From a virus, in the IMG/VR virus record IMGVR_UViG_3300009788_000229, positions 1 to 33,098 of that record: DNA of 33,098 nt; one strand, given 5' to 3'. Positions within the stretch are counted from its first letter, which is position 1. Every line of letters starts with the position of its first letter. The position numbers and the translations under genes are program-made. Under the pieces are notes generated by a model. It was not told the origin of the DNA and made no database searches. It saw only the letters and a list, made by a program, of their open reading frames with translations. Positions 1 through 33,098 of the stretch are shown piece by piece.

Positions 1-1
1 C

Positions 2-2152
2 AATTAAAGCGGGAGGAAGCTTTTCTGGATAATTTGATGTCAAAATCGTAACAACACCCTTGCTCTTTGAAAGACCATCCATCTCAGTTTTCAAAAGATC
101 TACAGCCCTACTGTGTAACCAGTTATCAATATCCTCGATAAAAAGAACTGTCGGGGCAAGCTCCCTGGCCATTCTCATTCCGTAGCTTATCCCACCAGAT
201 GCACCAGAATGCATAAGGTCTCTAGCGCTAACCCAAATGAATGTAGATTCTGCTTTATTCATCAAGATTCTGCCAGTCAATGTCTTTCCTGTTCCAGGAG
301 GTCCCATGCCGATGATACCACGATTTGCTAGGTCCTCTCCCTTTTCATTAATCAAAGAAACAACTCGCTTCATGGCCTTTTCATTAATCGGATCAAGGAA
401 TACATTGTCCCAATCATCATCTGTGGTCTCAAGGAACTTTCCACCGAGAGAAAATTTTTCCCCCTTCAGAAAGCTATTATTGTTTGCCCAATCAATCATT
501 TTGGAAAAAACTGCCATGCTGTCTGTCTTCTGGCTAGAATCGGAATAAGCCGTGATATCAAGTCCACCATAATCAGGACTACGGGAAATTATAACACGTC
601 TCTCCTCATCATCTTCGCCTTTCTTATAAAAGCCCATACCGCGAACTAAAAAGTCATTACTTACTTTGGAATTGAGCTGGACAACATCATAGTGCGGAGG
701 ACTCTCTGATCCGTCATAAAGAAAATTCCGAATAGTAACAGGATCATAATCTTCAAGAGCCTTATCTAATCCTGTAAGATAAGTTCCCATCAAAGCATAA
801 GGCACAAACACACTTGAAACAAAAATATTTCTGATCTCGCAATCGAGCCATTTAGAGGCCATCCCGTAAAGTACAGTCGAAGGAGGAACCTCTACCGTGT
901 CGACATCAAATTCTTTGCTTAAGGAATCATTCCATCGACCTGACGCCAGTTTCTTACCATCCTTCTCCATAGCTTTGAACTTGATAGAAGAAAAACTTCC
1001 GCCAGCTGAAGCAATCTTTCCTTCAGCCGATAGAGTCACGGCTGCGGGAGTCTCTGGCTCTTCATAAAATTCAATCAAAACATCTCCATCTTTCATCTCC
1101 ACAGCATCAAAATCTTTATGATCCGCTACCCATTTCTTGGATTCGTCCATAGTCCATTTATCAACACCAAATAGATAGCTTTGAGTCTTGGAATCCCCAT
1201 CAGGATCAGATTTCAATTTGCCTATGACAGCCTCAACCCCTTTGCCTTCCGAAATATCAATAGTCTTGAATGAGTCATCAACAAAATCTGAAGCATTCTT
1301 TATAGGGATCTGGTGATAATCACCTGTAGTTTCTGCCTTATCTGTCAAGCCATCTACTGATTTCTCTCCATCTTCTGTTGATGTTTTGACTTCATCAGTC
1401 CAGACAGTCAGGGTAGCACCATTGGAATCAGTAGTCTCAACAGTTATGGATTTATTCGATGGTGATGGGCCTTCTTTGAATTCTATGATATATCTGGAAT
1501 CCGTCTCTGAGATGGTTTTTATATCATCAATGCTCAGGACGCCTTTGCTTATGGCAATCTCAAGAGCATCGGGATTAGATGGCACAGGGACATCACTATA
1601 CTCAAGCAGCAGCCATTTTGGAATTATATTCCTAGCGCCTTTTATATCTTTTTCATCCAGCCCTAAAGACTTCAGATCAAGAGTGTGAAAATCTTTCTGT
1701 TCCACAATCGCAAGAGGAATGAACCCTATACTCTTAGCCATCGGGAACCCTTCTTTTCTATAATTCCAGATCTGTTCAGCAAACGGGTTTGCTTTTTGTG
1801 ACGCATACTGAGTTTTTGATACTATGCCATCATCATCTGATTTCATCCAGAGAGACTTCCCAACTGGAAGGATACCATAGTTGTGTCCAAATAATACAAC
1901 AGGATGCTTTCTGTAATGATCCAGGACTCCACCACTAGGAACAACAATATCTCCATCCCTGTCCACAGACTTTGTTGTTATGTAGTCCACAGATGAACGC
2001 TCTCCTTCTTTGAACTTCACATCATGTGGAGTTATTCCTTTCCGGATGAATTGAGCATCCTCTGATTTAAGACCGTGTTCCTCCATAGCTGTAACGGCCC
2101 ACTTAGGCAGCCCAATGTCCTTTGCTTGGTACTTCTTAGTAATTAAGTCCAT
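2..2152 (-). CDS. Prohead protease fused to AAA+ ATPase (C-terminus beyond window)
   Basis: An unbroken reading frame of 717 codons runs off the left edge. Residues about 50-205 look like an HK97-type prohead serine protease (S78/XkdF-like): a VDRDGD start of the fold, His90 in FGHNYG, Ser141 in AKSIGF, and the closing LLEYSDVPVPSNP segment around 182-194. Such enzymes cut the scaffold and capsid proteins during head maturation. A middle part holds a WTMDESKKWV segment (333-342), a type common in phage head proteins. The C-terminal part is an AAA+ domain: Walker A GPPGTGKT (617-624), Walker B VLFIEDID (669-676, with the E-D order seen in BCS1-like ATPases) and sensor 1 LTSNYP (704-709). ATG at 2152 sits just after the portal stop, with GGAGG inside the portal end. 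The fusion is unusual; arginine fingers and the end cannot be seen. Confidence 0.85.
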   Translation of the reverse strand, partial: MDLITKKYQAKDIGLPKWAVTAMEEHGLKSEDAQFIRKGITPHDVKFKEGERSSVDYITTKSVDRDGDIVVPSGGVLDHYRKHPVVLFGHNYGILPVGKSLWMKSDDDGIVSKTQYASQKANPFAEQIWNYRKEGFPMAKSIGFIPLAIVEQKDFHTLDLKSLGLDEKDIKGARNIIPKWLLLEYSDVPVPSNPDALEIAISKGVLSIDDIKTISETDSRYIIEFKEGPSPSNKSITVETTDSNGATLTVWTDEVKTSTEDGEKSVDGLTDKAETTGDYHQIPIKNASDFVDDSFKTIDISEGKGVEAVIGKLKSDPDGDSKTQSYLFGVDKWTMDESKKWVADHKDFDAVEMKDGDVLIEFYEEPETPAAVTLSAEGKIASAGGSFSSIKFKAMEKDGKKLASGRWNDSLSKEFDVDTVEVPPSTVLYGMASKWLDCEIRNIFVSSVFVPYALMGTYLTGLDKALEDYDPVTIRNFLYDGSESPPHYDVVQLNSKVSNDFLVRGMGFYKKGEDDEERRVIISRSPDYGGLDITAYSDSSQKTDSMAVFSKMIDWANNNSFLKGEKFSLGGKFLETTDDDWDNVFLDPINEKAMKRVVSLINEKGEDLANRGIIGMGPPGTGKTLTGRILMNKAESTFIWVSARDLMHSGASGGISYGMRMARELAPTVLFIEDIDNWLHSRAVDLLKTEMDGLSKSKGVVTILTSNYPEKLPPALI

Positions 2153-2154
2153 CT

Positions 2155-3591
2155 CTACCTCCCATGGTTTTGAAGCCTTTGAATAATTAGTTCGCCAAGA
2201 TGATTGGAAATACCCTCGATGCCACCAGAAAGAATTCTCTTCAGCCCCTCTTCATCAGGCACAGATGGAACCCAACCATCATTATCTTCATTTTCTGGTC
2301 CCTCGCCTTCCCCTAAAGGGACCATGTTTTTATTAAGTATAGGCTTATCTCCCCATGGAACTGGATCTTTATTGTCTTCTTCCCTTTCCATATTAATATT
2401 AGAATAGCCTGATTTCAAATGAGATTCTACTTGTTTCAATCTAAATTCTGGATCAATAGGAACAGGATTATCGAAAGCAACAAATAGATTTTCATCATAC
2501 TGAGGAGAAAGCTTTTCATTAATCTTTTCCTCCGTCCGTATGAGCCTAGGGCGTATAGCATCCCTCATAAAATTCTCATTGGCTACTGTAGCATTGGCCC
2601 TAGTCGAATCTTTATCCCATAAACCAAGAGATTGGCCGTAAGCATTCAAAATCTCTTCTTTCACATACGGTCTACCTCTCAAAAAACTAAGATCTTTTGG
2701 TGTAGCCCCGTAAGATTTGTACTTTACTCCCTTTTCCAAAAGAGGCGACTTGCCAACATTCTCCGTACCACGAAATGTTTGATCTATCTCTTGCTTCAGT
2801 CTTTCAAACTCATATGTGCTAAGCTCATTATCTGTCTCGAAAGCTCCCTCAAGACGACCCATATTCTGAAATATGAAATTCTCATAACGGTTTATATTTC
2901 TGCTAATATTATACGAGCTAGTCACAGCCGACAACGGACTCTGCCCATAATAAACATTAGTTGGGGATGGCATCTTGAAATGGACAATCTCACCTTCTTC
3001 GAAAAACTGCTGCTGCAAACCCAATCCGTAAACATACCCCTTTATAAAATCAATAGGATCAGGAATGATCTGAAAGCTAGCCGGAGGAATCACCCATAAT
3101 TCTCTAGGGATGCCAAGCTTATCTTTCAAAATGTACCAGTAAGCATTTCCGCATAATTCCTGATACAGATCAGTTATTTCAAAAAGACTAAATTGATTCA
3201 TATAGCTATTAACGTGTCTAAATAGCTGTAGCATAGGGTGTTCCAAAATCTCCACTATTTCTACTGCTTGCTTCACTTGCGGCAGATTTAACAATGATGG
3301 CCTGTTTCTGATGTCTGCCTCTTTCTCCCTTGAAATTGCCTTAAACTTGTAATTCTTTAGTGGGTTCGTGTTTGGCTTGCCGGCATAAACCCTAATTGGA
3401 GTGGAAGCGACAGCTGTTGCATTCTTAGAAGAAGCTGTATAAACCCATCCAGTGTAAGCCTTTAAATAATTTGCAAAATTGCTATCCGGCAGAAGCCCTT
3501 TATTATAAGAAAAAGGCCACAAAAGCTTGCCGATCAGCTTATTGCCTCCATTCCTACGGGAAATATCGATATTCGTAAACGGTATTTTCAT
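2155..3591 (-). CDS. Portal protein, HK97 family
   Basis: This 478-residue protein has the pattern of HK97-type portals: an N-terminal region, the ELCGNAYWYI segment (about 145), the IPPASFQIIPD segment (about 168), the YYGQSPLSAV segment (about 214), and a C-terminal helical part with KEEILNAYG and RPRLIRTEEKINEKL. Portals form the dodecameric ring at one head vertex through which DNA enters and leaves, and they dock the terminase. The length is usual for the family. Its start overlaps the end of the large terminase gene by 4 bases and its stop is followed at once by the protease gene, the usual order terminase-portal-protease. The acidic C-terminal tail is typical. Confidence 0.9.
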   Translation of the reverse strand: MKIPFTNIDISRRNGGNKLIGKLLWPFSYNKGLLPDSNFANYLKAYTGWVYTASSKNATAVASTPIRVYAGKPNTNPLKNYKFKAISREKEADIRNRPSLLNLPQVKQAVEIVEILEHPMLQLFRHVNSYMNQFSLFEITDLYQELCGNAYWYILKDKLGIPRELWVIPPASFQIIPDPIDFIKGYVYGLGLQQQFFEEGEIVHFKMPSPTNVYYGQSPLSAVTSSYNISRNINRYENFIFQNMGRLEGAFETDNELSTYEFERLKQEIDQTFRGTENVGKSPLLEKGVKYKSYGATPKDLSFLRGRPYVKEEILNAYGQSLGLWDKDSTRANATVANENFMRDAIRPRLIRTEEKINEKLSPQYDENLFVAFDNPVPIDPEFRLKQVESHLKSGYSNINMEREEDNKDPVPWGDKPILNKNMVPLGEGEGPENEDNDGWVPSVPDEEGLKRILSGGIEGISNHLGELIIQRLQNHGR

Positions 3592-5342
3592 AGCAATCTC
3601 GCTCTAGGTCTTCCTGATCCTTTTACGAAAGTTAAACAAAGAGAATCGCCCTCATCAGGACTTCTGTTCAGTTGCTTTCTCATATCATCTTTGGAAGTGA
3701 CTTTGATCTTGCCACCCTGGATTACATACTCTGGAACAATCAGTTCTTCAGTCAATCTTTCTGATGGGGGCAGCATAGCAGTAGGGTCTGTTTTCAACCA
3801 CTCTCTTACCGCCCACCAAAGCTGATCTCTCAATAAACCGAATTCACCTAACTCTGATTTCTCTGTTGGAGAAGAAGCAACCATAATTCTCTTGGCATTG
3901 CAATGAATAATCTTCATTGGCGATTCAGATTTGCATTCAGAATTGGGGCACTCGGCATCATCTCTGGAGTTTGGTTCTGCAACAACTTTCCCACATGCTT
4001 CACACTTCATACGGAATGTCATATTCATCGCAGGGGCAACCCCGGCGCCAACACCAGTAGAATCTACATTGATTACTCTCCCCTCTTTCTCATGATAAAT
4101 CAGAGCCCCTCTCTTGGCACTTTGGTGGACATCCATTCCGTGCCATTTTTCTATCGGCGGTACAAAACCACCATAGCGGCAGCACAAGGTGTTGTAATCT
4201 TCACCTAAGTCTGCTGCATCAAATCCAATAGATGGGTTCACCCCTACTGGAGGATTCTTCCCGAATTCTGCAACATAAAGATCATATCTACTTCTAGCTT
4301 TATCTACCCAATCTGTGCTTATCAACTGGTGGGCACTTTGAAGAGGATATTCACCAAGAACCATATAGCTATATTGTGGCTCCTCAATAATTCTATATCC
4401 TGGCTGAAGAGGAGGATACTCTTCCATCCTATCGTTTTTAGCGATAGCACCTTCTAGAAAATCTGGCACTTGGAAAATTCCTGGCTTAAGTTGGTCGCCT
4501 TCATTTTTTGGACAATCTCCAGGTTCTGCAGGAGTAGTCCATTCATTGATCCTCTTGACTGTTTGATCTCTAGTTACTGCACCAGGAATAAGATCCTCTC
4601 CAGAGATAACATTAGGATGATCAAATGCCGTCATAGTGACGACTTTACACCTACCATCACGAATCATCCTATAGACAGCGCCCATTCTACGCTTCGGATT
4701 AAACATCACTAGTAATCTTGCAAACCCACCACTCATGCAGGATTCAATAGCTCTGTAAATCTCATCTGGAATAGCATCACCCTCATCAAGGACAAACAAA
4801 AGGTTTGGAGCGTGCATTCCAGAAAACTTAGCTTCTCTCTCATCCTCGGATCCACTCATGGGAATTGAGACGCCAGTTATAAAGCTCTTAGAATCATCTT
4901 CTGGCTGGATGTGAAGGCTTGTTATTCTATCATTAGCAAAAACTTCAGGGCTTAGTTTAATCTGCATTCTAATTTCGCCCCACAACTTTGCTTTTAGATT
5001 TCTTTCGGCAGGAGGTGCTGTAGCTGTAATGACTTGGGCATCGGGTCTGCATTTCTGGAACCAAATGGAGAGAAGGCTTGCTGCGAAAGTTTTACCTACA
5101 GCGTTAGCAGAGACAGCTATTGTTACAGGATTCTCAACAACAGCATTCATCATACGTTTGATATCAACTGTCAAGACTTGCCCCAAAACATCTTCGCAGA
5201 AGCCAGAAGGATCCAATAGGTAATCAGATACATTAACCTCAGACAGAAGATCATCAATCTCATCTTCAGAATACTGATGGATGATATTATTCACAATATC
5301 ATCAGTATATTCGCTAAGATCTAATTCTTGTGGTTCAGGCAT
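3588..5342 (-). CDS. Terminase large subunit (TerL)
   Basis: This 584-residue protein is the packaging motor and nuclease. The ATPase part shows a Walker A SANAVGKT (78-85) and a Walker B LLFVLDEG (181-188) with Asp186-Glu187. The RNase H-like nuclease part shows acidic positions in IGFDAAD (Asp375), NVDSTG (Asp427) and SPDEGDSL (about Asp567). Between the second and third nuclease motifs lies a C-x2-C-x14-C-x4-C pattern (Cys447, 450, 465, 470) that looks like an inserted zinc ribbon, not common in TerL. It lies between the small terminase (stop and start overlap at 5342) and the portal gene. The family is clear; the packaging type (cos or pac) cannot be told from here. Confidence 0.93.
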   Translation of the reverse strand: MPEPQELDLSEYTDDIVNNIIHQYSEDEIDDLLSEVNVSDYLLDPSGFCEDVLGQVLTVDIKRMMNAVVENPVTIAVSANAVGKTFAASLLSIWFQKCRPDAQVITATAPPAERNLKAKLWGEIRMQIKLSPEVFANDRITSLHIQPEDDSKSFITGVSIPMSGSEDEREAKFSGMHAPNLLFVLDEGDAIPDEIYRAIESCMSGGFARLLVMFNPKRRMGAVYRMIRDGRCKVVTMTAFDHPNVISGEDLIPGAVTRDQTVKRINEWTTPAEPGDCPKNEGDQLKPGIFQVPDFLEGAIAKNDRMEEYPPLQPGYRIIEEPQYSYMVLGEYPLQSAHQLISTDWVDKARSRYDLYVAEFGKNPPVGVNPSIGFDAADLGEDYNTLCCRYGGFVPPIEKWHGMDVHQSAKRGALIYHEKEGRVINVDSTGVGAGVAPAMNMTFRMKCEACGKVVAEPNSRDDAECPNSECKSESPMKIIHCNAKRIMVASSPTEKSELGEFGLLRDQLWWAVREWLKTDPTAMLPPSERLTEELIVPEYVIQGGKIKVTSKDDMRKQLNRSPDEGDSLCLTFVKGSGRPRARLL

Positions 5343-5848
5343 TAAACAGCCCTCTTTGATGGTGGGTTAAGCAATTTCAAGTTGGTTTTGGACTTTGTGT
5401 TGGATACTCTTTTGGCAAGTTTGGCGCGGACAGCATCTCTTATTTGTGGAGGCAAGCCTTCTAACAGCCTTGCCAATGCAATTTCTTTATCCATTCTCTC
5501 AAGTTCGTTAAGGCCGAGTAAATCAATTTCACCCTTCAAAGCTCTCAATACTGTATCTAACTTTCCAGCTTTCCAAGCAGCATTTTTTACCTCACCGAAT
5601 TCTGCCATAACTCTGGCTCGATGGTCGGTAATATCTACAAGCATCTGGCCTTTCCACTCTGCCTCTATTTCCTTTAAATCATTAGAGATGGTTGTGATAG
5701 ACCAAGGCTGGTTTGTTTCCGGATTTGTTAGCCCTTCTTCTTCGAGCCACACAGCAATCTGGTTCAGTGTCATCCCTCTAAGCTTTGCTTGGGATATGGC
5801 TTTCCTTCTAAGCACAATCAAATGCTCATCTGATCTTTTCAATGTCAT
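5342..5848 (-). CDS. Probable terminase small subunit
   Basis: This 168-residue basic protein has an N-terminal helix-turn-helix-like part (GMTLNQIAVWLEEEGL followed by WSITTISNDL, about 25-60), a helical middle and a Lys/Arg-rich C-terminus. Small terminases bind the packaging start site and hand the DNA to TerL. I did not recognise a specific subfamily; the call rests on the DNA-binding part, the size and the place just before TerL with overlapping stop and start. It is the first gene of the leftward packaging operon, with a candidate promoter/operator repeat about 60 bases upstream (5909-5930). Confidence 0.7.
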   Translation of the reverse strand: MTLKRSDEHLIVLRRKAISQAKLRGMTLNQIAVWLEEEGLTNPETNQPWSITTISNDLKEIEAEWKGQMLVDITDHRARVMAEFGEVKNAAWKAGKLDTVLRALKGEIDLLGLNELERMDKEIALARLLEGLPPQIRDAVRAKLAKRVSNTKSKTNLKLLNPPSKRAV

Positions 5849-5908
5849 GTGACAGTCCTATTAATAAGATGATACATATGATAAATCTACCCTACTACAT
5901 GAAGTATA

Positions 5909-5930
5909 AAAAGTAAAGATAAATTTTAAA
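5909..5930 (-). promoter_or_regulatory. AAGTAAAG repeat, copy 1 (operator or promoter of packaging operon)
   Basis: A 22-base element here matches 6409-6430 with one mismatch. Read leftward it runs TTTAAAATTT, then CTTTACTTTT, and is followed at once by TATACT, which could be a -10 box. It lies upstream of the small terminase gene and overlaps the last bases of the regulator gene. It may be a promoter, an operator for that regulator, or both. Confidence 0.5.
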
Positions 5931-6357
5931 AACTGATCCTATTGTAAGCATCATTTTCAAGAAAACCAGCTAGACAATCTCTAACTATGCTAGCCTTACT
6001 TATGCCATGAGTTCTCGAATATCTGCCGAGCTTTCTAGACATTTCAACTGGAATTGTCAAAAATAGTGGCCTATCTCCATTCGAGATGTCTTCATCTGGA
6101 TCCTCTGATTCTTTGGCTATCCTTCTGGCTTCCCTATAAGACATACCATGCAGATCTTTAAAGATCTGCCCAGCCCTAGCCTTTGTTACACCAATGACAT
6201 CAGAAATATCTTTAAGACTAAACTTGGCTTCATTTTTGTATACTGTATCAAATTGATCCAGAATACTAGCACCATATTTAGATATCAACAAACTCCGGTA
6301 TGCGTTGATATCCTTCTTTGCTTTTGGCACCTCTTTATTTCTATCTGGTCTTTCCAT
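5926..6357 (-). CDS. Regulator with helix-turn-helix and ribbon-helix-helix parts
   Basis: This protein of 143 residues from ATG 6357 has a sigma-region-4-like helix-turn-helix (FSLKDISDVIGVTKARAGQI, about 46-66) and a C-terminal ribbon-helix-helix-like part (LFLTIPVEMSRKLGRYSR then KASIVRDCLAGFL). Ribbon-helix-helix proteins bind DNA as dimers, often over repeated short operators. A TTG at 6366 would add three residues, but an AGAGGA site is spaced well only for ATG 6357. It stands between the leftward packaging genes and the rightward replication genes. Near-identical AAGTAAAG elements flank it, so self-control and control of both arms is likely (inference). Combining the two folds in one small protein is uncommon. 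Confidence 0.7.
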   Translation of the reverse strand: MERPDRNKEVPKAKKDINAYRSLLISKYGASILDQFDTVYKNEAKFSLKDISDVIGVTKARAGQIFKDLHGMSYREARRIAKESEDPDEDISNGDRPLFLTIPVEMSRKLGRYSRTHGISKASIVRDCLAGFLENDAYNRISF

Positions 6358-6408
6358 TCCGGGCAAATCCTCTCTTCATTTTCTTTACTTCGTATTCCAT
6401 AACTTTAT

Positions 6409-6430
6409 AAAAGTAAAGAAAAATTTTAAA
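6409..6430 (-). promoter_or_regulatory. AAGTAAAG repeat, copy 2 (upstream of regulator gene)
   Basis: This is the second copy of the 22-base element also present at 5909-5930 (one mismatch). Read leftward it leads into TATAAA (6409-6404), a possible -10 for the regulator gene. Two further AAGTAAAG cores in the opposite sense lie nearby at about 6382-6390 and 6437-6444. This cluster between divergent operons looks like the control point of the switch between them. Confidence 0.5.
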
Positions 6431-6436
6431 TAGCCC

Positions 6437-6465
6437 TTTACTTTTCCTTTTATTTAATATATAAA
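6437..6465 (+). promoter_or_regulatory. Rightward promoter of the replication operon (TTTACT-N17-TATAAA)
   Basis: TTTACT at 6437-6442 and TATAAA at 6460-6465 are 17 bases apart, in front of the gene at 6519. The same design occurs at 26960-26988. The -35 box overlaps a CTTTACTT core that matches the AAGTAAAG element, so a repressor sitting there would block the polymerase (inference). Confidence 0.55.
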
Positions 6466-6518
6466 TAGGAATCTTTTAAATAATTAATCCATATACTTAT
6501 CCATCGGAAGGTTAATGT

Positions 6519-6887
6519 ATGAAAGAAGGAAATTTTTATTTTACTTTTTTAGCGGTCCCTGCTGAAGTTTTCCTGAACCCAAACCTGAGAGACACAGACA
6601 AATTCCTATTTTCATTAATTAAAAATATGAGCACGAAGCACAAAGAGTGCTGGGCTAGCAATGCTTATTTTGCTGATATATTGAGAGTAACGAAAAGAAC
6701 CATCACTTCAGGTCTCGGAACCTTGACGGATGGACACTATATCCATATTTCTATGCCTGGAGGAAAACGGAAAATATTCGTAGATGAAACTTACATAAAA
6801 CGATATTCCCACCTTGTAGAGCTGTTCAACAGAGCATACATAGATGATGACACCTCTGCAAGAGAGGAATATAAAAACTTATGTTGA
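6519..6887 (+). CDS. Winged-helix replication-initiator-like protein
   Basis: This 122-residue protein resembles the N-terminal winged-helix domain of phage replication initiators (HTH_36 / DnaD-like). It starts FTFLAVPAEVFLNPNL, continues DTDKFLFSLI, and carries CWASNAYFADIL then VTKRTITSGL, the usual recognition-helix region, followed by a wing (GGKRKIFV). It is the first gene of the rightward replication operon, just before helicase and primase genes, so a role in opening the origin or loading the helicase is likely. Its stop overlaps the next start. No origin iterons were seen inside the gene. Confidence 0.7.
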   Translation: MKEGNFYFTFLAVPAEVFLNPNLRDTDKFLFSLIKNMSTKHKECWASNAYFADILRVTKRTITSGLGTLTDGHYIHISMPGGKRKIFVDETYIKRYSHLVELFNRAYIDDDTSAREEYKNLC

Positions 6888-7339
6888 GACCAATCCGAAA
6901 AACAACTCAGAAAAAATCTGTGGAGTCTCTGATAATTATTCTCGAAAAAGATATTGAACCAAAATTCGGCAATAAGAGAAAGTATCTATACAAACATCTT
7001 ATTCATGAAGACATCCAAAATAAATATCACAAAATACTTTTCAAGATTGTTAGATTCTTAGAAGAACTCAAAAGTTCTGGCGGGTACAAGAATCCTATGG
7101 AAAGCATCATTAGAGATTATTTGACATCACTCTATTCATATTACTGGAGATTTGGTAGAACTCCTACTATCTTTCAGCTATCCCCAAGCAAAGGGAATCA
7201 AATCAAATTTCAAGAATGGATTATAGAATTTGAAGTCAATGAACAAGAGCCTTATTGGTTTAATAGGCTGTCAATAGACTGTAGCCCTGTGGACTTTGTA
7301 CAGGATTTCAATATAGACACAACTATTGCAGAGGTGTAG
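6881..7339 (+). CDS. Unknown protein of the replication operon
   Basis: This protein of 152 residues is basic at the N-terminus and aromatic-rich in the middle (LTSLYSYYWRFGRTPTIFQL). I recognise no family. It overlaps the initiator-like gene and ends three bases before the DnaB-type helicase gene, the place where many phages encode a helicase loader or a second initiator part. That is a guess from position only. Confidence 0.65.
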   Translation: MLRPIRKTTQKKSVESLIIILEKDIEPKFGNKRKYLYKHLIHEDIQNKYHKILFKIVRFLEELKSSGGYKNPMESIIRDYLTSLYSYYWRFGRTPTIFQLSPSKGNQIKFQEWIIEFEVNEQEPYWFNRLSIDCSPVDFVQDFNIDTTIAEV

Positions 7340-7342
7340 TAC

Positions 7343-8680
7343 ATGGAGCTATCCCCGGAAGATCAGGACAAAGTCCTGTATCTATCAGTATTAGATGATG
7401 AATTCATTGCTAAGATTGTAAAGAAGAAAGTGAAGCCAAGATACTTTTCTTCTTCGATCAGACAGCATGTATTCAGAACAGCGTTAGAATTTTTCTCAGA
7501 ATATGGCACTGCGCCAAAAGAAGATATAACTAGGTCTTTGGAGAGAAAGCTATCTGAAAAAAAGATCAAAGAGGATGACAGGGAGCCTCTGTTTTTATAT
7601 CTTGAAAAAATATTCAGCATGCCAAGTTTCCAAGAAGACCCTCTATTCGATGAGTTAGATCTGATAGTGAAAGAGAGGATAATTAATACAACGATAAATG
7701 ATCTTTTGAGAGCGCAAGATAGACTGAATACTGATTTAGATAAGCCGATAAATATAATGAGGGATGCCTTATTAGAAGTCGATAATGTAACAGGGAATCA
7801 GATAATAGAAGACATCATATGGGATCCTAGCGAAGATATCAGGCCGAGAGAAGTTGTTGCTCCATTCGGCATAAGTAATCTTGACAAAATGCTGAAAGGA
7901 GGAATCAGAATAGGATCTTATACGATTCTGCAAGCTTTCACTAATGTAGGGAAAACTTGGTGTATGATACATCTAGCTAAGATGGCTAATAGATTTGGAA
8001 ATTCTGTATTAGTCATTCCAACAGAAGCTGCAAACTCTTTAGTCAGATTGAGATTCAGGATGTCATTCACAGGACTAACTGATGATGAAGTTGTAGATAA
8101 TATAGGCCACGTCGGGGAAGTGATGAGGAATAGTATGCTAGGCCACTCAGGGACATTCATTGTTTCCGAAGAAGAAAAGATGATGAGCGTTGATGATATC
8201 CCTGCTTTAGTAGAAGAAACCGAAAATGTGACAGGGAAGAAAATCAAGTTAATATTGCTGGACTCTGCTGACGAGTTGCAGCCGCCAAGAGGAAGAAGAT
8301 ATGACCATCAGAGAGCTGAAAACACAGCTATCCACATCGATCTAAAGAATTTTGCAAAAGCTGAAGATATAGCCATAGTATCAACAGCCCAAGTAACAAG
8401 AGATGGAGAGACGAAAAAATGGCTTGGTCCATCAAATGTTGCAGAAAACTTTGAAAAAATACGAAAAGCAACAATTGGCATAAGTATGAATGCAACAAAA
8501 GAGGAGATTGATAAAGGCTATTTCAGATACTGGCTTTTCAAGCACACGGATGGTAATGTAGGGGCAAGAGGTTGGGTTCGCCACGATTATACGCACGGCC
8601 AATTAGTGGCAAAATACGGCAGATATCAAAGAGACATTTATGATACCATGATTAAGGAAGCTCCATATTTAGAAAAATGA
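7343..8680 (+). CDS. DnaB-type replicative helicase
   Basis: This 445-residue protein has a helical N-terminal part (1-120), a linker and a RecA-like core. The Walker A is AFTNVGKT (198-205), with Ala in place of the first Gly. The Walker B is LILLD (303-307), followed by a STAQVTR motif (347-353) like the sensor of DnaB and RepA-type helicases. Such helicases form hexamers that unwind the fork on the lagging strand and recruit primase. It lies in one operon with a primase gene (10474). The length is close to cellular DnaB (about 450-470). Confidence 0.85.
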   Translation: MELSPEDQDKVLYLSVLDDEFIAKIVKKKVKPRYFSSSIRQHVFRTALEFFSEYGTAPKEDITRSLERKLSEKKIKEDDREPLFLYLEKIFSMPSFQEDPLFDELDLIVKERIINTTINDLLRAQDRLNTDLDKPINIMRDALLEVDNVTGNQIIEDIIWDPSEDIRPREVVAPFGISNLDKMLKGGIRIGSYTILQAFTNVGKTWCMIHLAKMANRFGNSVLVIPTEAANSLVRLRFRMSFTGLTDDEVVDNIGHVGEVMRNSMLGHSGTFIVSEEEKMMSVDDIPALVEETENVTGKKIKLILLDSADELQPPRGRRYDHQRAENTAIHIDLKNFAKAEDIAIVSTAQVTRDGETKKWLGPSNVAENFEKIRKATIGISMNATKEEIDKGYFRYWLFKHTDGNVGARGWVRHDYTHGQLVAKYGRYQRDIYDTMIKEAPYLEK

Positions 8681-10215
8681 ATTGGAATGATATAAAAAAA
8701 TACGATAGAAAACAGCTCTTGAGCCTAGTCCCTAGCGGTTTCCATTTCCACACGCGCCCTTGGACTCACCAAATAGCCTCTCTTGTTGCATCGATAGCAA
8801 ATGATGGATTCTTGTGTGCATTAGATTTAGGCACAGGGAAAACAAAAGCGTCTATCGATTGGATTCGTTATATCGATGATGGACAGAAAGATATCAAAAC
8901 ATTGGTTGTCTGCTTGAAGCCAGCTATAGAAAACTTTGCAGATGAAGTGAAATTGCACTCTAATCTGAAAGCAACATGCTTAGTTGGGCCAACCAAAGAC
9001 CGAATGAAATTGCTAAAAGAAGATTCCAACTTCTTTGTAATTAATTTCGAAGGCTTAAGAAATATGTTGAGCAAAAAAGTGCTCAATAAGCGCACAGAGA
9101 AAAACCAGCTATCCGTAGACCACCAGAAGCTATCTATTATGATGGAAGCTGGTGGTTTCAGGTCGTTAATAATAGATGAATCTCACTTAGTGAAAACTCC
9201 AGGAACATTAAATTTCAAATTGATGAGTAAGATTGCCCAGAAAATTCCAGATAGGCTATTGCTGACCGGGACTCCATTTGGGAATTCACTATTAGATATC
9301 TGGTCTCAGTATTTCATAGTAGATTTCGGGGAAACCTATGGGACGTCATTTAGTCGATATAGGGAGGCATATTTTGAAAATAAAGGTTATTTTGGACCAG
9401 ATTGGAAAGTAACAGAAAATGGTAAAAAAAAGATAACAGAACTCCTGTTCTCTAAAGCGATCAGGTATGAAGAAAGTGAAGTTGACGAGCTTCCTACAAA
9501 AACTTTCAGAACAAGAAAGTTCAGACTCACCAAAGAGCAAAGGGTGAAATACGAAGAAACCAAATCTATGAAACACGAAGTTGAAATCATAGACAAAGAA
9601 ATGGATATCTTCGGCAATATAACCAAAGTCGGAACTGGAGAGATGAGAGAGGCTGGAGGATCAAGGCGTTATACAGGATTCAGAATGATTTCAAGTGGAT
9701 ACTGGAGAGATGATGAAGGGTCTTATCACAGATTCAAAGAAAATCCAAAGTTGGATCTGCTTTGGGAAATCATCGGTGATACAATCGAATACAGGAAAGT
9801 AGTCATCTTTACAGAATTCATAGAATCTCAAAGCCTATTGTCTGACTTCTTCCGCAAGAAGAAAATCAAGTTTAATAACATGAGCGGCTCTACTAAGGGG
9901 CCGATAGCAGATCAATGGAGACAGTTCCAAGGTGATGACTCGTATAGGCTCATGCTTGCCAATATGAGATCTGGTTCTGCCAGCGTAAATTTATTTGCTG
10001 CAAATTATTGTTTCCATTATGAATTAGGCGGGTCCGCTTTGAATTACAGGCAATCAGTAAAAAGAATTCATCGTGGCGGGCAAACAAGGAGATGCTTCCT
10101 GTATAACCTGATAGCAACTCAAACAGTAGAAGTAGGTATGGCTAGAAATCTTAAAAATGATGTTGATGCCTTTTCGGGCATTATGGATCATAAGGCGTTC
10201 ATAGATGGTAAATAA
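8677..10215 (+). CDS. SNF2-type DNA translocase/helicase
   Basis: This 512-residue superfamily 2 ATPase shows motif I DLGTGKTKAS (50-59), motif II IIDESH (165-170), motif III LLLTGTP (194-200), motif V RSGSASVNLF and motif VI QSVKRIHRGGQTRR near the C-terminus. The arrangement and the RIHRGGQ form point to the SNF2 group, which moves on double-stranded DNA and remodels protein-DNA complexes or forks. Phage members are common in replication clusters but their job is poorly known. It overlaps the DnaB-type helicase gene by 4 bases and precedes the primase gene, so it likely serves replication or recombination at the fork. Confidence 0.87.
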   Translation: MNWNDIKKYDRKQLLSLVPSGFHFHTRPWTHQIASLVASIANDGFLCALDLGTGKTKASIDWIRYIDDGQKDIKTLVVCLKPAIENFADEVKLHSNLKATCLVGPTKDRMKLLKEDSNFFVINFEGLRNMLSKKVLNKRTEKNQLSVDHQKLSIMMEAGGFRSLIIDESHLVKTPGTLNFKLMSKIAQKIPDRLLLTGTPFGNSLLDIWSQYFIVDFGETYGTSFSRYREAYFENKGYFGPDWKVTENGKKKITELLFSKAIRYEESEVDELPTKTFRTRKFRLTKEQRVKYEETKSMKHEVEIIDKEMDIFGNITKVGTGEMREAGGSRRYTGFRMISSGYWRDDEGSYHRFKENPKLDLLWEIIGDTIEYRKVVIFTEFIESQSLLSDFFRKKKIKFNNMSGSTKGPIADQWRQFQGDDSYRLMLANMRSGSASVNLFAANYCFHYELGGSALNYRQSVKRIHRGGQTRRCFLYNLIATQTVEVGMARNLKNDVDAFSGIMDHKAFIDGK

Positions 10216-10477
10216 TCTTGTAATATGCCCAATGAAGATAGTGTGCAGGAGGGCTCTTGGTGCATTGGAAGCGAAATGTCCACATTCTGTTGTCCACATA
10301 CCGATACACAATTCTGAATGCGATGACACCCTTTGCAATATTGTCGGACACCAAGTCGGTTGCGTCAACTGTGATATATATGGAAAACAAATAAAAGTGA
10401 AAACACCACCTCCACCACCGGTAAAAAAGATGAAAAAAGATGATGGCCGAAATCTAACAAGAGATCTGAAAATATGA
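10205..10477 (+). CDS. Small Cys/His-rich protein, probably zinc-binding
   Basis: This 90-residue protein holds CPHSVVHIPIHNSECDDTLC followed by VGCVNC, a set of Cys and His fit to hold zinc, and a proline run (PPPPP) before a basic tail. A related C-x-H...H...C...C pattern is in the protein at 11423. It overlaps both neighbours, the SNF2 gene and the primase gene. The start is uncertain: an in-frame ATG at 10232 would remove nine residues, and neither has a clear ribosome site. Confidence 0.6.
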   Translation: MVNNLVICPMKIVCRRALGALEAKCPHSVVHIPIHNSECDDTLCNIVGHQVGCVNCDIYGKQIKVKTPPPPPVKKMKKDDGRNLTRDLKI

Positions 10478-11421
10478 TAGATGTCAAAAACATATTAGAT
10501 GAATTAGATATTGATTACAAGAGAGGCGGCAAAAATGTTGGCTCCAATGATATCAATATTGATTGCCCTTTCTGCGGCGCAGATAAGCACCTTGGTATTG
10601 CGGCTGGTGCTGGGTACGTGAATTGCTGGATATGTGAATTTGAAGATGCTTATTATGAAAATAAATCTGGAGATATGATCAGACCGGGGATTGTTCAAGT
10701 CTTGATCGAATCTACCGGGGAAAGCTGGCATAAAATAAAAGACATCCTTCAAAGGAATGGATGGGAGCCTTTCGATTCAGCAGGAAAACCAAGTGAGCTG
10801 AATTTAGCAGATAAGTGTCACCTCCCTAAAGAAGCTCATAAATTTGATAGTGGGGCGCACAGCCAAGCAGCATTGGGATATCTGATAAACAGAGGGTTCT
10901 CTGAGAAAACCATAGAAAGATATAAGCTCCAGATAGCAGAATCTGGTCCATACAGCTATAGGCTGATAATCCCGATATATTTCAATGGAGAATTGGTATG
11001 CTATACATCAAGAGATTATACAGGCAAGCAAGAAGACAGGTATAAGAATGCTTTCTTTACAACATCGAAAATCCGTATTAGGGATACTTTATATAATTAT
11101 GATTCTGCAAGTAGATTTAAACATGCTTATATGCTGGAAGGGCCTACTGATGCTTGGAGGATGGGATTTGACTCATTTGGTGTATTCAGATCAAACCTAT
11201 CAAGAGGGCAGAGGAACTTAATAATTGAAGCAAGATTTGAATCCCTGACGATAATATTTGATCCAAAAGCAACAGGGAGAGCATACCAAGCAGCATCAGA
11301 GCTCTCCCCTTTCATACCAAAAATCAAGGTGATCCGTCTAACAGGCAACAAAGATGTTGATAAGATAGGAAGAACTAGAATCATAGAAATGGAAAAAAAA
11401 GAACAACTATACAGGGGGTAG
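10474..11421 (+). CDS. DNA primase with zinc ribbon and TOPRIM domain
   Basis: This 315-residue protein makes primers at the fork. The zinc ribbon has CPFC (31-34) and CWIC (51-54). The TOPRIM part has Glu222 in LEGPTDAWRMG and an IFDPKATGRA segment (261-270). In common TOPRIM primases the last motif is D-x-D; here the second Asp place holds Lys265, so metal binding may differ or use the nearby KDVDK (293-297). It shares the operon with the DnaB-type helicase. It is about half the length of cellular DnaG (near 600), in line with phage forms that leave out the helicase-binding part. ATG overlaps the stop of the upstream gene. Confidence 0.82.
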   Translation: MIDVKNILDELDIDYKRGGKNVGSNDINIDCPFCGADKHLGIAAGAGYVNCWICEFEDAYYENKSGDMIRPGIVQVLIESTGESWHKIKDILQRNGWEPFDSAGKPSELNLADKCHLPKEAHKFDSGAHSQAALGYLINRGFSEKTIERYKLQIAESGPYSYRLIIPIYFNGELVCYTSRDYTGKQEDRYKNAFFTTSKIRIRDTLYNYDSASRFKHAYMLEGPTDAWRMGFDSFGVFRSNLSRGQRNLIIEARFESLTIIFDPKATGRAYQAASELSPFIPKIKVIRLTGNKDVDKIGRTRIIEMEKKEQLYRG

Positions 11422-11422
11422 G

Positions 11423-11803
11423 ATGGTAAATACTATTGGAGGAATTAAACACATCTGTGACAAAGGGTATTTGTGCACGAACACCTCGTGTCTGCACATA
11501 GGCTCTCATGATGTGACCGAAAGCTGTATCAAACAAGGATGTGAAGCTATTGGTGAAGAAGTCGCTTGTACAATACTTGTAAACGCGATTTCTATGTCTT
11601 GCATAAAAGCAAATTCTTGCCAGAATCGTCATTGCTCTGAAATAAACCCACACAAACATAATATCAAGTGCAGAAGCGGTTGGTGTCCTGTTGTGGAAGA
11701 AAATGTAAAATGCATAACATCAAGACCAGAATTGACCGTTGGCAGAGGTGTAGGAAAATTGAATAATAAAGTGGTAGAGCTTAAACGAAAACTTGATATC
11801 TGA
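11423..11803 (+). CDS. Cys-rich small protein with repeated C/H motifs
   Basis: This protein of 126 residues contains twelve or so cysteines in repeated groups: CLHIGSHDVTESC, CQNRHC, and CRSGWCP. The first group matches the pattern in the protein at 10205 (C-x-H, then H, then C-x3/4-C). It is preceded by a strong AGGGGGTAGG site and lies directly after the primase gene. It probably binds zinc; its partner is unknown. Confidence 0.65.
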   Translation: MVNTIGGIKHICDKGYLCTNTSCLHIGSHDVTESCIKQGCEAIGEEVACTILVNAISMSCIKANSCQNRHCSEINPHKHNIKCRSGWCPVVEENVKCITSRPELTVGRGVGKLNNKVVELKRKLDI

Positions 11804-11814
11804 AATGGAGGATT

Positions 11815-12057
11815 ATGACTAAGGATGAACGCAAAAAAGTAATCAAAGCTTTAGGGTTGCTGTTAGATGAAAATCCTGATAACTTTATCCCTGGAATAGA
11901 TATCCTTTGGAAGATAATTTTTAATGAAAAGTGGAGCTCTCATTTACCAGGACCTGGTGAACCAACAATAAATATAACAAAATTGATGATGGAAGAGAGC
12001 CTGCCAATAAATTTAGATAGGCCCAGTTCGACCGGAAGATATGGGCAAGACGAATAA
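11815..12057 (+). CDS. Unknown small protein
   Basis: This 80-residue protein starts with a charged helix (TKDERKKVIKALGLLLDEN) and has a PGPGEP turn in the middle. A GGAGG site stands 5 bases before ATG. It ends 9 bases before the methyltransferase gene. No family recognised. Confidence 0.6.
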   Translation: MTKDERKKVIKALGLLLDENPDNFIPGIDILWKIIFNEKWSSHLPGPGEPTINITKLMMEESLPINLDRPSSTGRYGQDE

Positions 12058-12066
12058 AGGAGATTT

Positions 12067-12794
12067 ATGAGATTCTACAACCGCAGCAGCAAGGATATGG
12101 AAGAGATAAAAGATGAGTCTGTACAGCTCATAGTGACGTCTCCACCATATCCTATGATCAAGAAATGGGATGATCTATTCAAGACTGATAATTTTGGAAT
12201 CCAACATTATTATCTAAATGAAACATGGAAAGAATGCAATCGAGTTTTGTCTGATGGCGGAATGCTATGCGTCAATATTGGTGATGCTACTCGGAAAGGA
12301 GATGACGGATTCCAATGTTGGCCTAACTTTGCTGTTCTGACATATTACCTATACATATTCGGGCTTGTGCCGCTTATCCCTATATTCTGGAAGAAGATAA
12401 GCAATAGGCCAAATGCATTCTTGGGATCTGGAATGCTGCCAACTAATGGTTACGTCTCTCAAGATCACGAATATATAGCCATCTTCCGCAAAGGGAATAT
12501 AAGAAAGTTGATCCTAATAGATATGACTCCTCTTTTACCAAAGATGAGCGTGATCTATGGTTTAGACAGGTATGGAATATCCAAGGAGCAAGAGGAGCAA
12601 AAGAGACAAGTGCATTCCCTGAAGAAATACCTTACAGATTGATCAGAATGTTCTCTGTGAAAGGCGATACTGTTCTTGATCCATTTTGTGGAACCGGAAC
12701 CACAATGAGAGTAGCGGAAGAGAACGGCAGAAAAGGCATAGGCTATGATATCATAGATTATATAAATGAACCTATAAGAAGGCCAAAAAGATAA
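12067..12794 (+). CDS. DNA N4-cytosine/N6-adenine methyltransferase, frameshifted
   Basis: The first frame (12067-12642) carries motif IV TSPPY (24-28). The frame at -1 continues the same protein with YDSSFTKDERDLWF, IPYRLIRMFS and motif I DPFCGTGTT (near 12678-12704), ending at TAA 12794. The order IV before I marks the beta class; TSPPY is most common in N4-cytosine enzymes. The break lies near 12496-12510: one more A in the run at 12504-12506 would join the two parts without a gap. It is therefore a sequencing error, a real inactivating deletion, or a programmed -1 shift. No restriction partner lies nearby, so self-protection of phage DNA is the likely role if active. Confidence 0.85.
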
Positions 12795-12815
12795 ATTCAC
12801 GTTAAGGGGGAACAG

Positions 12816-13046
12816 ATGACTGATGAAGATAAGAAAACCGTACCAAAGCTGCCAAGAATTCCTTATGGAACAATAGCGCTGGTAACAGATCAGAGGCTTA
12901 TTTATTTTTATAACAAGGCTGGAAAAAAAGTAGGAGAACTTGATTTCTCTACAGGGCAGATCTTGTTTGAAGGGGCTATGGATGAAAGTTCCAATGCTTT
13001 TTTCTCGCTCCTAAAAGATGCAATTAATCCATTTTTAACAAAATAG
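12816..13046 (+). CDS. Unknown small protein
   Basis: This protein of 76 residues has a charged N-terminus, a strand-rich middle (GTIALVTDQRLIYFYNKAG) and a hydrophobic C-terminal helix (AFFSLLKDAINPFL). An AAGGGGG site precedes ATG. No family recognised. Confidence 0.55.
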   Translation: MTDEDKKTVPKLPRIPYGTIALVTDQRLIYFYNKAGKKVGELDFSTGQILFEGAMDESSNAFFSLLKDAINPFLTK

Positions 13047-13065
13047 GCACATACGGGGAACTCTG

Positions 13066-13317
13066 ATGGACAGAATCATAAAATGGTTGCAGATATTGTT
13101 TTTGCTGGCAAGCGTACTCCTTAGTTCTATTCTGGTGTTTAACCATGATGTACTCCTAGGGACACCAGAGAAGAAAAAGTCCGTCAGCACATACATCGAT
13201 ATGGGCTATGCAACTGATCGTCCACCAGAGTTCCCATATGTAATAAATCGAAAAGGGGAAAAGAAGAGCAGAAAAGTTATGCCGAGAAGAATATCCTCTG
13301 GGCCAAACATTAACTAG
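13066..13317 (+). CDS. Small single-pass membrane protein
   Basis: This 83-residue protein has one membrane segment (LQILFLLASVLLSSILVF, about 8-25) after a short N-terminus holding Lys and Arg, so it could be a signal anchor with the basic tail outside. No lipobox or known motif was found. A weak GGGGAACT site precedes ATG. Confidence 0.55.
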   Translation: MDRIIKWLQILFLLASVLLSSILVFNHDVLLGTPEKKKSVSTYIDMGYATDRPPEFPYVINRKGEKKSRKVMPRRISSGPNIN

Positions 13318-13375
13318 CAGAATTCTAACAAGAAGAATTGGAATCCCGTATTCTGCCAAACACAAGAGAGCTGAT

Positions 13376-13567
13376 ATGGATAATAGAAAGGATACAGCAA
13401 AGAAAGGAAGACCGGAAGCAGAGTGGTCGAAGGGTCTCAAGATGAAAGGGGTCAGCATGCGTCTACCAGCAGAAGTCTGGCAGAAATTCAAAATCAAATG
13501 CATAGAGGATGGCGTGTCTTCTACTGAGAAGATATATCGTCTTGTGACAGACTTCCTATCGCATTAG
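13376..13567 (+). CDS. Ribbon-helix-helix-like small DNA-binding protein
   Basis: This 63-residue protein has a basic N-terminus, the strand KGVSMRLPAEVWQKFKIKC and a second helix (VSSTEKIYRLVTDFLSH), the layout of CopG/Arc-type regulators, which bind DNA as dimers by the beta strand. It is free-standing, preceded by AGAGAG and followed by about 110 non-coding bases before the next gene. It could control genes of the small-gene region, but no operator was identified. Confidence 0.6.
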   Translation: MDNRKDTAKKGRPEAEWSKGLKMKGVSMRLPAEVWQKFKIKCIEDGVSSTEKIYRLVTDFLSH

Positions 13568-13680
13568 TTTAAGCCGTCTTATTCTTACGCGATACGGAAC
13601 TCAAGAAAAGAATGCAGAGAGCTTAAAATGATGTGTAATCTAATAGATCACATATGTCTTCGCACTTAAGGATTAATTAT

Positions 13681-13953
13681 ATGCAATCTAAAAAACTAAC
13701 TGCTCGGGAGACATACAAAAAATGGTATCAGAATAATAAATCACAAAAACTAGAAAGAAGAAAAAAGCCTGGCAATAAAAGAATATATGTTTGTATCTGC
13801 CCGATGTGTGGAGATAAACACAAAAGAAGCATGAGGTGGATTGGTAGAGGAGAACACCCTAGGGTGAACTGTCCTATATGTAAAAATAAACCTTACACCC
13901 CAAATGTAGAAGATGTCGAGGGATATGGATCTGAGATACCGGATAATAAATAA
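13681..13953 (+). CDS. Zinc-ribbon small protein
   Basis: This 90-residue basic protein has two Cys pairs, CPMC and CPIC, about 28 residues apart, the form of a zinc ribbon, with a Lys/Arg-rich first half. I chose ATG 13681 since AAGGA stands 8 bases ahead; an in-frame ATG at 13654 has no ribosome site. It may bind nucleic acid. Confidence 0.6.
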   Translation: MQSKKLTARETYKKWYQNNKSQKLERRKKPGNKRIYVCICPMCGDKHKRSMRWIGRGEHPRVNCPICKNKPYTPNVEDVEGYGSEIPDNK

Positions 13954-14207
13954 TGAATATAAAATTAAGAACTAGAGTTGAAACTCCACCAGATGTAGAA
14001 ACTAAATCCTATGTCACAGAGTTAACATTAGGCGAGCTTTCAAAGCTTGTCGATATGTTTGAAGAAGATCCTCATTCGCCACCAGATAAAACCATCAGTA
14101 TCATCGAAGGAACAAAACGGACGATAGAGGGCATGATAAAAGTCAGATATGCTTACTATAGCTCTTACCCTCATGAAGGGATAATATTATTAACAAATGT
14201 GACTTAA
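13953..14207 (+). CDS. Unknown small protein
   Basis: This protein of 84 residues is strand-rich at both ends with a helix in TLGELSKLVDMFEED. The ATG overlaps the stop of the upstream zinc-ribbon gene (TAATG), so the two are probably coupled in translation. No family recognised. Confidence 0.55.
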   Translation: MNIKLRTRVETPPDVETKSYVTELTLGELSKLVDMFEEDPHSPPDKTISIIEGTKRTIEGMIKVRYAYYSSYPHEGIILLTNVT

Positions 14208-14232
14208 TGTCGATTCAGGAAGGAGATTAGTT

Positions 14233-14490
14233 ATGAAAAAAAGAATGAGCACAGAAATTGTCAATCTGGAAAAAGAAGATGTCGATAAGATAAGCTGCAC
14301 TTGTGGTTGCGAATTATTCGACACCTCATTTAAGCTTGCTGTCTTGAGCAGCTTACATCCTAAGAATCCTGAAAAGGAAGATATGATTGTTCCAGAACAG
14401 GTATTCGTCTGCAGAAAATGCGGCGAGATTCTCGACACAGACAAAGACAACATAAAGAAACTTAAACTGGACGCAATGAAGAAAAAATGA
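14233..14490 (+). CDS. Zinc-ribbon small protein
   Basis: This 85-residue protein has CTCGC near residue 20 and CRKCGE near residue 63, two Cys pairs that can form a zinc ribbon. A very good AAGGAGA site precedes ATG. Its stop overlaps the start of the next gene (ATGA), which also begins with a CxxC. Confidence 0.6.
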   Translation: MKKRMSTEIVNLEKEDVDKISCTCGCELFDTSFKLAVLSSLHPKNPEKEDMIVPEQVFVCRKCGEILDTDKDNIKKLKLDAMKKK

Positions 14491-14798
14491 TATGCCACGT
14501 CTGCAATAGCGAACTTAAGCGCGAATCTAAAGATGTCTGGTATTGTGATCAGCCACACACTATATTTGGATCATTCCTTAAATGGATAGGATTGTGGGAA
14601 CGCTATCTTTCACAAAATCGGAAAGGTGAAGTGATGAAATACAGAAACGAGAAATACAGAAAGGCCAAGCACGCGCTAAAAGATAAGCCAGCAGTAATCA
14701 AAGATAAGATAGCAAAGATCTTTGGAATTGCTGTTATTGTAGTCATATCGATTTGCTATTTGATTTTAGCAATAATGTTTTTATGGAGATTACTTTGA
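14487..14798 (+). CDS. Zinc-binding membrane protein
   Basis: This 103-residue protein starts with CHVC and has another Cys at 20, then a long basic stretch (from about 44 to 76) and a C-terminal membrane helix (IFGIAVIVVISICYLILAIM). It could sit in the membrane with the basic part inside. An in-frame ATG in the middle (about 14635) has a GGTGAAG site, so a shorter form starting there is possible. Confidence 0.55.
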   Translation: MICHVCNSELKRESKDVWYCDQPHTIFGSFLKWIGLWERYLSQNRKGEVMKYRNEKYRKAKHALKDKPAVIKDKIAKIFGIAVIVVISICYLILAIMFLWRLL

Positions 14799-14974
14799 TG
14801 AAAAAGATAAATTGGAAATGGATTCTCGGCATGGTGATAATCTGTACTTTGATATTGGCTGTTGTTCTGGTCACCGCAATCGGGATAGGCCTTAAGTTCT
14901 CAATCTTGCTTTATGGTGGCTGCGGATTGATTGCGCTCCTGTTAATCAAGGCAAACGATTTAATCAGCGATTAG
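14798..14974 (+). CDS. Small two-helix membrane protein
   Basis: This protein of 58 residues has two hydrophobic segments (MVIICTLILAVVLVTAIGIG and ILLYGGCGLIALLLI) joined by a short turn. I chose the ATG at 14798, which overlaps the upstream stop (TGATG) and has GGAG 10 bases before; an upstream ATG at 14753 has no site. Two-helix membrane proteins of this size could be holin-like, but no lysin gene is near. Confidence 0.55.
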   Translation: MKKINWKWILGMVIICTLILAVVLVTAIGIGLKFSILLYGGCGLIALLLIKANDLISD

Positions 14975-14984
14975 GTGCCTGATC

Positions 14985-15110
14985 ATGAAACCAAAGAAAC
15001 TGTATAAATATAAGAAAGCAAGCATTTTCACAGGTAAGTGGCTCAAACGTCATCTTTCAAAACGGACCACCAGATTTCAGAAACATAAAAAAGGAAAAGA
15101 GAATGCCTAA
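14985..15110 (+). CDS. Very small basic protein
   Basis: This 41-residue protein has almost one Lys, Arg or His in every two residues (MKPKKLYKYKKASIF onward) and overlaps the next gene by 8 bases. No clear Shine-Dalgarno site is seen, so it is only a moderate call. It might bind nucleic acid. Confidence 0.35.
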   Translation: MKPKKLYKYKKASIFTGKWLKRHLSKRTTRFQKHKKGKENA

Positions 15111-15414
15111 ATTTTCTACTTGTAGCGAAAAGGGATCATTCTTGTTTGTGTGTCCAGGTTGCTGGCAGACGCACCAAGTATGGACTGCAGAATCCGGCCC
15201 AAGGCGGCCAAGGTGGTCATTCAACGGCGATATTGATAGCCCAACCATATCTCCATCTCTGCGGGTTCGTTATTATAGCAGCGAGCAAGAGAAAGATGTG
15301 GTCTGCCACAGCTTCATTAAAGACGGCAAGATTCAATACCTTAATGATTGTACTCATGAACTGACCAGCCAGACGGTAGAAATACCCGACTGGAATGAAT
15401 ACTGGAAGGATTGA
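15103..15414 (+). CDS. DUF6527-like protein
   Basis: This 103-residue protein resembles the DUF6527 family of phage and bacterial small proteins: CPGCWQTH near the N-terminus, PRWSFNGDIDSPTISPS in the middle, then CHSFIKDGKIQYLNDCTHEL and VEIPDW. The Cys and His spacing suggests one bound metal ion. Function is unknown; members are often mislabelled as ammonia monooxygenase. An AAAGGAAAAGAG site precedes ATG, and the stop is followed one base later by the next ATG. Confidence 0.7.
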   Translation: MPKFSTCSEKGSFLFVCPGCWQTHQVWTAESGPRRPRWSFNGDIDSPTISPSLRVRYYSSEQEKDVVCHSFIKDGKIQYLNDCTHELTSQTVEIPDWNEYWKD

Positions 15415-15415
15415 T

Positions 15416-15598
15416 ATGAAACTACTGAAATTCAAGACTGTGACTTGTGGAGAATGCGGGAGAGATATAAGAGTGCAGAAGACAGCAGGAGAAAAAGAAT
15501 TGCTCGACGGATGGCATGGAGAATGCAAAGGTCCATTCTGTGGTTATCGATATTTTGAAGAAGTGCCACATAAAAGTCCACTCGGTGAAAATTTATGA
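15416..15598 (+). CDS. Zinc-ribbon small protein
   Basis: This 60-residue protein has CGEC at 11-14 and a second pair of Cys in ECKGPFC, fit for one zinc ion. The ATG at 15416 follows the upstream stop with GGAAGGATTG before it. The stop overlaps the next start (ATGA). Confidence 0.55.
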   Translation: MKLLKFKTVTCGECGRDIRVQKTAGEKELLDGWHGECKGPFCGYRYFEEVPHKSPLGENL

Positions 15599-15816
15599 AG
15601 AAGATGTCTGACGCATTGAGGATGGAAATTGAAATTGCCAAACGCAACGGATTCAGAATTACAAAATCAATCTGCATCGGCGATTGCAATGCAGAAGATG
15701 ATCCTAAAAAATTTATAAAAACGCCACATAAGATAAAGGGCCACGCTCTCGCCTGTGTGGTGTGCGGATATAAGTTTGAATTGGTTGCACTACTGGATAG
15801 CAGAAAGGAGGCATAA
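15595..15816 (+). CDS. Zinc-binding small protein
   Basis: This 73-residue protein has Cys in SICIGDC and CVVCGYKFE, again a likely zinc ribbon, with a basic helical N-terminus. It is coupled to both neighbours by overlapping stop and start codons (ATGA upstream, TAATG downstream). Confidence 0.55.
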   Translation: MKKMSDALRMEIEIAKRNGFRITKSICIGDCNAEDDPKKFIKTPHKIKGHALACVVCGYKFELVALLDSRKEA

Positions 15817-16082
15817 TGGTACCTGTAGCAAAAGTTGATATGGATTTTACTATCAACATGAGTCTAACTGAAGGAGAGGCAAGAGCATTAGAGGCAGTAA
15901 TGGGATATGGGTTCGAAGCCTTCCTTGACTGCCTCTATAAAATGGGAAAACACTATCTCGAGCCACACGAAAAGGATTTGCAAAAACTTTTCAACAGCAG
16001 AGGCCAGCTGATCAGCCAATTGAACAGAATAGATGCAGCACGAAAAGCCTTTTTTGAAGATGGCCAGAAACCAGGGAGTTAA
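15816..16082 (+). CDS. Conserved phage small protein (LEPHE type)
   Basis: This protein of 88 residues begins with a strand (KVDMDFTINMSL), then TEGEARALEAVMGYG and LEPHEKDLQKLF, then a coiled-coil-like end. From memory this pattern (EARALxAxxGYG ... LEPHE) recurs in small phage proteins of unknown function; I cannot name the family. GGAGG lies 5 bases before ATG. Confidence 0.6.
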   Translation: MVPVAKVDMDFTINMSLTEGEARALEAVMGYGFEAFLDCLYKMGKHYLEPHEKDLQKLFNSRGQLISQLNRIDAARKAFFEDGQKPGS

Positions 16083-16085
16083 GCT

Positions 16086-16586
16086 ATGATAAATTATATG
16101 TGTAAAAGCCCTGATACATCCTGTGGACAAGACTGCACTATTAGCTCGTCAAAAGATCTTTGCAAACCAGAAGATGTTAAGTTCCTAATCTGCCCTGCTG
16201 GATTCGATGCTGAATGGGAAGTGATACCAGAAATTCCAGAACTGATCAGACTTAGGCAGAGACTTGAACGCATAGCCAAAATCATATATGCCGTAGACGA
16301 GAGGTGTCTTGCTGCAGATGGACCTGTCACCAAAACCTTGCAAGAGATGACCGTTAAAGAAATGATCGAGATTTATAAAATTGCCTCTGAAAAACCAGAA
16401 GTAATTATTGGTGGAAGAATTGATGAGACTGATACCTTCCTTCTGAATAGCATCATGGAGAATATAATGGTCATTTGCTCCGAAGGAACTGAGTTTATGA
16501 CTAGAACAGAAATATCTGATGCTGTGTGCAGAGAGGCAAGGAGAGCACATTATATCTGCAAGAGTATGGTTGATAACCCGAGGTGA
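16086..16586 (+). CDS. Unknown protein with Cys-rich N-terminus
   Basis: This 166-residue protein has five Cys among the first 50 residues (CKSPDTSCGQDC, then LCKPED and LICPAG), then a long helical part (LIRLRQRLERIAKIIYAV) and a globular end. The Cys-rich front could bind metal. No family recognised. GGGAGTTAAG precedes ATG. Confidence 0.6.
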   Translation: MINYMCKSPDTSCGQDCTISSSKDLCKPEDVKFLICPAGFDAEWEVIPEIPELIRLRQRLERIAKIIYAVDERCLAADGPVTKTLQEMTVKEMIEIYKIASEKPEVIIGGRIDETDTFLLNSIMENIMVICSEGTEFMTRTEISDAVCREARRAHYICKSMVDNPR

Positions 16587-16602
16587 AAAGCGAGATGATA
16601 TA

Positions 16603-16818
16603 ATGTACAGAGTACTATATGCCAGAGAACAACTTGGCTATTACGCAATCAAAATTCCAAGCATAGAAAAGGATGCATCTAATATCAGATCTTATATCTC
16701 TGATGGAGATGCAGTCATTATCTGTAATAAACTAGAAGATATAACAGAAATGTTGAATGTGAAGATAGAAGATCTAACCGTGGTCCCGGAAGAAGGATGG
16801 ATGAGCAGTGATGACTAA
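16603..16818 (+). CDS. Unknown small protein
   Basis: This 71-residue protein alternates strands and helices (MYRVLYAREQLGYYAIKIP, then DGDAVIICNKLEDITEML). I chose ATG 16603, which has GAGGTGAAAAG before it and avoids a 68-base overlap with the upstream gene that a start at 16519 would need. Confidence 0.5.
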   Translation: MYRVLYAREQLGYYAIKIPSIEKDASNIRSYISDGDAVIICNKLEDITEMLNVKIEDLTVVPEEGWMSSDD

Positions 16819-16833
16819 CAAGGAGTCAACAAA

Positions 16834-17331
16834 ATGAAAATGTCAAGATGGTTTAGGGTCATAGAAAGAGAAAAAATGAGAGTCACCTTAAGATGGAACC
16901 GCCACAATGCTGGTCTTGGATTTGATATCGGGAGCAACTTCTTTCACAACGGGGTGCCAACAAACTTATACTTAGAAGTAACACTCTTATGTTTGATATT
17001 CTCAGCAGAAGTGCGATGGGATAATAGGTTTGTATCCTTTATCCGGCCTATCTGGACATTCCTGATCATAATCATCTGGTGTGATATTGCATTTTTGCTT
17101 TATATATATCATGATATAATTTTTAAGATTATATACAGGATTCAGCTCTTCTCGCTATCAGTAATAGACATACTCTGGCAATTCTTTGTTGAACCAATTA
17201 CCCGTTCTGACTCATTTTTGATCACTGTGGTCATTTGTGGAATCATAGTGATAGCGCTGGCAACAATACTCTTCGGATCATTTTTCAAGATAGCAAATAC
17301 TTCAAATCACATAGTAACCAAGGAGGATTAA
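16834..17331 (+). CDS. Membrane protein with soluble N-terminal domain
   Basis: This 165-residue protein has a strand-rich N-terminus (RVTLRWNRHNAGLGFDI) and then two or three membrane helices (WTFLIIIIWCDIAFLLYIY, then IQLFSLSVIDILW and LITVVICGIIVIALATILF). The soluble part has a loose likeness to the next protein (alternating strands with Trp), so the two may be distant relatives working together. AAGGAG precedes ATG; the next ATG follows after one base. Confidence 0.6.
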   Translation: MKMSRWFRVIEREKMRVTLRWNRHNAGLGFDIGSNFFHNGVPTNLYLEVTLLCLIFSAEVRWDNRFVSFIRPIWTFLIIIIWCDIAFLLYIYHDIIFKIIYRIQLFSLSVIDILWQFFVEPITRSDSFLITVVICGIIVIALATILFGSFFKIANTSNHIVTKED

Positions 17332-17332
17332 T

Positions 17333-17635
17333 ATGAATGCATCAAATTCAAAATTGCCAGGAAGCCCAAGCAATATGATTCACATTCCAGATCCTAATGA
17401 TGTTGAATGCGAAGACAAAACATTTTGGATAGGCAAAACCAGCACGATAGTCCTATCTTGGGCCTATTCAGATTGGTCATTATGTTTCAACATAAGATTG
17501 AATTTCCCAGAACTGGATCCTATGGAAATCGATCATAGAATAAATTTCTATCTGGATATATCAATTCTGAAAGTCGGCATAACATTTGATATCGATTGGT
17601 ACACAAACCTGTTCAGAGGGAGCAAAAAGCAATGA
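17333..17635 (+). CDS. Unknown small protein, strand-rich
   Basis: This 100-residue protein has a flexible N-terminus (SNSKLPGSPSNM), then alternating strands (TIVLSWAYSDWSLCFNIRLN, INFYLDISILKVGITFDI). The second half resembles the soluble part of the membrane protein just upstream. AAGGAGG lies 6 bases before ATG. No known family. Confidence 0.55.
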   Translation: MNASNSKLPGSPSNMIHIPDPNDVECEDKTFWIGKTSTIVLSWAYSDWSLCFNIRLNFPELDPMEIDHRINFYLDISILKVGITFDIDWYTNLFRGSKKQ

Positions 17636-17826
17636 GAATATTCGCAGAAGAAGAGACTGGTTCAAAAGATTCCAAAATAGGAGCTTCTGTTATAATCATA
17701 GGGGAAAAGGAATCCAGAATATTACTTGATATGGTTGAAGAAGCTTGTAAATTGAATAAGCGAAAAAGGACTTGGACCGGCGTAAAGGAACAGTTGGATA
17801 AATCCTTGTGCTGCTACCGAGGATAA
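17632..17826 (+). CDS. Unknown small protein
   Basis: This 64-residue protein starts at the ATG that overlaps the upstream stop (ATGA). It shows a short strand (ASVIIIGEK), a helix (SRILLDMVEEACKL) and a basic end. An in-frame ATG at 17596 would put 40 bases inside the upstream gene and was not chosen. Confidence 0.5.
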   Translation: MRIFAEEETGSKDSKIGASVIIIGEKESRILLDMVEEACKLNKRKRTWTGVKEQLDKSLCCYRG

Positions 17827-17835
17827 GGAGAAAAG

Positions 17836-18270
17836 ATGGATAAGTCGCCATGTCTTTCCTGTGCTGGCAGCAGCATCAAAATGGGTGCCGGGAAAGCCAT
17901 AGATGATTGCGTAACAGCGGACGATATTATGTTGATGGCAGGCGCAGGAAACTTCGCTGTAAACATAATATGGGATGCTATTGATTTTGATGATACAGCA
18001 ATAGTGATGGATTCTGTATGGGATCAGTACATAAAGCTATCAGAAGAATTTGATAAACTTGAAGAATTCCTGAAAGCTTACAAACAGCAGAATAGAGACT
18101 TTTGTGCAGAATTTCTACACAGGCAAAGACAGCAATCTCTTGTCTACTCAAGGCCTATGAGCTTAAACTATCGCTGCTGCAGGTACTATCTTAGATCAGG
18201 ATTCTCGAAAAGTGGATGGCTTGGCAAGGTAGCCAAAAGGAGAAAGGGAAAATATGGAAACTCTAAATGA
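17836..18270 (+). CDS. Unknown protein with Cys pair and basic tail
   Basis: This 144-residue protein begins CLSC (6-9), has an acidic helical middle (AGNFAVNIIWDAIDFDD) and a strongly basic C-terminus with a further CC pair. AAGGAGA precedes ATG. Its end overlaps the next gene by 17 bases. No family recognised. Confidence 0.55.
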   Translation: MDKSPCLSCAGSSIKMGAGKAIDDCVTADDIMLMAGAGNFAVNIIWDAIDFDDTAIVMDSVWDQYIKLSEEFDKLEEFLKAYKQQNRDFCAEFLHRQRQQSLVYSRPMSLNYRCCRYYLRSGFSKSGWLGKVAKRRKGKYGNSK

Positions 18271-18472
18271 TCAGGATGTTGATACCCTAACAAAACTTGA
18301 GAACCGTCTTATCACTATGCGTAAACGGGAAGCGGCGAACGCGAACTCAAGAATGATGATAGAAGAATTTTCAGAAGCAATAAAAAAGATTCACACTATC
18401 CGTCAGGATTTGCAAGCCCGTTTCAGGATGACAATTGATGAAGATATTAACCCTTTCAGATACAGTCTTTAA
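18254..18472 (+). CDS. Coiled-coil small protein
   Basis: This 72-residue protein is almost all helix with heptad-like spacing (LTKLENRLITMRKREAAN, then MMIEEFSEAIKKIHTIRQDL). It begins inside the end of the upstream gene behind an AAGGGAAAAT site. It may dimerise; function unknown. Confidence 0.55.
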   Translation: METLNDQDVDTLTKLENRLITMRKREAANANSRMMIEEFSEAIKKIHTIRQDLQARFRMTIDEDINPFRYSL

Positions 18473-18524
18473 CTTGATGTGCTACCAAGAGTGATGCAAC
18501 ACTCCCTCAGTTAGGAGATAATAG

Positions 18525-18884
18525 ATGTCTTTGCGTGGACATAATGCTCAAACCTGGGGAGCACATAAGATCAAACGGTGGAGAAAGAATCTAATGGAAA
18601 CAACTAATCTTATCAACGAAAAGAAAAATAGACTAATTGAGATCTGGATGAGCTTCGTTGGGGTTTCGATGTCTATAGGTGGTATCCCTCAATTATACAG
18701 AATGTGGACCCGAAAGACAAGCGAGGATATATCAATTGTGATGTGGGTTGTTATGATACACGGAATCGCCTGGTGGCTTTATTATGGTATACGGATTAAA
18801 AGTGCCAGCCTCATAGTGACAAATAGCGTTTGCTTAATAATTGATATTGCCGTCCTAGCAGCAGTGCTGTTCTACCGACAGTAA
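18525..18884 (+). CDS. SemiSWEET-like sugar transporter (PQ-loop)
   Basis: From about residue 30 the protein has three membrane helices in the MtN3/SemiSWEET pattern: helix 1 with the GGIPQLYRMW PQ motif, then TRKTSEDISIVMW, helix 2 with AWWLYYGIRIK, and helix 3 with TNSVCLIIDIAVLA. SemiSWEETs are about 85-100 residues and work as dimers that let sugars cross the membrane; the Trp in helix 2 and Asn in helix 3 match the sugar-pocket positions. Two starts are possible: ATG 18525 with GGAGA, giving 119 residues, and in-frame ATG 18594 with GGAG, giving the usual family size of 96. A metabolic helper gene of this type is unusual in a phage. Confidence 0.75.
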   Translation: MSLRGHNAQTWGAHKIKRWRKNLMETTNLINEKKNRLIEIWMSFVGVSMSIGGIPQLYRMWTRKTSEDISIVMWVVMIHGIAWWLYYGIRIKSASLIVTNSVCLIIDIAVLAAVLFYRQ

Positions 18885-18914
18885 TGATACTAAAGTAAAT
18901 GAAAAGGAGGCGCA

Positions 18915-19595
18915 ATGAGACATGAACTGAAAACATGGTCAGCATATTATGAATCAGCTCTATCAGGCAAGAAGAAATTCGACATAAGGAAAAATGATAG
19001 GGAATTTCTTCTTGGAGATACAATTCTTCAGAAAGAATGGGATCCAAAGAAAGAAGGATACACAGGAAGAGAAGCAGAATACAGAATCACATACGCTCTT
19101 AGCGGGGTGCCAGAATGGGGGCTTTCTCCTAACCATGTAATCCTTTCTTTAGAGCCTGTTTATAGATTTGGGCGCGAGAATCCAGAGGCAACAAAAGTTT
19201 TTGAACTGATCGAGAAAGCAAGAAGTCAATTCCCTTATCCTGAGTGTGATACAGGGAAAGGGTATCATGTCACGAAAGCTCTGGATGCCGTAAAAGATCT
19301 TATGAATAAAGCAGATCCGTTAGATACCATCTCTGGGATACAGTCCGCATTCCAGTATAGAGATCACAAAGGCAGTTTAGCGGATGCCATGAAAACTGTG
19401 CAAACATTCACAGCAAAGATATACTTAATTGAATATCTGCAAGACAAAGTAGACCAGTTCATGCCAGGCAAATATAATTGTGCCCACATCACTATCGAGC
19501 CTTATGGTTATGATAGAAGAATAAGATGGAACACCTATATAGTGAAGCTGGGAGGATATGGAGTATTTGGTTTCACAGATAGCCCTGTAGATTAA
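18915..19595 (+). CDS. DUF3850/ASCH-like protein with extra C-terminal domain
   Basis: The first 75 residues fit the DUF3850 family of the ASCH/PUA-like fold: HELKTWSAYYESALSGKKKF, DIRKNDREFLLGD, LQKEWDPKKEGYTGRE and ITYALSG. This fold often binds RNA or modified bases. The family is usually 75-100 residues; here about 130 extra residues follow (helical 95-180, then strands with TIEPYGYDRRIRWNTYI). AAAGGAGG stands 6 bases before ATG. It may act in translation control or DNA-modification recognition; that is open. Confidence 0.7.
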   Translation: MRHELKTWSAYYESALSGKKKFDIRKNDREFLLGDTILQKEWDPKKEGYTGREAEYRITYALSGVPEWGLSPNHVILSLEPVYRFGRENPEATKVFELIEKARSQFPYPECDTGKGYHVTKALDAVKDLMNKADPLDTISGIQSAFQYRDHKGSLADAMKTVQTFTAKIYLIEYLQDKVDQFMPGKYNCAHITIEPYGYDRRIRWNTYIVKLGGYGVFGFTDSPVD

Positions 19596-19609
19596 AGGAG
19601 AGAAATGAT

Positions 19610-20137
19610 ATGAACATAATCAGGGAGGATAAATTTAGATCTAATGCTGGAGTGAACACAGAAAATGATATGGCAAGGGTTACAGTTGATATGACTTTGA
19701 GAGAACTAAGAGAATTCAAGGAACGAATTGATAACGAATCAATCAGTTCTGTCCCTCCTCCAGGACATGACGGAATCACGTGTTTAAAATGTCACAGTCT
19801 TAGCATCTGGTGTAATTGTCAAGATCTATCTCGAATAATCCATAAGGAGAACGAAATGGAACAAGCACTTTATGGTTTCTGGAAACATGATCTCTTCCCC
19901 TATTGCCTTGGGGGAGAGATTGTGAAGTTTGATAAAGATGGAACAATAGAAACAAAAGGTTATGGGAAAGGACTTTCCTTTAAACCACTCCTAATAGTGC
20001 CGAAAGAAGAAGGTATGCGGCTGAACTTATTGCTGGATGAAATCAAGCAAAGAAGGTCGCAAGAATTGGACGACCTTAATAAACGGTTTGCTGCTGACGT
20101 TGGTGATATCATAAGGATTCCAGGCAGAACTACTTAA
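19610..20137 (+). CDS. Unknown protein, possible second in-frame start
   Basis: This 175-residue protein has a helix (MTLRELREFKERIDNE), a Cys cluster (CLKCHSLSIWCNC, about 58-70) and a second part (FWKHDLFPYCLGGEIVKFD onward). ATG 19856, in the same frame, is preceded by a strong AAGGAGA site, so a shorter 93-residue product could be made from the same gene. Either these are two products, or two small genes became joined. No family recognised. Confidence 0.6.
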   Translation: MNIIREDKFRSNAGVNTENDMARVTVDMTLRELREFKERIDNESISSVPPPGHDGITCLKCHSLSIWCNCQDLSRIIHKENEMEQALYGFWKHDLFPYCLGGEIVKFDKDGTIETKGYGKGLSFKPLLIVPKEEGMRLNLLLDEIKQRRSQELDDLNKRFAADVGDIIRIPGRTT

Positions 20138-20144
20138 GGAGAAG

Positions 20145-20666
20145 ATGATGGAACAGCCTGAAGGACTATTGAAAATTGATAAGCTGATTACCACCTTCAA
20201 AGAAGCAGAGTGGTGCAAAATCCCTTACCCAAACCATCCATATGGCTGTCCTAACTATGGTAGAGAGGGGTGTCCAGGGTGCCCTCCTAGTGCTATACAT
20301 ATTGATTCTATCATAGACCGGACAGAGCCTGTGTACTTTGTCTATTCAGAGTTTGATTTAGAAGCTCATGTAGAAAAGATGAGGATAAGACATCCAAGGT
20401 GGTCCGAGAGACAGCTAAGAAATGTACTATATTGGCAGCAAACATCAAGGAAGCAGCTAAGAGAAAGGGTGGCGGAAGCAATCAAGTGGACAAATCTTCA
20501 TCATCTATTCTATTGTCCAGAAGCTCACGGCGTTAACGTCTACGCGACGGCTTTAAAGAATGGTCTGAGACTGGAGAGGATTAAAGACCTTAAGATCTGC
20601 CGACATGTAGCTCTGCTGTTCCGAGTTAGACCAACCAGACCTATTCGCAGAAAATTTAACACATGA
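20145..20666 (+). CDS. DUF2284-like metal-binding protein
   Basis: This 173-residue protein has Cys24, Cys35, Cys43 and Cys46 in CKIPYPNHPYGCPNYG and CPGCPP, then YCPEAHGVNVY around 124 and ICRHV near 157. This resembles the DUF2284 group of predicted metal-binding proteins (PYxxHxxGCPN...CPP). An iron-sulfur or zinc site is possible. AAGGAGAAG precedes two ATGs (20145 and 20148); I took the first. Partner and role are unknown. Confidence 0.6.
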   Translation: MMEQPEGLLKIDKLITTFKEAEWCKIPYPNHPYGCPNYGREGCPGCPPSAIHIDSIIDRTEPVYFVYSEFDLEAHVEKMRIRHPRWSERQLRNVLYWQQTSRKQLRERVAEAIKWTNLHHLFYCPEAHGVNVYATALKNGLRLERIKDLKICRHVALLFRVRPTRPIRRKFNT

Positions 20667-20681
20667 TGGAAAGGATTTATT

Positions 20682-20966
20682 ATGAAAAGATACAAGTATT
20701 CTGAAACAATGACGATTGAAGCATACGAGCGCAGCGTGTGGCTGATCGAACACAAAGTGCCAGATGATAAAAAATTTTTAGTGATCTGGCACAAAGAAGC
20801 AAAGATTGAAAATGTTGTGAAAGCTCATCGTGCTATGCTTGGTAACGAAGCAGAATTTACAGTTGCTGCATTTGATGTTGGAGAGATAGAAATTGCAGAA
20901 GTAGTTCATTCTATAACAAATGGTAGAACAGTCAATCAGGATTTAGAAGTGGTGGTAGATATTTAA
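20682..20966 (+). CDS. Unknown small protein
   Basis: This 94-residue protein has a mix of helices and strands (MTIEAYERSVWLIEHKV, FLVIWHKEAKIENVVKAHRA, TVAAFDVGEIEIAEV). GGAAAGGA stands before ATG. No family recognised. Confidence 0.55.
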   Translation: MKRYKYSETMTIEAYERSVWLIEHKVPDDKKFLVIWHKEAKIENVVKAHRAMLGNEAEFTVAAFDVGEIEIAEVVHSITNGRTVNQDLEVVVDI

Positions 20967-20975
20967 AGGAGAATA

Positions 20976-21209
20976 ATGACTCCTCTTTCAGTAGATGGAT
21001 ATCATTGTTACACTTGCAAGACTTGTAATACCAACAAGGATATGGACAAAGTCGAAATGAGAAAGCATCTTGGATCAGTCCATAATATTCCAAAACCAGA
21101 AGGCTCCAAGACTTTAATCTTTCACTCATCCAAAAGTGAGGGTAGGGAGGCTTTCATATACGAATGGATTTTCAGAAATGTAAAAATTCATGAACACAAG
21201 AGGAGCTGA
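20976..21209 (+). CDS. C2H2-like zinc finger small protein
   Basis: This 77-residue protein has YTCKTCNTNKDMDKVEMRKH and then LGSVH, i.e. C-x2-C followed 15 residues later by H and H, close to a C2H2 finger. AAAGGAG precedes ATG. It may bind DNA or RNA. Confidence 0.55.
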   Translation: MTPLSVDGYHCYTCKTCNTNKDMDKVEMRKHLGSVHNIPKPEGSKTLIFHSSKSEGREAFIYEWIFRNVKIHEHKRS

Positions 21210-21210
21210 T

Positions 21211-21366
21211 ATGACACCAGAACAAATGCTAATTCTGATGGAACAAGTTGCTATAATAATAGGATTACTAAAGGCTGTCTTTTGGTTGGCGTTAACGTGG
21301 ATGACATTTGTGATTGCAACTTTCGTCTTGTGGTTCCGCTATGGAGGATTTAAGATAACACGTTGA
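21211..21366 (+). CDS. Small membrane protein
   Basis: This 51-residue protein has one long hydrophobic stretch (VAIIIGLLKAVFWLALTW, then MTFVIATFVLWF) that may form one or two helices, and a short basic end. GAGGAG lies 6 bases before ATG, which follows the upstream stop by one base. Size would fit a holin or a superinfection protein; there is no direct sign of either. Confidence 0.5.
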   Translation: MTPEQMLILMEQVAIIIGLLKAVFWLALTWMTFVIATFVLWFRYGGFKITR

Positions 21367-21497
21367 TAGTTTTCTCATTTACTTTACTAATATGTTTATC
21401 TGTTTTAAAATGTGATATGGAATTTTCAGACCTATTATAAAAATAGGCTGGTTATGTTTGATAATAGTTTGAAAAATAATTATGGAGGAAATGGTAT

Positions 21498-21710
21498 ATG
21501 TCTTGGAGAATAAACTCAACAAGTTTAAGATGTGCTTTCAGAATTACAACGTCTGGTAAAATATTTTGTGTGAAGCACGAGCGAGTCGGGAGAGTGTGTA
21601 GTGAATTAGCATGCCCTACAAGAATAAAGAATGATGTTTGTAAGTTCATTAAATGTCCTAATGTTAACGACTGTAAAGAGATATGCACATGGGGCAGAGA
21701 GGCGGAATAA
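21498..21710 (+). CDS. Cys-rich small protein, paralog A
   Basis: This 70-residue protein begins MSWRINSTSLRCAFRI and has eight Cys, with CPT and KCPNVNDCKEIC. It matches the next gene in the start (MSWxI), in C-x-FRI, in the following C, and in C-x4-CP. The pair is a tandem duplication. A GGAGG site precedes ATG. A 131-base gap with an AT-rich CCTAT...ATAGG hairpin lies before it, so this gene may begin a new transcript. Confidence 0.6.
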   Translation: MSWRINSTSLRCAFRITTSGKIFCVKHERVGRVCSELACPTRIKNDVCKFIKCPNVNDCKEICTWGREAE

Positions 21711-21726
21711 TAAAATGGAGGACAAT

Positions 21727-22035
21727 ATGTCTTGGGAAATAAAATCAAAACATGAAAATTGTAAGTTCAGAATTTATTCAGCAGGAATTCAGCACTGTTA
21801 TATACCGATGAAATATGGCCAGAGATGTACAGAATCAAACTGCCCTATAAAGGCAGACAAAAGCCTTAGTGCTGCTGATCCATGTACAGATAAAATCTGC
21901 TTCATCTACAGAAGGTATGGCTGTTCACCAGATCGTTGTCAGTTTATGAATGATGATCCAAAACCAATAGGTCCGGCAAATACAGAAATTTCAGAGAGCG
22001 GTATTGCCTCTGGAAAAGGATGGCCAGATGTCTGA
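21727..22035 (+). CDS. Cys-rich small protein, paralog B
   Basis: This 102-residue protein starts MSWEIKSKHENCKFRI and has ten Cys (HC, RC, NCP, PCTDKIC, GCSPDRC). It is the larger paralog of the gene just upstream. I chose the ATG at 21727 with TGGAGGAC before it; the ATG at 21715 would add four residues. It probably holds zinc. The function is unknown. Confidence 0.6.
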   Translation: MSWEIKSKHENCKFRIYSAGIQHCYIPMKYGQRCTESNCPIKADKSLSAADPCTDKICFIYRRYGCSPDRCQFMNDDPKPIGPANTEISESGIASGKGWPDV

Positions 22036-22192
22036 TAGAAAATATGTCTTGACTGAAAGTGGTAGGAAGATGAGACTTGATGCTATCGTACACCAAGAAC
22101 TGTATGCTGACCTTGATGAACCAATCTCTGACTTTGAAGCCAATCTGGTCTGGGGGACAGGAGAAGGTGTGGAGTTTGATAAGGATGATTGA
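22028..22192 (+). CDS. Unknown small acidic protein
   Basis: This 54-residue protein (MSDRKYVLTESGRKMRLDAI onward) is acidic at the end (EGVEFDKDD). Its ATG lies inside the end of the upstream gene, behind AAAAGGA. It overlaps the next small gene by 8 bases. No family recognised. Confidence 0.5.
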   Translation: MSDRKYVLTESGRKMRLDAIVHQELYADLDEPISDFEANLVWGTGEGVEFDKDD

Positions 22193-22313
22193 ATCTGTCT
22201 TATATGTTCTATATGGTGGTGGTGTCATGTTACATTTGGTTGATATTGTGAAAATCTATGTTATCTATGGGGATAGGCCACCTATACTTTACATATATGA
22301 TCAGCCAACCTAA
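22185..22313 (+). CDS. Very small hydrophobic protein
   Basis: This 42-residue protein has mostly hydrophobic residues (ESVLYVLYGGGVMLHLVDIV) and could lie in the membrane. AAGG sits just before the ATG, very close. It is the last rightward gene before the convergent region; the evidence is overlap and continuity only. Confidence 0.3.
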   Translation: MIESVLYVLYGGGVMLHLVDIVKIYVIYGDRPPILYIYDQPT

Positions 22314-22701
22314 AACCTGTTCCAGCTAAGTCAGGCAGTCAGGTAGAGAACAGACCCCCACCATGGCTAAAATTATGGATGGATGATATATAATTATATA
22401 TCTATATACCAGAGAAGCCTTCTATATATCCTTACCTCCAGAGCCATCCAGCCACACCCTTTTCTCCAAACCTAGACCTCCAGACGCAAAAATACCCCTA
22501 ACCAGGTCCAGACGGCCAGAGGTATTTTGTTCCAGTTAATTTAAAACGAAATTAAATAAGCCGTAACCCAGAATAAAAATAAGAAGCCCACCAGAGAAGA
22601 TAAGGCACGCAATAAGGATTTTATCGGTAACAGGCATATCGACCCCCTAAGAAAACCCGACCCTTAAGCCTATTCTAAGCGCTTAAGGGCCGGTAAAAGA
22701 A
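22314..22701. other. Gene-free stretch between convergent operons
   Basis: I see no gene in these 388 bases. They hold an 18-base perfect palindrome at 22385-22402 (GATATATAATTATATATC), many CCAG/CATCCAG-type words, and the hairpin at 22489-22528. The operons from left and right meet here. Confidence 0.6.
22489..22528. terminator. Terminator hairpin, best read leftward
   Basis: AAAATACCCCT (22489-22499) pairs with AGAGGTATTTT (22518-22528). In the leftward transcript the one odd position becomes a G-U pair and the stem is followed by five T; in the rightward one it is a mismatch with four T. It lies between the converging operons and would end the leftward transcript of the gene at 22702-23112. 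Confidence 0.6.
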
Positions 22702-23112
22702 TTAGACGGCTTCCGGTAAGGCTTCCGGCTCTACGTCCGCGCTCAAGAGCTCTGCGCCTTCGGTAGTAAGAGAATAGCCTTCTTTCGCATTTCCGAGAAT
22801 GAGGGGCTTCGGGATATCGTTCGGATTGAGGCCGTAAGGGATAAGCTTAGATACTCTGCGCGATAGATAGGCCGCGAGGGTATCGCCTTCCTTATAGAAG
22901 CGAGTGAGCTTGTGCGCGTCGTAAGCGGCTTTACCGATCTTAGAGCGAGAGAGCCGGGCGATAATCTCCTTCTTAGATACCGGCTTACTCAACCCGACTA
23001 AGATTGAGAATACCGCTTGCGTCCCGGTAGGCTTCCCGCTTTGAGCTTTACGAAATGCGTCTATTACTAATCCCTTACCTAATCTTACTTTACTCAATTT
23101 TTTCTTACTCAT
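22702..23112 (-). CDS. Winged-helix-like protein of unlike codon use
   Basis: This 136-residue protein has a very basic N-terminus (MSKKKLSKVRLGKG) and a winged-helix-like middle (TQAVFSILVGLSKPVSKKEI, then ARLSRSKIG), with an acidic end. It may bind DNA; I do not recognise the family. Five of seven Arg codons are CGN, while most genes here use AGA, and the gene looks richer in G and C than its surroundings, so it may be a recent arrival or tuned for expression. AAAGGAGA precedes ATG, with its own promoter at 23163-23191 and a terminator at 22489-22528, so it is a single-gene unit. Confidence 0.7.
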   Translation of the reverse strand: MSKKKLSKVRLGKGLVIDAFRKAQSGKPTGTQAVFSILVGLSKPVSKKEIIARLSRSKIGKAAYDAHKLTRFYKEGDTLAAYLSRRVSKLIPYGLNPNDIPKPLILGNAKEGYSLTTEGAELLSADVEPEALPEAV

Positions 23113-23162
23113 TTTTCTTTCTCCTTTTATTAGATACGATTTATTTCGTATCCTTTAAAAGT

Positions 23163-23191
23163 ATACTATATTCTTTTTTCTTAGAACGCAA
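23163..23191 (-). promoter_or_regulatory. Leftward TTGCGT promoter of the 22702-23112 gene
   Basis: Read leftward, TTGCGT (23191-23186) is followed after 17 bases by TAGTAT (23168-23163); TATAGT two bases nearer is an alternative -10. It belongs to the same family as the promoters at 24356, 24995 and 29999. Confidence 0.55.
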
Positions 23192-23774
23192 CAATTATTT
23201 TACTTTTTTCTTAATTATTTTATGAATCTTTGCTAAGTATCTGTTATTGTTAGGTATATTTATTAATATTTCTTTTCAATAGTTCTAAGTATCTAATATC
23301 CTTATAAAATTTCCAAATCCTTGAGTTCTCTGGTTCCGAGTAGTAGGGTATAGGGTAAGGCATGGGACTGGTATACAAGCTCTAAGGGATTTTAGATATT
23401 TCGGAAGGATAATGGATCTGGTATTATATATTATAGCACCGGGGAAAATCTAATCTCAAATGGATATGGTATTATATATTATGATAATGGATATATAATC
23501 GTATAAGAATAGGATATGACTGGATGGATATAGTATTATATAACAAAGCAACCATTTCAGCAGCCATCCATACATTCACCAAATCATCCAGTTTTCCATA
23601 AAATGTAGACGTTCATGACCAAACATCCAGCCATTCACTATACTATCTATTCATATGACCAGAGATGGCTACTGATTACCATTTGTACCATCCATCCAGC
23701 CATTTACAAAGACATAAAGCTATCATCCACAGAGCACGCCTTTGTGTTCATACCTCCAGACATCCATACATACA
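23192..23774. other. AT-rich gene-free stretch with repeats
   Basis: No convincing gene lies here. CTAAGTATCT occurs twice near 23230 and 23283. The repeats at 23412-23542 are listed apart. From 23550 to 23775 the word CATCC occurs many times on the plus strand (CATCCA followed by G, T or C), as also at about 22446 and 26226-26332. It could be an origin, a partition site or a binding area. Confidence 0.45.
23412..23542. repeat. Direct repeats of ATGGATATGGTATTATATA type
   Basis: Two 23-base copies at 23412-23434 and 23460-23482 differ at one base; a shorter copy begins at 23487 and a third long copy at 23524-23542. Spacing of the starts is 48, 27 and 37 bases. They are AT-rich and lie in a gene-free zone, as iterons of an origin would, but no replication protein gene is next to them. 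Confidence 0.6.
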
Positions 23775-23963
23775 GAAAGATAAAACAAAAGGCCCTGGAT
23801 AGCAAACAGGAGAGAAACCTATCCAGGGCCTATAGCCTTTCGCTACACTGTGCGATTACAGCGCCGTCAGGCTTAGTAACGCATCAAGCAGGAGTCAAGC
23901 CATTAGCTCCTTCGGATCGGGCGTCGCCGAATAACCACGCGGCCCGAACGAATGATGCGCTTC
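23775..23963 (-). ncRNA. Structured RNA with strong terminator, family unknown
   Basis: Read leftward after the gene that ends at 23964, this stretch has no reading frame but nested pairing: CGCATCA with TGATGCG (23953-23959 and 23880-23886, 7 pairs), inside it TCGGGC with GCCCGA (23942-23947 and 23917-23922) and a GGAG...CTCC hairpin. Next come AGCCT...AGGCT enclosing CGCTGTA...TGTAGCG, and then a 12-pair terminator. It is more GC-rich than its surroundings. It may be a 3' regulatory RNA or a small RNA cut from the operon transcript. I know no matching family. A riboswitch is less likely because no gene follows it closely on that strand. Confidence 0.55.
23783..23830 (-). terminator. Strong intrinsic terminator, leftward
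   Basis: GGCCCTGGATAG (23791-23802) and CTATCCAGGGCC (23819-23830) form a perfect 12-pair stem with a 16-base loop. Read leftward it is followed by TTTTGTTTT (23790-23782), a usual U-rich tail. It ends the leftward transcript that starts near 24350. Confidence 0.85.
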
Positions 23964-24170
23964 TCAATATACTGTTTTTTCTTTTGGCGTTTCATAAGTC
24001 TGCTCCATTTGAATTCGATGTTTGAAGAAGGATAGATCACAAACGTAATCAGCTCCCCTCCAGTTCATCATCTCTTTAGTTCTCTCAAGAGAATCAGGAT
24101 TAATCTTCCTGGTAAGACACCTACCATTCTTTAGTCGGTTACAACCGCAACAGAACTTTCTTAGTTCCAT
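23964..24170 (-). CDS. Cys-rich small protein
   Basis: This 68-residue protein has CCGC near residue 7, then NGRCLTRKI and YVCDLSFF, enough Cys for one metal site, with many Lys and Arg. GGAGAG stands 6 bases before ATG. It follows the 39-residue gene at 24189 by 18 bases and is followed directly by the structured RNA, all in one leftward transcript. Confidence 0.6.
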   Translation of the reverse strand: MELRKFCCGCNRLKNGRCLTRKINPDSLERTKEMMNWRGADYVCDLSFFKHRIQMEQTYETPKEKTVY

Positions 24171-24188
24171 CTTACTCTCCAGCAGCTT

Positions 24189-24308
24189 TTAGGATTTATA
24201 TATCCAGCCGAACAGAGAAGCAAAAGCCTTATCTACCACTTTGAATGTAGCATAGAGTATTCCGGCTATACCTAAAGGGATAGACATTACTAAGACAAAA
24301 TCTCCCAT
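24189..24308 (-). CDS. Very small membrane protein
   Basis: This 39-residue protein has a hydrophobic first half (FVLVMSIPLGIAGILYATF) and an amphipathic end (ASLFGWIYKS). An almost perfect GAAGGAGGTGAT site before ATG makes it a good call despite its size. It is the first gene after the leftward promoter at 24356-24384. Confidence 0.6.
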   Translation of the reverse strand: MGDFVLVMSIPLGIAGILYATFKVVDKAFASLFGWIYKS

Positions 24309-24355
24309 CGGAAATCACCTCCTTCTCTCAATGCGTTCCTTTATCTTATAGAAGG

Positions 24356-24384
24356 ATTATAGTAAAGATAGACGTGATACGCAA
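24356..24384 (-). promoter_or_regulatory. Leftward TTGCGT promoter
   Basis: Read leftward, ACCCTTGCGT ends at 24379, then 17 bases, then a perfect TATAAT (24361-24356). It has the same CCCTTGCGT block as the promoters at 24995 and 29999 and serves the genes at 24308 and 24170 and the structured RNA. Confidence 0.75.
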
Positions 24385-24548
24385 GGGTTATAGTATGTTT
24401 AACATAGTTTTATATTGTTTTGTCTATTCCGGTTTATTATGTTTTGGCTTTGCTACCGATATGCTTATGTATCTGATTGTGCCACATATGATGCTTACTA
24501 TAATTATGCACCAGACTGAAGCAGGCATAGTCTATGTCCTTGTTTGGA

Positions 24549-24788
24549 TTATGCTTGTTGTGCTGCGCCTACTTTGCCTTGAATGCTCGTCTTGACTTCT
24601 AGTCTAGCAGACAACTCGTGAATTCCCCTTTTAATCCCTAAAGCTTCATTTGCCAAGGCAGCAAGCATATACCAATCGGTAGTCTGAGCATTATGATTCT
24701 CTTCAGTGATATCCCGAAGCTGCTTATAGATTTCATCCAGCGATTCCTTCTTTTTCCTTAGGACTTCTGCCATCTTCATATCAATCAT
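24549..24788 (-). CDS. Coiled-coil small protein
   Basis: This 79-residue protein is helical and charged (MKMAEVLRKKKESLDEIYKQ, then LANEALGIKRGIHELSARLE). GGAAAGGTGGTGAT stands before ATG. It lies alone between two leftward TTGCGT boxes (24379 and 24958). No family recognised. Confidence 0.6.
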   Translation of the reverse strand: MIDMKMAEVLRKKKESLDEIYKQLRDITEENHNAQTTDWYMLAALANEALGIKRGIHELSARLEVKTSIQGKVGAAQQA

Positions 24789-24952
24789 TCACAATCACCA
24801 CCTTTCCTCTCTTAGAGCTTATTTAAGCCTATGCCCTTCTAAGGCAATTAGAGATAAGCGTTAGCCTATCCAAAACGACTTAGAAGGATGATAGGGTATG
24901 AATAGAATAATGATTTATCTATCCTATTTCCTATAGAGTACTATAAGATATT

Positions 24953-25005
24953 ATGGTACGCAAGATATAAATTATGGTTAACATAGTTATTCCCTTGCGT
25001 ACCAT
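24953..25005. repeat. 12-base inverted repeat over TTGCGT boxes
   Basis: ATGGTACGCAAG (24953-24964) and CTTGCGTACCAT (24994-25005) are perfect inverted copies 29 bases apart. Each holds a TTGCGT -35 box, so divergent promoters may face away from this centre. The rightward one is good; the leftward one has only a weak -10 (TACTCT, 17 bases on). The extra matching ACCAT beyond the -35 points to a protein-binding site too. Confidence 0.6.
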
Positions 25006-25023
25006 TTTGGTCTATTATATACT
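24995..25023 (+). promoter_or_regulatory. Rightward TTGCGT promoter of small-gene cluster
   Basis: TTGCGT (24995-25000), 17 bases, TATACT (25018-25023). The upstream ATAGTTATTCCC block is the same as at 29987-29998, before the giant RNA. It precedes the gene at 25060. Confidence 0.75.
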
Positions 25024-25059
25024 ATTTTAAAGTAAGATAAGGAAGGAGGTGAGGAAACT

Positions 25060-25374
25060 ATGCCGAAAGAAATAACGGATCGAAAAGTAACATTCTCGTG
25101 TAAGGAATGCGGAAGAGATGAACCGTGCACTTTATCGATAACTTATGATAAAGATGAGATGGAAGAGAATGGAGAAGATAGTGACATAGTCTGTCCCTGG
25201 TACTTCAATAGCGCCCATACAGCAAAATTGGCCAGAATAAAGAAACCAGACACTTCATTCCATTGCACCGTGCCTTCAGAGAAATGTCCAAAAGACTCTG
25301 AAGAAGAATCCTGTCTGGAATGCGAATACAGCCCTGATTACTCTGAATCGCTGTATGATGACAGAAGCGTCTAA
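25060..25374 (+). CDS. Zinc-ribbon small protein, paralog of 25955
   Basis: This 104-residue protein has CKECGRDEPC (14-23), DIVCPW (about 43-48) and further Cys at 63, 69 and in CLEC. The first part matches the protein at 25955 (C-x2-C...PC, then a CPW). GGAAGGAGGTGAG stands before ATG. It is acidic, likely binds zinc, and is the first gene of a cluster of tiny genes that share long ribosome sites. Confidence 0.6.
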   Translation: MPKEITDRKVTFSCKECGRDEPCTLSITYDKDEMEENGEDSDIVCPWYFNSAHTAKLARIKKPDTSFHCTVPSEKCPKDSEEESCLECEYSPDYSESLYDDRSV

Positions 25375-25407
25375 CTTCTCCACAGACTGATGCCGGGAGG
25401 AAGAACT

Positions 25408-25500
25408 ATGATCAAAGACATAGCTAAATTCCTTTTACTTGTGGCTGTGATAGTCTTTGCTGGTGTTACAATAGTAAACATGACTATCCCTACTCCTTAA
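25408..25500 (+). CDS. Tiny membrane protein
   Basis: This 30-residue peptide (MIKDIAKFLLLVAVIVFAGV, then TIVNMTIPTP) has one membrane segment. GGGAGGAAG stands 6 bases before ATG. It fits between two well-supported genes and has no overlap. Confidence 0.5.
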   Translation: MIKDIAKFLLLVAVIVFAGVTIVNMTIPTP

Positions 25501-25535
25501 TAATTCTTATACAGCTGAAAGGAGGTGATACAGGA

Positions 25536-25757
25536 ATGAGCATTATGCTGAACTTAGGGTCTGAAGGGACGCACTCCTTTTCAGAGAATCCTATTCACCT
25601 TGAATCAAATGGGTGGTACTTTTGGGATGAAACATGGGCACACGAATATGGCCCTTACTCATCCTATGCTGAATGCTATACAGGGATGATAGGCTACTGT
25701 CGGATGCTGAGTTTCGACCATCTGAAATTAGACATCTTAGGGCTCCAGAAGAGGTGA
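25536..25757 (+). CDS. Small aromatic-rich phage protein
   Basis: This 73-residue protein holds NGWYFWDETWAHEYGPYSSY, a pattern seen in short phage proteins of unknown function (W-x-FWDE...GPYxxxxxA). GAAAGGAGGTGATACAGGA stands before ATG, nearly the same leader as at 25765 and 25955. Confidence 0.6.
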   Translation: MSIMLNLGSEGTHSFSENPIHLESNGWYFWDETWAHEYGPYSSYAECYTGMIGYCRMLSFDHLKLDILGLQKR

Positions 25758-25764
25758 TACAGAA

Positions 25765-25905
25765 ATGCGATACTTTGGATCAAAACGTATACAGCACTGG
25801 ATGCACTACCGATTCTGCGAAGCAATCCGAAGTGGCAGCGCGGGACTCATGAGCACCTCAAGAAGATTGCAGAGATTCAGGTCCCGCAGACCTGATATAC
25901 ACTGA
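25765..25905 (+). CDS. Very small Arg-rich protein
   Basis: This 46-residue protein (MRYFGSKRIQHWMHYRFCEA onward) has eleven Arg and one Cys. GAGGTGATACAGAA stands before ATG, the same leader type as its neighbours. It may bind nucleic acid. Confidence 0.45.
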   Translation: MRYFGSKRIQHWMHYRFCEAIRSGSAGLMSTSRRLQRFRSRRPDIH

Positions 25906-25954
25906 AGGATTCTAACCTGATCACAACAACCAGCTGAAAGGAGGTGATAGAGAA

Positions 25955-26164
25955 ATGAAGATATACGCTTACAAGTGTTCATTGTGCTACGGAGAGGAAG
26001 CACCATGTCGTCTGATCTCTGCTGTACCAAAAAATATAGTGAAGCATCCAGAGTCAGACGTACAAGATCCGCCAGACCTGTGTCCTTGGTCTGTGATAGA
26101 GTCGGCTATTCCTGTCTCTGCCTGGCCTGTCTGGATTTTAGAAGGTGTGTTCGAAAAGGTCTGA
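25955..26164 (+). CDS. Zinc-ribbon small protein, paralog of 25060
   Basis: This 69-residue protein has CSLCYGEEAPCRL and PPDLCPWSVIE, matching CKECGRDEPCTL and SDIVCPWYF of the protein at 25060. Leader CAGCTGAAAGGAGGTGATAG is nearly the same as before 25536. The two differ in the length of the end (the 25060 protein has a Cys-rich tail). Confidence 0.6.
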   Translation: MKIYAYKCSLCYGEEAPCRLISAVPKNIVKHPESDVQDPPDLCPWSVIESAIPVSAWPVWILEGVFEKV

Positions 26165-26959
26165 TCGCAACAACCAGTTAAGGAAAGTGGTCAAATATCA
26201 ATAGGTTATCCTTATTCCTGCTGTATATCATCCATCCAGTCAACCAGGGATCATACCAAAATTCAATTATCTTCTCCCTCTTATAGGGTCGGATCTTCTA
26301 TTGTTGTGATCTGCTCTGGTTATCATCCATACATTCAGTGGTAGAACATACATTAATTGAGACTTTCTGTCCAAATGACCAGTCATATTGTGTGATAATG
26401 GATCATCATCGGTCATTTTACTCATATTGTTGTATAAGCTCTCTATATGACTACGTCCGTGACGGACCAGCACTATAGACAAATGTAGCACAAAAATCAC
26501 ATATATATAAGATTGATCACATACAGACACATATATAAACACAAAATACATACTAAACCCCTTCAGAACACAATAACTAACAAAGTTCCTTACTACTTAC
26601 CCTTGCATACACAGGTTAACAGAATAAGAACAGGGGATCACATCTTATTACTCTCTTATACCCCGTACTATAGGTTAGTATAGTCTATGTTTCTTATGTT
26701 CTATTTATATTTGCTGGATTTTTTCTTTATTAGTTCTTTTACGGAAAATTATGATCCTTAGTGATTTTAATATGTTTCATTAGTTTTACTCTGTTATTTT
26801 GGTTCTATAATATGAACTATGATAAGTATGTGATTTTTATTTAGATTGTAGAGTTTTAATTGAAATCAGATTTTACTTCTGTTCATATTGGTTTATTTTT
26901 GTTTATCTGAAACAGAATGATATTAATGATTTATACAGCTTTATTACATATAATTTTAC
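26165..26959. other. Gene-free AT-rich stretch
   Basis: I see no gene with a ribosome site in these 795 bases. There are CATCCATCCAG and CATCCATACATTCAG words at 26226-26332 like those near 23565-23770, short hairpins GTCCG-TGA-CGGAC (about 26455-26467) and ACTATA-ggttag-TATAGT (about 26668-26685), and then very AT-rich DNA. It could hold regulatory sites or an origin. Confidence 0.5.
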
Positions 26960-26988
26960 TTTACTTTATTACCCTTTTAATATATAGT
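26960..26988 (+). promoter_or_regulatory. Rightward TTTACT promoter of lipoprotein operon
   Basis: TTTACT (26960-26965), 17 bases, TATAGT (26983-26988). The spacer contains CCTTTTAATA like the promoter at 6437-6465, so both belong to one class. Confidence 0.55.
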
Positions 26989-27037
26989 TAAATATAGAAG
27001 GGAGCAAATATATTAGTCTATAAGGAGGTGAGAAAAT

Positions 27038-27412
27038 ATGATAAGAACTTTAGCTGTTACTTTGTCTTTAGCAGCTATGATTAGTGCAGGTTGTGCTCAA
27101 AAATCTATAAAGAATCCTGTAGAGCTGAATCTTCCAGCATTGAGAGTCATTCTGGAGCCAGCAGATAGCAGACAGCTCGGAAAGACCACTATGGAAAGTT
27201 CTCATTTTGGTGTCACTTTCAATATTGTAAAAGGGAATCATGATAAAGGAACTATCAGACTCTATGGTTATCGATGCGGAGAGAACGGGAAGAAAGTCTG
27301 CTTTGATGAAAGGATTCTTGGACACGAAGTGTTAGAAGCCCTCTTCCATTTTGATGACGGGAGCAATAACATCCTGCACCCTCATGCTAAAGGTGCTTTT
27401 GACAAAAGATGA
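27038..27412 (+). CDS. Probable lipoprotein
   Basis: This 124-residue protein has an N-terminal signal (MIRTLAVTLSLAAMISAGC) with a lipobox-like SAGC at 16-19, then a soluble part with ILGHEVLEALFHF near the end. Cys19 would carry the lipid after cleavage. Phage lipoproteins serve as spanins, or block re-infection at the host surface; this one has no clear mark of either. ATAAGGAGGTGAG before ATG is a very strong site. It is the first gene after the promoter at 26960-26988. Confidence 0.7.
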   Translation: MIRTLAVTLSLAAMISAGCAQKSIKNPVELNLPALRVILEPADSRQLGKTTMESSHFGVTFNIVKGNHDKGTIRLYGYRCGENGKKVCFDERILGHEVLEALFHFDDGSNNILHPHAKGAFDKR

Positions 27413-27466
27413 TAGACATACTGATACCACGCAAAGATAGACAGCGTGAGGTATCAGTATGTCTAT
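27412..27466. terminator. Long hairpin with 17-pair perfect stem
   Basis: ATAGACATACTGATACC (27412-27428) is inverted exactly at 27450-27466, and the loop holds a further ACGC...GCGT pair. No T run follows on either strand, so it may be a processing site or a weak terminator between the lipoprotein gene and the next. It begins on the last base of the lipoprotein gene's stop codon. Confidence 0.6.
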
Positions 27467-27500
27467 TAACTTAGCATCCATGTTTACAAAAGGAGGCATC

Positions 27501-27710
27501 ATGAGCAGTGAATGGTTATGCGATAAGTGTTTTAAAGATTTAGAAGGACTTGAAGGAATGGAACTGGCAGAAGCACCAATGATGAATATGATAAACTCTT
27601 CTTGTATAGTCTGCTACAATCTCGGGAAACATCACACACACATCTCCAGGGAGCAAGTCATGATGCTCCAGGAAGAGCTGACGGAGGATCTAAAATGTTT
27701 AAAGAAATAA
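27501..27710 (+). CDS. Zinc-ribbon small protein
   Basis: This 69-residue protein has CDKC near the N-terminus and CIVC in the middle, then a His pair (HHTH) and a helical end. I chose ATG 27501 with AAAGGAGG before it, rather than an ATG at 27459 that lies within the hairpin. It overlaps the next gene by 16 bases. Confidence 0.6.
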   Translation: MSSEWLCDKCFKDLEGLEGMELAEAPMMNMINSSCIVCYNLGKHHTHISREQVMMLQEELTEDLKCLKK

Positions 27711-27985
27711 TGTTAGACGAATCTGGGCACCTACACCTAACCAGAAACGGAATATTCAAGAAACAATTGTGCCGGCACGTAATCAAGAGAGGCATAAATC
27801 AGTTTCAATTGGGAGCATGCGGTGATTGGTGCCCTTCCTTTGGTGGAGTAGAGGCAACAGACGTCATCAATAAGGATAACCCTGCTAAATGGAAATTTAT
27901 GATCTGTGGCGGCCTTATATTATATGCTGAATTATTTATAAACAATAGACCACATTGTGGCGTGAAGCCAAAGGAGAAAGAATGA
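27695..27985 (+). CDS. Unknown small protein
   Basis: This 96-residue protein (MFKEIMLDESGHLHLTRNGI onward) has five Cys, including CGDWC, and strand-rich parts. ATG 27695 has GGAGG before it; an upstream in-frame ATG at 27602 would lie deep in the preceding gene. The stop overlaps the next ATG. Confidence 0.55.
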   Translation: MFKEIMLDESGHLHLTRNGIFKKQLCRHVIKRGINQFQLGACGDWCPSFGGVEATDVINKDNPAKWKFMICGGLILYAELFINNRPHCGVKPKEKE

Positions 27986-28305
27986 AAGATAATCAGAAAT
28001 TTGCATTTGGGTGCCTATTAATAGCAGCTATGTTTGCAACAGCAATACCGACTGCAACGTATGTCTTCAGAAATAAAACACCAGAGCAAACAGAAGATTC
28101 AGCTCTGCCAGCTTCAGAGCCAAAACCAGAAAAGATATCACAGGTCTACACCACTTTGGATAAGGGTATGTTTCGTTTCACAGATTGCGAGACAAGGATA
28201 GTTTGTTACTATAGGCAGATGGGCGGGAGAAGGGAAACTACTATGGATTGTGTGCCAGATTCTCAGATACCTAATTATTTTATGAAAGCCCAATGTGGTA
28301 AATAG
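27982..28305 (+). CDS. Signal-anchored small protein
   Basis: This 107-residue protein has an N-terminal membrane helix (FGCLLIAAMFATAIPTATYV), a Pro/Glu-rich linker and a Cys-containing outside part (CETRIVCYYRQM, DCVPDS, AQCGK) that may form disulfides. Chosen ATG 27982 has AAAGGAGAAAGA before it. It may sit in the periplasm or outer face of the membrane. Confidence 0.6.
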   Translation: MKDNQKFAFGCLLIAAMFATAIPTATYVFRNKTPEQTEDSALPASEPKPEKISQVYTTLDKGMFRFTDCETRIVCYYRQMGGRRETTMDCVPDSQIPNYFMKAQCGK

Positions 28306-28313
28306 GAGGATTC

Positions 28314-28436
28314 ATGGAAATAGCAATATTGATGATTGTGATTTTTGTCTTCGGTTTGGCAAAAGTGGTTCATGATTATTTCAAAATTAAACCAGAATCA
28401 TCAAGGCATCCTTTCCACCACCTTGATCTCTACTAA
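28314..28436 (+). CDS. Very small membrane protein
   Basis: This 40-residue protein has one membrane segment (MEIAILMIVIFVFGLAKVV) and a His-rich end (HPFHHLDLY). TAGGAGG stands 6 bases before ATG. It fits exactly between two genes. Confidence 0.55.
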   Translation: MEIAILMIVIFVFGLAKVVHDYFKIKPESSRHPFHHLDLY

Positions 28437-28447
28437 AGGAGAATCTA

Positions 28448-29011
28448 ATGACTAAAGATGATTTAGAACTTTATGAATATTTCATGGAGAGGACAGAGCC
28501 AGAAGATAAAGGAGATATGGCTATAGCTTTCCTTAAAGGTTTGATCAGGAAAGCCAAGGCTGGTTTTGAAATAGATGAAAAGAAAGAAAAACTGGACAGA
28601 TGGGTCTGCCTTACCAGTCCTATACCCAAAGGTGAATCTTGCAAAATATTTCTTGACGGCAAAAGGATTGCTGGCATTACAGATTGGAGCATAGATGTTG
28701 ACAGAGACTCTCTGGTCAGATTCGCTTTGGATAATGAGTATTCCCATATTTCCACAGTAGATCACCCGAGCCATCTTCCAATCCACAGCTACCAAAAAGG
28801 ATTGGAAGATGGCAAATCGCTAGGAATATCTGACACCCTATCAGAGATAAGAAAAAGAATCAGCAGAAATCTATCTCATATTCATTCTGATTTAAAAAGG
28901 ATACCAAAAGACGAAACCTTTCTCAGGACTAAACACTCAGGCCGAAAATCAGCATACAAAAGGATACTTGGAATGCTGGATGGAATGAAAGCAAAGGAGG
29001 AATCAGAATGA
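28448..29011 (+). CDS. Unknown protein
   Basis: This 187-residue protein has a helical acidic front, a strand-rich middle (GESCKIFLDGKRIAGITDW, then DRDSLVRFAL) and a basic, helical end (ISRNLSHIHSDLKRIPK). AAAGGAG precedes ATG; the stop overlaps the next ATG (ATGA). No family recognised. Confidence 0.6.
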   Translation: MTKDDLELYEYFMERTEPEDKGDMAIAFLKGLIRKAKAGFEIDEKKEKLDRWVCLTSPIPKGESCKIFLDGKRIAGITDWSIDVDRDSLVRFALDNEYSHISTVDHPSHLPIHSYQKGLEDGKSLGISDTLSEIRKRISRNLSHIHSDLKRIPKDETFLRTKHSGRKSAYKRILGMLDGMKAKEESE

Positions 29012-29517
29012 ACAGAGAGACAATCCGTATAGCAAAGGCTGTCTTGAGAGCTATAGAGATAAGAAATGATAGCTATGACAGAGAGGCTTCAGATAAAGCT
29101 GAACACGACTATGAGAAACTATTGATTGAGTTGAAAAAGAACCGCCTTCTGCCCACTCCAGGAGAGTATGGCGGATACCTTTTGTCTTCTATTGATCCCA
29201 CAGTATTCTATCGGAAAACTGTGGAGGAATCATGCATGGAAGCAGCAGAAGAAAGCGGACTAGATAAGATTACAGGAATGATAATCGGTCTTTCTTTTGG
29301 CCAGATAGATGAACTTGTAGCTTGGGCAAATATGGTTTTTGCTTGCATAGAAAGAGATGTCGGGAATGGATTGGTAAGAGCTGACTGTGGACATCCTGTT
29401 CCGTATGGCGAGCTGTGCTGCGTACAGCCGACGAACAGTAAAGATTTTCCATGGGTCTGTGATAATTGCATCGAGAAAGAATTCATAAACCTACTAGGAG
29501 GAAAGGAGCCACAATGA
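29008..29517 (+). CDS. Unknown protein with C-terminal zinc ribbon
   Basis: This 169-residue protein has a helical N-terminus, a middle with MIIGLSFGQIDELVAWANM and a C-terminal DCGHPVPYGELCC...CDNC pattern, which can hold zinc. AAAGGAGG stands before ATG. It is coupled to the gene upstream. Confidence 0.6.
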   Translation: MNRETIRIAKAVLRAIEIRNDSYDREASDKAEHDYEKLLIELKKNRLLPTPGEYGGYLLSSIDPTVFYRKTVEESCMEAAEESGLDKITGMIIGLSFGQIDELVAWANMVFACIERDVGNGLVRADCGHPVPYGELCCVQPTNSKDFPWVCDNCIEKEFINLLGGKEPQ

Positions 29518-29568
29518 GACTATCCGGTACACAAATATGATGAGGATTATGATGAAGATCTGATTGCT

Positions 29569-29898
29569 ATGAAACCAAAAGTCTTTCTCGGCGATCAGGA
29601 AGTGGATAAAGTTTACTGTGTTGATGAAGAGTTAGGTATCATTTGGAGATACAAACTAGACAGAGAAGGAAAGCATATGTTTAACCATGATAGATCAAAA
29701 TTACTAACTCAGGTCTTGAAAGGGAAAGTCAGACTTGAATTCGGACCATTATCGAGCAAAGCTATCACAATATTCTGGTTGAACAAGATAGCAGAACTAT
29801 ACAAGATGCATGACTATCTCAAAAATGGTTCAGAATCAGATATTGATTGGCAGACGGTTGTTTGGACAAGATTCAAAACTGTAAAACAGAATCGATAA
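29569..29898 (+). CDS. Unknown phage protein, start probably shifted
   Basis: The reading frame is open from just after 29517 and reads DYPVHKYDEDYDEDLIA before the first ATG at 29569. The only good ribosome site (AGGAGGAAAGGAG) stands before ATG 29514, which in its own frame stops after eight codons. A +1 shift right after ATG 29514 would give MDYPVHKYDEDYDEDLIAM and a protein of about 127 residues. The core (KVFLGDQEVDKVYCVDEELG, then IIWRYKLDREGK) looks like small phage proteins of unknown function. The start is thus doubtful: error, mutation or recoding. Confidence 0.6.
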   Translation: MKPKVFLGDQEVDKVYCVDEELGIIWRYKLDREGKHMFNHDRSKLLTQVLKGKVRLEFGPLSSKAITIFWLNKIAELYKMHDYLKNGSESDIDWQTVVWTRFKTVKQNR

Positions 29899-29998
29899 TT
29901 TTGGAGAATATCAGAACGGGACTATTCCCTATCATATAAACCAATGATATCACTATATTTCTACCATAATTTTTTATTGTGAATCCATAGTTATTCCC

Positions 29999-30027
29999 TT
30001 GCGTTACATTTCCTTTTTTTATATAAT
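29999..30027 (+). promoter_or_regulatory. Rightward TTGCGT promoter of the giant RNA
   Basis: TTGCGT (29999-30004), 17 bases, perfect TATAAT (30022-30027). The block ATAGTTATTCCC ahead of it is the same as before 24995. Transcription should begin near 30034, next to the first hairpin of the RNA. Confidence 0.8.
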
Positions 30028-30034
30028 AAAGTTT

Positions 30035-31319
30035 CTAAGGTAAGATATACCTTAGAGAAGAAACATAGCTCAAGGGAGCGTGCGGGTAGAGAGTCGCGGT
30101 GGCTCGGGGAGCGTAACCGTTCTCATCACAATCTGATAAGGGTCGGGAATCTAGATTATAGACGTTCCTGAACAGGAAGCCCTTCAGAGCCTGCTACATC
30201 GTTCAAGATAGAGTAGGCGGTTCACAACCCACCGGAAAGATAAAGAGGGAGTCGTATGGAATCCTCCGGGTAAAGCTGTCCGGAAGGTTACTAACCTTTT
30301 ATGCCAGCTAAGCTCACGCACTGAATCCAATCATACTTAAATCTCCTCTCCGGTCACCCTCGAAAACGCCAGAAAGAGGAAAATTTGCTGGCGATATGGC
30401 AAGTAGACTCTACCGAGATAATAAAACCTGTCTCAAGTCTGATGTACCCCTTGCCGGTAAGGGAATAGACCTCTTCCATAAAATATCCTCCAAGATCTTA
30501 AGTAAATCCAAAATGGTACTTGTATGCTATCACAGATATGGGTAAAGAGATCTAAAGCTTAATCATCATTCATTACAAAGCGAACGAGAAGGATATGGGC
30601 GATAGGAATTGGCATCCAAAGTTAGTAAAGGCAGCTAAGATAGGCGTGTCGACCTACGGTCTATGGTAAATTGTGTGTACCACCTCTGTACTATAGACAT
30701 AAAAGCAATTCGGCTCGTAGGGCAAGAAAAATCTGACTAACGATCAGTGGATACCGTGAGGCTATGAAAGCTACGGACTCTCATGTAGATACCGGGAGAG
30801 ACGCTGACTGATACGCGTTGGACTAAATGCTTGCATGTGTAAAGCCAGTACGAAAGGTCATATTTTGTGGAAACCTAGGAGTGTTCACAAGATAGGATAG
30901 TTTTATCATATAGTTATACAAAGGTTCTCAGCTTCCCGTAGAATGAAGAGGAGAGTAATATGATGAGATGCGTTATCCTGTGATGGATAAGCCCTGTATA
31001 GTATATGTGATTTTGTCCTAAAACGTCTCTGACCAAAAAGGAGCGAGATGGACGGAAGTAAAAAACTTATGGCTTGAAATATCGGAAGTTCAAAAGTATC
31101 CGGTTGAATCTCTAAACTCAACCACACTACCGGATTATATGATATACAATAGACCCTATACTTAGTGAAGCGAGGATGCCGCTTGGTTGAGATACCGAGT
31201 AATAAATTCATATACCTCCTCCTTTGAAAAGAAGGTAATAGGTCACCCCTTGGGAGAGCTTGCATAGCTGTCTTAAGGGGTGATACTATTTAAGGACATC
31301 TTTACCAGAGGTGTTTTTA
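30035..31319 (+). ncRNA. Giant structured noncoding RNA, about 1.28 kb
   Basis: No gene of reasonable length with a ribosome site lies here on either strand. A good sigma-70-like promoter stands just before it, and a terminal hairpin at 31283-31327. It is full of hairpins: CTAAGGT...ACCTTAG (30035-30055), CGGT/GCTC...GAGC/ACCG (about 30096-30120), TCTGA-AGGG with CCCTTCAGA (about 30131-30188), AAGGTT-ACT-AACCTT (about 30285-30299), CGCCAG...CTGGCG (about 30367-30393), GTCTATGGTA...TACTATAGAC (30659-30698), GGTTGA...TCAACC (about 31101-31122), AAGCG...CGCTT (about 31168-31184) and CACCCCTT...AAGGGGTG (31244-31282). Large phage RNAs such as GOLLD (about 800 nt) and ROOL (about 600 nt) are the closest idea, but I could not match it to either, and it is longer. 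Role unknown. Confidence 0.75.
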
Positions 31320-31327
31320 AATAGTAT
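31283..31327 (+). terminator. Terminal hairpin of the giant RNA
   Basis: ATACTATTTAA (31283-31293) is inverted exactly at 31317-31327 and encloses ACATCTT...GAGGTGT (31296-31302 with 31308-31314), making an extended hairpin. The inner hairpin is followed by TTTT (31315-31318) and can work as a terminator by itself, in competition with the outer stem. Confidence 0.65.
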
Positions 31328-31354
31328 AAAACCCTACCAAAAAAGGAGAATGAT

Positions 31355-31750
31355 ATGAACAAAGATGATAACCCATACACTTATGTAAATCATAAATTGA
31401 GAATTGTCGATTTCAATTCAGAGAATTTCACTAATGCAATTATAAATTTAAAAGATTGTTTATCTGATCTAAGCAAGCTTAAAGCTGAAATATCAGAAAC
31501 TCCAGGTTGTGTAGAGAACATGCTGATGGCAGAAGGATGTACTTTGAGTGACTTCGGCCACCTCTTTCTGCCAGAGAGAATAGACGTTTTTGACCGAGGA
31601 GACAACAAGGCTTATTCAACAGATAGACTGTGTATGTGTAAAATCTGGTACCCTACTATGGAAACAGGGTTCACATGTCCTTGTTGGGAAATGAGCAGAG
31701 AAAAATTGATCAAGGATTTGGGCAAGCTACTATTCTGTCAGACTAAATAA
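31355..31750 (+). CDS. Cys-rich tandem paralog 1
   Basis: This 131-residue protein ends with CMCKIWYPTMETGFTCPCWE followed by a helix (MSREKLIKDLGKLLF). Its front has helices with LKDCLSDLSKLKAEI and CVENMLMAEGC. It belongs to a set of four neighbouring genes with a front helix, a Cys in the middle, and C-x-C-x-x-x-YP...CPC and a helix at the end. The Cys set suggests zinc. AAAGGAG precedes ATG. It is the first gene after the giant RNA. Confidence 0.65.
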   Translation: MNKDDNPYTYVNHKLRIVDFNSENFTNAIINLKDCLSDLSKLKAEISETPGCVENMLMAEGCTLSDFGHLFLPERIDVFDRGDNKAYSTDRLCMCKIWYPTMETGFTCPCWEMSREKLIKDLGKLLFCQTK

Positions 31751-31760
31751 AGGAGGATTT

Positions 31761-32054
31761 ATGATATTGCAGATGAACAAGATGCAATTAAAAAATATGA
31801 AAATCATTATGGAAAATCTCGAAAGGACTGGGCGTTCAGGACTGTGTCCTTTTGAATACACTGGGAATTTGCACTTACGCGATTGCAAATCTTTTTGCGG
31901 TAAAATCTTTCCAAGGTTAGTCAAAGATATCAAAACTGGACTGACTTATATTGGTGCTATGAAATGCCCGTGCCTTTCTACTTTATCTAAAGCACACATC
32001 ATTGCCAGGACAAGGAAAGTCATCGAGCAAAATGAGCAAGATAATGATTCATAA
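31761..32054 (+). CDS. Cys-rich tandem paralog 2 (shorter, diverged)
   Basis: This 97-residue protein has a front helix (MQLKNMKIIMENLERTG), LCPFE, a CKSFCGK pair and, near the end, KCPCLSTLSKAHIIARTRKV, the CPC plus helix of the family. It is the most diverged of the four. GGAGG precedes ATG. Confidence 0.6.
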   Translation: MILQMNKMQLKNMKIIMENLERTGRSGLCPFEYTGNLHLRDCKSFCGKIFPRLVKDIKTGLTYIGAMKCPCLSTLSKAHIIARTRKVIEQNEQDNDS

Positions 32055-32063
32055 GGAGGCGAT

Positions 32064-32357
32064 ATGGCAGTCCACATCGTAATAGACTTTGCTGATCCAA
32101 ATGTGACAAGAACTTTGGAGAGGATCTTATCAGAGCTTAAGTTAGCAGGTAGCGCTGGTTGCGTTGACATGTATCTTGTAGATCTGGCAAATGGTTATTT
32201 CTCATTCCCGTTGAAAGACAGCTACACACAATGCCAGATCTGTCAAACTCAGTATCCAGTTCTAAAAGAACATCAGTTCAAATGTCCATGCGAGATAGAG
32301 TCATTGGACAAACTCATTTCAAATCTTGAAGATTTCATCTCAGAACAATCTGAATGA
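32064..32357 (+). CDS. Cys-rich tandem paralog 3
   Basis: This 97-residue protein has FADPNVTRTLERILSELKLA, a GCVDMYLVDL segment, then CQICQTQYPV and FKCPCEIESLDKLISNLEDF. It pairs closely with paralog 4: DPxxTxxLxxILxxLKL, then a C-x-D segment, CxxCxxxYP and CPC. AAGGAGG stands before ATG. Confidence 0.65.
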   Translation: MAVHIVIDFADPNVTRTLERILSELKLAGSAGCVDMYLVDLANGYFSFPLKDSYTQCQICQTQYPVLKEHQFKCPCEIESLDKLISNLEDFISEQSE

Positions 32358-32394
32358 CTAGTATTAATCCATTCACAAACTAACAGGAGGAACT

Positions 32395-32733
32395 ATGCCA
32401 GAAGATAAGCCGCATATCTTACACGACTTCGAAGATCCTGATATAACAAAAGTTTTGAAAACAATCCTTGGCCATCTTAAGTTAGGCCGAAACGCAAATT
32501 GTCTGGACACCCTAATAGAACTCTGTCCTGATATGGCAATCCAAGGAAAGAGAAAACGCCGAATACCAGAAGACGATGCTTGCAAGGTCTGCGAAACGAT
32601 GTATCCTCAAATAGCAATCGATGGACAGAAGCCTATCCCTAGGATTGCCTTGGACTGCCCATGCGATTATGTAGATGATAAGAAATTAGTCATTTCCAAT
32701 CTGAAAGAACAGATAAAAATCCAATCCCAGTGA
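32395..32733 (+). CDS. Cys-rich tandem paralog 4
   Basis: This 112-residue protein has FEDPDITKVLKTILGHLKLG, NCLDTLIELC, CKVCETMYPQ, DCPCDYVDDKKLVISNLKEQ. It is the closest relative of paralog 3, with a basic insert (GKRKRRIPED) before the Cys pair. AGGAGG precedes ATG. Confidence 0.65.
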   Translation: MPEDKPHILHDFEDPDITKVLKTILGHLKLGRNANCLDTLIELCPDMAIQGKRKRRIPEDDACKVCETMYPQIAIDGQKPIPRIALDCPCDYVDDKKLVISNLKEQIKIQSQ

Positions 32734-32749
32734 AAGGGGGTGATGAGTT

Positions 32750-33097
32750 TTGAGAATAACAATTGGTGATAACACAAGGAATAAAATGTCTCTTCTTGGA
32801 GTCGAAGAATTCCCTTTCACTTCAGACCAACTAAAAAGAGGCTATCGGCAATCACTATTAAAATATCATCCTGATCACAATCGTGGCACCGAAGCAAAAA
32901 GTAAAACGATAGACATCATCAAGGCATACAAAGAGATCCGCAACCTTGCTATCGATTTAAGTGATGCTGATGAAGAGAAAGCAAAGTCTGATATCTCTAA
33001 GGCTGAATCTGACCTTTTCGATCTAACCGAAGAATGTTCATTGTGTAGAGGACTTGGATACAAAATCTCTACACACCACGAGGGAGAATGCATCTGA
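32750..33097 (+). CDS. J-domain (DnaJ-like) protein with cut-off zinc motif
   Basis: Residues about 13-65 form a J domain: LGVEEFPFTSDQLKRGYRQS, then KYHPDHN with the HPD motif at 40-42 and KTIDIIKAYKEI. J domains stimulate Hsp70 ATPase. At the end stands one CSLCRGLG (CxxCxGxG) and a lone Cys114 in GECI, just where a second CxxCxGxG would be expected, and then TGA. So the zinc part is incomplete. The start is TTG 32750 behind AAAGGGGGTGAT; the ATG at 32786, behind AAGGA, is the other option and lies exactly at the J-domain edge. It could redirect the host Hsp70 toward phage proteins (inference). Confidence 0.75.
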   Translation: MRITIGDNTRNKMSLLGVEEFPFTSDQLKRGYRQSLLKYHPDHNRGTEAKSKTIDIIKAYKEIRNLAIDLSDADEEKAKSDISKAESDLFDLTEECSLCRGLGYKISTHHEGECI

Positions 33098-33098
33098 A

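Follow-up and report, generated by a model that had tools for sequence, protein, structure and literature searches.

Large noncoding RNAs encoded by phages

GOLLD, a large phage RNA, and ROOL, a large RNA of phages and mobile elements that contains no ORFs, are frequently located near tRNAs. Many GOLLD members are longer than 800 nt, and GOLLD and ROOL both assemble into RNA-only cages (PMC12286853). In the Vibrio phage ICP1, RNA-seq revealed that the most abundant transcript is an RNA of about 800 nt, which originates from a 1-kb ORF-less space between gp139 and gp140 (PMC7567579). Here we describe a locus in a 33-kb virus record, positions 30034 to 31328, which we consider, with a probability of roughly 0.55, to encode a large noncoding phage RNA with a transcription unit of its own. 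"The window" denotes the whole stretch of DNA that was analysed (33,098 nucleotides).

Genome setting

The source of the window is a tailed phage. The genes for the large terminase (3588-5342) and the portal protein (2155-3591) are both reversed, whereas genes for a DnaB-like helicase, a DNA helicase and a primase lie on the plus strand; about 20 kb of small genes come after them. Terminase relatives were mainly found in Desulfobacterota / Deltaproteobacteria MAGs, and the host can therefore probably be placed in this group. No tRNA genes were detected in the window by ARAGORN, and the location beside tRNA genes that is typical of GOLLD is thus not seen here.

The candidate RNA is flanked by small plus-strand genes, the upstream one at 29569-29898 and the downstream ones forming a Cys-rich array (Table 1). 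The four ORFs of this array align with an invariant C...C...CPC pattern, gave no match in Pfam or PHROG and probably encode zinc-binding proteins. The first of them has a good ribosome site and starts 28 nt past the last hairpin of the candidate RNA. A similar pattern, C-x2-C...PC...CPW, was observed in the ORFs at 25060-25374 and 25955-26164.

Further gene-free gaps of 0.8 to 0.9 kb are present at 23113-23902, 24171-25059 and 26182-27037. These gaps are AT-rich and do not fold in excess of expectation. The GC content of the candidate stretch is 43%, compared to 30 to 37% in the three largest other gaps of the window; where a genome is AT-rich, GC-rich noncoding DNA commonly marks structured RNA. 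Elsewhere in the window, dinucleotide composition is at its most deviant at 22251-23112, around a minus-strand ORF of 136 aa (22702-23112) that had no family matches, and this region is possibly a recent acquisition.

Table 1. Positions of the candidate RNA and of associated sequence features in the window
Feature	Position	Strand	Remarks
Candidate large noncoding RNA, ~1.29 kb	30034..31328	+	six frames without coding signal; fold; ends inferred
Promoter TTGCGT-N17-TATAAT	29999..30027	+	5' neighbouring block CATAGTTATTCCC common to the copy at 24995
Second promoter copy	24995..25023	+	exact motif; ahead of small Cys-rich ORF 25060-25374
Third promoter copy	24356..24384	-	exact motif
5'-terminal hairpin, 11 bp	30032..30058	+	MFE -12.4, z -4.7
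Strong hairpin near 3' end	31237..31290	+	MFE -33.3, z -6.8
3'-terminal hairpin, 21 bp	31283..31327	+	UUUUU run in 3' arm; MFE -21.4, z -5.8
Four tandem Cys-rich ORFs	31355..32733	+	starts at 31355, 31761, 32064 and 32395; directly 3' of candidate RNA

Coding potential

An initial annotation, made from the sequence, had described the locus as gene-free, and this was borne out. When codon usage was scored in six frames, with the phage's own genes as the training set, the score was at or below 0 throughout 29761-31500, compared to about 0.1 to 0.2 for the adjoining genes. The 3-base periodicity of the stretch was 0.9, which corresponds to noise; some of the phage's small real genes are also low in this measure. 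When all frames were searched with stop codons masked, no protein family was matched. The stretch is real and non-coding, and coding potential is absent over the ~0.5 to 1.3 kb that would be expected of a large noncoding RNA.

The annotation had gone further in stating that no frame carries a ribosome site, which has to be amended. The minus-strand frame 31211-30906 (101 aa) shows the sequence AAGGAGG 6 nt ahead of its ATG, and some plus-strand frames of 6 to 27 codons carry Shine-Dalgarno-like sequences. The codon score of the 101-aa frame, however, was -0.13, a value that is common to shadow frames (-0.27 to 0.08) and that all 36 reference genes (0.01 to 0.20) exceed. Searches with this frame for a protein family or a homologue found none.

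Promoter and end hairpins

A promoter with a perfect TATAAT and a 17-base spacer had been proposed at the 5' edge, and both elements are indeed present: TTGCGT at 29999-30004 is separated by 17 nt from TATAAT at 30022-30027. Because the -35 element matches TTGACA in only three of six positions, the promoter was missed by a consensus scanner. The pattern TTGCGT-N17-TATAMT is nevertheless found in three exact copies in the window, where about 0.02 copies would be expected by chance as estimated from base frequencies. Around the second copy, the region 24972-25039 shows 76% identity across 68 bp to the one at 29999, and the ORF downstream of this copy has a good ribosome site. There is good sequence evidence that TTGCGT-N17-TATAAT is a phage promoter, and at this level the candidate RNA would possess a promoter of its own in the form of the three-copy motif. 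Near 24955-25005, the element TTGCGTACC is present also in inverted form (GGTACGCAA), resulting in a divergent pair. A scan of IMG/VR gave 51 single matches to the promoter pattern; the relatedness of these 51 records to the phage was limited to weak matches of common enzymes.

The three hairpins at the ends of the stretch are beyond doubt as sequence features. The 5'-terminal one adjoins the putative transcription start. The 3'-terminal hairpin was already part of the initial annotation, but the end given there, 31319, cuts into it; the other two had not been given separately. The two 3' hairpins have pairing partners in common at 31283-31290, where the outer pairs of the upstream hairpin overlap the arm of the downstream one. 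No canonical terminator call was obtained for the 3'-terminal hairpin, which is a possible terminator or attenuator.

Fold of the interior

Folding energies were expressed as z-scores relative to shuffled sequences, with base-pair spans limited to either 300 nt or 80 nt. With the 300-nt limit, z-scores of -1.0 to -2.3 were found for the interior. Local folding (80-nt limit) gave -2.81 for the plus strand and -0.86 for the minus strand, with values around -1.8 for both halves of the stretch. The local folding density of -0.236 kcal/mol per nt was the highest of all 1.2-kb segments tested in the window, while the z-scores of other segments reached -2.6 (80-nt limit) or -3.6. Several local domains of the stretch fold independently. 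As to the "at least nine local stems" of the initial annotation, we counted seven stems of at least 6 bp compared to 3.8 +/- 1.9 in shuffled sequences (P = 0.09), a number that is not above chance.

Two established RNAs served as controls. For the ICP1 RNA, z-scores of about -1.9 and -2.7 were obtained with the 300-nt and the 80-nt limit, respectively, the latter splitting into -2.71 for the RNA strand and -1.06 for the opposite strand. The ROOL of plasmid pMP118 gave -0.7 and -1.1 (RNA strand -1.10, opposite strand 0.08 at 80 nt). Since the z-scores of the stretch equal those of the ICP1 RNA and surpass those of a true ROOL, fold statistics of this weak kind decide nothing; the interior statistics are compatible with a large RNA without proving one. 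The A-rich plus-strand loops that the candidate appeared to share with ROOL and the ICP1 RNA were discarded as a common trait, as shuffled sequences and coding segments show the same signal, which is fully explained by composition.

Searches for known families and homologues

The initial annotation could not match the stretch to GOLLD or ROOL, and the covariance-model searches that it called for support that the stretch does not belong to GOLLD, ROOL, OLE, HEARO or the introns. None of the 4227 Rfam families matched the stretch at its gathering score, and cmscan with permissive filters (E <= 10) returned chance-level hits only, the best at E 0.11 and far below its gathering score. The models of OLE, HEARO, group I and II introns and the other Rfam families were all unmatched. 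GOLLD (RF02032) was matched neither at the gathering score nor at E <= 10 nor in a direct search, with a model for which no positive control exceeded the cut-off. In a direct search with ROOL (RF03087) the stretch gave no match, while the positive control, plasmid pMP118, was matched at E 1e-29.

Nucleotide searches (blastn) with the RNA against phages and plasmids, against sets of 15, 31 and 16 related virus or genome records and against 395 genomes of the phylum around G046 gave chance-level matches only, of at most 22 nt. One match, in L141, falls inside protein-coding ORFs. Two stretches of the RNA, used as exact patterns, had no match in IMG/VR; this collection was covered by exact patterns and protein neighbours, so that the absence of homologues there carries little weight. 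No relatives were found for the proteins neighbouring the RNA. Relatives of the terminase and the primase do exist, but the closest contigs end before the region equivalent to the RNA; in contig G001, whose overlap with the phage is essentially 100% identical, the sequence stops at window position 18472.

In the related phages, large gene-poor stretches of L028, L035, L037 and L040 and at the end of L126 were inspected by eye or by Rfam scan, and none resembles the RNA; they are AT-rich, apparently coding, or a tRNA array. The array is located at 15900-16530 of L126 (56.6-kb related phage G016) together with further tRNA-like fragments, and its members are separated by a 33-nt repeat (TCATGTAAGCCCTCAAAGTATC...) with copies at 16025, 16118, 16284 and 16483. 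In L037 (related phage G011), 4690-6840 is a gene-poor region of 2.1 kb, about 0.9 kb past two tRNA genes, in which some segments are richer in GC; this is a further candidate place for a large RNA.

Alternative explanations

The three promoter copies, the non-coding frames, the GC content of 43%, the plus-strand fold excess, the end hairpins and the precedent of ICP1 together favour a free noncoding RNA. This reading is weakened by the empty homologue searches, which leave no covariation to analyse, by interior z-scores that other segments of the window match, by the other large gaps, which show a loosely packed genome, by a 3' hairpin that is non-canonical as a terminator, and by a window devoid of tRNAs, unlike the surroundings of GOLLD and ROOL. 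Its main rival, which we judge improbable, is a long 5' leader, where a single transcript would run from the promoter through the stretch into the Cys-rich genes (31355 on), the hairpins at 31237-31327 would serve for attenuation or processing and the kilobase ahead of them would be regulatory. No promoter-like site was found in 31150-31400, between the RNA and these genes, which makes read-through into them likely. The short distance from the last hairpin to a well-placed ribosome site and the shared pairing partners of the 3' hairpins, which are attenuator-like, point in the same direction. Yet 1.3 kb would be extreme for a leader, and the strand-specific fold excess and the GC enrichment span the whole stretch, including both halves.

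Slightly less probable than a leader is a non-functional or DNA-level spacer: a decayed gene, the relic of an insertion, or a region used in replication or packaging. The promoter would then mainly serve the downstream genes. The lack of homologues, an interior fold barely past shuffled sequences with a stem count at chance and the other large gaps of the same genome would all be expected of such a spacer; however, the six masked frames contain no remnant of a protein family, GC is raised where the other gaps have it lowered, no iteron-like repeats were found, and extreme hairpins are located at either end. The independent folding of several local domains could also reflect several smaller RNAs in a cluster, or a known ribozyme that escaped detection (group I/II intron, IS-associated guide RNA). 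This is very unlikely: permissive cmscan up to E = 10 did not return an intron, HEARO or similar family, the stretch splits no gene and it has a single promoter of the TTGCGT type. We give the lowest probability of all to a minus-strand protein gene at 31211-30906, whose strong, well-spaced Shine-Dalgarno sequence is opposed by its shadow-like codon score, by the lack of any family or homologue, and by neighbours that are on the plus strand on either side.

The free noncoding RNA remains our preferred reading. Host RNA polymerase would initiate at the TTGCGT-N17-TATAAT promoter, and the 5' hairpin may cap the RNA against decay. The tandem 3' hairpins would end or trim it, with partial read-through into the Cys-rich array. 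Such an RNA might reach a high level during infection and act in its folded form rather than as a message. By analogy with GOLLD, ROOL and the ICP1 RNA, its most likely mode would be that of a highly expressed RNA, possibly self-assembling, with an effect in trans on the translation of host or phage or on RNA metabolism.

Comparison with known systems

Promoter, absent coding signal and end hairpins fit the proposal of the initial annotation that the locus encodes a separate noncoding phage RNA larger than GOLLD and ROOL. An interior fold that is only modestly past shuffled sequences and nucleotide searches that yielded no homologues do not suffice for its bolder terms, "giant structured RNA" and "new class". 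That the RNA is the first of a new giant class, longer than either GOLLD or ROOL, whose fold would be ornate and conserved and whose assembly possibly homo-oligomeric, is rather unlikely. As an orphan large phage RNA has already been published for ICP1 (PMC7567579), the candidate would join a known kind. If phages hold many unrelated large RNAs, as the ICP1 RNA suggests, these would represent a repeated solution and not two odd families; a 1.3-kb orphan from a Desulfobacterota-linked phage would extend their range and provide an independent case for work on structure and function.

Phage leaders and attenuators resemble the locus in combining a promoter, a long untranslated stretch and tandem hairpins ahead of an operon, but their usual length is far below 1.3 kb. 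GOLLD is, like the candidate, a large phage RNA; the candidate differs in its length of ~1.3 kb, in having no tRNA nearby and in not matching the model. ROOL shows similar fold statistics, but its model comprises 574 positions compared to ~1.29 kb, and a sequence kinship was rejected, as the similarity was not above that of shuffled sequences. The ICP1 RNA is likewise phage-encoded, from an ORF-less space of about 1 kb, free of tRNA neighbours and with a strand-specific fold excess. Base compositions are nearly identical, with A.32, C.19, G.24, T.25 for the candidate and A.32, C.20, G.23, T.25 for the ICP1 RNA. Kinship in sequence was again rejected (local score 322, shuffled sequences 337 +/- 29), and transcription is proven by RNA-seq for the ICP1 RNA, whereas for the candidate it is deduced from sequence. 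The best reading of these comparisons would be that the candidate is like GOLLD, ROOL and the ICP1 RNA in kind and a member of none of them.
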